From the IMG/VR virus record IMGVR_UViG_3300042922_000468, positions 1 to 39,183 of that record: DNA of 39,183 nucleotides; one strand, given 5' to 3'. The number at the start of each line of letters is the position of its first letter. Position 1 is the first letter of the stretch. The notes beneath the pieces were generated by a model that was given only the letters and a program-made list of their open reading frames with translations, was not told the origin of the DNA and did not search any database. Both the position numbers and the translations under genes were made by a program. Source of the stretch: a virus. Positions 1 through 39,183 of this stretch are shown piece after piece.

Positions 1-127
1 CTTGAAACGCCTTCAATCTTTTTATCCTGTTCTTCTAGTACTTTAAGTTGTAGTTTTAGTTGATCCATTGGTGAAAGTTGTTTTTGTATGTTCTTTTCCA
101 TTTCTTCAAATCTAGTAACATATTCTG
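1..127. repeat. Terminal direct repeat marking the circular junction
   Basis: These 127 bases are repeated without change at 39057-39183. The antirepressor reading frame continues without a break when the two copies are merged, so the molecule is circular or circularly permuted with a unit length of 39,056 bp. A length of 127 matches a common assembler k-mer, so the repeat is more likely an assembly overlap than a biological terminal repeat. Confidence 0.95.
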
Positions 128-404
128 CTGTGAATAATACTCCTTTAGTTCCTGTCATTTTATTAGCTACCATGTCGCAACCTTTTCTTGTTAATAGGTA
201 ACATGGATAGGTTTGATTATTTTCATTTGTATAGGTATCTTCTATAAAGAATTGAGCAGAATCCAAATTTGGATTTTGGTCTAGAACTGCCTTATATCCT
301 TTGATATCTCTAAGTATATGAGTGTGCAATTTCCCAACTTGTAAAGCTACTTCCCTACTGTCAGTTACTAAAATTCCATCTTTGTTTAAAACTTGCATTT
401 TCAA
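1..404 (-). CDS. Rha/ORF6C-type phage antirepressor, N-terminal part (cut by contig end)
   Basis: This is the 5' part of a gene that continues at 39056 and ends at 38753, giving 235 residues in all. I place the start at TTG 404, which lies 8 nt after a perfect AGGAGG; the ATG at 398 is too far away. The N-terminal ~100 residues match the Rha family of phage regulatory proteins (start MKMQVLNKDG, then TDSREVALQVGK and HTHILRDI). The C-terminal half is an ORF6C domain. In this family the Rha domain is thought to bind DNA and the proteins counter repressors or act in lytic development. It is the fourth leftward gene after the early promoter, a usual antirepressor position. Its ribosome site overlaps the stop of the gene before it. 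Confidence 0.85.
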   Translation of the reverse strand, partial: MKMQVLNKDGILVTDSREVALQVGKLHTHILRDIKGYKAVLDQNPNLDSAQFFIEDTYTNENNQTYPCYLLTRKGCDMVANKMTGTKGVLFTAEYVTRFEEMEKNIQKQLSPMDQLKLQLKVLEEQDKKIEGVS

Positions 405-416
405 ATTACATTCCTC

Positions 417-572
417 CTAATTTCTTAAAGCCTTTTCATATATTCTTTTTAATGTGTTATCCATAATTTCTCTGCTAGGTTGCTTTCTTACTATTATTTT
501 AAAGCCGTTTATTTCTCCATCTGTAAGAAAGTAACTACCATCTTCTTTTATGAGTAATTTAGGTTTATCCAT
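417..572 (-). CDS. Small early protein, 51 aa, function unknown
   Basis: The frame begins MDKPKLLIKEDGSYFLTDGE and ends IYEKALRN before a TAG. The start ATG at 572 follows a GGGGG ribosome site. The stop overlaps the AGGAGG of the antirepressor gene, so the two are probably translationally coupled. The N-terminal half looks like two beta strands (LLIKEDG, SYFLTDGEI) and the C-terminal half like a charged helix. I recognise no family. Confidence 0.7.
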   Translation of the reverse strand: MDKPKLLIKEDGSYFLTDGEINGFKIIVRKQPSREIMDNTLKRIYEKALRN

Positions 573-576
573 ACTG

Positions 577-771
577 CTACCCCCTAATTGCTTTTATAAC
601 TTCATCTATAGTTGCACCAGTTGCTGAACTAATTAGTTCTAATTTATCAATTGTTGGATTGTCCTTTTTTCTTAGATTTAATTTAGATAAATAGTCTAAA
701 GAAATACCTGTTTTCTCTGATACATCCTTCATTGTCATGTCATGTGCATTACACAGCTGTCTTAAACTCAC
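577..771 (-). CDS. Small Cro/CI-family HTH repressor (Cro-like)
   Basis: A 64-residue protein that is essentially one XRE-type helix-turn-helix domain, of typical Cro size. GTG 771 is chosen as start because AGGAGG lies 8 nt upstream. Residues around DYLSKLNLRKKDNPTIDKL align closely with DYISKLELNKKGNPSMNSL of the divergent 143-residue repressor at 1448-1879. The two are paralogues and may recognise related operators. Its place downstream of the early leftward promoter fits a Cro role, turning down repressor and early transcription. It lies beyond the terminator at 793-852, so its level should depend on read-through there. Confidence 0.85.
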   Translation of the reverse strand: MSLRQLCNAHDMTMKDVSEKTGISLDYLSKLNLRKKDNPTIDKLELISSATGATIDEVIKAIRG

Positions 772-792
772 GTTTCACACCTCCTTTCTAGC

Positions 793-852
793 AAAATAAA
801 AAGAGCCGCTCAGCCCTTATACTTCAATTAGCATAAGTGACCAAACGGCTCT
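793..852 (-). terminator. Early-operon intrinsic terminator overlapping the end of the first gene
   Basis: On the minus strand AGAGCCG (852-846) pairs with CGGCTCT (808-802), followed at once by TTTTTATTTT. A CTTAT/ATAAG stem sits inside the loop. The upstream arm lies inside the 3' end of the 90-residue gene, so ribosomes finishing that gene would disturb it. It separates the first early gene from the Cro-like and antirepressor genes. Confidence 0.75.
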
Positions 853-1096
853 GGCTCTGGCTCTCAAAATTAACACGCTTGTTAATCGGCTCTGGCTCTG
901 GCTCTTTCATATTTTCGATTTCAACATTTTGTAGTTTGAAAGTAAAATCCTCCGAACTAAAAATTTTATGAATTATAAAATTATTCTTGCATTTTTTGCA
1001 ATATTGAATTGAATCTAAAGTATCTTCTGCCATATATCCTGTCTTGACATTACATTTTTTGTGTCTAACCTCATATAGTTTCATAATCTTACTCAT
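824..1096 (-). CDS. First leftward early protein, 90 aa, Cys-containing, function unknown
   Basis: This is the first sizeable gene after the early promoter. ATG 1096 overlaps the stop of a 7-codon frame (TTTATGA), with AAGGTGAG as ribosome site. A CKKC motif near residue 33 and a further Cys may bind metal. The C-terminal ~30 residues (KEPEPEPINK, ESQSQSRL) come from the GGCTCT repeats and look unstructured. Because the terminator lies in its 3' end, the protein or its translation could control downstream early expression, as N-like or attenuation factors do. That is inference from position only. Confidence 0.7.
   Translation of the reverse strand: MSKIMKLYEVRHKKCNVKTGYMAEDTLDSIQYCKKCKNNFIIHKIFSSEDFTFKLQNVEIENMKEPEPEPINKRVNFESQSQSRLVTYAN
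846..905. repeat. Two 19-bp direct repeats, each built from three GGCTCT units
   Basis: CGGCTCTGGCTCTGGCTCT occurs at 846-864 and again at 887-905, separated by 22 bp holding a TTAACA/TGTTAA inverted repeat. In the minus-strand RNA this gives six AGAGCC copies upstream of the single GGCTCT terminator arm, so the terminator can form in several registers. In the protein the repeats read as EPEPEP and ESQSQS, in different frames. Confidence 0.85.
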
Positions 1097-1282
1097 AAAT
1101 TTCTCACCTTTAACATATTAATCAATCCTCCATAATTTCTAAATAATAAAACTGTTCTTTGTATATTTGCACTTCTTCTCCCCCAATCGCTAAATGACAA
1201 TCCCCATATTCTGAAACTTTCAACTGTCGTTATACATGTTCTTTCCCTCATTCCATTTTGTTGTTTCCCTGTCTATGTCTAT
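1097..1282 (-). other. Early leader with only tiny open frames
   Basis: The stretch between the early promoter and the 90-residue gene holds no convincing gene. A 16-codon frame at 1172-1122 starts at GTG after GGGGGAG. A 7-codon frame (MLKVRNL) follows GGAGG and overlaps the start of the 90-residue gene. These may be leader peptides or simply spacer. Confidence 0.4.
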
Positions 1283-1311
1283 ATAATAAGCCTATAGTCT
1301 TATATATTCAA
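1283..1311 (-). promoter_or_regulatory. Early lytic promoter (leftward)
   Basis: On the minus strand TTGAAT (1311-1306) and TATTAT (1288-1283) are separated by 17 bp. Operator 1286-1303 occupies the spacer and part of the -10 element, and operator 1319-1336 lies just upstream. Repressor bound there would shut the promoter off, as in other temperate phages. Confidence 0.75.
1286..1303. promoter_or_regulatory. Repressor operator, copy 1
   Basis: ATAAGCCTATAGTCTTAT is an 18-bp palindrome with one mismatched pair. It lies between the -35 and -10 elements of the leftward early promoter. The same palindrome recurs at 1319-1336 and 1415-1432. Confidence 0.8.
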
Positions 1312-1318
1312 TCTTTAA

Positions 1319-1336
1319 ATAAGACTATAGGCTTAG
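1319..1336. promoter_or_regulatory. Repressor operator, copy 2
   Basis: ATAAGACTATAGGCTTAG matches the palindrome of copy 1 except at the outermost base. Its centre is 33 bp from copy 1, about three helical turns, which favours cooperative binding of dimers. Confidence 0.8.
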
Positions 1337-1383
1337 TTTGTGTTAAATTAACTCTCTTTTTCTTTAATTAGCTTCATATTACA

Positions 1384-1411
1384 TTGATTTTTAAAATAAG
1401 TATGATAATAT
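1384..1411 (+). promoter_or_regulatory. Probable promoter for the repressor gene
   Basis: TTGATT (1384-1389) and TAATAT (1406-1411) are spaced by 16 bp in front of the repressor gene. The operator at 1415-1432 sits at the likely start of transcription, which suggests autoregulation. The exact -10 register is uncertain in this A/T-rich run. Confidence 0.5.
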
Positions 1412-1414
1412 AAA

Positions 1415-1432
1415 ATAAGACTATAGACTTAT
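1415..1432. promoter_or_regulatory. Repressor operator, copy 3
   Basis: ATAAGACTATAGACTTAT, a near-perfect palindrome, lies between the rightward promoter and the repressor start codon. Together with copies 1 and 2 it makes a three-operator divergent switch region. Confidence 0.8.
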
Positions 1433-1447
1433 TGATGGGAGGGGAAT

Positions 1448-1879
1448 ATGCAAACTATAGGTAAAAATCTTAAAGAAATAAGAATTAAAAATAATCTGTC
1501 ACAAAAAGAATTATCCGAATTATCTGGATTAAGTATTGATTATATTTCTAAATTGGAATTGAACAAAAAAGGCAATCCTTCAATGAATTCTTTATTAAAA
1601 CTATCAACAGCATTGAATTGTACTGTAGATGATTTAACTAGAAATACTGAAGAAGATAATGAAAAAAATATCTATGAAATGATTGAAGAAATACTAAAGA
1701 AAAATAATATGCATAATGAAGAAACTCAAGTAGCAGCTCTATTACTAGCAAAATTAAGATCCAATAATTTAATAAATGAGGATTTTGAAATGACACCTAG
1801 CCTTGTCAAACTACTTGAAGAAGCTATTCGTTTAGATGCAAAAATAGAGAAAAATATCAAGAACGCAGAAGATGAATAA
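1448..1879 (+). CDS. CI-like prophage repressor (XRE HTH)
   Basis: A 143-residue protein. Residues ~5-62 are an XRE/Cro-CI helix-turn-helix (NLSQKELSELSGLS, then DYISKLELNKKGNPS). The remaining ~80 residues are charged and helical, probably for oligomerisation. There is no peptidase-type LexA/CI C-terminal domain, so RecA-driven self-cleavage is unlikely; induction could instead use the antirepressor. ATG 1448 follows GGGAGGGG. Three palindromic operators lie just upstream, overlapping the divergent early promoter and probably its own. It is the first gene of the rightward lysogeny module and is similar to the small HTH protein at 577-771. Confidence 0.88.
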   Translation: MQTIGKNLKEIRIKNNLSQKELSELSGLSIDYISKLELNKKGNPSMNSLLKLSTALNCTVDDLTRNTEEDNEKNIYEMIEEILKKNNMHNEETQVAALLLAKLRSNNLINEDFEMTPSLVKLLEEAIRLDAKIEKNIKNAEDE

Positions 1880-1970
1880 GTTTATTAAAATCAACTTGCT
1901 TATTAGATATTAAAGAATTGATAATGTTTACAGCTTGGACTATATTTTTAGTTTTCACACATTTACTCAT
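1857..1970 (-). CDS. Possible 37-aa protein convergent with the repressor gene
   Basis: A frame beginning MSKCVKTKNIVQAVNIINSL starts at ATG 1970 after an AAGGGGTG ribosome site. A promoter-like TGATATAAT lies 32-40 bases upstream of the start. Its last 23 bases overlap the 3' end of the repressor gene on the other strand. I know of no relative. It could be a small regulatory peptide or the incidental translation of an antisense transcript. Confidence 0.4.
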   Translation of the reverse strand: MSKCVKTKNIVQAVNIINSLISNKQVDFNKLIHLLRS

Positions 1971-2001
1971 AAATACACCCCTTTGTTATTATGTTAACAA
2001 T

Positions 2002-2010
2002 ATTATATCA
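2002..2010 (-). promoter_or_regulatory. Extended -10 promoter facing the repressor gene
   Basis: The minus strand reads TGATATAAT, a perfect extended -10, with no clear -35. Transcripts would run through the 37-residue frame and antisense into the 3' end of the repressor gene. A CGGAA-TAT-TTCCG palindrome at 2029-2041 lies just upstream. Confidence 0.45.
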
Positions 2011-2028
2011 TGCCAAAATATGAATGAA

Positions 2029-2132
2029 CGGAATATTTCCGACAATTAAAAATAATTACAAATCGTTTTGTAATATTTTTCTAATATTATTTACACCCTT
2101 CATATTGTATAATTATTTCACAAATAATTTGT
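2029..2132. promoter_or_regulatory. Cluster of palindromes upstream of the small HTH gene
   Basis: Three palindromes lie close together: CGGAATATTTCCG (2029-2041), ATTACAAATCGTTTTGTAAT (2055-2074, 18 of 20 symmetric) and ACAAATAATTTGT (2120-2132). The last two share an ACAAA/TTTGT core. A rightward TATAAT at 2108-2113 lies between them. They are probably operators, likely for the HTH protein encoded just downstream. Confidence 0.55.
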
Positions 2133-2150
2133 CGAATTATGGAGGATTAT

Positions 2151-2390
2151 ATGAGACACATAAGAAGAAGTAAAGGATTAACTCAAAAGGAACTCGCTAA
2201 AAAAATAGGAATAAGTCAAAGTTATATTTCAAAATTAGAAAGTAATGAAGAAATGTTGTGCAATCTATCACTTAAAAACGTAAATGAACTAGCTAGATTT
2301 ATGGAGATTTGTCCTGTTATCTTGGCTACTTCTTTAATTAAACAATGTTATAAAAAAGATTGTTTTAAAAGGTGCGGTGATTGTGGATAG
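2151..2390 (+). CDS. Small XRE HTH protein with Cys-rich tail
   Basis: The protein has 79 residues when started at ATG 2151, which follows GGAGG (2141-2145). The in-frame ATG at 2139 overlaps that ribosome site and is unlikely. Residues ~5-60 form a helix-turn-helix (GLTQKELAKKIGISQSYISK). The tail CYKKDCFKRCGDCG has four cysteines and may bind zinc or sense redox. It lies 11 bp before the integrase and probably shares its transcript. The palindromes at 2055-2132 suggest autoregulation and control of integrase. It could be an excision or lysogeny regulator; the role is inferred. Confidence 0.75.
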   Translation: MRHIRRSKGLTQKELAKKIGISQSYISKLESNEEMLCNLSLKNVNELARFMEICPVILATSLIKQCYKKDCFKRCGDCG

Positions 2391-2401
2391 GAGGAATGTA
2401 A

Positions 2402-3910
2402 ATGAAAGTAGCAGTATACACTAGAAAATCAGTATATAAGGAAGGAGCTATCTCTATAGATACTCAAATTAAACTTTGTAAAGAGTATATCTTAAGGGAT
2501 AATCCAAAAGCGGAATTTGAAATATTTGAAGATGAAGGTTTTTCAGGAAAGAATACTAATAGGCCCGCATTTAAAAAGATGTTGTCTCTAATTAAATTAG
2601 GGATTTTTAATACTGTAATTTGTTATAAAATTGACAGATTAGCAAGAAATACATTAGATTTTTTGAAAACCTTTGAATTTTTAAAGGAAAATAATGTTTC
2701 TCTTGTATCTGTATCGGATGGAATAGATCCTAATACCTCTGTCGGAGTTTTGCAATTAACATTATTAGCAGCATTTGCCCAAATGGAAAGAGAAAATATC
2801 CAGATAAGAGTAAGTGATAATTTATTAGAATTAGCCAAGAGTGGGAAATGGACCGGTGGTTCCGCTCCCATTGGCTATATTCAAACAAGCAAAGGAACTC
2901 TTGAAATAGAAAATGAAGATATGATTAAAGATATCTTTAGAATGAAATATGAAAATAAATCCGTAAATGAAATAATTGATACTATTGATTTAAATTATAA
3001 TTATAAATTTTCTCATTCTAATGTTTTGAATTCTGTTTTAAGAAAGCCAATACATGTTAAAAGCTCTATAGAAGTTTCTCAATATTTACGTTCCAAGGGT
3101 TATAAAGTTATAGGTGAAGAAGATGGGTTAAACGGCTATTACAACTACAAAGACAAAACAGGGGATTATCGTATAGTCGGGAATGTGAAAGCTTGTATAG
3201 AGCCTAATAAGTGGCTTAGAATCAATATGGATATGGATAGACTAAATAAAAGAGAAAACTCTAAGTTTAGCAAGGATTTTTATTTAACTAAAACTTTAGT
3301 ATGTCCAGAATGCGGAGGGACTTATTTAGGATGCACAAAGACTTGGAGTAAAAAATATACACTAAAAGATAATACTGAGAAGGAATATAAAACAATTGTT
3401 AGCTATTATCATTGTAGAAATAATGCTAAAGGGAAATTAAAAACTTGTGGAAATAATAAAAATATAAGAAAAGAAAAAATAGAAAGTACAATAGATGAAT
3501 TAATGCTCTCTTTACAGGATATATCAAATTTTGAAAGCTTATATAATAGTTCTAAGCAAACTAATAATAGGAATGAAATTAAGGCTTTAAATACCAAAAT
3601 TAAGACCATAGAGAAGAATATTAATGGGTTAATGGATAAAGTTATGTTATTAAGCGTAGAAGCTTCTAAAGTCTTTTTAAATAAGATTGAGGAACTAACA
3701 TTAGAAAAGACTAATTTAATAACTAGGCGTACAGATCTTGAAATTGAAGATATGACTATAAGTTCCAATACTAAAGAATCTACTTATAGTAAGATATTAC
3801 AATACAATAAAGATATGAGTATAGAAGAAAAGAGAGAAATATTAATGTATTCTTTTGACAAAATTATTTATAATCCCAAGACTGAGACACTAGAAATTTT
3901 TCTTGTTTAA
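2402..3910 (+). CDS. int: Large serine recombinase (phage integrase)
   Basis: A 502-residue large serine recombinase that integrates and excises phage DNA between attP and attB. The N-terminal resolvase domain has the nucleophile Ser10 in YTRKS and the KIDRLARN motif at 76-83. The recombinase domain follows, then a zinc ribbon with CPECGGTYLGC near residue 301 and a second Cys pair (YYHCRN, TCGN) near 336-350, then a long coiled coil. The length and all key motifs are intact. ATG 2402 follows AGGAGG. The last codons lie inside the 58-bp palindrome at 3898-3955, a candidate attP. Excision would need a directionality factor that I cannot identify. Confidence 0.95.
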   Translation: MKVAVYTRKSVYKEGAISIDTQIKLCKEYILRDNPKAEFEIFEDEGFSGKNTNRPAFKKMLSLIKLGIFNTVICYKIDRLARNTLDFLKTFEFLKENNVSLVSVSDGIDPNTSVGVLQLTLLAAFAQMERENIQIRVSDNLLELAKSGKWTGGSAPIGYIQTSKGTLEIENEDMIKDIFRMKYENKSVNEIIDTIDLNYNYKFSHSNVLNSVLRKPIHVKSSIEVSQYLRSKGYKVIGEEDGLNGYYNYKDKTGDYRIVGNVKACIEPNKWLRINMDMDRLNKRENSKFSKDFYLTKTLVCPECGGTYLGCTKTWSKKYTLKDNTEKEYKTIVSYYHCRNNAKGKLKTCGNNKNIRKEKIESTIDELMLSLQDISNFESLYNSSKQTNNRNEIKALNTKIKTIEKNINGLMDKVMLLSVEASKVFLNKIEELTLEKTNLITRRTDLEIEDMTISSNTKESTYSKILQYNKDMSIEEKREILMYSFDKIIYNPKTETLEIFLV

Positions 3911-3955
3911 ACAATCATAGGCGAACATACTCCTATATTTAGTTTAACAAGAAAA
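3898..3955. other. Candidate attP: 58-bp imperfect palindrome at the integrase 3' end
   Basis: Outer arms TTTTCTTGTTTAAAC (3898-3912) and GTTTAACAAGAAAA (3942-3955) and inner arms ATAGG (3917-3921) and CCTAT (3932-3936) share one centre at 3926/3927. The two 29-bp half sites agree at 21 positions. Large serine integrases use attP sites of about 50 bp with this kind of half-site symmetry. There is no terminator-like G/C stem or T run here. Confidence 0.5.
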
Positions 3956-3995
3956 TATAATACTATTTTTTAATATTATATACTTATTTGAATAT

Positions 3996-4020
3996 AAAAA
4001 TAAGCCCCTTAATTGGGGCT
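3996..4020 (-). terminator. Terminator at the end of the leftward transcripts
   Basis: AGCCCC-AATTAA-GGGGCT on the minus strand is followed by TATTTTTA. The stop codon of the 137-residue gene lies in the hairpin loop. The plus strand also has a T run just downstream, so the hairpin may stop integrase transcripts too. Confidence 0.8.
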
Positions 4021-4422
4021 AACTTTTTGCTTAGTTAGTTCTATATATCTATCATTATCTTCATCGTCGGGAATCCAAATTTTTTTTCCAATTTCTAAAC
4101 TTTGAAAATCTCCACTATTATAAAATTCTATGACATTACCATCATCTAAATAAATTTCTTCAATATAATAAGTGCGTTCTCCTGTATCTCCAAAACTAGG
4201 AGTACTACTATTTATTTTAGCTTTTAATCTTATATTCTCATTGCTTAGATCATCTTTAAAAAGATTTATATAGTAATATTCTGAGTACTCTCTTTTTTCT
4301 ATTATGCTTCCAATATTTGTAGAACCAAATCGTGTATAAGGTATAAATGCTATGGTTAAAACAATCAATACAATTAAATATGCGAGTATTGTTTTTTCTT
4401 TTTCATTAATAGATAATTTCAT
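4009..4422 (-). CDS. Membrane-anchored protein, possible lysogenic conversion gene
   Basis: A 137-residue protein with one hydrophobic segment at ~12-28 (TILAYLIVLIVLTIAFIP) and an outward-looking remainder rich in Tyr and acidic residues. It follows the lipoprotein gene by 9 bp and shares its promoter. The pair sits after the lysis genes, closed off by terminators on both sides, which is typical of cargo expressed in the prophage. Surface exclusion of other phages is a reasonable guess; no family is recognised. Confidence 0.75.
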   Translation of the reverse strand: MKLSINEKEKTILAYLIVLIVLTIAFIPYTRFGSTNIGSIIEKREYSEYYYINLFKDDLSNENIRLKAKINSSTPSFGDTGERTYYIEEIYLDDGNVIEFYNSGDFQSLEIGKKIWIPDDEDNDRYIELTKQKVSPN

Positions 4423-4431
4423 TCAATCACC

Positions 4432-4662
4432 TTATTTCTTAGATTTTCTAAATCCAGCTTCTTTAGCTTCTGCTTCTGTTTTAAACCATTGTTCAGCATC
4501 CGTTTTATCATAATAAGCACCATCAGGCATATGATATATTTTTTCGCCGTTGCTATTTATATTGCCTTTAATATCTCCCTTTTCTTTAGTTTTACTACTA
4601 CAAGCAACAATACTAAAACTTAGTAAAAATATAAAAAAGATTAAAAATATCTTTTTTCTCAT
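4432..4662 (-). CDS. Small lipoprotein with a short nuclease-tail-like C-terminal module
   Basis: A 76-residue protein with a classic lipoprotein signal: MRKK, a hydrophobic stretch, then the lipobox SIVAC with the lipidated Cys at residue 21. The mature part contains GNINSNGEKIYHMPDGAYYD followed by a WFKTEAEAKEAGFRKSKK tail. This matches a small module found at the C-terminus of some secreted nucleases and cell-surface proteins. It would be tethered to the outer face of the membrane. With the gene at 4009-4422 it forms a separate transcription unit. Superinfection exclusion is the most likely role of such a prophage lipoprotein, but that is inference. Confidence 0.8.
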   Translation of the reverse strand: MRKKIFLIFFIFLLSFSIVACSSKTKEKGDIKGNINSNGEKIYHMPDGAYYDKTDAEQWFKTEAEAKEAGFRKSKK

Positions 4663-4691
4663 AAATATTCCCCCTCAACCAATATAACTAA

Positions 4692-4721
4692 ATTCTAGCA
4701 TATTGCACTTAAAATTAGCAA
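4692..4721 (-). promoter_or_regulatory. Promoter of the lipoprotein/membrane-protein cassette
   Basis: The minus strand has TTGCTA (4721-4716) and TAGAAT (4697-4692) with an 18-bp spacer, directly after the strong terminator that follows the endolysin gene. This lets the two-gene cassette be expressed independently of the late operon. Confidence 0.5.
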
Positions 4722-4754
4722 TAAAAAAAGAGCCTAGAGATTTTTCCCTAGGCT
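4722..4754 (-). terminator. Late-operon terminator after the endolysin gene
   Basis: AGCCTAG (4754-4748) pairs with CTAGGCT (4737-4731) on the minus strand and is followed by CTTTTTTTAT. It is a strong intrinsic terminator placed 6 bp after the endolysin stop codon. Confidence 0.88.
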
Positions 4755-4759
4755 TATAA

Positions 4760-5563
4760 TTATTTCTTAAATAGTTCTGAGAATGTATTAGTTCCCACTA
4801 TCTTATCTGCTGTTAATCCTCTATCTTTCTGGAATTGTCCCACTGCTGCTTCAGTTAATCCACCAAAGTCATTATCTACTTTGCCTTTATAATATCCCAA
4901 GGCCTTTAATCTTTCTTGTATTATTCCAGTTATATTACCAAAAGCACCTCTGCTTACAGTTATTCCATGAGTAGCCTTAATAGATAAATCTCCAAAAAAA
5001 CTATCTTCATCTAATCCTCTGTTAAACTGTACATTGAGTTCATGTTGGAATCTTTTAATTATATCTCCATCAATATAGTTTTGCCATGTAGCTTTTTGAG
5101 TTGGAGCTTGAACTTCTTGTTTTACTGGAGCACTTGAAGAAAGAGAACCTATATGGTTATAAAATGATCCTGGGCAGTCTGTAGACATAAAGTCTTTGTG
5201 TCCATATTCTCTTATATCTCCATATATACTCCTTAAATATGATCTTAATTCTTTAGCACTATTTAATTGAGCTTCTGTAGGCTGTTCTACTGTGAATTTA
5301 CCTTCAAAGCATATTCCTATAGAATCTGAATTTTGACCTAGCGTATGAGCTCCTATAGCTGTTAAAACCCTACCTTGATATATTGAACCATCTTTTCTTA
5401 CAAAGAAATGATATCCAATACCACTCCATCCTCTATTAACATGTGATCTATGAATATCTTCAACGGTGCAATTATCCCAATCAGCATGATGGTATACAAT
5501 TTTACTTGTCCATGTTCTATTGCTTAAATCTCCGAATTTTAAATTTTTATCTATTATATGCAT
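4760..5563 (-). CDS. Endolysin: N-acetylmuramoyl-L-alanine amidase with peptidoglycan-binding domain
   Basis: A 267-residue lysis enzyme. Residues ~20-140 are a PGRP/Amidase_2 domain with likely zinc ligands His25 or His26 (YHHADW), His122 (GHKDF) and Cys130 (TDCPG). It cuts the bond between MurNAc and L-alanine. After a linker (~140-165) comes a C-terminal binding region ending in a PG_binding_1-like repeat (YYKGKVDNDFGGLTE, VGQFQKDRGL). There is no signal peptide, so release depends on the holins encoded just before it. It is the last gene of the late operon and is followed by a terminator. Confidence 0.95.
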   Translation of the reverse strand: MHIIDKNLKFGDLSNRTWTSKIVYHHADWDNCTVEDIHRSHVNRGWSGIGYHFFVRKDGSIYQGRVLTAIGAHTLGQNSDSIGICFEGKFTVEQPTEAQLNSAKELRSYLRSIYGDIREYGHKDFMSTDCPGSFYNHIGSLSSSAPVKQEVQAPTQKATWQNYIDGDIIKRFQHELNVQFNRGLDEDSFFGDLSIKATHGITVSRGAFGNITGIIQERLKALGYYKGKVDNDFGGLTEAAVGQFQKDRGLTADKIVGTNTFSELFKK

Positions 5564-5571
5564 ATAATCAC

Positions 5572-5829
5572 CTATTCATCTTTCTTGATTTGCTTAAATA
5601 ATTGATTAGTATAAACAGCTGCACCAACTACAAGAACGCCTTGAATAACCGCTTGTACTGTAAGCCCACTTAAAGCTACTGAGCCTAAAATTCCAAGTGG
5701 AAGTAATATTAAAGGTATGTTTTTATCTGCAACGCTCTCAGTCCCTTTTAAAATCATTCCTAATACATATAATGCAGGTATTAAAACTAATGCGTTTTCA
5801 GTAACATATTTCATTAAATCAAAATCCAT
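5572..5829 (-). CDS. Holin, Hol44-like
   Basis: An 85-residue protein with two or three hydrophobic segments (ALVLIPALYVLGMIL, then IPLILLPLGILGSVALSGL, then VQAVIQGVLVVGAAVY) and a short charged tail ending KQIKKDE. The size, topology and KYVTEN start resemble the Hol44 holin family of clostridial and bacillar phages. It would form the membrane lesion that lets the amidase through. It is located 8 bp before the endolysin. Confidence 0.85.
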   Translation of the reverse strand: MDFDLMKYVTENALVLIPALYVLGMILKGTESVADKNIPLILLPLGILGSVALSGLTVQAVIQGVLVVGAAVYTNQLFKQIKKDE

Positions 5830-5844
5830 AATATTCTCTCCTTT

Positions 5845-6123
5845 TTAATTCATTTTATTTTTTAATATTTCTATATCTTTTTGCATTATTGGAATTATCT
5901 TTATATTGTCCGATATTTCCTTAAGGCTAGAATTGTACTTGTCTAACTGTTCCATAAGTTTGGATTCTCTTTCTTCTGACTTGTCCATAACATCATTAAC
6001 TAAATTTTGATAATTTTCAGCTTGTTTTTTATCCTTGTCATTTTGAACTTTTAATAAAAATCCTAAAAAAATAGCCAGTATTCCTACTGGTCCGGCTGTA
6101 CTCAATAAATCAAAAGGCATCAT
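5845..6123 (-). CDS. BhlA/UviB-like holin-like protein
   Basis: A 92-residue protein with an N-terminal membrane segment (~8-25, STAGPVGILAIFLGFLLKV) and a long charged coiled coil. This is the layout of BhlA/UviB bacteriocin- and phage-associated holin-like proteins. It probably works with the Hol44-like holin, as a second holin or a lysis regulator. Its ATG overlaps the end of the gene before it (6120). Confidence 0.75.
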   Translation of the reverse strand: MMPFDLLSTAGPVGILAIFLGFLLKVQNDKDKKQAENYQNLVNDVMDKSEERESKLMEQLDKYNSSLKEISDNIKIIPIMQKDIEILKNKMN

Positions 6124-6434
6124 TCTACCTCCAAATCGTTTTTTATCTTATTAAATACTGTATCTCCTATAAAATCTTTAAGATCATAGATAGAAGTAAA
6201 TGGGCGATTATCAATTATCTTTTGTGCCTTAACTTCTCCTATTCCTCCTAAAGACATTAGCTCTTCTTTAGATGCTTTATTTATGTCTATCTTATGGTCT
6301 ACTGTTCCGTTTATATTTGTATTAGTATTATTTATCTCTATGGGACTAGCTTTGAAGCCATGCCCTATTATAGCCCCTATAAGAATAGACACTATGATTA
6401 TTAGTAAAGTCATTAAGTTTTTTGAGTTTTTCAT
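6120..6434 (-). CDS. Membrane-anchored helix-hairpin-helix protein (ComEA-like)
   Basis: The protein has 104 residues from ATG 6434; an in-frame GTG at 6440 is less likely given AGTGAG at the ribosome site. A membrane anchor lies at ~8-25, followed by an Asn/Thr-rich linker and a C-terminal helix-hairpin-helix domain (DINKASKEELMSLGGIGEVK). This is the architecture of ComEA, the membrane DNA receptor of competence, in reduced form. HhH domains bind DNA without sequence preference. It is encoded in the lysis block just before the holins. A phage protein that holds DNA at the outer face of the membrane could act in genome entry, superinfection exclusion or capture of released DNA. The function is unknown. 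Confidence 0.8.
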   Translation of the reverse strand: MKNSKNLMTLLIIIVSILIGAIIGHGFKASPIEINNTNTNINGTVDHKIDINKASKEELMSLGGIGEVKAQKIIDNRPFTSIYDLKDFIGDTVFNKIKNDLEVE

Positions 6435-6508
6435 AAGCACTCACTTTCTAGGTTCATACCTATTTCATAAAGTTTACAAAATGTTTCATTTTTTTAACCC
6501 CTTCTGAG

Positions 6509-6588
6509 TGCTATAATGAGTTTACACTCGATAGGGTGTGTTTTTAGGAAGGTTGTTTTTAGCTTCACACTTGGCAACCTTCCTTTTT
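6509..6588 (+). ncRNA. Putative small RNA with its own promoter, opposite strand to the late genes
   Basis: TGCTATAAT at 6509-6517 is a perfect extended -10 on the plus strand, with no clear -35. A transcript starting near 6523 would contain an ACACTC-GATA-GGGTGT hairpin followed by GTTTTT, then GGAAGGTTG (6547-6555) pairing with CAACCTTCC (6575-6583), followed by TTTTT. The run of T is only on this strand. The result is a ~65-nt structured RNA between the large ejection-type gene and the lysis genes. It could also be just a terminator against antisense transcription. Confidence 0.45.
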
Positions 6589-6589
6589 G

Positions 6590-9500
6590 CTATTTCTTAA
6601 GGGTTATATTACGACCTCTAAATATATCTTCTTTGGCACTTGTATTTATATCTCTTAGTAAAGATTCTAATTGTTTAGCTTTATCTTGGTCGGATTTACT
6701 AGAATTAACTATACTTCCTGCTCTGCTTAGATATTGTTGGCCAATCTTTTGTTGATAGTCTTTTAACTCTTTAGCAGTTAATTGAACTGTTTGACCTTGA
6801 AGTGTTATTTTCTTATCTGCAACTTTAGGGTATATACCGACATCTCCAGTGCTTTCTGCAATATCTTTTATTTTTTGTGTTGTTTCGTTAGTAGAATATG
6901 TTCCTGTAAATGAAGGATTAGCAAAAATATCAAATCCTCTCTGTAATCCACTAGAATTATAGTTCTTTCTTTCTTCTCCGAACGTAGTTATTTGAGGTTC
7001 TAAAGTTTTTGAAGCTCCTGGTATTTTAGCTATAACTTGATTTGCAGCTTGTTTTATTGGACTAGGATCATAAGTATTTCTTGCTGTATTATCAAATACT
7101 TGGGCTATTTGTTTTAAAGCTGTTGGAGTAAATGAATTTGCAGCTCCTAAAGCTGTATTCATTAGCCCTTTAGGTAAATCTCCAAAAGAAGTTAAATTTT
7201 GAACCCCTGTAAATAAAGGTTGTTCTAATAAAGTATTTGCACTTGTTGTTAAGCCTTGACTTATAGATTCACCCCAATTAATATTTTCTTTTTGTGACTG
7301 TGCAATATCTCCACCCATTGAAAATAATAAAGCTGTAGGAGCAGCCCAATCCCACGATATAAATTTATCGCCTTGTTGTGGTTTAGCATCTTCACCATTA
7401 GCCCAACGACTAAATGCATCTATGTTTATAGAATAAGGATTTTGTCCTATTTGCCTATTAAATCTATCTTCACTGGTTTTTTCAGCCTTTTTAGATGTCA
7501 ATATACCTTCTTTTGATAATTTGTAACCTAATAACATTATTCCTGTTCCGGTTAAGCTTCTACCCATTGCATCAACAAAAGCTTTTTGTGTACCTATCTT
7601 TTTACTATCTCTTGCTATACCTTTAATTACTCCTATAGCTGGGGAATAATCTAAAGCTCTATCTATAATGTTAGCTGGAGTTTTAGCATATTTTAATACC
7701 AAATCACCCAAACCAAATTGTTTTGATCCTTCAAAATCTTTTTTACCAAATCCTACGGTGTTTAAAGCTTTTTTTAATTTTTTAAATGTGTTGGAGATAG
7801 CGCTATCATCCTGGAATGTTCTATATTTAGCTGTAAAGTCTGCATAAGCTTTCATAGAATCAGTTACTTGTCCGTTATTTGCTTTAGTCATAGAGCGTAA
7901 AGTATCATCATAAGCTGCTTTATAAGCTGCTCTATCAGGTGCTTGTAAAGATACATTCATAGCAGTTTCTAATTTACCTAATCCGGTGCTTCTTTTAAAG
8001 GTTCTGTTCTGTTTTCCTAGTTCATATTTACCAGTAACATTAGTTGTATTTACTCCAGCTAGAGATTCTTTTATCCCTTGGCTTAAACCTTCTTTGAATG
8101 ATTTAGCTTGTGTACTTAAACTTGGTAAAGATGTAGTTCTATTACCTGTAAATGCTCCTATTCCCTTATCTAATCCAGTTGCAAGGGTTTGAGATACATT
8201 TTCTAGCCCCTGTCCAAACAAAGTATTACCTATAATATTTCTTCCTACTGTTTTAGGATTTAATAATTGTGCCATAGCCTGTATAGTAGAAAGTTTTTGA
8301 GAAACTGATTTAGGTACCATTTCATCTATATCCGCTAAAAGTGAAGCTGTTTTAAACAATTTTTCATAACTTCCATCTTCTAATTTAGATATATCTGTCA
8401 TTTCATTGGTAATTTTGTCTACTAACTCAGGTGTTAATTTCAACTCTTTTCCAACTTTGTTTTGAAAGCCGTCTATTTTATCTCCTAAATTACCTACTCT
8501 AGTTTTTCTATTCCCAACATTAGCTTTATCAAATGTACTTTGTACATGTCTAAGCATACCTTCAGGCGTTAATCTTCCCCACATGCTTAAAGCTTGAATT
8601 GCTTGACCTTGTGTAGTAGCATTTTTTGAGGTAGCTTCTATTAACTCTATAGCCTCATTGTATCGTTTATCTTTTTGCAATCTTTGTATTAATAATTGTG
8701 ACATTGCATTAGTTTCCGGCGTAGGAACTGTAGTTTCTTTAACTACTTTTATTGCCGAATCAATGTCAGTATCTATCATCTTTTTAGCTACATTTAAAAC
8801 ATCTCTATTGTTAGATATGTCATATTTTATAATAGTTTTAGCTAATAATCTTTGTAATTCAGGATCTGTATTGTTATCATTTTGAACAGTGCTCTTCCAT
8901 CTGCTTTCACCCTCTGGATAATTCGCTTTATTTTTGGGAATATTTATAGAATCATTAGCATTACTTACATTCAATGGTTGGCTCTCAGCCTTTATAGGAA
9001 CGTCGATTGAGTTAGTAGGTCTTTCTATATCGCTATTCATAACTTTAAACTTAGAATCGTCTATAGGGCTATTTAAAGGCATATCTGCGTTACTATAATT
9101 AATATCACTTACTTGTTTTAATCTTGGAGACATTTTAATACCATCTTCTATTGTATTTGAACTTGTAACTGCTGCATTTTTAAGTCTATTTAGTCCTCGT
9201 CCTCCAGCTTCTAAAGCACCACCAAAAGCAGCCCCTTGAAGTCCTCCAACTAAAGTATTTTTAGCTATATCCGAAACATTATCACCTTTACCTATTGACA
9301 TTAAGCCCTCTTGAAGTGCATTTTCTGCTCCACCTCTTGCGGCCGCTTTTAATAAAGGATTTTCTAAGTTAGTTCTATTGATTAAATTATCTGCTACTTT
9401 ACCAGTTTGGCTATAAAAGTTACCTGCTCCTATTGCTTGATTTCCGACTATATTAGCCCCTATATTAGCTGGTATATCTATTAGTGTATCAAGTATTTTA

Positions 9501-10120
9501 TTGCCTGTTGTAGGGGCTTCTACTACGTTTCCTAGATCATCCGTAACCTGTTGTCCACTATTCTGATTCATAGCCTGAATATATCTTCCAGTAATAGGGT
9601 TTTGTTGTAGTTTGGTATTTACTAATCCTACGTTAGCTGCAAAGTCTTTGACAAAACTAGGTAAATTACTATCTCCTAATACATCATTCTTGTAAAATTC
9701 TTTATAGTCTGTTGAGTTAGTAGGAATAGTTTTATTTTTATTAGCCTGTTCTTTATCATAAGCATTGATATAATCTTGTAAATTTTTATTAACTATTTGG
9801 TTTATTTCTTCATCTGATTTACCTTTCAATAACCCAAATAATCTATCGTTTTTCAAAGGAGCATATTCTTTCTGTAGTTCCTGAGTTCTTTGATTTATAT
9901 AATTAGTTCTAGCATTATTTGGTGAACTATTTTCAAATATATCATTATACATAGGAATAGATGAAGCCTTTGGTTTTTTAACTTCATCTATTAAATTTGA
10001 ACCATATTTCATTAATATAGGATTTACATTAGGTTTAGCATTCGAAGGCATGGATAATGCATCATCTTGTTTTACATCTTCAGTTAGATTTTTCCCGTAT
10101 AGTTGCAAAATTTTATTCAT
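6590..10120 (-). CDS. Very large internal virion / ejection-type protein (1176 aa)
   Basis: This is the largest gene of the genome. The N-terminus has a duplicated motif (ILQLYGKNLTEDVK and ILMKYGSNLIDEVK). Middle parts are Gly/Ala-rich with amphipathic stretches (NIGANIVGNQAIGAGNF, GGLQGAAFGGALEAGGRG). The C-terminal region is Gln/Lys-rich. I see no lytic transglycosylase or peptidase motif. Its size, composition and position after the tail genes and before lysis fit the large internal proteins that short-tailed phages eject ahead of their DNA to build a channel through the envelope. It has no tape-measure coiled-coil repeats. Confidence 0.65.
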   Translation of the reverse strand: MNKILQLYGKNLTEDVKQDDALSMPSNAKPNVNPILMKYGSNLIDEVKKPKASSIPMYNDIFENSSPNNARTNYINQRTQELQKEYAPLKNDRLFGLLKGKSDEEINQIVNKNLQDYINAYDKEQANKNKTIPTNSTDYKEFYKNDVLGDSNLPSFVKDFAANVGLVNTKLQQNPITGRYIQAMNQNSGQQVTDDLGNVVEAPTTGNKILDTLIDIPANIGANIVGNQAIGAGNFYSQTGKVADNLINRTNLENPLLKAAARGGAENALQEGLMSIGKGDNVSDIAKNTLVGGLQGAAFGGALEAGGRGLNRLKNAAVTSSNTIEDGIKMSPRLKQVSDINYSNADMPLNSPIDDSKFKVMNSDIERPTNSIDVPIKAESQPLNVSNANDSINIPKNKANYPEGESRWKSTVQNDNNTDPELQRLLAKTIIKYDISNNRDVLNVAKKMIDTDIDSAIKVVKETTVPTPETNAMSQLLIQRLQKDKRYNEAIELIEATSKNATTQGQAIQALSMWGRLTPEGMLRHVQSTFDKANVGNRKTRVGNLGDKIDGFQNKVGKELKLTPELVDKITNEMTDISKLEDGSYEKLFKTASLLADIDEMVPKSVSQKLSTIQAMAQLLNPKTVGRNIIGNTLFGQGLENVSQTLATGLDKGIGAFTGNRTTSLPSLSTQAKSFKEGLSQGIKESLAGVNTTNVTGKYELGKQNRTFKRSTGLGKLETAMNVSLQAPDRAAYKAAYDDTLRSMTKANNGQVTDSMKAYADFTAKYRTFQDDSAISNTFKKLKKALNTVGFGKKDFEGSKQFGLGDLVLKYAKTPANIIDRALDYSPAIGVIKGIARDSKKIGTQKAFVDAMGRSLTGTGIMLLGYKLSKEGILTSKKAEKTSEDRFNRQIGQNPYSINIDAFSRWANGEDAKPQQGDKFISWDWAAPTALLFSMGGDIAQSQKENINWGESISQGLTTSANTLLEQPLFTGVQNLTSFGDLPKGLMNTALGAANSFTPTALKQIAQVFDNTARNTYDPSPIKQAANQVIAKIPGASKTLEPQITTFGEERKNYNSSGLQRGFDIFANPSFTGTYSTNETTQKIKDIAESTGDVGIYPKVADKKITLQGQTVQLTAKELKDYQQKIGQQYLSRAGSIVNSSKSDQDKAKQLESLLRDINTSAKEDIFRGRNITLKK

Positions 10121-10131
10121 TCTAACACCTC

Positions 10132-10896
10132 CTAATATACTGCGTTACCTGATATTCTCCTTGAACTTCCAGCAGATGGACTATTGTCAGAAACATAACG
10201 CTTATTATTTGCATAATCAGCGACTTGACCTCCGACTTGATTTATGGCATTTTGAACATATTGTCTCATTGAACTATTACCGCTCATTGCATTAAGTAAT
10301 CCGTATAAAGAACGTTGTTTATCATTTGGGTTAGTGTTTCCATTTACTAAATCATCTATATCTGCTTTACTTATGACTGAACCATCTTTAGTTGTTACAC
10401 TTGAAGAACTAGACTTTGCTGCTGCCGCAGCTCTTTGGGCTTGTATTTGTTGAAGTGCCAAAGCTTGTTGAGCATCAAACTGTCTTTTCTGTTCTGCTTG
10501 TTGTGCCTCCCAGTTTCTTTGCGCTTGTTCTGCTTGTTGCTTAGCCCATTCTCTTTGATAATCAGAATTATAAAGAGAATTAGCTAATTGAGTAACCGCG
10601 CTATCTCTATTGGTATTTATCCCAGCTATGCCTTGATTGTAATTTGTAGTTAGATTAGTTATATTTTTATTGGTTGCATTTTCTATTCCCGATAATCCTG
10701 TACTAGCTATAGAACTTCTTCCTAACCCTCTCGCCAATACTTGATTATTGTAATTATTTTGTGTTTGTTTTCCTGAATCTAAAGTTGATTGCTTAGTTTG
10801 ATTATATTGATTTTGTAAATCTTGAAGTTGTTGTGCATATTGAGCTTTAACTTGATCGTTTGCTTGTTGTTTGTAATAATCCATGCTTTGTGGCAT
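10132..10896 (-). CDS. Gln/Ala-rich virion protein, possible second ejection protein
   Basis: A 254-residue protein with extreme Gln content: YYKQQANDQVKAQYAQQLQ at the start, and a long helical segment AEQAQRNWEAQQAEQKRQF followed by an Ala/Ser run. The C-terminus is Ser/Gly/Asn-rich. It is tightly linked to the 1176-residue gene (11 bp). The pairing of a Gln-rich helical protein with a giant internal protein is common among short-tailed phages, where several ejection proteins assemble together. The assignment rests on composition and position. Confidence 0.6.
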   Translation of the reverse strand: MPQSMDYYKQQANDQVKAQYAQQLQDLQNQYNQTKQSTLDSGKQTQNNYNNQVLARGLGRSSIASTGLSGIENATNKNITNLTTNYNQGIAGINTNRDSAVTQLANSLYNSDYQREWAKQQAEQAQRNWEAQQAEQKRQFDAQQALALQQIQAQRAAAAAKSSSSSVTTKDGSVISKADIDDLVNGNTNPNDKQRSLYGLLNAMSGNSSMRQYVQNAINQVGGQVADYANNKRYVSDNSPSAGSSRRISGNAVY

Positions 10897-10909
10897 TTTA
10901 AAACCTCCT

Positions 10910-11143
10910 TTACATGTATTTAGTTAAATTGTTTGATTCTCTAAATTTAAGTTCCCTATCTTCATTTACGTAAAAAGAACCTGAATTTTCAAGAACATAT
11001 CTATCAAATTCAAGTACTATAAAGTCATATATTAACTCATAATCTTGTTTTTCTTCTCCGAATATATCCATGGTCTGTTCTCCACCACTTACAATTCGGA
11101 TATTTCCAGTACGTTTATTAAAGAATACTGTCATTTTATCCAT
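10910..11143 (-). CDS. Small late protein, 77 aa, function unknown
   Basis: Begins MDKMTVFFNKRTGNIRIVSG, with predicted beta strands followed by an acidic helical part (DYELIYDFIVLEFDRYVLEN). It sits between a fibre-like gene and the ejection-type genes, so it is likely a minor virion component or chaperone. Confidence 0.7.
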   Translation of the reverse strand: MDKMTVFFNKRTGNIRIVSGGEQTMDIFGEEKQDYELIYDFIVLEFDRYVLENSGSFYVNEDRELKFRESNNLTKYM

Positions 11144-11153
11144 TAAATCACCT

Positions 11154-11906
11154 CTAAGCTATGAGAATAGCTCCAACCTTTATTCTTAATATAAACCCTT
11201 GATTTTGATACAATGCCATTACAGAACCACCGCCAGTTAAATAACCATCTACTGGTATTGTGAAACTAACTTTGTTTGTGCTTGTATTTATTGAAGCTAG
11301 TGGTGCAGTATTATTAAGACTTAGAAAATTTCCAGGTGTACTTATGCACGTCATATTTCTTAACAATGGAACTACAGTAATTTGCTTACCAATTAATTCC
11401 GTTGGTATATCTAAATCTATAGAAACGCCGCTTAGTATAGTCCCGTTGGAATTAGTAGTAAAATTAAAGTCTAAATTTCCTGATTCTATATAGGCACTTG
11501 TATAGAAATAACTTTTTCCAGTTCCAGCAATAAATCTTTGCAATCCATCATATGACAACTTAGTAAAGCTTCCATCACTATGTTGAACCTTCAAATATCC
11601 ATCTATAAATTGAACAAAGGATGAAAGTGTATTCCATGCTATTATTACACTTTCCCAATTCTGAGTTATTTTAGTTCCTAATTCATCATTTGATACTTTT
11701 AGGGATATTTCATCACTTAATTGGCTAATTTCTGTTTCAAAATCTCCTTGTGAAACCTTTGAATTTATTATTTTCTTTGTTCCGTTATCCAAATCAGCAA
11801 AATTAATATTTCCAAACATCTTTTGCCACATATTCATAAAGTTATCATTAATTTTTTTCAATCCTAAAGGGCTTGAATCTCTAATATCTTCTCTTTTATA
11901 TCCCAT
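11154..11906 (-). CDS. Tail fibre-like or tail-tip protein
   Basis: The protein has 250 residues from ATG 11906, 7 nt after AGGAGG; a GTG two codons earlier is too close. The N-terminal ~60 residues are helical, followed by short heptad-like stretches (VSQGDFETEISQLSDEISLK) as in trimeric fibre shafts. The C-terminal half is Thr/Ser/Asn-rich beta structure (NFTTNSNGTILSGVSIDLD) like a small receptor-binding head. It directly follows the beta-propeller tail gene, as expected for a protein plugged into the tail end. Confidence 0.65.
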   Translation of the reverse strand: MGYKREDIRDSSPLGLKKINDNFMNMWQKMFGNINFADLDNGTKKIINSKVSQGDFETEISQLSDEISLKVSNDELGTKITQNWESVIIAWNTLSSFVQFIDGYLKVQHSDGSFTKLSYDGLQRFIAGTGKSYFYTSAYIESGNLDFNFTTNSNGTILSGVSIDLDIPTELIGKQITVVPLLRNMTCISTPGNFLSLNNTAPLASINTSTNKVSFTIPVDGYLTGGGSVMALYQNQGFILRIKVGAILIA

Positions 11907-11917
11907 GAACACACCTC

Positions 11918-13324
11918 CTAATCTTCATCAAGTTCATATACTGCATTAAATCCGTTAATTTCTATAGGTGAGCCTGATACATTTTCTATTTTGAATTTAA
12001 TTAATCTACCTTTATTGTTTATGTTAAGCCTATAAACCTTATTAGAACTTGTTAAATCGACAATCTTAAACTTAGTTTTCTTTTCTGATATACAACTAAT
12101 CTTAACTTGTCCTGTTCCTTTACCTGTGAAATAGATTAAAGATACTTCTTTAACTGCGTTAGGCATATTAAAATCACTTAATCCGGTTTCCCAATTAGCA
12201 TTTATAACAGCACCATCAATAGTTGTTCCTGTGTTGTATTGATAAATATAGTTATTAGAAGTAAATAAGAGCTTATCACCTAAATCTGCGAAACTCCTTA
12301 CAGAGAATCCAGTTCTAGTTATAAACTCTTTAGTAGATAGATCATATTCAATTATTAGATTGTTTTCAGTGCTACCATCTACAGGAATTGCCAAAATGTA
12401 TTTATCATTCCAATAGTACGCTACCGCTTTTGTTATTGCATCAACATTAATCCTTCTGAATATTGGAGTTATCTTTTGAGAAATTAGGTTTACATTAGTA
12501 CCATCATAGACATAGATACCATCTTTATTTATAAAGAAAGCTCCTTTTGAAGTTGCAACTATAGATTTATCTGCAATAGCTCCATTGCTAGAAAATATTT
12601 GTACTTTTTGATATACAGTTGGATTGGTACCATAAATTTTAAATATAGATTTTTCCTTAAAGATAACAACATCATCAAATATAACTTTAAGCCCTATTAT
12701 TTTAGAACCATCATTTGAATAAGCTACTATTTCAGCACCATGCATATTGACTTCATTTTCATCTGTAGGTGTAGTAAAGTCGTCAATATCAAAATCTTTA
12801 GAGATATATAAGTTATTATCATCAGCTAACCATAATCTTTCATAATGAAGCTCTATAAATTTTCCATGAGGGGCTTTATTGTCTGAAGCATCAGCACTAG
12901 CAGCACCATTTCTTTTTAAATCTCTTACAGTTGTTCCATTATAAACTTTAACATTATCACTACCAGAAGTATTAGTTATAACAATAACATCTTCACTGTT
13001 TACGTTGTTATTTACTGAATCGAAACTACTTGAACTAAATCCACTGGCTATTTCAGTAAATGTACTTCCATTTAGTCTGTAAAGCTTATTAGAAGCTCCT
13101 ACAAGGATATATCCAACCTTATCCTTATAATATGTCATTATACTATCTAACCCGTTTAAAGAGGTTGCTACATACTTTGTAATACCTAAACTTGTTTTAA
13201 ATATTCCTGTATCTATTTCTACATTCATACTAGAAGGTGTTTCACTAGGTTTTAATAAACTTTCATCTATAGCTAAGTTTAACCCATTAATAGGGCCTAA
13301 TTTAAACCTATATTCTTTTACCAT
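11918..13324 (-). CDS. Beta-propeller tail hub/nozzle-type protein
   Basis: A 468-residue protein made of repeating beta blades of the form DKVGYILVGASNKLYRLNG, KGAFFINKDGIYVYDG and GDKLLFTSNNYIYQYN. Short-tailed phages use such proteins (for example P22 gp10 and the T7 nozzle) at the distal end of the head-tail channel. I see similar architecture, not clear sequence identity. Its start overlaps the end of the adaptor gene by 7 bp, showing translational coupling. Confidence 0.65.
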   Translation of the reverse strand: MVKEYRFKLGPINGLNLAIDESLLKPSETPSSMNVEIDTGIFKTSLGITKYVATSLNGLDSIMTYYKDKVGYILVGASNKLYRLNGSTFTEIASGFSSSSFDSVNNNVNSEDVIVITNTSGSDNVKVYNGTTVRDLKRNGAASADASDNKAPHGKFIELHYERLWLADDNNLYISKDFDIDDFTTPTDENEVNMHGAEIVAYSNDGSKIIGLKVIFDDVVIFKEKSIFKIYGTNPTVYQKVQIFSSNGAIADKSIVATSKGAFFINKDGIYVYDGTNVNLISQKITPIFRRINVDAITKAVAYYWNDKYILAIPVDGSTENNLIIEYDLSTKEFITRTGFSVRSFADLGDKLLFTSNNYIYQYNTGTTIDGAVINANWETGLSDFNMPNAVKEVSLIYFTGKGTGQVKISCISEKKTKFKIVDLTSSNKVYRLNINNKGRLIKFKIENVSGSPIEINGFNAVYELDED

Positions 13325-13824
13325 AATGAATACACCGCCCTAACACTATTCTGCCCTAAATTATTAGTCACCATATTAGTTAAAGATGTTCTATATGAAT
13401 TGTAGAATTCTCTTGCAGTATCTTTTTTCTTGAATTGATAATATATATAACAACCATAATCTATTAATAAATCGTGAAATTTAGTAGGTAATTCTGGTTC
13501 ATCATTATCTTTAGTTAACGAATCAGGAGTATATGAGTAAACTATTGTAAATTCATATTCTTTATTGGTTATTATATTATTTCCCACTAGTTGATCTTCT
13601 CCATCTAATACAGGAGTTACTTTCAGGATTTCTATAATATCGTCAGGTAAAGTTATTAATTTATTAGTAGGTGTAATATTAACTGTACTAATAAGCTTAC
13701 TTTCTTTTGTTATTTCCTTATATCCAACATTAATACCATCTTTAATAACCTTTATAGCTTGATCATCATCAGTATCTACGTTACATTTATTCATTACTGA
13801 GGTGTAAATTTCTGAAAATTTCAT
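13318..13824 (-). CDS. Head-tail adaptor/connector protein
   Basis: A 168-residue mainly helical protein starting MKFSEIYTSVMNKCNV. It contains a central beta segment (TNKLITLPDDIIEILKV) and a C-terminal helix pair (FHDLLIDYGCYIYYQFKKKD). This pattern is shared by gp6/gp11-type adaptors that sit under the portal. Its coupling to the propeller gene supports the call. ATG 13824 lies after AAGAAGGTGA and follows an intrinsic terminator, so this gene starts a new segment of the late operon. Confidence 0.65.
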   Translation of the reverse strand: MKFSEIYTSVMNKCNVDTDDDQAIKVIKDGINVGYKEITKESKLISTVNITPTNKLITLPDDIIEILKVTPVLDGEDQLVGNNIITNKEYEFTIVYSYTPDSLTKDNDEPELPTKFHDLLIDYGCYIYYQFKKKDTAREFYNSYRTSLTNMVTNNLGQNSVRAVYSLW

Positions 13825-13844
13825 TTAATCACCTTCTTTTAGTT

Positions 13845-13873
13845 AAAATAAAAAGAGAGTATTTCTACTCTCT
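13845..13873 (-). terminator. Intrinsic terminator inside the late operon (before the adaptor gene)
   Basis: AGAGAGTA-GAAA-TACTCTCT on the minus strand, an 8-bp stem with a GAAA tetraloop, is followed by TTTTTATTTT. It lies between the 124-residue gene and the adaptor gene, in the middle of genes that must be expressed together. Confidence 0.88.
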
Positions 13874-13920
13874 AATGTTACTTCGCAATAATTTTCTAGT
13901 ACGATTATTTAATTGAAGAA

Positions 13921-14295
13921 TCATCTATGTGATTCAAATATCACTACATCATCTAAGCAAACATTGAAAAATGAGCTATTTTTTATACTTCCTATACCAT
14001 TAGTAATTGTTAATCTATCGTAAATAAATATCAATGTTGGGTCTAATGTGTTTACAATATTTATCCTTGAAATCATCGAAAAAGCATCTTTCGATAACTT
14101 TTTGTAAAAATATTCTGCTATTAGCTTAGTTCCATCATATGGAGTTAATATATCTAAGAAATATGCTGCTAATAAAAAAGTATATGTTCCATAGTTAATA
14201 TCTTTAATTAGCATCGCCATATTTACATTAAATTTTTCTCGCATAAATCCACTAAGAGTTGCTCTAATTTCTTTCGCCAGTACCTCTTTATCCAT
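13921..14295 (-). CDS. Late protein, 124 aa, function unknown
   Basis: Starts MDKEVLAKEIRATLSGFMRE and continues with helical and mixed segments; no membrane segment or motif I recognise. It lies between the tailspike region and the adaptor gene and just before a terminator. Confidence 0.7.
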   Translation of the reverse strand: MDKEVLAKEIRATLSGFMREKFNVNMAMLIKDINYGTYTFLLAAYFLDILTPYDGTKLIAEYFYKKLSKDAFSMISRINIVNTLDPTLIFIYDRLTITNGIGSIKNSSFFNVCLDDVVIFESHR

Positions 14296-14338
14296 AGTTA
14301 AACTCCTTCTAATTGATTATCCAAAACATTTTTATTAT

Positions 14339-14521
14339 TTAATAAATTCTCTCTCCGTTTTGTTTATATACTTCTAGTATTTGGTTTCTATAACACCATC
14401 CATCAGAGTTGTCTATTCCTTCAAAACCAATAACTCTTTCTTTATTCTTAAAAGAAAACTCAGTTATTATCCCAGTTTTTCCTCTATCATTAACTATTTT
14501 ATAGCCCTTTCTAAGATTCAT
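14339..14521 (-). CDS. Small late protein, 60 aa, function unknown
   Basis: ATG 14521 is chosen because GGGAG lies 9 nt upstream. Upstream in-frame starts would place the gene inside the end of the tailspike frame. The protein (MNLRKGYKIVNDRGKTGIIT) is rich in beta strands and short turns, like an SH3-type barrel. It follows the tailspike gene by 17 bp and may be its accessory protein. Confidence 0.65.
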   Translation of the reverse strand: MNLRKGYKIVNDRGKTGIITEFSFKNKERVIGFEGIDNSDGWCYRNQILEVYKQNGERIY

Positions 14522-14538
14522 AATACTCATCTCCCTTA

Positions 14539-16752
14539 TTATGATTGAATAACCCCAAAACCTTTCCAAGTTCCTGGAGTTCCTGCTACTGTACAAATCC
14601 AACCTTCATAACCACTAGCACTTGGATTCATATTTATAATCCTATCTCCTCTTAACCAAGTCCCTATAGTTGGTATTCCAGTCCCATATGAAACTATATT
14701 TGTACCATGCATTTCAAAAGCATAAGAAGTATTTAAGGTATCAACAGTATTTGAAACATTTGTTTTCCATGCAAAACCATTGACATCTTCACCTGTATCA
14801 AATAAAGACCTAGACATTGTATATGGTATATCAACATATTTGTCATATACACCCGTAGAGGTACCTCTATATATCCTAATCATAGGTAAAAATATAGCAG
14901 AACTACCAAAAATAAATTTTACATATGAATGAGCATTTGTTACAGCAATAGATTTTTCACCAGAATTATTTATAACTCCTATCATTCTTCCTTTATCTAA
15001 TATAGATGCAATTCGATAATAGTAAGTAGTTAGAGATGCTTTAAAATCTATATTTGCACTCTCATATGTTCCTATATTGCTTAAATAATAATATCCATCA
15101 TCATTAGCTCCGTTTATAATTTTATCATTTTTTACAATTTTATTTCTTATAGTTAAATTATTAGAGTTACTTAAAATATTTGTACCAGAACCAGTTTTAA
15201 GTGTAATTCCTGAGTTATAAGCATATGCATATGGAGCACCGTAACTTTCACATTCTCTAAAGACATTATTTAAAATCAATTCTCCAGCATAGGATGATAT
15301 ATCTATTTCGTCATAGTCAGAACTATATGAATATACTTGATATTTTAATTTAAATACAACATTATTTAGTGTAAAAGGTCTATTAATTTGACCACTATAT
15401 TGCAATTGACTATCAACCAATGTAATGCATGATTCATTTGGTTTCTTCCAAAAATATGAATTATTAATTTCTCCGTTACTATCTTGAAGTAATATATTAC
15501 CTTTTTCAAAATGACAATTATCAAAGCTTATACTTTCACAATTATTTATTTTATAATCACCGTTTAAACAGCCTTCAATTTTACAGCCTAAAGAACCACT
15601 TATAGAAACACCTTTTAAATATGCTCCTGATAAATAGTTTACACAATGTATGCCCTTGAATGTTACAGAATCACCTTGTCCAACTTTTTCTATGGAATAG
15701 TTTGTTGATGACATATGGTCTACAACCATAACAAAATTAATATCAAATAAATCTATATATAAAGAACCTGTTTTAATTGTTTGGTAATAACGCCTTGAAT
15801 ATACGTCTACTGTTCTTAGTGGACACGCCGCAAATATTAGTTTGAGATTGTTAATCAAATTAACATTATCGCTTACTAAATGTCTAAATTCAACAAATTT
15901 ATATGGATATTGCTCATCCCATGTACTTACATTTGAACTGTTGCAACTAAATACAAACCCATTAGTGAAAGTTCCCCCACTTACTGGAGTAATGGTACAA
16001 TAATTAAACTCCAAAATTACTCCAACTGGTACAAATATTGTTGAGGACACTTTATAGGTTTTACCCTTTTCGAATATAATTTTTTTCCCTGTCCCAGCTT
16101 CAGTTATAGTATTTTGTATAGCTATAGTATCATCTGTAATTCCATTGCCAACTGCACCAAAACTACTAACATTGTACGAAATATCTTCCAAAGACGAATC
16201 AATTTCATCAATTTTTAAACCTAAATTAGTTTTACCTTTTCTTGCATCTACAATTTCAAGATTAGCATTAGTAGCACTTAATGCTAAAGCTTCTTCATAA
16301 TTAGTCTCATGTCTATTCATTACTTCATTAGTATCGTTTATTAATCCAGTCAATATAGGTATATCAGAATCAGTAGATGAAACTCCTGAAGGTATCTCCG
16401 CAGTTACTTTATATTTAAAATTAGTCATGGTTAACCTCTGTTCATCAGTTCCATAAACTTTTATTTGTCCGTTATATGTTCCTTCTTCTGTTAATCCCCA
16501 ATTAGGTAATGTAAAGGTAACTAAATTATCTTCTATGTCTATATAATCCATTCCCCAAGTGGTTGTATCTTCTTCATCATTTGGATTCTGCAAGGTGACA
16601 GCAGCTGAAACAATCCCTTCCATAGGAGTTCCTGAATCTTGATTAATTTCAAAGAATATTTTTGAAGCTTTTGTGTCATTTTGATAATAAGTCATTTTTT
16701 CTGCTTGTGCTTTAGATTTAGCATAAGCTTTGACATCAAACATTCTTTCCAA
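14539..16752 (-). CDS. Tailspike / receptor-binding protein (BppU N-terminus, pectate-lyase-like beta helix)
   Basis: The 737-residue protein starts at TTG 16752, 7 nt after AGGTGA; the following ATG is too far from the ribosome site. Residues ~4-115 resemble the BppU N-terminal domain that attaches receptor-binding proteins to the virion. Around 195-260 comes the start of a Pectate_lyase_3-type beta helix (VSSFGAVGNGITDDTIAIQN). Repeating Asn/Ser-rich coils follow. The end, GWICTVAGTPGTWKGFG, is a common fibre C-terminus. It probably binds, and may cut, a cell-wall glycan. It is unusual in lying directly after the capsid block. Confidence 0.85.
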   Translation of the reverse strand: MERMFDVKAYAKSKAQAEKMTYYQNDTKASKIFFEINQDSGTPMEGIVSAAVTLQNPNDEEDTTTWGMDYIDIEDNLVTFTLPNWGLTEEGTYNGQIKVYGTDEQRLTMTNFKYKVTAEIPSGVSSTDSDIPILTGLINDTNEVMNRHETNYEEALALSATNANLEIVDARKGKTNLGLKIDEIDSSLEDISYNVSSFGAVGNGITDDTIAIQNTITEAGTGKKIIFEKGKTYKVSSTIFVPVGVILEFNYCTITPVSGGTFTNGFVFSCNSSNVSTWDEQYPYKFVEFRHLVSDNVNLINNLKLIFAACPLRTVDVYSRRYYQTIKTGSLYIDLFDINFVMVVDHMSSTNYSIEKVGQGDSVTFKGIHCVNYLSGAYLKGVSISGSLGCKIEGCLNGDYKINNCESISFDNCHFEKGNILLQDSNGEINNSYFWKKPNESCITLVDSQLQYSGQINRPFTLNNVVFKLKYQVYSYSSDYDEIDISSYAGELILNNVFRECESYGAPYAYAYNSGITLKTGSGTNILSNSNNLTIRNKIVKNDKIINGANDDGYYYLSNIGTYESANIDFKASLTTYYYRIASILDKGRMIGVINNSGEKSIAVTNAHSYVKFIFGSSAIFLPMIRIYRGTSTGVYDKYVDIPYTMSRSLFDTGEDVNGFAWKTNVSNTVDTLNTSYAFEMHGTNIVSYGTGIPTIGTWLRGDRIINMNPSASGYEGWICTVAGTPGTWKGFGVIQS

Positions 16753-16784
16753 AGTTACATCACCTCAATGCCTATTAAGGCTTA

Positions 16785-17033
16785 TTATGATTGAATCTCA
16801 ATATTTTGAGACATTTTTTCTTCAGCTTCGATTGTTTCTGAATAAGATCTATTCCATAGTTCAGCAACACTTACAGGTACTTTTATTCTTTTCCCTACTG
16901 CTAACCATATTTCTTCACCATTTATGCATAGCCACTTTGCATTATCTTTATTTAATTTATCTTTAGGGATAAACAAATCCACTAAAGGTTCCTCTGAGAA
17001 TTGCTTGCCCCATTTTGTTTCTTGCTTTGCCAT
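16785..17033 (-). CDS. Small protein after the capsid gene, 82 aa
   Basis: Starts MAKQETKWGKQFSEEPLVDL after AGGAGG. It contains a compact beta-rich part (KWLCINGEEIWLAVGKRIKV) and a charged C-terminal helix. Position and size suggest a head decoration or completion protein. The terminator at 17047-17075 lies between it and the capsid gene. Confidence 0.65.
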   Translation of the reverse strand: MAKQETKWGKQFSEEPLVDLFIPKDKLNKDNAKWLCINGEEIWLAVGKRIKVPVSVAELWNRSYSETIEAEEKMSQNIEIQS

Positions 17034-17046
17034 AAAAATTCCTCCT

Positions 17047-17075
17047 AAAAAATAAAGGAGGGCACTATACCCTCC
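17047..17075 (-). terminator. Intrinsic terminator after the major capsid gene
   Basis: GGAGGG (17075-17070) pairs with CCCTCC (17062-17057) on the minus strand, followed by TTTATTTTTT. The next ribosome site, AGGAGG at 17046-17041, could also pair with the CCTCC arm. It would lower transcript levels after the abundant capsid message. Confidence 0.85.
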
Positions 17076-17082
17076 AAGTTTA

Positions 17083-18045
17083 TTAAACTGCTAAATGTTC
17101 TAATCTTAATATGCACTTTTCATTTAATCTTGCAGCTGTAAAACATGACTTCCAACCAACAGTTGAATATAATTCAAGTGGGTTTTCAGTATTACCAGAT
17201 TTAAACACTAAAATTTGTGGTTTAGATGATCCTGCTACATCTGGAATACCATAGGCACCTTCACCGATTATAAGAGTAGAGAACCCAGCTAAATTTCCAC
17301 CAGAACCTCCATCTGCAAAAGTAGGTGCTGTAGTTGCCTCCATGAAATAAATACCATACATTTGGCCTACAATACCTTTTTCTCTGTTCTTGATATCTAC
17401 ATAAGTATTTTGGTCTTTCCATTCATCTAAATTAAATATTTTAGTTGCTGTATCAGGATGAATAAAAGCTAAATAACCCTTTCCGCCATTAGGTAAAGAT
17501 ATAGGCTTAACATTATTTTTAACCATTGTCGCTCTAGCCTTTTGGATTTCAGCAGTTGTTAAAACATCTCCAGCTGCAAGGGTTGCTCTTGAAGCTCTTG
17601 AATTAGCAAACTGTGCATTAGTACCAGCTTTTAATATATCTCTTACGATTATATCCATTGATAATCCTGCGTGGTCCCCAAACATTTGAGAAACTTCTGT
17701 TAATAGTGGATCTAATCCAACCATAGATATAAAATCAGACATTTTAGTCCATGCACCAAATTGTTGAACAGTTGCATTTACCTTATTGATTGTTAAGTCA
17801 ATTCCATCTGGAGTTACTCCTTCAGTTATAGCTGTAGTAGCTACTGAAGGCATTTCTAATCTTCTCCATGAAGTAGTAGCACCTGAATTTTTAGGTATGT
17901 TTTGTTTCTTACCATAGTTCATGAACACTACTGAATCTTGTAGCCTTTCTAGCATGGTTCTTTGATAAAACTCAGCTTGCTCATTAGTTAATTGATTGTT
18001 ATTTCCTGAACTTCCATTTGAATGTCCTTGTACTTTAGTTGCCAT
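17083..18045 (-). CDS. Major capsid protein, N4-gp56-like family
   Basis: A 320-residue protein matching the N4-gp56 family of HK97-fold capsid proteins. Typical features are the N-terminal FYQRTMLERLQDSVVFMNYG, the strand MPSVATTAITEGVTPDGIDL, the core QFGAWTKMSDFISMVGLDPL, and a C-terminal domain with LAFIHPDTATKIFNLDEWKD. It forms the icosahedral shell. It follows a scaffold-like gene and precedes a terminator. This capsid family is found mainly in short-tailed phages, which supports the podovirus reading. Confidence 0.9.
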   Translation of the reverse strand: MATKVQGHSNGSSGNNNQLTNEQAEFYQRTMLERLQDSVVFMNYGKKQNIPKNSGATTSWRRLEMPSVATTAITEGVTPDGIDLTINKVNATVQQFGAWTKMSDFISMVGLDPLLTEVSQMFGDHAGLSMDIIVRDILKAGTNAQFANSRASRATLAAGDVLTTAEIQKARATMVKNNVKPISLPNGGKGYLAFIHPDTATKIFNLDEWKDQNTYVDIKNREKGIVGQMYGIYFMEATTAPTFADGGSGGNLAGFSTLIIGEGAYGIPDVAGSSKPQILVFKSGNTENPLELYSTVGWKSCFTAARLNEKCILRLEHLAV

Positions 18046-18059
18046 TTATATACACCTCG

Positions 18060-18797
18060 TTAAAATTCTTTTATTTCTCCTCTTAACACGCGATTTTGCA
18101 ACTCTTTAAAATCCTTTGTACTCATTTTGCTTACAGATTCTTTTGTGTGAGTTGCTTCGCTTGACAATCCACCAGGAGATGAAGTGGCATTGTTATTTAT
18201 CTTTTGTATTGTTTCTTGTTGTGCTTTTTGAGAAGTTTGTCCCAATATACTACCAAGATTTTGACGTAATATAAGGGTAAATGCTGTATTTAAATCAACA
18301 TTAAATTCTTTAGAAACTGATTTTACATCATCTTTCCATTGAGTGTATAAGTGTCCCACCTCTGGATCAGATGTCAATTGTGCTTCTTGTTCTATAAAAG
18401 TCTTTTCCTTTTCTATAGAATTAAGTTTTTCCTGCATTTCCATAAACTGATTATAAAATTGTGGATCTATTCCCTTTTGCTCTGCTTCTTGCTGTCTTTT
18501 TTGTTCTTGAACTGCTCTTTGATATTCTGCATATGTATGTATACCATGGGTTTGTCCATACATTTCTGATATCATGTTATCCTTTGCTTTCTGTTCTGCT
18601 TCTCTACGTATCTTTGCAAACATAGCATTGGTTTGAGCATCTTGAACTGTTTTTTGTTGTTCCTGTTGAGGTTCCGCGACTTCCTCTGTTACGCTTTCTG
18701 TAGGCTCAACTTGTTTTAACTGTTCTGCTATTTCTTCTTGTGGTTCAACGTTTCCCACTGGCTCAGCGTTTACTGTGCTTTCAATCATTTCATCCAT
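18060..18797 (-). CDS. Scaffold-like protein
   Basis: A 245-residue protein that is acidic at the N-terminus (VEPQEEIAEQLKQVEPTESV), has a long Glu/Gln/Lys helical middle (KIRREAEQKAKDNMISEMYG, MEQKAL-like coiled coil) and a polar C-terminus. It lies between the portal and capsid genes, the standard scaffold position. Such proteins guide procapsid assembly and then leave or are degraded. I see no protease motif. Confidence 0.8.
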   Translation of the reverse strand: MDEMIESTVNAEPVGNVEPQEEIAEQLKQVEPTESVTEEVAEPQQEQQKTVQDAQTNAMFAKIRREAEQKAKDNMISEMYGQTHGIHTYAEYQRAVQEQKRQQEAEQKGIDPQFYNQFMEMQEKLNSIEKEKTFIEQEAQLTSDPEVGHLYTQWKDDVKSVSKEFNVDLNTAFTLILRQNLGSILGQTSQKAQQETIQKINNNATSSPGGLSSEATHTKESVSKMSTKDFKELQNRVLRGEIKEF

Positions 18798-18850
18798 AAT
18801 AATTCCTTTCTTTAAAGAGATTTTTACGCTATCTCAAGCGAATTTAGGCA

Positions 18851-18873
18851 ATAAAAAAAGACCTTTTCGGCCT
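18851..18873 (-). terminator. Intrinsic terminator at the end of the portal gene
   Basis: AGGCC-GAAAA-GGTCT on the minus strand is followed by TTTTTTTAT. The stem is short, with one G-U pair, but the T run is strong. It overlaps the portal stop codon. Confidence 0.7.
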
Positions 18874-20587
18874 ACATCTGTCCACTAGCAACTTTATCAA
18901 CACTTGGTTTAATGATAGGTGCTTGTGGTTGTCCTTGCATATCAAGTGTCGTTCCAAGTTGTTCTTGCATCATTTGAGCTTGTATCACAGCCTGTTCTTG
19001 TTGCTTCTGTTTTACATCTCTTAAAAGACTATCCTTATAAGGCATAGCACTCTTAGGAGAGTATTTTAAATAGGTTTCTAAATCTATTTGTTGACTATCA
19101 AATAACTTATCTAATGTACTTTGTGCCAATGATTCCGAATAAGCTCCGGCTGGTCCTATATCTATTTTTAAATTAAATGGTATATTTATATAATCAGTTC
19201 CTAGAAATTCTGCCATTTCTTCTTTATCATCCTGATCTTTAACTTTAATCATTCTGGTCAGGTTATATTTAACTTTCCAGAACTCTTCCCATATACGTCC
19301 TACATCTTCGCAATATCTATAGAAACGTTTTCTAATACTTTCTATTGGAACTCCTGCTGCTTTCTGTAACATCATAATTGCACTTGCTGCTATATTAGCA
19401 CCTGGGGCTTCTCCTACTGCTGCATCATTTGTACCTGAGAATGTTTTAGTTATCTCTATAAACTTATCTACTAAAACTAATGAAGTTGTGTTAAACCCAT
19501 TTTGCGTATTCATATATTTAATTCCATCACCATTAGGAGAATTGGAATAATCATAAATAATTTCTCCTGGTTGATTAGTTACTATCTGTCCATTTAAAGC
19601 TCCTGGCTTAGCTAATATCTTAGGCCACGCTGTTTCTTGTGCTGATAACAACATCATAGCCAATAAAAAATTGATACCTTTTTGATTTGGTATCAATCCC
19701 TCTGTATCTCCTACACCATATACGCTTTTCTTTCTTGGTTTCCATTGCATTATAGCTATAGGATATATTCTAAGTTGTGTATCTGTCTCTGGATAGACCA
19801 TGACATTACCAACTACTTTTTTAAACCATACAGTACCATTTTTCTTAAAGTACTTAGTTATTACTGTAGCTTTTTCTGTTCCTGTTAACTCAACTTTTGC
19901 ACTATCGTATCCTTCATCTTCAGTATCTTTATCTGATTTAATTTGTTCTATATACTCTAAAGGTACTTCACTGTTTTTGGCTGCTTCTTTTAAGTTTGAC
20001 ACTAAATCTCTACTTGATATCAATATATAAGGTTGCTTTTGTACATTCTTTTGTTGTGGATTTCCAAAGAATACATTGATAGGATCGAGAAACTCACCTT
20101 CCATATCTCCTATGTATTTGTTAGTTACCCCACCTTTAACGCTATTGTTCCAAAAGTAATGAACTATACCTGTACCTATATTAGAAGCACTATCCAATAC
20201 TTCCTCGTTAATCATATCTTGTTGTATGTTTTCCCATGTTGTTTCACTATACTTAGAAAACATTTCAGCTCCATTCATTGATTGAGCTATTTCTAGATTT
20301 GTAGGTTCTTGTCCTTCTTCTACTTTTTCTATTTCTTGTGAACTAAATACCATCTTTATATTTTCATTAAGCACTGAAGCAACCTTATGATTTTCTATAT
20401 AATCTATTATGTTAAATACTGGTCTAGGTAAGTTCTTAGTCTTTTCTGTAGCTGGTGGCCACTGGTCCCCTGCTTTAAATCTTTCATATTCAGGCCACTT
20501 ACTAGTGAATTGCATTTGAGCTTGATAATTCAATCCTTCTTTATATTGCTTTTGGATTTTATCATCCAACCACTTATTTTCGTCCAA
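18872..20587 (-). CDS. Portal protein
   Basis: A 571-residue protein starting at TTG 20587 after GGGGGTG. The N-terminal part (FKAGDQWP, PRPVFNIIDYIENHKVASVL) and the middle (YPIAIMQWKPRKKSVYGVGD, GANIAASAIMMLQKAAGVPI) match portals of the P22-like large type. The C-terminus is Gln-rich. Twelve copies form the DNA channel at one capsid vertex. It lies between terminase and scaffold genes and ends in a terminator hairpin. Confidence 0.9.
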   Translation of the reverse strand: MDENKWLDDKIQKQYKEGLNYQAQMQFTSKWPEYERFKAGDQWPPATEKTKNLPRPVFNIIDYIENHKVASVLNENIKMVFSSQEIEKVEEGQEPTNLEIAQSMNGAEMFSKYSETTWENIQQDMINEEVLDSASNIGTGIVHYFWNNSVKGGVTNKYIGDMEGEFLDPINVFFGNPQQKNVQKQPYILISSRDLVSNLKEAAKNSEVPLEYIEQIKSDKDTEDEGYDSAKVELTGTEKATVITKYFKKNGTVWFKKVVGNVMVYPETDTQLRIYPIAIMQWKPRKKSVYGVGDTEGLIPNQKGINFLLAMMLLSAQETAWPKILAKPGALNGQIVTNQPGEIIYDYSNSPNGDGIKYMNTQNGFNTTSLVLVDKFIEITKTFSGTNDAAVGEAPGANIAASAIMMLQKAAGVPIESIRKRFYRYCEDVGRIWEEFWKVKYNLTRMIKVKDQDDKEEMAEFLGTDYINIPFNLKIDIGPAGAYSESLAQSTLDKLFDSQQIDLETYLKYSPKSAMPYKDSLLRDVKQKQQEQAVIQAQMMQEQLGTTLDMQGQPQAPIIKPSVDKVASGQM

Positions 20588-20589
20588 GG

Positions 20590-20832
20590 TTAAACACCCC
20601 CATTAAGCCACTCGCTTATCGTATTCTGTACATCATTTTGCTGATATTCCATTTGCTTACTATTTATATGCTCTTGTACACCCTCCACAAGAGTTTTAGG
20701 TTCTTTAGGTCTTATGTTATTGCTGAGCTCATATCCCTTTCCTAAACCTTCTCTATAGGCTTTTAACGTCAACATATGAGTTGTTATTACTGTTGTAAGG
20801 ATAACTATAAATAAAAAGATTAGTTCTATCAT
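20590..20832 (-). CDS. Small membrane protein between terminase and portal, 80 aa
   Basis: One N-terminal hydrophobic segment (MIELIFLFIVILTTVITTHM) is followed by a charged region. The stop codon is 2 bp from the portal start, so they are coupled. Its role is unknown. A membrane protein here is unusual for a packaging block. Confidence 0.7.
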   Translation of the reverse strand: MIELIFLFIVILTTVITTHMLTLKAYREGLGKGYELSNNIRPKEPKTLVEGVQEHINSKQMEYQQNDVQNTISEWLNGGV

Positions 20833-20841
20833 TTTAACCTC

Positions 20842-22194
20842 CTACCATTCTATATAAGATTGTTCTTGTTCATATCTATTGAAAGGATCAAATCCATTTC
20901 TACGTTTCTTAGGTTTAATACTTGGCAATGGTCTAGCTGCTACAAAGTATCTAATAGCATCAGGTGCATGTGTAAGTTCATGCGGTTCTTTAGCAACATC
21001 ATTAGGATTTCTTTCATCTCTTTGTATTTGTGGCAATGTTCTAATTAAATTGGTACAATTCTTAAATATAACCATACTAGCTGTAGTTATTTCCTGTTCA
21101 TCTTCAAAAGGTTTTAACCACTCTTTAAGGTTATACCACCCTTGTATCCTGTCATTGTTGGCTATAGAAAGATACACACCATTCTCACCAAATATCTGTG
21201 CTGCACTCTTACCCGTTTCTTGTCTCCTATTCCATAAATCCGGAGGAGCTATAGTTTGGAATATATTCTCGTTAGGGTCTGTTCTATCAAGTATCGCTCT
21301 TGCTGCATCCGATATAATCAAGTCACTTTGATAGAGTTCCTTATATACATACGCCTTGCCCTGCTCGTCCATAGCTATCCAATAACACGCTAACTTATCT
21401 AAACCATAATCTAGCACTCTATATCTAGTCCAATATGAAGGTATAACAATAGGGTTTATAACGTGGATGTCTGTTCTAAACTCCTCGAAATAAACCCCTC
21501 CTGGTACTCCATATTCACCTAACCCAACTACTTTATATCTATCTGGATTTGTTATTGCTAAATTTTCTATTTTCTTTCTATCTAAATCATCTAACCACTC
21601 ATTGCATTTGTATGTAGTAGTAAGCGTAAATGCATTGGGATATTCATTATCAAAATATCTATCCTTAGTCCAATGTGAATTTACCCACGGGTTAAATGTT
21701 AATGTTACTTGTTTCCATAAGCCTTTAGGCATTTCACCTCTAATTGATTCATCAAAGGTGTCAAAATCATCAGGATTATCTATTTCATAAGCTTCTTCTA
21801 TCCATGCCCAACACAATACTCCTGTATCTACAGTAATGGAAGTAAGTTTCAAAGGATCATCAAATCCTCTAAATAGTATTTTTTGTCCTGTTGGTATATA
21901 TGTACATTCTAAAGGGCTTGTTGTAAAGTTCCATTTATCATATACACCTAGACGTTTAGCGGCCCATTTAAGCTGTGCAAATGTACTATCCTTATGAGTA
22001 TTATATGTCTTTCTTACTACAACCGCATTTGCCTTGCTATGCTTCATTATGTTATATATAAACCACATAGCAGTAGTTGTTGACTTCTTACTTCCACGCC
22101 CACCCTTTAGAACTCTATATCTATGTTTAGATTTCCAAAAGGAAGCGTATCCTTTACCTATCAATGATGGTAAATCTATTTGGATTTTACTCAT
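20842..22194 (-). CDS. terL: Terminase large subunit, PBSX-type
   Basis: A 450-residue DNA-packaging motor. The ATPase part has Walker A GGRGSKKS at 31-38 and a Walker B-like VLCWAWIEEA near 125-135. The nuclease part contains YRVLDYGLDK near 255 and the acidic APDAIRYF near the C-terminus. The length is normal for the PBSX/XtmB group. It cuts and pumps concatemeric DNA into procapsids through the portal encoded downstream. Confidence 0.95.
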   Translation of the reverse strand: MSKIQIDLPSLIGKGYASFWKSKHRYRVLKGGRGSKKSTTTAMWFIYNIMKHSKANAVVVRKTYNTHKDSTFAQLKWAAKRLGVYDKWNFTTSPLECTYIPTGQKILFRGFDDPLKLTSITVDTGVLCWAWIEEAYEIDNPDDFDTFDESIRGEMPKGLWKQVTLTFNPWVNSHWTKDRYFDNEYPNAFTLTTTYKCNEWLDDLDRKKIENLAITNPDRYKVVGLGEYGVPGGVYFEEFRTDIHVINPIVIPSYWTRYRVLDYGLDKLACYWIAMDEQGKAYVYKELYQSDLIISDAARAILDRTDPNENIFQTIAPPDLWNRRQETGKSAAQIFGENGVYLSIANNDRIQGWYNLKEWLKPFEDEQEITTASMVIFKNCTNLIRTLPQIQRDERNPNDVAKEPHELTHAPDAIRYFVAARPLPSIKPKKRRNGFDPFNRYEQEQSYIEW

Positions 22195-22369
22195 ACCATC
22201 ACCCTCACTTTCAAAAACACGTTCATAAATTATGGTTTAGCGACATTATATGCATGGTTTATTCGTTCAAGAAAGTATTCTCCCGATAATTTTAGCATAT
22301 TTGCGTATATTTATTCATTGATTATAGGTTTATACATATTTTATGCATTAATATTTCTGCATATATGCA
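22195..22369. other. A/T-rich spacer between terminase subunits with eroded frame and TATGCAT motifs
   Basis: No intact gene is visible. The minus strand reads a protein-like frame (ending in MLKLSGEYFLERINHAYNVA) that is interrupted by TAA codons. The DNA also has several ATGCAT copies, including the 12-bp palindrome TGCATATATGCA near 22357. The small-terminase subunit often recognises repeats close to its own gene, so a packaging site is possible. Confidence 0.4.
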
Positions 22370-22795
22370 TTAATCTTCTAAGTTATCTTCACCATTGAAG
22401 ATAACTGTTGTATTCTCTGTTTCAATCTTGTCTGTAAATAGCTTAAGATGTTTACCCAATAGTTCTAAAGCTCTATTAGCTCCACTAGAATCAAACCTAT
22501 ATTCTCCTGTTGAATTACCTTCTCTATCAGTTACAGGTTCCGCTGTCATGCATTTATCAGCAATATTCTTTAGGCTTGTTAGTACATAATTAGCGGTTAT
22601 TCCAGTGTCTTTAGCCCTATCTGCTTTTCTTTTATCAACTATTTCCCTAATGTCAGCCTTTGTAAGTAGTCTACTACCATTAACTTTAGCTGTATTATCA
22701 TTAGTAACGTTGTAAGCTCTCTTATAAGCTGCTGTAGCATTAAGATCTACTAAATACTCGTCTATGAACCTTTTTTGTTTTTCTGTTAGTGCCAT
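22370..22795 (-). CDS. terS: Terminase small subunit (Terminase_2 / XtmA-like)
   Basis: A 141-residue protein beginning MALTEKQKRFIDEYLVDLNA, the signature of the Terminase_2 family. An N-terminal HTH (TAAYKRAYN, then TAKVNGSRLLTKADIREIVD) would bind the packaging site. The C-terminal helices oligomerise and contact the large subunit. The large-subunit gene follows after a 175-bp spacer that is longer than usual for this pair. Confidence 0.92.
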   Translation of the reverse strand: MALTEKQKRFIDEYLVDLNATAAYKRAYNVTNDNTAKVNGSRLLTKADIREIVDKRKADRAKDTGITANYVLTSLKNIADKCMTAEPVTDREGNSTGEYRFDSSGANRALELLGKHLKLFTDKIETENTTVIFNGEDNLED

Positions 22796-22814
22796 AACAC
22801 TACACCTCCATTCT

Positions 22815-23033
22815 TTAATCTAATAAATGTATCTCTATACTACCATCTTCCAATTTATTAGTTTCAAACTTTCTACCAGCTATTAATAAACATTCGTTTG
22901 AATCTATTGATTTATTTTCTATAATCTCTTTAGTTAGTTTATTGTAGTTATCTTCTGTCATACATATATAATTTGTTTCAGCTCTTTGTTCTTTAGCTTC
23001 TGCAAGAGCTTTTTCCACTTTATCTATTAACAT
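22815..23033 (-). CDS. Late-leader gene, 72 aa, function unknown
   Basis: Starts MLIDKVEKALAEAKEQRAET after GGAGGG. The N-terminal half is helical, the C-terminal half beta-rich (CLLIAGRKFETNKLEDGSIE). It comes directly before the terminase small subunit and directly after a terminator. Confidence 0.65.
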   Translation of the reverse strand: MLIDKVEKALAEAKEQRAETNYICMTEDNYNKLTKEIIENKSIDSNECLLIAGRKFETNKLEDGSIEIHLLD

Positions 23034-23046
23034 ACTATCCCTCCAA

Positions 23047-23073
23047 ATAAAAAAGATGTGATATTATCACACC
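23047..23073 (-). terminator. Intrinsic terminator upstream of the packaging genes
   Basis: TGTGAT-AAT-ATCACA on the minus strand is followed by TCTTTTTTAT. It overlaps the end of the 129-residue gene and lies before the terminase genes. Confidence 0.75.
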
Positions 23074-23463
23074 CTAAAACTTTCTTATTAATTCTTCATT
23101 ACATGGATGATAAAATATTGTTTTACCTCTTTTCTGCCATGTAGGATCTTCTTTTCTAATTTCTTCATTGTCTACCACAATACATTCATTTTCATTAACA
23201 TCATAAGTAGGAATATAATCAATTTTAGTCTTTTCTAATTCTGCAAGTAATTTATTTATTCCTTCTAGCTCTAAAGGTTTATTTATATCATTAGTATGCG
23301 TTACTCCAGTACTACCAATTAGCTTTTGTTTTATTAATTCAGCTTCTCTTTTAATTAATTCACTGGATGTTTTTTCAAATACATTTTCAAATAAAAATTT
23401 CTCGAGTTCAAGTATTTTATCCGCTTTTGGTAAGTTGTAATTTATCTTTGCATGATCTAACAT
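23074..23463 (-). CDS. Late-region protein, 129 aa, function unknown
   Basis: Starts MLDHAKINYNLPKADKILEL after GGGGAGGG. Mostly helical and charged, with a C-terminal stretch KRGKTIFYHPCNEELIRKF. No family recognised. It lies upstream of the packaging genes. Confidence 0.65.
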   Translation of the reverse strand: MLDHAKINYNLPKADKILELEKFLFENVFEKTSSELIKREAELIKQKLIGSTGVTHTNDINKPLELEGINKLLAELEKTKIDYIPTYDVNENECIVVDNEEIRKEDPTWQKRGKTIFYHPCNEELIRKF

Positions 23464-23491
23464 ATTTAATCCCTCCCCTTTATATTATAAC

Positions 23492-23644
23492 CTAACTTAT
23501 TTTAAATCCATTATAATCAGCTTTAATTACTTTTACACCACCATAATATTCTATACCATCTTCTACATGAAGAAGATTTAACTTTTTATAGGCTTCATAC
23601 ATACAAGGATTTAATATTAATACTAGCCCATTATTTGCTTTCAT
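23492..23644 (-). CDS. Small late-region protein, 50 aa, function unknown
   Basis: ATG 23644 follows AGGAGG at ideal spacing. The sequence begins MKANNGLVLILNPCMYEAYK and continues with short strands (IEYYGGVKVIKADYNGFKI). Nothing more can be said from sequence alone. Confidence 0.65.
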   Translation of the reverse strand: MKANNGLVLILNPCMYEAYKKLNLLHVEDGIEYYGGVKVIKADYNGFKIS

Positions 23645-23666
23645 ACTTATCCTCCTATATATACCT

Positions 23667-23927
23667 CTAATCCAGTTCTATTCCTTCTATAATAGCTCTT
23701 TCTCTAAGAACACTAGCATATTCCCACATAATTTCTTTTTGCTTTTCTAATAGCTCATAACTGCATTTAGGCTTAAATTCTAATGTCCCTTGCTTAAAGC
23801 TTTCTAGTATCCTCCCTAATCCATTAACTCTAAGTATAACTTGATAATACTCAGCTTTAAATCTTTCTTTATAGTCATCGCTTACCATCATTTCACAAGT
23901 CTTTTTTAAATTCATTTCTCTATCCAT
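23667..23927 (-). CDS. Late-region protein, 86 aa, helical
   Basis: Starts MDREMNLKKTCEMMVSDDYK after AAGGAGAG. It is an all-helical small protein of a kind often found just before terminase genes in phages of Gram-positive bacteria, function unknown. It is the first protein gene after the structured late leader and its terminator. Confidence 0.7.
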   Translation of the reverse strand: MDREMNLKKTCEMMVSDDYKERFKAEYYQVILRVNGLGRILESFKQGTLEFKPKCSYELLEKQKEIMWEYASVLRERAIIEGIELD

Positions 23928-23956
23928 TTATTATATCTCTCCTTCTTTCTTTACAT

Positions 23957-23996
23957 AACAAAAGCACCCTAGTATCTAAACTAGAGTGTCTTTGTT
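23957..23996 (-). terminator. Long hairpin terminator closing the late leader
   Basis: The 17-nt arms 23996-23980 and 23973-23957 pair at 16 positions, with G-U pairs, around a 6-nt loop (TTAGAT). The 3' arm ends in GCTTTTGTT. It lies after the tRNA-like elements and before the first late protein gene. The late genes must be expressed past it, so it is a likely control point. Confidence 0.7.
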
Positions 23997-24039
23997 GAAT
24001 AAAGAGGTTTATGAGAATTTTAGTTATTTGTTTATTTAA

Positions 24040-24177
24040 TAGAGTAGGTTAGGATTTGCACCTAACAGTTTTACCATGCCTTTCCCTATCAAAGAAATTA
24101 CTTAGGAAGGATTCGAACCTTCAATGCCTGGTACCTATCTTATTTCGGTTATGTCTACCTATTCCACCACTACTCTA
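24040..24177 (-). tRNA. Composite tRNA-like element with Leu(UAA)-like 5' half and two T arms
   Basis: On the minus strand TAGAGTAG (24177-24170) pairs with CTACTCTA (24047-24040), 8 bp. Inside, in order: a Leu-type D arm (GTGGAATAGGTAGACAT); an anticodon-like arm ACCGA/TAGGT with loop AATAAGA, so anticodon position UAA (one stem mismatch, and A instead of U at position 33); a canonical T arm GAAGG-TTCGAAT-CCTTC; a 40-nt insert; and a second T arm TTAGG-TGCAAAT-CCTAA next to the closing stem. A normal 3' acceptor strand after the first T arm does not pair with the 5' end. It is either a degenerate tRNA-Leu with an inserted second 3' half or a structured RNA that imitates tRNA. It is unlikely to be a fully standard tRNA. 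Confidence 0.45.
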
Positions 24178-24194
24178 ATATGTCTTATTTAAAA

Positions 24195-24235
24195 TAGCAG
24201 AAGCAACACTCTTGCCATTGGAATTACTTCTGCTA
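24195..24235 (-). ncRNA. 12-bp hairpin within the late leader
   Basis: TAGCAGAAGTAA (24235-24224) pairs over 12 positions with TTGCTTCTGCTA (24206-24195), with one G-U, around a 17-nt loop. Twelve base pairs equal a stacked acceptor plus T stem. TTTTAAAT follows, so it may be a weak terminator instead. Confidence 0.5.
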
Positions 24236-24282
24236 CTTGGTGAGGGAGGATAATACTATGTCCAATTATTAAAAGGGGATTA

Positions 24283-24325
24283 GGAGATTTAAGGGTTTGA
24301 ACCTTATAGACCTTATTCAATCTCC
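24283..24325 (-). ncRNA. 43-nt tRNA top-half mimic: acceptor stem plus T arm only
   Basis: GGAGATT (24325-24319) pairs perfectly with AATCTCC (24289-24283). Directly inside the 3' strand lies a T arm TAAGG-TTCAAAC-CCTTA with a canonical T loop. The D and anticodon arms are replaced by 12 nt (GAATAAGGTCTA). This is the minimal half of a tRNA recognised by RNase P and some aminoacylation and CCA-adding enzymes. No CCA is encoded. Confidence 0.5.
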
Positions 24326-24330
24326 ATATT

Positions 24331-24458
24331 AAGGTGTAATTCATTGAATCCATGATTCTCATAGAGATATAATTCATCAAATCCATTCACCTTGTTTCGG
24401 TCTCATTCGTACCATTGTCCTATCTATTTGAGCTTAACAAAGTCATAGGCTTGATAGG
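24331..24458 (-). other. Further paired segments of the late leader
   Basis: CCTATC (24458-24453) pairs with GATAGG (24424-24419), and AAGGTG (24393-24388) pairs with CACCTT (24336-24331). The second encloses small hairpins TCTC-TAT-GAGA and GAATC-ATG-GATTC. It also encloses two ~17-nt near-repeats, ATGGATTTGATGAATTA and ATGGATTCAATGAATTA. They resemble neither a protein gene nor a full tRNA, but continue the run of tRNA-sized closed stems. Confidence 0.35.
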
Positions 24459-24468
24459 TTCTTTAGTA

Positions 24469-24527
24469 GGTTATAGAGAGATTCGAACTCTCAGCTCTAA
24501 GGCTTCTCCCCAGTTGAGTATATAACC
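24469..24527 (-). tRNA. 59-nt tRNA-like RNA with a near-absent anticodon arm
   Basis: The acceptor stem GGTTATA/TATAACC (7 of 7) is perfect. TA follows, then D arm CTC-AACTGGG-GAG, then only 13 nt where an anticodon arm and variable loop (normally ~23 nt) belong, then a perfect T arm GAGAG-TTCGAAT-CTCTC. The 13 nt can form a 3-bp stem AGC/GCT with loop CTTAGA. A discriminator T and no encoded CCA follow. The conserved acceptor, D and T parts argue against simple decay. It could not decode normally. A G/C hairpin GGGGC/GCCCC lies just upstream at 24550-24535. Confidence 0.5.
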
Positions 24528-24696
24528 ATATTAAGGGGCTTTTACGCCCCAGGCAGTTCTTACTAAATTCCTTTTAAGTTTACTAAGTCCCCACTATGCA
24601 AACCAATAGGTATTTTAGTAACCACATCTTTAGTTTCTTATCATACATCTATAGGAGAGATACACATATGAGAAAGAAGTTACTTTCTATACATAT

Positions 24697-24753
24697 ATTA
24701 TAACACAGGAAAATCAAGTGTTTTATGCTAATTTTATGCTAATTTTATGCTTA
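24697..24753 (-). promoter_or_regulatory. Late promoter with three 11-bp activator-type repeats
   Basis: On the minus strand a TATAAT (24702-24697) preceded by TG and one base forms an extended -10. Upstream lie three tandem 11-bp units: TAAGCATAAAA, then TTAGCATAAAA twice (24753-24721). The spacing is one helical turn. The nearest unit overlaps the position of a -35 box, which itself is poor. This is the pattern of an activator-dependent phage late promoter. The gene for a likely activator (24916-25437) is 160 bp upstream. Confidence 0.65.
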
Positions 24754-24766
24754 TTAACTCTCGCTA

Positions 24767-24916
24767 TTACTTGTTTTCCAATTCTTCTAAAGCTTTTATT
24801 GCTATATCTAAAGCACATACCTCCTCTTTATAAGCTCCACCATAAACTTTAGTTACATAAGTTTCTTTGCTCTTTTTCATGTCTTTTAATTGTTGTATAG
24901 CTTGTTTATTATCCAT
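24767..24916 (-). CDS. Small protein encoded between the late regulator and the late promoter, 49 aa
   Basis: Starts MDNKQAIQQLKDMKKSKETY at ATG 24916, overlapping the stop of the regulator gene (ATGA), so translation is coupled. It is two amphipathic helices. It may be a partner of the late regulator; no family is recognised. Confidence 0.65.
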   Translation of the reverse strand: MDNKQAIQQLKDMKKSKETYVTKVYGGAYKEEVCALDIAIKALEELENK

Positions 24917-25437
24917 CATATAACCCATTTTTCCCAGGTAGCTATATTTTCTAATAATTTCTTTCTCTTTCTATTTACCCAACTTTGTTCTATATTCATT
25001 TCTATAGATATTGCAGTATCTGTTTTATTATCTTTATACCTCATTCTGAGGAGTTTTAAACTTTCTTCATCCAATAAGCCTATATTTGTATCTAACACGC
25101 TGTAATCGAGTAATACGTCCCTTCTACGCCTTTCTAAATTACATAGTTCTATTTTTCTAGTGTCTAATTCGGTTATCTTAGCATCTATTATTCTGAATAA
25201 AGATCTCTCAGCTTGGCTCATTCCTGTAGGACTTGTTTGTACTCTTTCTTCCCATGTTGGAGAACTTATTTCTACTGGTACATTAACATCTACATTTTTT
25301 ATCTGTTCTTCTAATTCCAATATTATATCTTTTAGTACTTTTATCCTATTATCTATATTTAATATCTTCTGGTCCTTTAAGAAATAATTCTTAAGCTTAT
25401 TCTCTATATTAGATAAGTCTTTTTTATCTTTAACCAT
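24916..25437 (-). CDS. Late transcription regulator (sigma-70 region-4-like / ArpU-RinA type)
   Basis: A 173-residue protein. The first ~90 residues are coiled-coil helices. The C-terminal ~50 residues resemble sigma region 4 (LLRMRYKDNKTDTAISIEMN, IEQSWVNRKRKKLLENIATW). Proteins of this kind close the early region of many Gram-positive phages and switch on late transcription. Its location directly before the repeat-bearing promoter at 24697-24753 supports a direct role there. It could act as an activator or as a sigma-like factor. Confidence 0.8.
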   Translation of the reverse strand: MVKDKKDLSNIENKLKNYFLKDQKILNIDNRIKVLKDIILELEEQIKNVDVNVPVEISSPTWEERVQTSPTGMSQAERSLFRIIDAKITELDTRKIELCNLERRRRDVLLDYSVLDTNIGLLDEESLKLLRMRYKDNKTDTAISIEMNIEQSWVNRKRKKLLENIATWEKWVI

Positions 25438-25449
25438 GCTACTCCTCCA

Positions 25450-25740
25450 TCACTCTTGATTTAAGTCAAAAAATCTTCTATTTGAATTAGGACTAAGCAC
25501 ATCATTAAACCCCTTAAAGAAGTAATTATCTTTCTTCCAACTAATTTGAGATATATCAGACATACACACTACAAATTCTTCTTTAAAATCTCCCTCAAAT
25601 ACTCTTGTCATATCTTTAGTCTTAAATATTAATGCAAAATCTCCATCACTTAAATCTATTAACATATTAATCATTTTCTTCATTCTTTCTTTTTTGAGCT
25701 TGTCTAAATGTTCTTTTGGAAATTGTATTATATTATCCAT
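25450..25740 (-). CDS. Early protein, 96 aa, function unknown
   Basis: ATG 25740 overlaps the stop of the HTH gene before it and follows AGGTGA. The sequence begins MDNIIQFPKEHLDKLKKERM; the start MDNIIQFP is common in small phage regulators. The C-terminal part has beta strands (FVVCMSDISQISWKKDNYFF). Confidence 0.65.
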   Translation of the reverse strand: MDNIIQFPKEHLDKLKKERMKKMINMLIDLSDGDFALIFKTKDMTRVFEGDFKEEFVVCMSDISQISWKKDNYFFKGFNDVLSPNSNRRFFDLNQE

Positions 25741-26102
25741 CAATTCACCTCTCTTACAATAGTTCTTTTCTTAGAACTAAATACCTTAACTACTCCAGTT
25801 ATTGCAGGTAGGCTCAAGTTAAATTCTTTAGACAATTCTTTTCTAGTCTTACCCTGTTTAAACCCCTCAGCTATTTTACGATTTCTTTCTATAATGTCAT
25901 TACAAAAAACTCTTTCTTTAATTTCTTTTGGTCTTAATATATCTTCTTCAAAGAAGCATTCTCTGTAAAGTTCTTTTCCATTCTTAAGAATTGTACATAA
26001 GAACATTCTGTCTCTTAACACTTCTTTTATTTTTACTTTTCTAATTGTTTCATTTCTCGATACAGTAAATGTTTTGCCTATATATTCACTTAAATTGCTC
26101 AT
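25740..26102 (-). CDS. HTH DNA-binding protein under a ribosome-site switch, 120 aa
   Basis: An N-terminal beta-rich part (TFTVSRNETIRKVKIKEVL) is followed at ~78-112 by a helix-turn-helix (GFKQGKTRKELSKEFNLSLP, then AITGVV). It ends in basic residues. AGGAGG lies 7 nt before ATG 26102 and is caught in the alternative hairpins at 26110-26147. The gene lies near the end of the early region, so it may tune the early-to-late switch. Confidence 0.7.
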   Translation of the reverse strand: MSNLSEYIGKTFTVSRNETIRKVKIKEVLRDRMFLCTILKNGKELYRECFFEEDILRPKEIKERVFCNDIIERNRKIAEGFKQGKTRKELSKEFNLSLPAITGVVKVFSSKKRTIVREVN

Positions 26103-26109
26103 GATATTT

Positions 26110-26147
26110 CCTCCTGTATACCTACAGGAGTTTTAATGTCCTGTAGG
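26110..26147 (-). promoter_or_regulatory. Alternative RNA hairpins that hide or free the ribosome site
   Basis: On the minus strand, CTCCTGTA can pair with the downstream TACAGGAG, which contains the AGGAGG ribosome site of the HTH gene (8 bp, loop GGTA). The CTCCTGTAGG segment (26130-26121) can alternatively pair with the upstream CCTACAGGA (26147-26139), a 9-bp stem with a longer loop. The two pairings exclude each other: the first blocks and the second frees the ribosome site. There is no T run, so this is a translational control element and not a terminator. Confidence 0.6.
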
Positions 26148-26161
26148 CTAAATAATTAATA

Positions 26162-26473
26162 TTAAATATCTATTTTAGTCATTGGGAAGTAACCTCTTTT
26201 ATGTTCCTTGCTTTCAGATAATGTCCAACCTACTCTTTGTCCATCTTCGAAACAACCAACTATTTTTCCCCACTTATGATATATCTTTGCATCATCTATA
26301 AATGAATACTCATTAGGTTCATCTTCATCATTTTCTCTACATTCTTCACTATATACTTCTTTACATATAGCTTTAAAGGCAGTTTCTTCATGATGTCCTT
26401 TAGAAAACATTTCTGTAATTTCTCCAACAAAATCTTCTCTCATGCATTCAATAATCAAATCATATTTTTTCAT
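26162..26473 (-). CDS. Early protein, 103 aa, function unknown
   Basis: Acidic protein starting MKKYDLIIECMREDFVGEIT after GGAGG. It has a Cys/Glu-rich middle (CKEVYSEECRENDEDEPNEY) and a beta-rich C-terminus (IVGCFEDGQRVGWTLSESK). No family recognised. Confidence 0.65.
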   Translation of the reverse strand: MKKYDLIIECMREDFVGEITEMFSKGHHEETAFKAICKEVYSEECRENDEDEPNEYSFIDDAKIYHKWGKIVGCFEDGQRVGWTLSESKEHKRGYFPMTKIDI

Positions 26474-26494
26474 GTTAACCTCCTAAAAACAAAT

Positions 26495-26677
26495 TTAATC
26501 AACTTTTTTTATTATCCTACTCTCTGGATAATGAACCCCTTTATGTCCATGAAATTCATAGTAAGTTTGCCAAGGCTTCTTAATTACCCTTGATACTGTC
26601 ATTATTTTAGTTTCTATCGGTATATCCCAAGTCAACAATCTTGTTTTAACTTCTAATCTATCACCAACTTTATACAT
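26495..26677 (-). CDS. Small beta-barrel-like early protein, 60 aa
   Basis: The sequence MYKVGDRLEVKTRLLTWDIP followed by KIMTVSRVIKKPWQTYYEFH looks like a small SH3/KOW-type barrel. It starts directly after the stop codon of the 42-residue membrane protein. Confidence 0.65.
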   Translation of the reverse strand: MYKVGDRLEVKTRLLTWDIPIETKIMTVSRVIKKPWQTYYEFHGHKGVHYPESRIIKKVD

Positions 26678-26806
26678 CTATAAATCTTCCTCCCTAACAA
26701 CAATAATCTTGTCTTTATTCTTTATATAAATTCTCCATATACATCCACCAATAAATACATTTATAACTAATATTGATATTGCAATTAATTTAATCCACTC
26801 CCACAT
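26678..26806 (-). CDS. Single-pass membrane peptide, 42 aa
   Basis: MWEWIKLIAISILVINVFIG forms one membrane segment; the tail is charged (RIYIKNKDKIIVVREEDL). ATG 26806 follows AGGAAGTGAG. The gene is too short for most gene finders but has a good ribosome site and abuts its neighbour. Confidence 0.65.
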   Translation of the reverse strand: MWEWIKLIAISILVINVFIGGCIWRIYIKNKDKIIVVREEDL

Positions 26807-26819
26807 ATTCTCACTTCCT

Positions 26820-26951
26820 TCAACAACAAGTTTTTACAAATTCAAACATTGCTCTGCTCTTAGCTACCCACTTACATCTATACCATGGTAATCCTGTCTT
26901 TTTTCTAACTAATTTAGTTCTTTTAGCTAATTTTCTTTGGCGTACATTCAT
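26820..26951 (-). CDS. Small very basic protein, 43 aa
   Basis: MNVRQRKLAKRTKLVRKKTG is followed by LPWYRCKWVAKSRAMF and a terminal CC. The high Lys/Arg content suggests nucleic-acid binding. ATG 26951 follows GGAGA and overlaps the previous stop (ATGAATG). Confidence 0.6.
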   Translation of the reverse strand: MNVRQRKLAKRTKLVRKKTGLPWYRCKWVAKSRAMFEFVKTCC

Positions 26952-27115
26952 TTCTTAGTTCTCCTATCTAATTCATTAACCTTCTCTATAACTTCATCTA
27001 ATTTACGAGTAGTATCATTTAATAACTCTACAATCTGTCTTATATCTCCTCTAGTATCATGAAATATAGATTTTGAAGTCATTTTCACTAGCTTTTTATT
27101 TAATTTTTTAATCAT
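26948..27115 (-). CDS. Small coiled-coil protein, 55 aa
   Basis: MIKKLNKKLVKMTSKSIFHD leads into a heptad-like helix (QIVELLNDTTRKLDEVIEKV). It sits between the HNHc-like nuclease gene and a run of tiny genes. Function unknown. Confidence 0.6.
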   Translation of the reverse strand: MIKKLNKKLVKMTSKSIFHDTRGDIRQIVELLNDTTRKLDEVIEKVNELDRRTKK

Positions 27116-27119
27116 ATTA

Positions 27120-27716
27120 TTAACCCCCTATATACTTAATTGGATATACTTTAAACAATCTTTCAAACTCTTCTAATCCTTTTAACTTAGCGACATCATG
27201 GTGTTTATCACACAAACATATTTTCTCTTGTTTAATAGAGTAAGTTATTCCTTTATCTCCACATATGCAGCATATATTGTGCTTTAAGGTTGTATATAAA
27301 TACTTCCCTATATCGTCTGTACGCTCTAAAGCCGTTTGAGAGAGCGGTATATCTTGTCCTATACAAAAGTCTATTAACCATGTTATAAATTCCCTAGCGA
27401 CCTCTAAACTGCAATTAGATAGACTAAAAGGTTCTATGTCAAAATCTATACAAAAGCTTAAAGTCAATAATTGTCTTGCATACTCAGCTTCATATCCTGT
27501 GTATAAAGAGAAATCTTTTACCATAGCAAATATCTTTTTACGCTGATCTGCTGTTATAGTTCTCCCATCATCAAACTTCAAATCCCCTTTTAGTCCCTTA
27601 TCAGTTGCATATCTTAATATTTCATCCTTAGAAGCATCTGTGACAACTTCTAGAATGACTTTATTATTCTTTTCACTTATCTTTTGAACTTCTATTGGTT
27701 GCCACATATTCTTCAT
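27120..27716 (-). CDS. Putative HNHc nuclease (HNHc_6-like)
   Basis: A 198-residue protein resembling the 'putative HNHc nuclease' family found in replication/recombination modules of Gram-positive phages. The N-terminal half is unrelated to nucleases in an obvious way (GLKGDLKFDDGRTITADQRK). The C-terminal zinc part has CCICGDKG and CLCDKHHDV. It may act as a structure-specific nuclease together with the Rad52-like annealing protein. ATG overlaps the stop of the Cys-rich protein before it. Confidence 0.75.
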   Translation of the reverse strand: MKNMWQPIEVQKISEKNNKVILEVVTDASKDEILRYATDKGLKGDLKFDDGRTITADQRKKIFAMVKDFSLYTGYEAEYARQLLTLSFCIDFDIEPFSLSNCSLEVAREFITWLIDFCIGQDIPLSQTALERTDDIGKYLYTTLKHNICCICGDKGITYSIKQEKICLCDKHHDVAKLKGLEEFERLFKVYPIKYIGG

Positions 27717-27892
27717 GCTTCATTCACCTCATACTTTTTGCAAGAATCTGTTCTTTGTCTGTATCCACACTTTTTAGTGTTTGTACATTTGCCCCTGGAC
27801 CATATAATATTTTTCTTTATTAAAGGCTCATAATATTTGCAACTCCCACATTTATTATCAATATTAGTGGTATCTTTGCCAGTAAATCGCAT
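27713..27892 (-). CDS. Cys-rich zinc-binding-type protein, 59 aa
   Basis: MRFTGKDTTNIDNKCGSCKY begins the protein; further cysteines occur at GKCTNTKKCGYRQRTDSCKK. Six cysteines in pairs suggest a zinc ribbon. It starts right at the end of the resolvase-like gene and overlaps the start of the nuclease gene, so the three are probably made together. Confidence 0.7.
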   Translation of the reverse strand: MRFTGKDTTNIDNKCGSCKYYEPLIKKNIIWSRGKCTNTKKCGYRQRTDSCKKYEVNEA

Positions 27893-28225
27893 CTATTCAC
27901 CTTCTTCATACCATTTATAAATCTTCATCCAATCATCAAATGTCATTGTTACAAGCCACTCGCACCTATCTTTTCTATGAAATACAGTAGGTAATTCATT
28001 CTCTTTTGCATCAGCCTTAGCTTGGCTTATAGCATCATATATGTTTAATCTCTCTACTCTCTTGCACTCAATGTGAATACCTTCCAAACCTATTATGTCG
28101 GCATCTCCATTAGCTCCGCAGTATTGTTGTCCACGTCTTGCGTTATATCCATATTCTTTAAGCTTATTTGAGAGTTCTCTTTCTCCCCTGGCTCCTTTTT
28201 GTTTGCTATTCGTCAAAATCTTCAC
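27893..28225 (-). CDS. Holliday-junction-resolvase-like PD-(D/E)XK nuclease
   Basis: The protein has 110 residues from GTG 28225, or 107 from TTG 28216, which has the better spacing from AAGGTGA. The motifs KGARGERELSNKLKEYG, NGDADIIG and IHIECKRVERLN give the expected Glu, Asp and E-x-K of Hjc-like and restriction-fold nucleases. It probably cuts branched DNA formed during replication and packaging. It overlaps the end of the 99-residue membrane protein gene. Confidence 0.8.
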   Translation of the reverse strand: MKILTNSKQKGARGERELSNKLKEYGYNARRGQQYCGANGDADIIGLEGIHIECKRVERLNIYDAISQAKADAKENELPTVFHRKDRCEWLVTMTFDDWMKIYKWYEEGE

Positions 28226-28505
28226 CTTCTTCTTCTTCTTCCTGTAACCTACTATCTAAAAATTCTTCAAGTTCTTCATAACTAGATAGGATTATAAATA
28301 ATACAAGTGCTACGAATAATAGATTTAATATTGGTGTAATCAGTACAAAAACTTTTACTTTACCTTCTCCCATTATTTTTCTATTCATCAACATAGATTT
28401 ATCAATCATTGTGATATCAGTTTTAGTTTTATATACTAATAAACCTATTGACATTATTGAAATTATTATAGAGACTAAATACAATTTAAATATTAAAATT
28501 AACAC
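28206..28505 (-). CDS. Two-segment membrane protein with acidic tail, 99 aa
   Basis: Two hydrophobic segments (LILIFKLYLVSIIISIMSIG and VFVLITPILNLLFVALVLFI) enclose a short basic loop. The C-terminus is extremely acidic (LQEEEEEGEDFDE). The start is GTG 28505 after AGGTGG. A membrane protein between two nuclease genes is odd. It could affect host physiology or exclude other phages. Confidence 0.7.
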   Translation of the reverse strand: MLILIFKLYLVSIIISIMSIGLLVYKTKTDITMIDKSMLMNRKIMGEGKVKVFVLITPILNLLFVALVLFIILSSYEELEEFLDSRLQEEEEEGEDFDE

Positions 28506-28909
28506 TCAACCACCTCATGTTCTTTCATACCTTCCCAAAAGTTTGAATTACCTAAAGCTCTAAAGATAACATCTTCTTTTTTATATCCTCCATGCCACCA
28601 CTTAAGCTTCTTACAACAGGACCTTGCAGCATCTTTACCTATCCCTAATTTCTTTCTTATTTCATCTTCTGTATATCTTCTATCCTCATTGAATTGCTGC
28701 AATAGAAATTCTTTAAATTCTAATTTATAACTAAGATCTACTTCCCAATTTTGATGTGGACTATCTTTTCCAGTCCTATGATGATTACCACATAAAAACT
28801 TTTTATTTTTCTTGCAATTTACTAAGTATGGAGCAAATCTTCTGAAAATCACATGATGTTTTTCTACTCCTCTAGTAGTTCCGCACACTTCACAACATCT
28901 TTCTTCCAA
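28499..28909 (-). CDS. HNH-type protein, 136 aa
   Basis: Starts at TTG 28909 after AAGGAAGTGA. The motif order is CCEVCGTTRGVEKHHVIFRR followed by FLCGNHHRTGKDSPHQNW, that is, Cys pair, HH and a second Cys/His group, typical of an HNH finger. A C-terminal helical part (EIRKKLGIGKDAARSCCKKL) looks like an HTH. It may be a small homing-type or recombination nuclease. Confidence 0.75.
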   Translation of the reverse strand: MEERCCEVCGTTRGVEKHHVIFRRFAPYLVNCKKNKKFLCGNHHRTGKDSPHQNWEVDLSYKLEFKEFLLQQFNEDRRYTEDEIRKKLGIGKDAARSCCKKLKWWHGGYKKEDVIFRALGNSNFWEGMKEHEVVEC

Positions 28910-28913
28910 ACAA

Positions 28914-29072
28914 TCACTTCCTTTTCGCTCTATCTCTTAATTTGTTCGACTTAATTACTCCTTCTACTTTTAAGCAATTTACATCACATGCTTTTCTTCT
29001 TTCCTCATATCTTTTCTTGTAATAATCATTTACAACCTTTTTCATAAATTTTTCTTTATCTAAAACCTCCAT
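28914..29072 (-). CDS. Small basic protein, 52 aa
   Basis: MEVLDKEKFMKKVVNDYYKK is followed by RYEERRKACDVNCLKVEGVI and a basic end. The start is ATG 29072 with a weak GAAGG site. It precedes the HNH gene. The charge suggests DNA or RNA contact; function unknown. Confidence 0.55.
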   Translation of the reverse strand: MEVLDKEKFMKKVVNDYYKKRYEERRKACDVNCLKVEGVIKSNKLRDRAKRK

Positions 29073-29108
29073 GTTTACTACCTTCTCATTTAGTTATTAT
29101 TTGCATAT

Positions 29109-29152
29109 GAGAATAGAAAGAAATAACTATTGTTGACTTACTTTCTATTCTC
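29109..29152. repeat. 12-bp inverted repeat in an early intergenic gap
   Basis: GAGAATAGAAAG (29109-29120) is the exact inverse of CTTTCTATTCTC (29141-29152). On the minus strand the second arm is followed by ATATG, not by a T run. Parts of it (TAGAAAGTAA, CTCATATG) recur just after the late promoter at 24660-24692. It may be an RNA control element or a protein-binding site. Confidence 0.6.
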
Positions 29153-29187
29153 TTGTTATTTCAGATTATTTTTGATATTTTTATTAT

Positions 29188-29475
29188 CTAAGCTTCATCA
29201 ATATTGCCAAAATACTTTTCTATTAATTCAACCTCATTTAAATTGCTAAAAATCTCTTTAACACTTCCGTCTGTCTCCATATATGCGATGAATTTTTGGC
29301 TTTCGGTTTCTCTTACTGAAAACCAATTGCCTTTCTGTGTTCTATAGAGAACCATGGAATCCAAATAATACATTGGCATATTAAATAAAGTTCCTCTAGG
29401 ATATTTTCTTCTGAACTTATATATTTCTTCTGATTTCTCCGTATCATATTTCTTATTATCTAAAATAAAAATCAT
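29188..29475 (-). CDS. Early protein, 95 aa, function unknown
   Basis: Starts MIFILDNKKYDTEKSEEIYK after GGAGG. It has alternating strands (MPMYYLDSMVLYRTQKGNWF) and an acidic end. A small cytoplasmic protein of unknown role. Confidence 0.65.
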   Translation of the reverse strand: MIFILDNKKYDTEKSEEIYKFRRKYPRGTLFNMPMYYLDSMVLYRTQKGNWFSVRETESQKFIAYMETDGSVKEIFSNLNEVELIEKYFGNIDEA

Positions 29476-29510
29476 ATTTACCTCCTAATATTTTTGAAAT
29501 GCGTATTAAA

Positions 29511-29735
29511 TTATTGCTTTAATAATTTCAATAATTCTTCTGTTGGATAGTAAAACCTATGAGAATCAAAGGATGTTTTGCCATATCGGTGAAATCTACA
29601 ATTAACAAATGCATCCCATTGAGATGCTGTTTTTACTATATTTAAAAAGTTTAATAATATCTTATCTTGGCAATTATCTCCTTCTATACCCTTTTGTATT
29701 TCAATTTCTTTTTTTATTCTCTCTTTTACATTCAT
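29511..29735 (-). CDS. Early protein, 74 aa, function unknown
   Basis: Starts MNVKERIKKEIEIQKGIEGD after GGAGG. A helical first half leads into an aromatic second half (FVNCRFHRYGKTSFDSHRFY). No family recognised. Confidence 0.6.
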   Translation of the reverse strand: MNVKERIKKEIEIQKGIEGDNCQDKILLNFLNIVKTASQWDAFVNCRFHRYGKTSFDSHRFYYPTEELLKLLKQ

Positions 29736-29779
29736 TTATGTTACCTCCTATAATAGCTATACTTAACGTCGCATTAATT

Positions 29780-29977
29780 TCATTTTCCGAACTTACATTT
29801 CTCACAAGTAGCATAATTTTTCTTATGCCCTGTAAACATATTAGTTTTTCCTATATAATTTCTATTTGTTTTACTTAACCAGTAACTTTCACCCTTCTTT
29901 ATTGTCTTATCACATATCTCACATTTAACATTTTCACCTTGAGATACAATTAAGACATAATCACTATTCCTACTCAT
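29780..29977 (-). CDS. Zinc-ribbon-type early protein, 65 aa
   Basis: Two Cys pairs, CEICDKTIKKGESYWLSK and YATCEKCKFGK, form a likely zinc ribbon. The start overlaps the end of the MazG-like gene by 4 bp. It may be a nucleic-acid-binding adaptor. Confidence 0.65.
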   Translation of the reverse strand: MSRNSDYVLIVSQGENVKCEICDKTIKKGESYWLSKTNRNYIGKTNMFTGHKKNYATCEKCKFGK

Positions 29978-30480
29978 TCCATCATTTTAAATCTTAAAAC
30001 AGGATAATTTTCATCTAACTCTAAGCCACGACTTTTTAATTTAGAATTATGAATTTCTATAGCCTGTTCGATTGTTTTAGGACTTAATTCTAATTTTGCA
30101 AGAATATCAGCTGCAACTTGCACAACATCAACTATTTCTTCTAGCAGATTATTTATCCCATTAGTGTAATAATCTTTAACAATTTCTTTCTCATAAGCAT
30201 TAATAACCTCTTTAGTTTCCTCCTTCAATTTATCCATGAAAAACGCCAATTCTAGTTTATTATTTCCCTTAGGGATAAATATATCCTTGGAAGGGTTAGA
30301 AGTACCTCTAATCGTCTCCTGAGCTTCTCTAGCTATATTCAAAGCATTTTGTAATACTCTAATCCTATTTCGAATTGTAGGTAATTCAATTAAGCTTTCA
30401 GTATGATTTATTTCATAATTAAGTCCTGCTATAGTTCTTTCTAAATCTTCTATGGTTTCTTTTATTTTATTTTCTTCCAT
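29974..30480 (-). CDS. MazG-like nucleotide pyrophosphohydrolase domain protein
   Basis: A 168-residue protein. The first ~75 residues are coiled-coil helices. The C-terminal part has the MazG-type signature KLKEETKEVINAY followed by LLEEIVDVVQVA, supplying the ExxE and ExxD metal ligands. MazG enzymes hydrolyse NTPs or alarmones. Phage copies are proposed to adjust nucleotide or (p)ppGpp levels. It is coupled to the YopX gene upstream and the zinc protein downstream. Confidence 0.75.
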   Translation of the reverse strand: MEENKIKETIEDLERTIAGLNYEINHTESLIELPTIRNRIRVLQNALNIAREAQETIRGTSNPSKDIFIPKGNNKLELAFFMDKLKEETKEVINAYEKEIVKDYYTNGINNLLEEIVDVVQVAADILAKLELSPKTIEQAIEIHNSKLKSRGLELDENYPVLRFKMME

Positions 30481-30908
30481 TAGCTTTCCTCCAATAACTC
30501 AGGATTTTCATATATATTACCTATAATCTTAATACAATCTATAAAATCTTCTTCTGTTTCTTGTTTTGAATATATATTGATTAAAGGAATTACATTGTCA
30601 TATTCACTATATTCAAAATTATCTATTATTTCAGTTCCTTCTGTGGCCAACATAAATGTCCCATGTTCGCATATTATTTCAGCATTAAATTTATTTCCAT
30701 TTACTTCTACTTCGACTATATAACCTTCATAAATATCTTTTACATTTTGATCTTGAAAATCCGAATATTGCATTAAAGGGAATCGAGCTATATCTATCCA
30801 CATTTCTCCATCATATTTATCCCAATAATAAGCACCTTTCATAATATCTATTCTTTGAATATCTACTATTCCACGAGGTGTAACTGCCTTAAATCTAATT
30901 TTTCTCAT
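30480..30908 (-). CDS. YopX family protein
   Basis: A 142-residue protein starting MRKIRFKAVTPRGIVDIQRI, with the family hallmarks LMQYSDFQDQNVKDIYEGYI and VNGNKFNAEIICEHGTFML. YopX proteins are widespread in phages of Firmicutes and have no firmly known role. The start follows the SpoIIID-like gene by 2 bp. Confidence 0.88.
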   Translation of the reverse strand: MRKIRFKAVTPRGIVDIQRIDIMKGAYYWDKYDGEMWIDIARFPLMQYSDFQDQNVKDIYEGYIVEVEVNGNKFNAEIICEHGTFMLATEGTEIIDNFEYSEYDNVIPLINIYSKQETEEDFIDCIKIIGNIYENPELLEES

Positions 30909-30910
30909 AT

Positions 30911-31291
30911 CTATCCTCCCACTACTTCTATTCCTGCTAATTTAGCAAGTTTTACTATTTCAACTATAGGTAAATCATTTACCTCAACGTTTTTAATCCA
31001 CCATTCCTTTAAATCCTTTTTAGATATCTTCTTAGTGCCTATGCTGTCAAACACATCTAAAGTCAGTTTCATACCCTTTTTCTTTTTACTGGACTTATAT
31101 CTTCCAAGCCTCAACATAGCCCTGTTATATAATTTTTCATCAATATCTTGTGAATACTGGATATACTTCTTAACTGTTGCTCTGCCTATTTTATTTTCTT
31201 TAGCAATTTCATCTAAGCTCTTTTTATTTTCTACATACTCTCTTGTTATTTCTAATATCCTTGCATCAGTTACAGTTGCTATCTTGAACAC
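30911..31291 (-). CDS. SpoIIID-like HTH protein, 126 aa
   Basis: Residues ~8-70 (ARILEITREYVENKKSLDEI, AKENKIGRATVKKYIQYSQD) follow the pattern of SpoIIID, the mother-cell sporulation regulator: an HTH followed by a basic helix region. The C-terminal ~55 residues are extra. The start is unclear. GTG 31291 directly abuts GGGGAG, so spacing is zero, whereas the AUA codon three codons later has ideal spacing. No in-frame ATG exists until about residue 71. The protein may bind host sporulation promoters or phage DNA. Confidence 0.65.
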   Translation of the reverse strand: MFKIATVTDARILEITREYVENKKSLDEIAKENKIGRATVKKYIQYSQDIDEKLYNRAMLRLGRYKSSKKKKGMKLTLDVFDSIGTKKISKKDLKEWWIKNVEVNDLPIVEIVKLAKLAGIEVVGG

Positions 31292-31493
31292 CTCCCCAAA
31301 TATAACCCTTACGAGGTTTTATACTATCTTTTCTATTTAAATGAACTAATAACATAAACACTTCTGTTGGTTCCCTTTTAAATGCCCTTGACATAGCTTC
31401 TAAGCTTAATCCTTCTCTCCATAATAGCTTTGCCTTCTCAATATCTTTAGGCTCCCAGGTGAAGTCTAAATCCTCTAAAATTACCTTCCTCAT
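31266..31493 (-). CDS. Small HTH-like early protein, 75 aa
   Basis: MRKVILEDLDFTWEPKDIEK leads to a likely HTH (AKLLWREGLSLEAMSRAFKR, EPTEVFMLLVHL). Similar short proteins are common in Firmicutes phages. It overlaps both neighbours by 4-26 bp, showing coupled translation. Confidence 0.7.
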   Translation of the reverse strand: MRKVILEDLDFTWEPKDIEKAKLLWREGLSLEAMSRAFKREPTEVFMLLVHLNRKDSIKPRKGYIWGGVQDSNCN

Positions 31494-31681
31494 TTTCTCA
31501 TTCCTGGAACTATTACTTCTAGATAGTTTATAACAGCTTCTTTTATATCTTCAGCTTTCATATTTTCTATTTCTTTAACTGTTATTAACTCATTAATCTT
31601 TTGAATGTTACTTTCTATTGTCAAAGGGATATTGTCATTTTCTCTTGTTAATTTAAGAGCAGCATATAATCTTTCCCACAT
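31490..31681 (-). CDS. Small helical protein after the helicase gene, 63 aa
   Basis: MWERLYAALKLTRENDNIPL is followed by helices with acidic and basic faces (KINELITVKEIENMKAEDIK). ATG 31681 follows GGAGG. It may be a helicase accessory protein; this is inferred from position only. Confidence 0.65.
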   Translation of the reverse strand: MWERLYAALKLTRENDNIPLTIESNIQKINELITVKEIENMKAEDIKEAVINYLEVIVPGMRK

Positions 31682-31682
31682 A

Positions 31683-33014
31683 TCACATTACCTCCGTTAT
31701 TTTTTGATAATCAGCTTCCCATTTCATCGAATATCTTGCTGCATTAGAGTATCTTGCTTTTAATATTAAAACTTCTATTCTATCTGGGTTAAAATCAGGG
31801 TTAGGGCTACTATAATTTAATTTATTTGCCCTTGCCAATTCATCTCTAACATGTTTATCTTCAAGGTTTCTATTTCTATAAAGTCCTATTACTAAATCAC
31901 TATCTTCAGCTATTCCGCCAGATTCTTTTAAATCAGATAATGTTGGTCTTTGATCCTGTCTTTGTTCTACACTTCTATTTATTTGAGCTGTTATAACTAT
32001 AGGTATTTTTAATTCGAGTGCTAGTAATTTTAATTTTCTTGTCATAGATCCTAAGAAATCAGCTCTATTATTAGATTTATTTTCTTTGCTTGTAATTCTG
32101 TTTATAAGATCCACATAAGCTATATCAGTATCATAATTAAGTTTGTCTTTTCTGATTTGACTACAGATATACTCAATATTGGACTTACCTTCGTATATAT
32201 CGAATTTCTTTGTGCTTAAGAAGTTTAAGGCATTTATTATGCGTTCTTTCTCAGGTTCAGAAAGATTTTTAGTTCTTATAGCCTTGAATTGTAATGAACA
32301 CATATTCGCCATAAACTTATTTATTATTTCTTCTTTAGGGACTTCTAATGTGAAGAATGAAACTTTATATCCTTTTCTGATTTGATTTAGCATAGTATTC
32401 ATAGCAAAAGTTGTTTTCCCTATTCCACTAGCTGCAGATATTGTTATAAGTTCACCTTTGTTAAATCCCCTTGTTTGTTCATCAAGTTTTCTATATCCTG
32501 TCAATACTCCAAATTCAATATTAGGATCATAAATTTTCTGTAGATAATTAGCTAAATAATCTATCATAGTTTCTTCTAATTTTTCATCTTGGTATATTTC
32601 ATTAAGTTTAGTTAGCATCTTATCTTTTATTTCATCAGCATTATTAGCAAAATCTATGTCCTTATATATCAAATCTTTTAACTGTCTTTTGTAGTAATAA
32701 TCCTGTAATAAATTTAAATGTGTTTTAAAATTTGAATTTGTGGTTATACTATTAGTAAGATCAGCTATATAAGTTACTGTAAGATTTTTAGGTTTATTTT
32801 TAGATATATAAGTGGCTAGTGAAACCATATCTATATTAGTTTGTTTATCCCTAAAATCTTTGAATATCTTAAATAGTTCTTGGTGTCTTGTTTCATAGAA
32901 AGTATCTAGGGGAAATTCTATAAATTCATCTAGTAAGTTATTATCATGCATAACTCCCCCTAGAATGTTTCTTTCTAATTCTGAATTGAATAAAGTATCT
33001 GGAGTTACATTCAT
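31683..33014 (-). CDS. Replicative DNA helicase, DnaB family
   Basis: A 443-residue protein with a DnaB N-terminal domain (~8-105, starting LFNSELERNILGGVMHDNNL) and a RecA-like motor domain. Walker A is SGIGKTT at about 196-202. Walker B is IAYVDLINRI, and the conserved ITAQINRSVEQR and LSDLKESGGIAEDSDLVI segments follow. It unwinds the phage origin as a hexamer. The gene before it encodes the initiator-type HTH protein, which probably loads it, as in lambda O/P systems. Confidence 0.93.
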   Translation of the reverse strand: MNVTPDTLFNSELERNILGGVMHDNNLLDEFIEFPLDTFYETRHQELFKIFKDFRDKQTNIDMVSLATYISKNKPKNLTVTYIADLTNSITTNSNFKTHLNLLQDYYYKRQLKDLIYKDIDFANNADEIKDKMLTKLNEIYQDEKLEETMIDYLANYLQKIYDPNIEFGVLTGYRKLDEQTRGFNKGELITISAASGIGKTTFAMNTMLNQIRKGYKVSFFTLEVPKEEIINKFMANMCSLQFKAIRTKNLSEPEKERIINALNFLSTKKFDIYEGKSNIEYICSQIRKDKLNYDTDIAYVDLINRITSKENKSNNRADFLGSMTRKLKLLALELKIPIVITAQINRSVEQRQDQRPTLSDLKESGGIAEDSDLVIGLYRNRNLEDKHVRDELARANKLNYSSPNPDFNPDRIEVLILKARYSNAARYSMKWEADYQKITEVM

Positions 33015-33024
33015 TTAATCACCT

Positions 33025-33729
33025 CTAGTCATAAATGTAGCTAACTGGTGTAGCTTTAATCTCTTGCTTTTCTACAGATTTCCATTTAAGATATAACTTA
33101 TCGTATTGTTTTCTAAACTTATCAGGACTTAATATATTTTGATGCCAAAATGGATCTGTTTGAGAGAATTTAATTATCCTAATTACTTCTCCTTGATTTC
33201 TTTTATCAATTCTCAATATAGAATCAAAAGTTTTACTCCATTTTTGATAATCTGGTTCTTTAACATTAGGGTTATTATTCTTCATCATTTCATATAATAA
33301 AATAGCTAATTTGTATTCATCAGAATCAGGTGGAAAAACTTTAGTTTTTCTGTTCTGACTTTTATTATCTGTATTATTAAATAATGTATTATTATCTTCA
33401 CACTTTTCCGAATACCCCCCTTCGATATTCCGAATACCCCCCTTCGATATTCCGACCACCTTAATAACCCTTTTTTCTATATTTGCCTTACCATCTTCTC
33501 TTAAATAGTCAATGTTTATTAACCCTTTTGCTTTTAATCCTTTAATAATTTCCGAGCATCTATTTTTTGATAGTTCAAAGAAGTCTGAGAAATATGCATT
33601 AGATGCAAAACAACCATTTTCATTATCTAAACTATCTATTTCAACTAACATAATCTTTTCTTGTAGTGTTAAATCTTTTGACAACCAAATATCACGAGGG
33701 ATCCAAACTCCTTTAAAATCTCTTGTCAT
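33025..33729 (-). CDS. Replication initiator-type HTH protein with internal origin repeats
   Basis: A 234-residue protein. The N-terminal ~100 residues are a winged helix (TRDFKGVWIPRDIWLSKDLT, ASNAYFSDFFELSKNRCSEI), the type found in phage replication initiators. A polar linker holds the translated repeats (KGGIRNIEGGYSEK). The C-terminal ~90 residues resemble a DnaD-like or helicase-loading region (FHQN-like FWHQNILSPDKFRKQY). It lies directly before the DnaB gene. Confidence 0.82.
   Translation of the reverse strand: MTRDFKGVWIPRDIWLSKDLTLQEKIMLVEIDSLDNENGCFASNAYFSDFFELSKNRCSEIIKGLKAKGLINIDYLREDGKANIEKRVIKVVGISKGGIRNIEGGYSEKCEDNNTLFNNTDNKSQNRKTKVFPPDSDEYKLAILLYEMMKNNNPNVKEPDYQKWSKTFDSILRIDKRNQGEVIRIIKFSQTDPFWHQNILSPDKFRKQYDKLYLKWKSVEKQEIKATPVSYIYD
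33407..33455. repeat. Iteron-like 22-bp repeats, candidate replication origin
   Basis: A 22-bp unit starting TCCGAATACCCCCCTTCG (33407-33428) repeats exactly at 33429-33450, with a further TCCGA after it. Two turns of the helix per unit fit binding of an initiator. As 22 is not a multiple of 3, the copies encode different residues (ISKGGI and NIEGGY), so selection is on the DNA. The location inside the initiator gene mirrors lambda ori in gene O. A run rich in A/T lies beside it (33360-33400). Confidence 0.65.
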
Positions 33730-33733
33730 ATCA

Positions 33734-34060
33734 TCATCTCCTGTACTTCAAATCAAAATTCTGTTCTTTTAATAAATTAATTGTGTCAGTTGCTTCTCTT
33801 AATTCATCTTCCATTTTTGATATTATTAAGTCTCTATCTTCTAATTTTGAAGGTAATTCCAGCAACTCATTATATATTGGTAAATCTAGTTTTTTACATC
33901 TTTCATTAAATGTCTCTACATGCATTTCGTCAGAAATTTGATATTCAAGTGTATTATCATTTTGAGTATCTGAAATTCTTATAAGATTGAATATAAATCC
34001 TCCTAATTGTCTTAAATTTACTTCTGTTTCATTGGCTCCATTTAGGTTTAAATATCCCAT
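33734..34060 (-). CDS. Coiled-coil early protein, 108 aa
   Basis: Starts MGYLNLNGANETEVNLRQLG. The C-terminal 45 residues form a likely coiled coil (LPSKLEDRDLIISKMEDELR). It lies between the annealing protein and the initiator. Function unknown, possibly structural in the replication complex. Confidence 0.65.
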   Translation of the reverse strand: MGYLNLNGANETEVNLRQLGGFIFNLIRISDTQNDNTLEYQISDEMHVETFNERCKKLDLPIYNELLELPSKLEDRDLIISKMEDELREATDTINLLKEQNFDLKYRR

Positions 34061-34834
34061 TTATTTAGCCACCCCCTCATAACCTTTGCACATGGTGTCA
34101 TATTCTTGTTTAGTAAGTTTAGCTAATTCTGATTTCTTAAATCTCTTTATTGCTGCTGATTTAACTTGGGCTGCTGTATATCCTGCATTCTTTGCTATCG
34201 CGAACAATCTTTTTGTTTGCGCTTCAGAACGCTCACAATTACCCTCAGAGCCGTTTTGACTATCAGTAGGTACGTTTGCACCTTTATTTTCTCCTATGCT
34301 TGTATCGGGCTGAGAAGTGCCTTTATTAGCCTTTGTTGAAAATCTAACTTTGCCTTTATTATCTGCAATCTCTAATCCTACAATTTCTTTTTTATCATTG
34401 AATTCTATAGTTTTTACTGAGAATTTTAATGCAGGAGATAATTTGAATTTACCTTTATCATTAATAGTTTCACCAGGTTCAGCCTGTACCCATATAAAAG
34501 GTGAAGTATATAACTCTCTACCTATTCCAATATTGAATCCTGCTCTTTTAAAACTATCTGAAGCACGTCCTTTTTCTTTTTCTGTTTGGCTCTCAACTCC
34601 TACATCTTGCTTTCTTATCCAACATTTTTTAGTATCATCATAAATATCTATATTGCAGAATAAATTCCCGTTTATAACTTCATGTGTTCTCTGCCAACCA
34701 TTAACCCCAAAGGTTTCATCAAGTATTCTCATGTCTACTCTTGCATCTTTATAAAGCAATAATGAGTATCCTTTTTCTTTAACTGTTTGAACTCTTACTT
34801 CTATTTCATCAGCTTTTAATAATCTAATTTCCAT
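34061..34834 (-). CDS. Rad52/Sak-type single-strand annealing protein
   Basis: A 257-residue protein. Residues ~20-130 carry the family core: YSLLLYKDARVDMRILDETF, GWQRTHEV, KKCWIRKQDVGVES and EKEKGRASDSFKRAGFNIGI. Such proteins form rings that anneal complementary single strands in phage recombination. A polar linker and a C-terminal helical domain (SEAQTKRLFAIAKNAGYTAA) follow. It is next to a Gp157 gene, a frequent pairing. Confidence 0.88.
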   Translation of the reverse strand: MEIRLLKADEIEVRVQTVKEKGYSLLLYKDARVDMRILDETFGVNGWQRTHEVINGNLFCNIDIYDDTKKCWIRKQDVGVESQTEKEKGRASDSFKRAGFNIGIGRELYTSPFIWVQAEPGETINDKGKFKLSPALKFSVKTIEFNDKKEIVGLEIADNKGKVRFSTKANKGTSQPDTSIGENKGANVPTDSQNGSEGNCERSEAQTKRLFAIAKNAGYTAAQVKSAAIKRFKKSELAKLTKQEYDTMCKGYEGVAK

Positions 34835-34843
34835 CTAATCACC

Positions 34844-35329
34844 TTACCTTATTCTTAATCCTTCTGTTTGAATTAACTCTGCTCCTGGAACAGTTCTACC
34901 TTGTTTTAAATCCGCTAAAACTGCTTTTTTGTCTACATCAGGCTCTTTAAACTTCAAGTAATCCTCCGGAATAGCCTTTAAATCTACCACATTAACACTA
35001 GGCGGGTTTTTACCAATAGATAGGGTAAATAGTCCACTCTTAACCTTGTCCTTTCCTAGAGCCTTTAAAGAGGTTTCTAGGTATGCTTTAATATTTACAC
35101 ATCTATTTTCTAAAGAAGATTGCCTTGCTGATAATCTTTGTTTTTCTTCTTTTATTATTTTTATATCTGCTTCTAGGCTTTTCAAGAGCTTTACAATGTT
35201 CTCTAGTTTCTCAAAGATATCTCCTTCAATAGAGTTTAAAGCTTCTAAAATCATTTCTTGTGGTATATCAGGATTTTCTAATAACTCCTGTAAGTTACGA
35301 TAATTTTCAGTTAAAGTATAAAGTTTCAT
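34844..35329 (-). CDS. Siphovirus Gp157-like protein
   Basis: The protein has 161 residues from ATG 35329, which follows AGGAGTGA; an upstream in-frame ATG lacks a site. The N-terminal ~90 residues are coiled coil (LENIVKLLKSLEADIKIIKE). The C-terminal part has FTLSIGKNPPSVNVVDLKAI and DKKAVLADLKQGRTVPGAEL, the Gp157 hallmark. The family is reported in phage resistance and recombination contexts, and its molecular role is unsettled. Confidence 0.85.
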   Translation of the reverse strand: MKLYTLTENYRNLQELLENPDIPQEMILEALNSIEGDIFEKLENIVKLLKSLEADIKIIKEEKQRLSARQSSLENRCVNIKAYLETSLKALGKDKVKSGLFTLSIGKNPPSVNVVDLKAIPEDYLKFKEPDVDKKAVLADLKQGRTVPGAELIQTEGLRIR

Positions 35330-35351
35330 AAAATCACTCCTTTTTGCAAGT

Positions 35352-35657
35352 TTATAATCCTTGACTTTCAATTTGATATTGTAATATTGATATTTGATTA
35401 GCTTGTTTATTTATAATTTTCTCTAATTCTTCTATCTGTAACTGATATCTTATATTTTCAATTACATATCTATCTCTTTTATTTAAATCTTCAAAATAAG
35501 CCTTAAAGCTACTTAAAGTATTTTCTATGCAATAGCTTAATCCTATTAAAGCTTGGTCTAAATCTTCACTTACTCCAGTGTCATAAGCTGTTTGCAAGTC
35601 AGTGTATTTTTCTCCTAAGTTTGTTAATAAGGCTTCTAATACTGCTATAGTATCCAT
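35352..35657 (-). CDS. Helical early protein, 101 aa
   Basis: ATG 35657 follows AGGAGG; longer in-frame starts lack one. Begins MDTIAVLEALLTNLGEKYTD and is helical throughout, with a C-terminal coiled coil (QIEELEKIINKQANQISILQ). Function unknown. Confidence 0.65.
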   Translation of the reverse strand: MDTIAVLEALLTNLGEKYTDLQTAYDTGVSEDLDQALIGLSYCIENTLSSFKAYFEDLNKRDRYVIENIRYQLQIEELEKIINKQANQISILQYQIESQGL

Positions 35658-35659
35658 GG

Positions 35660-35929
35660 TTAATCCTCCTTGTATTTCTTCCCACAGAATGGACAATAAG
35701 TGTAATTCATATTTGACTTTTCTTTCTTGTGCTTAAGCTCACCTTTTTTATTTAAAGCATCATACTCTATAGTCATTGGTGAATAAAGTCTTTTTCCAGA
35801 ACCATCAAAGAACCATGCTACATTTGAAAAGTCTACATCTGTTATATTTCTATCCTTCCATTCTTCATTTTTAGTAGATAGATTGTTTTTCACATAATCT
35901 ATGGTTTCATTTATACAGTTACAAGCCAT
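35660..35929 (-). CDS. Early protein with zinc-knuckle end, 89 aa
   Basis: Begins MACNCINETIDYVKNNLSTK and ends in a YCPFCGKKYKED knuckle, with further Cys at the N-terminus. The middle is beta-rich (SNVAWFFDGSGKRLYSPMTI). A recurrent small-protein type in clostridial phages, with unknown role. Confidence 0.7.
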   Translation of the reverse strand: MACNCINETIDYVKNNLSTKNEEWKDRNITDVDFSNVAWFFDGSGKRLYSPMTIEYDALNKKGELKHKKEKSNMNYTYCPFCGKKYKED

Positions 35930-35942
35930 TAATTTACCTCCC

Positions 35943-36035
35943 TTAATTTACTGTTAATTGATACATAGCATAGAATAAAAGTAATATTGCTATAAGACTT
36001 ATAAAGTAATCGAATTTAGTTATTTTATACTTCAT
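35943..36035 (-). CDS. Membrane peptide, 30 aa
   Basis: MKYKITKFDYFISLIAILLL plus a short tail forms a single membrane segment. ATG 36035 follows GAGGAG within the end of the previous gene. Very short, but well placed in the operon. Confidence 0.55.
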   Translation of the reverse strand: MKYKITKFDYFISLIAILLLFYAMYQLTVN

Positions 36036-36037
36036 AA

Positions 36038-36208
36038 CTACTCCTCATTTGTAAACTTTTCAGATAGTTCGAAAAACTCTTTCTTGCTGATTTCTCTAAC
36101 TTCACATTTCATATAATTTGAAACATATTCATTGGTTGGGATAAATCCTTTTTTAAAATTCAATTGACACACCATTCTTTGTCCAATAAGTTCGTAATAT
36201 CTAATCAT
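36038..36208 (-). CDS. Early protein, 56 aa
   Basis: MIRYYELIGQRMVCQLNFKK starts the frame after GGAGGAG. It is mixed alpha/beta with an acidic end. It directly follows the 145-residue gene. Function unknown. Confidence 0.6.
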   Translation of the reverse strand: MIRYYELIGQRMVCQLNFKKGFIPTNEYVSNYMKCEVREISKKEFFELSEKFTNEE

Positions 36209-36211
36209 TTT

Positions 36212-36649
36212 TTACTCCTCCAAATACCATTCTCCATATTTTAAGATTTCTGCAATCTGTTCTGAATTGAATAAGACACCAAATAACTCTAAAAGATTGC
36301 TTAAGAACACATAACCATCATTAAAAATACAGTTTCGTATAATTTCTATATGAACTGGTAAACGATTTTGAGTTAAGAATCTTTCACTTTTGAGATAGGG
36401 ATGAATAACTTTTACAGGTTTTGTACATAGTTTTTCATCAGATATATCAAGGAAATTTTTGGATTGTTGTTGTAGTATCCATTTGCTCTCTATAACTGAA
36501 AGTACCAATGGATAATCTATGCCTAACTTTTCATAAATTAATATTCCTTCTTTATCCACAAGAGCTATTCCACCAGTTTCGTCTTGAAATTCTAGTTTAG
36601 GATTATTTTGAAGCAATTTAACAACTTCTGAATCTGTGTATTCTCTCAA
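36212..36649 (-). CDS. Early protein, 145 aa, one of two related proteins
   Basis: Starts MREYTDSEVVKLLQNNPKLE and ends ILKYGEWYLEE. The N-terminal EVVKxL and C-terminal GxWYxEE motifs are shared with the 139-residue protein at 37732-38151, though the middle differs. The two are probably paralogues after duplication. The frame overlaps the start of the Spo0E-like gene's stop by 4 bp. Function unknown. Confidence 0.7.
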   Translation of the reverse strand: MREYTDSEVVKLLQNNPKLEFQDETGGIALVDKEGILIYEKLGIDYPLVLSVIESKWILQQQSKNFLDISDEKLCTKPVKVIHPYLKSERFLTQNRLPVHIEIIRNCIFNDGYVFLSNLLELFGVLFNSEQIAEILKYGEWYLEE

Positions 36650-36849
36650 TTTAAAACCTCCTTAGTGATTAAACATTCACATTTCTTTTTATTAAGTCCA
36701 CATCTTGGGCACTGTTCTTTCATAGCCTTATTAACTAGCCTGTCTAACTCTGAATTTATCTCAATAGTGTTTATATGCTGCCTACCATAATCGTCAATGC
36801 TTTTATAAAGTTTTTCTCTTGTTATCTCTATTTCAGTATTAATATCCAT
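36646..36849 (-). CDS. Spo0E-like sporulation phosphatase with zinc-finger-like tail
   Basis: The protein has 67 residues from ATG 36849, which follows AAGGAGA; the longer frame has no ribosome site. Residues 1-45 form the two-helix Spo0E fold (MDINTEIEITREKLYKSIDD, then TIEINSELDRLVN). Spo0E family members remove phosphate from Spo0A~P and block entry into sporulation. The signature SQELD is NSELD here, so the invariant Ser is Asn. A tail CPRCGLNKKKCEC adds a zinc knuckle. It may keep the host from sporulating during infection. Activity is uncertain because of the substitution. Confidence 0.7.
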   Translation of the reverse strand: MDINTEIEITREKLYKSIDDYGRQHINTIEINSELDRLVNKAMKEQCPRCGLNKKKCECLITKEVLN

Positions 36850-36859
36850 GATCTTCTCC

Positions 36860-37024
36860 TTAATCTTCAATGAAGCCATTTTTCTTTAATTGCTGATTTT
36901 CACATTCTAAGTTTTTAATTTTATTCTCTAGACTTTGTATATAACAAATTAATCCTGCTACATAAGCCTTAACATCATCTAAACTTTTGATATTTCTTTT
37001 TAAAACTTCTAATCTATCACTCAT
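36860..37024 (-). CDS. Small coiled-coil early protein, 54 aa
   Basis: MSDRLEVLKRNIKSLDDVKA is followed by a leucine-zipper-like helix (ICYIQSLENKIKNLECENQQ). ATG 37024 lies 3 bp after the stop of the gene before it. A small dimeric adaptor is possible. Confidence 0.6.
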   Translation of the reverse strand: MSDRLEVLKRNIKSLDDVKAYVAGLICYIQSLENKIKNLECENQQLKKNGFIED

Positions 37025-37027
37025 AAT

Positions 37028-37162
37028 CTACCTCTTAATTTCTTCATGAAATTCTTTAACTGATTTTTTAGCACATTCTATTTCATTGCATCCTGGAACA
37101 TAGTTTTTAATTGTTATTTGCATTAATCTATAAGCTTCTTGGTTTGTTAAATTTCCTATCAT
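37028..37162 (-). CDS. Small early protein, 44 aa
   Basis: MIGNLTNQEAYRLMQITIKN is followed by YVPGCNEIECAKKSVKEFHE. Its ATG overlaps the TGA of the previous frame. Helical; function unknown. Confidence 0.6.
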   Translation of the reverse strand: MIGNLTNQEAYRLMQITIKNYVPGCNEIECAKKSVKEFHEEIKR

Positions 37163-37317
37163 TGTTCTTCACTCCTTAAATATTCTTCTATTGCTTTTTT
37201 TAGAGAAAAATAGTCTTTATGAATTAACATCATTCCACAAATAATACTATCTGCATTATCGTGTCCTTCTTTCTTTGCTAACTTTTTTATTAATCCTACT
37301 AAATTTGCTTGTTTCAT
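37159..37317 (-). CDS. Small early protein, 52 aa
   Basis: MKQANLVGLIKKLAKKEGHD is followed by NADSIICGMMLIHKDYFSLK. ATG 37317 follows GAGGTG. A helical small protein; function unknown. Confidence 0.6.
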   Translation of the reverse strand: MKQANLVGLIKKLAKKEGHDNADSIICGMMLIHKDYFSLKKAIEEYLRSEEQ

Positions 37318-37318
37318 A

Positions 37319-37645
37319 TTAACACCTCATTACTCTTGTTTTTCTATCGCAACTTTGTATTACCTTAATCCCTATTCCTTTAACATCTTTCTTTGATTCA
37401 ACATCATCTATTTTTATAGCTCCAATACCATCAAATTCTGTTACATCATCTTGGAATTGTTCAGCTATATATTTAGCTAGTTCTGGTAGATTTTCTTTAC
37501 CTTCAATGTTTAAGTTAGCTTGTATTTTGTTAAGATTTTTTAATGTGGTTGGGTTTATATCGAATGTAATCTCGATAAGATCTTGCCTTGTTACTTTGCA
37601 GCTGAAAGTTACTTTTTCTTGTTTTAACTCAGTTATTTCACACAT
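37319..37645 (-). CDS. Early protein, 108 aa, function unknown
   Basis: Begins MCEITELKQEKVTFSCKVTR, with beta strands and then helices (LPELAKYIAEQFQDDVTEFD). ATG 37645 overlaps the 31-residue frame and follows AAGGTGAGG. Confidence 0.65.
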   Translation of the reverse strand: MCEITELKQEKVTFSCKVTRQDLIEITFDINPTTLKNLNKIQANLNIEGKENLPELAKYIAEQFQDDVTEFDGIGAIKIDDVESKKDVKGIGIKVIQSCDRKTRVMRC

Positions 37646-37728
37646 TTATCCTCACCTTCTATAATTGATTCTAAATAAGCTTTTAACCCTTTTATTTTCC
37701 CTTTGTAGCTGTATACTCCTACTTTCAT
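37633..37728 (-). CDS. Very small early protein, 31 aa
   Basis: MKVGVYSYKGKIKGLKAYLE starts after a strong GGAGGAGG within the end of the previous gene. It ends inside the start of the 108-residue gene, so it may serve mainly to couple translation. Confidence 0.5.
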   Translation of the reverse strand: MKVGVYSYKGKIKGLKAYLESIIEGEDKCVK

Positions 37729-37731
37729 GGT

Positions 37732-38151
37732 TTAATCCTCCTCCACGTACCATTTACCATTTAATAAAATGTCTCTTAATGGTTCTGCATCTGCATATTC
37801 TGAAACGTTGTAAATTAAATTATCAATATCGAAAAATTTTCCATTTATTAAATCATTAAAAAACCTTTTATCGCTTGAACTTGGCTCTAACTTTGTTATA
37901 AATTCATGTTCAACCCTAACTGCTTTTGTAGATTTTACAGCTTCAATAAAAGATACTGGCTCTTGTACTAATGTCCATGCATCCTCTAAATTAATGTTTC
38001 CAGACCACTCTATTTCTTTTCCTGTATTACTATAAGCTTTTAATAATCCATACTTATTACTGGATAATCTGTAATTATCAACCGTTTTAAATATTAAATT
38101 ATTAGTCTCAGTAAGCATTTTAACAACTTCCCATGTTTTATATTTCTTCAT
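37732..38151 (-). CDS. Early protein, 139 aa, second of two related proteins
   Basis: Starts MKKYKTWEVVKMLTETNNLI and ends DILLNGKWYVEED. The two ends match the protein at 36212-36649 (EVVKxL and GxWYxEE) while the middle is different. A pair of diverged copies six genes apart suggests either binding partners or counter-defence variants. No known family. Confidence 0.7.
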   Translation of the reverse strand: MKKYKTWEVVKMLTETNNLIFKTVDNYRLSSNKYGLLKAYSNTGKEIEWSGNINLEDAWTLVQEPVSFIEAVKSTKAVRVEHEFITKLEPSSSDKRFFNDLINGKFFDIDNLIYNVSEYADAEPLRDILLNGKWYVEED

Positions 38152-38281
38152 AATCTTTCTCCTTTATCTTTCTATATATTTCTAACTTTTCATTTAATAT
38201 TTCTTCTCTACGTTCATCTTTACTTGTTACAAGTTCTATACTTAGTTTTTCATTTATTTTCATAAGTTCTTCTTTAGTCAT
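38138..38281 (-). CDS. Small coiled-coil protein, 47 aa
   Basis: MTKEELMKINEKLSIELVTS continues as one long charged helix (KDERREEILNEKLEIYRKIK). ATG 38281 follows AAGGAG at good spacing. It overlaps the start of the 139-residue gene by 14 bp. Confidence 0.6.
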   Translation of the reverse strand: MTKEELMKINEKLSIELVTSKDERREEILNEKLEIYRKIKEKDYEEI

Positions 38282-38293
38282 GTTCTCAGCTCC

Positions 38294-38539
38294 TTACTTT
38301 AAATATCTTTCAAAAAAGTCTGTTGCTGTTTTTAAACTTACATTTCCACCTTTCATAATTTGAACTAATATGAATGCATATAAACCTAGGTAAATTCCTA
38401 TAAGAACTACATGAAATAGTGTCAAAGGCTTATGTTCCTTAACTTCGGACTTTGATTCTAGTTCTCTTATAGCTCGTCTTTTTGCACTTTGAATTTGGTC
38501 TTCTGCTATATACATACTTCTTTCTATTTCATCATTCAT
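38294..38539 (-). CDS. Single-pass membrane protein, 81 aa
   Basis: A charged N-terminal region (MNDEIERSMYIAEDQIQSAK) leads to a membrane segment (TLFHVVLIGIYLGLYAFILV) and a short tail. It overlaps the gene before it by 8 bp. Unknown function; early membrane proteins are often involved in exclusion or takeover. Confidence 0.65.
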   Translation of the reverse strand: MNDEIERSMYIAEDQIQSAKRRAIRELESKSEVKEHKPLTLFHVVLIGIYLGLYAFILVQIMKGGNVSLKTATDFFERYLK

Positions 38540-38741
38540 TTAACTTCCCTTCTTTTAAATTGCTTATTAACCATTTATCAAACTCTACATGATCTTTTGC
38601 AATTAGATGATAGTAGTTTTTATTATTCAACTTACACCACTCGTCCCATTTATCACCTATCCAAATAATGAACCTATAAGCTTTGAAATCTTCTAACTTT
38701 TGGTTTGTTGCTTCTAAATAAATTTTTACTCTAATGTTCAT
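38532..38741 (-). CDS. Early protein, 69 aa, function unknown
   Basis: MNIRVKIYLEATNQKLEDFK is followed by an aromatic stretch (FIIWIGDKWDEWCKLNNKNY). Compact alpha/beta protein lying directly after the antirepressor. Confidence 0.65.
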   Translation of the reverse strand: MNIRVKIYLEATNQKLEDFKAYRFIIWIGDKWDEWCKLNNKNYYHLIAKDHVEFDKWLISNLKEGKLNE

Positions 38742-38752
38742 TTATCCCTCCA

Positions 38753-39183
38753 TCACATTCTTACTTGGCTATTAGAACCCATAATCATAAGTTCAAGTTC
38801 TCTACTAGGTTTCCAACAATCTATTACCTCTATAGCCCAATCGTAGTCTTTTATAGGTGTATCTTTGTATGAAGCTACATTTAATACTCTTTTAAAATCT
38901 CTCCAACATTGACTAAAAGCTTTTTTACTTAATTCCATATATGCAGGAGCTTCTTTTCCTCCTAATACTGTCATAACTTTTTCTGTTACTAGGTCACTTA
39001 ATACTTTTTGTTTTCCTGTTTCAATTGTCATTTGATCTTCTATTTTAGATATCCTACTTGAAACGCCTTCAATCTTTTTATCCTGTTCTTCTAGTACTTT
39101 AAGTTGTAGTTTTAGTTGATCCATTGGTGAAAGTTGTTTTTGTATGTTCTTTTCCATTTCTTCAAATCTAGTAACATATTCTG
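38753..39183 (-). CDS. Rha/ORF6C-type antirepressor, C-terminal part
   Basis: Continues the gene that starts at 404 once the ends are joined. This part holds a coiled coil (KLQLKVLEEQDKKIEGVSSR) and the ORF6C domain (LVTEKVMTVLGGKEAPAYME, KKAFSQCWRDFKRVLNVASY), ending at SNSQVRM-like residues before the stop. ORF6C occurs at the C-terminus of many phage antirepressors and KilA-N/ORF6N proteins. An internal ATG at 39157 is not the true start. Confidence 0.85.
   Translation of the reverse strand, partial: EYVTRFEEMEKNIQKQLSPMDQLKLQLKVLEEQDKKIEGVSSRISKIEDQMTIETGKQKVLSDLVTEKVMTVLGGKEAPAYMELSKKAFSQCWRDFKRVLNVASYKDTPIKDYDWAIEVIDCWKPSRELELMIMGSNSQVRM
39057..39183. repeat. Second copy of the terminal direct repeat
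   Basis: Exact copy of bases 1-127; see that entry. Joining the copies restores a 235-residue antirepressor gene running from 404 across the junction to 38753. Confidence 0.95.

Follow-up and report, generated by a model that had tools for sequence, protein, structure and literature searches.

Reduced tRNA-like RNAs and a solitary abiF RNA in a phage late leader, a possible counter-defence RNA array

There are several described systems that resemble the noncoding leader analyzed here. In phage tRNA arrays a single transcript carries several tRNA-shaped units one after another, as would be the case in the stretch that we studied (the window, 39,183 nucleotides, IMG/VR record IMGVR_UViG_3300042922_000468), and elsewhere ordinary tRNAs precede an abiF RNA. 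Unlike those arrays, the units of the window have no anticodon arm and cannot decode, and ARAGORN called no tRNA in the window. In organelle transcripts, engineered tRNA-guide arrays and tRNA scaffolds, tRNA shapes mark cuts or hold a cargo. RNase P needs no more than the unit formed by acceptor stem and T arm, which is also the part contacted by RNase Z and the CCA enzyme. The elements of the window differ from such punctuation in being natural, phage-borne and reduced to acceptor and T arm, with a processing that we infer. Another close system is the type III-like toxin-antitoxin formed by abiF RNA and AbiF. In C. difficile the AbiF toxin is bound and neutralised, both in cis and in trans, by an RNA that contains two abiF motifs (PMC12373285), and an abiF RNA was listed before in cyanophage S-CREM1 (PMC9964418). 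The window has the same conserved hairpin core (CAAGCCU...GCUCAAAU) with its 6-bp closing stem, but without a toxin gene and in a phage late leader between tRNA-like elements. As with Racrs and phage antitoxin-RNA mimics, the phage carries a solitary copy of the RNA of a defence system, although the target system is different and the carrier is a tRNA-like array (a search of the window for a CRISPR repeat copy, the Racr criterion, gave only a chance-level match to CRISPR-DR57, 13.6 bits, E 9.6). Finally, the middle-region RNAs of Lactococcus 936 phages (Skunavirus) are also acceptor plus T-arm RNAs of 40-60 nt without anticodon arm, but they occupy another genome position, no abiF RNA was found with them and some copies have the parent tRNA beside them.

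The leader is a noncoding stretch of ~720 nt that runs from promoter to terminator ahead of the terminase genes (Table 1). On the minus strand the order is a conserved hairpin region, E1, the abiF RNA, E3, E4, E5, E6 and the terminator, followed by small genes and then by the terminase and portal genes. The phage is probably temperate, because it has a large serine recombinase gene at 2402-3910. Homologous leaders were found in four other IMG/VR contigs (L036 to L039), all from sample 3300042923, whereas a search of annotated phages and 391 Clostridia genomes gave only chance-level AT-rich matches. The -35/-10 promoter scan misses the TG-T-TATAAT element, which was therefore assigned by eye. 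The regulator encoded just upstream is likely to activate this promoter, and the triple repeats are, judging from their sequence, probable activator sites; they have one sequence in L037, another in L038 and a third in the window and L039, a difference that would fit with regulators each having sites of their own. A U is found at -1 before the acceptor of E1, E4 and E6 in all copies of the window lineage, and in E6 the anticodon domain is replaced by ~80 nt of cargo. The cargo units other than the abiF RNA had no Rfam or phage match, and the GOLLD and ROOL models of Rfam had no match in the window. The imperfect repeats of E3 (ATGGATTYRATGAATTA) recall the repeat-built type III antitoxins, with no match found.

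Table 1. Positions of the leader and its upstream features in the window.
Feature	Position	Strand	Evidence
Transcription regulator gene just upstream	24916-25437	minus	phrog_36, PHROG E 1.9e-14
Three direct repeats of 10-11 bases around AGCATAAAATT, upstream of promoter	24721-24750	minus	sequence
Extended -10 promoter element TG-T-TATAAT	24697-24705	minus	kept in L037-L039; RNA start near 24690
5' structured region: long hairpin TTACTAAA/TTTAGTAA and GGGGC/GCCCC hairpin	24535-24625	minus	five-leader alignment, fold
E1: 59-nt tRNA-like RNA with acceptor, short D arm and T arm, without a normal anticodon arm	24527-24469	minus	
Solitary abiF RNA, 10 nt after E1	24418-24458	minus	RF03085, 27.7 bits, single-genome E 1.3e-4
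E3: imperfect hairpin or two imperfect repeats, cargo	24333-24391	minus	sequence, fold
E4: 43-nt mini tRNA-like RNA with 7-bp acceptor, 12-nt linker and T arm	24283-24325	minus	
E5: hairpin with conserved core GGCAAGAGTGTTGCTTCT	24191-24237	minus	fold
E6: tRNA-Leu-like scaffold (acceptor, D arm, T arm)	24041-24176	minus	sequence, fold
Intrinsic terminator of the leader	23965-23988	minus	conserved

The minus-strand sequence of E1 is GGTTATA-TACTCAACTGGGGAGAAGCCTTAGAGCT-GAGAG-TTCGAAT-CTCTC-TATAACC, with a perfect acceptor stem of 7 bp, a perfect T stem of 5 bp, a canonical T loop and a D arm of only 3 bp. The D and T arms are 13 nt apart, versus at least 23 in a normal tRNA, and the 5-bp anticodon arm with 7-nt loop of a functional tRNA is missing. 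Within these 13 nt a 3-bp AGC/GCU mini-hairpin could form, which is invariant in the five phages. The coordinates, acceptor stem, T arm and gap given in the first-pass annotation were exact when we checked the sequence again. That annotation had described E1 alone, and the element is real, yet it is one of at least three tRNA-like elements and the abiF RNA just downstream had been missed. In a single-genome search with the Rfam tRNA model (RF00005, gathering score 29) E1 reached 30.5 bits, and its copies in L037 and L038 reached 32.4; the Rfam gathering scan of the whole window does not list it. Minimum-free-energy folding is uninformative as evidence, with E1 indistinguishable from shuffles (z 0.43). 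In order to obtain a reference value, we generated 150 dinucleotide shuffles of the window and counted matches with acceptor 7/7 and T stem 5/5. These appeared between 0.007 (no G-U pairs) and 0.05 (up to two G-U) times per shuffled window and never twice, while the real window has two of that quality, 144 nt apart on one strand.

Comparison of the five leaders revealed a constant backbone formed by the 5' hairpins, E1, E4, E5, the terminator and, except in L036, the promoter. Between E1 and E4 there were three unrelated cargo segments, one in the window, one in L038 and L039 and one in L036 and L037, and E3 is absent from the related leaders of the alignment. E6 was found in the window and L037 only, with nearly identical ends and unrelated middles. 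The proposal that just the decoding part of E1 had been lost is supported by this comparison: E1 is truncated in 5/5 leaders, with a paired acceptor in the four related ones, none of which has a full-length tRNA at the site. As to the stem changes sought in the alignment, the anticodon arm is absent in all the copies, but the covariation within E1 is thin because the element is strongly conserved. Its acceptor varies at two pairs by one-sided changes that keep the pairing (U-A to U-G and A-U to G-U); in L036 and L039, inspection by eye shows ATC/GAT instead of CTC/GAG in the D stem, next to an alignment gap and therefore uncounted. In the relatives, E5 has changes on both sides of its outer stem. 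In a distant relative (L230, 6221-6388), a noncoding gap ahead of the portal gene contains two ordinary tRNAs, close to the site that the tRNA-like RNAs occupy in the window.

The location and the conserved ends of the leader are compatible with an untranslated control region of the late operon, acting in antitermination or stability, with the tRNA-like folds as its structural parts. The leader sits between the regulator and the terminase genes, its promoter and terminator are conserved, and in distant relatives this place is likewise taken by structured leaders with terminators. We consider this explanation improbable, since the canonical tRNA signatures, the abiF RNA and the wholesale replacement of cargo would be left unexplained and the Skunavirus arrays are located elsewhere, after the middle genes.

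A different possibility is that the tRNA-like RNAs are decoys that, after CCA addition, soak up or resist defence enzymes acting on tRNAs, such as acceptor-end modifying toxins, anticodon nucleases or variable-loop cutters like Septu. E1 could bind RNase P, the CCA enzyme, aminoacyl-tRNA synthetases or EF-Tu, or resist anticodon nucleases, as had been suggested from its fold. Acceptor and T arm could be bound by the defence enzymes while the usual cut site is missing, the tRNA-like RNAs share the array with an antitoxin mimic, and phage tRNAs are known counter-defence agents (PMC13096335). What makes us regard decoys as rather unlikely is that E1 and E4 belong to the conserved backbone and the units between them vary, when an arms race on the tRNA-like parts predicts the reverse. 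Besides, E4 and a 40-nt Skunavirus element retain almost nothing but the footprint of the processing enzymes. Constant tRNA-like elements with exchanged segments between them fit better with processing punctuation or scaffolds, and, from its context, E1 is more likely to play such a role in the service of counter-defence RNAs than to be a tRNA mimic acting alone.

The abiF RNA of the window stays below the gathering cut-off of RF03085 (27.7 versus 37 bits) and reached 38.5 bits with R1, a covariance model that we built from 22 phage abiF RNAs. No Abi_2 (AbiF toxin) gene was found in the window or in any of the 34 other viral contigs with an abiF RNA, and the named lytic phages Acj61 and CRP-143 also carry the RNA without the toxin. 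From these cases, the carriage of an antidote RNA without its toxin is well supported as a general phage pattern. The cognate arrangement, with Abi_2 right downstream of the abiF RNA, was found in phiC2 and in a Phocaeicola plasmid; in two bacterial genomes Abi_2 starts ~120 nt downstream, and a Legionella plasmid has an ACGCC variant just before an Abi family gene. Bacterial genomes of one class (L213 to L217) have a variant core ACGCC...GCGTACCA, with Abi_2 downstream in two of them and none in the genome in the other three. The neighbours of the solitary abiF RNAs include portal, terminase, single-strand-binding, macro-domain and Tad2-like anti-Thoeris genes. In CRP-143, a lytic Roseobacter phage, the RNA lies between the scaffolding and capsid genes (L223, 2002-2039). 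Another one is found directly before a Tad2-like (anti-Thoeris) gene (L194, 1294-1847), suggesting an anti-defence cluster of RNA and protein. Two further abiF matches were rejected, one as part of a tRNA D arm (L197) and one as due to chance (L255). The covariation count of the abiF alignment A3 is biased, its members having been chosen for a paired stem. Taken alone, the part of our reading by which the phage RNA is an abiF mimic seems to us likely to be right.

We have also examined whether the succession of a tRNA and an abiF RNA is found in other phages. A first test for tRNA enrichment within 1.2 kb of abiF RNAs detected none (p 0.74) and was dropped, because its control set held abiF RNAs beside tRNAs. 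For this reason we scanned IMG/VR with an oriented pattern, a T-loop located 20-50 nt before the abiF core on the same strand, with the complementary T-loop pattern, placed equally far from the core, as control. The pattern was found in 29 contigs versus 5 for the complement. These 29 include near-duplicates (L101/L263, L165/L254 and L248/L251/L253); in 28 the abiF RNA was confirmed by covariance model (scores from 53 down to 20 bits) and in 25 ARAGORN placed a tRNA directly upstream of it. From the end of the tRNA to the abiF stem there were 3-28 nt (median 9, 21 distinct cases), and in the window the distance from E1 is 10 nt. Given that both the order and the gap match, E1 occupies the position that belongs to a tRNA in other phages. 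The abiF RNA of L262 and L265 fills the tRNA-Gly/tRNA-Val slot of a ten-tRNA array. In L244 (3300025362_000007, 70.9 kb) it comes after a 125-nt tRNA-like RNA in which ~50 nt replace the anticodon loop, and further tRNA-like RNAs and ordinary tRNAs follow downstream. The whole region of this contig (5830-7600) contains tRNA-like RNAs holding 50-150 nt of cargo, the abiF RNA and ordinary tRNAs, among them a tRNA with a 17-nt anticodon loop (7105-7183). A 193-kb phage contig has an abiF RNA within a cluster of 14 tRNAs (L163, 856-892).

The Lactococcus 936 phages are unrelated to the phage of the window and have a noncoding array after the middle genes. Several unannotated anticodon-less tRNA-like RNAs are found in the arrays of sk1 (L273, 27380-28032) and 712 (L274, 29240-30094). 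Among them are RNAs of 47 nt (sk1 27986-28032, 712 30048-30094) which retain the acceptor, the T arm and a D-like stretch and lack the anticodon arm. This element is matched at least in part by 305 phage records, of which the partial ones may correspond to the T arm of a full tRNA. The copies of AV09 and PhiB1127 equal tRNA-Trp minus 23 nt, with few substitutions besides. Versions of 53-60 nt occur in sk1, 712 and Phi109, and in Phi129 a tRNA of 71 nt has a 54-nt version. A 40-nt RNA of jm2 and Phi129 is built like E4, with the acceptor joined to the T arm by an 8-nt linker. Some of the reduced RNAs adjoin the full-length parent tRNA, and this loss of the same part beside intact parents also supports the selective loss proposed for E1. 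In an alignment of nine sequences (six reduced and three full tRNA-Trp) the acceptor was paired in 9/9, with both-side changes at 4/7 pairs and a covariation score above all of 500 shuffles, although part of this variation may represent exchange between tRNAs. No abiF RNA was found in sk1 or the related arrays, so that reduced tRNAs occur also without it. For a DNA region of sk1, protection of phage 712 against AbiF has been reported (Rince et al., 2000, cited in PMC12737573 and PMC6105707), and an abiF RNA as the cause was rejected, as none was found there.

These phages also give grounds for considering the reduced RNAs as neutral relics of tRNA genes, decaying by internal deletion at the site where phages usually have tRNAs. 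Loss of tRNAs is frequent in phages, there are 47-nt copies that represent clean 23-nt deletions of a 70-nt tRNA-Trp, and one copy of CHPC958 is annotated as pseudo-tRNA. Even so, in all the reduced copies compared the acceptors pair fully and show both-side changes, and many phages retain 47-nt copies whose acceptors have diverged. A similar reduction is found in unrelated phages, and the form of E1 is identical in the five leaders. Neutral decay appears therefore very doubtful to us.

The three tRNA-like elements of the window and the Skunavirus RNAs have in common an acceptor stem stacked on a T arm. In the reading that we prefer, punctuation and scaffolds, E1, E4 and E6 would keep just the parts recognised by RNase P, RNase Z and the CCA enzyme. 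Once the leader is transcribed, the tRNA-processing enzymes of the host would cut it at these elements and free the units between them, and E6 would act as a stable scaffold with its cargo in place of the anticodon arm. The freed abiF RNA would mimic the antitoxin RNA of AbiF (Abi_2) toxins and neutralise AbiF in the infected cell, and the other cargo units would also be released. For the complete chain of cutting, release and AbiF neutralisation, by which the leader would be a counter-defence RNA array, we see about an even chance. It is a more tentative idea, to which we give somewhat less than even chances, that phages own a distinct class of non-decoding reduced tRNAs, serving as punctuation and scaffolds for swappable RNA decoys and having arisen independently in several groups.

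The presence of shrunken tRNAs in unrelated dairy viruses suggests that in phages parts of tRNAs are put to another use, the excision and carriage of counter-defence RNAs. The reduced-tRNA part can be put to the test in a standard laboratory system with the Lactococcus phages sk1 and 712. If our reading is true, phage tRNA clusters gain a new job, the release and carriage of counter-defence RNAs instead of decoding, and the short pseudo-tRNAs thrown out by annotation pipelines would have an explanation. It also points to phage antidotes against AbiF, a proposed ancestor of Cas13, and makes the other cargo units candidate RNA inhibitors of further defence systems.
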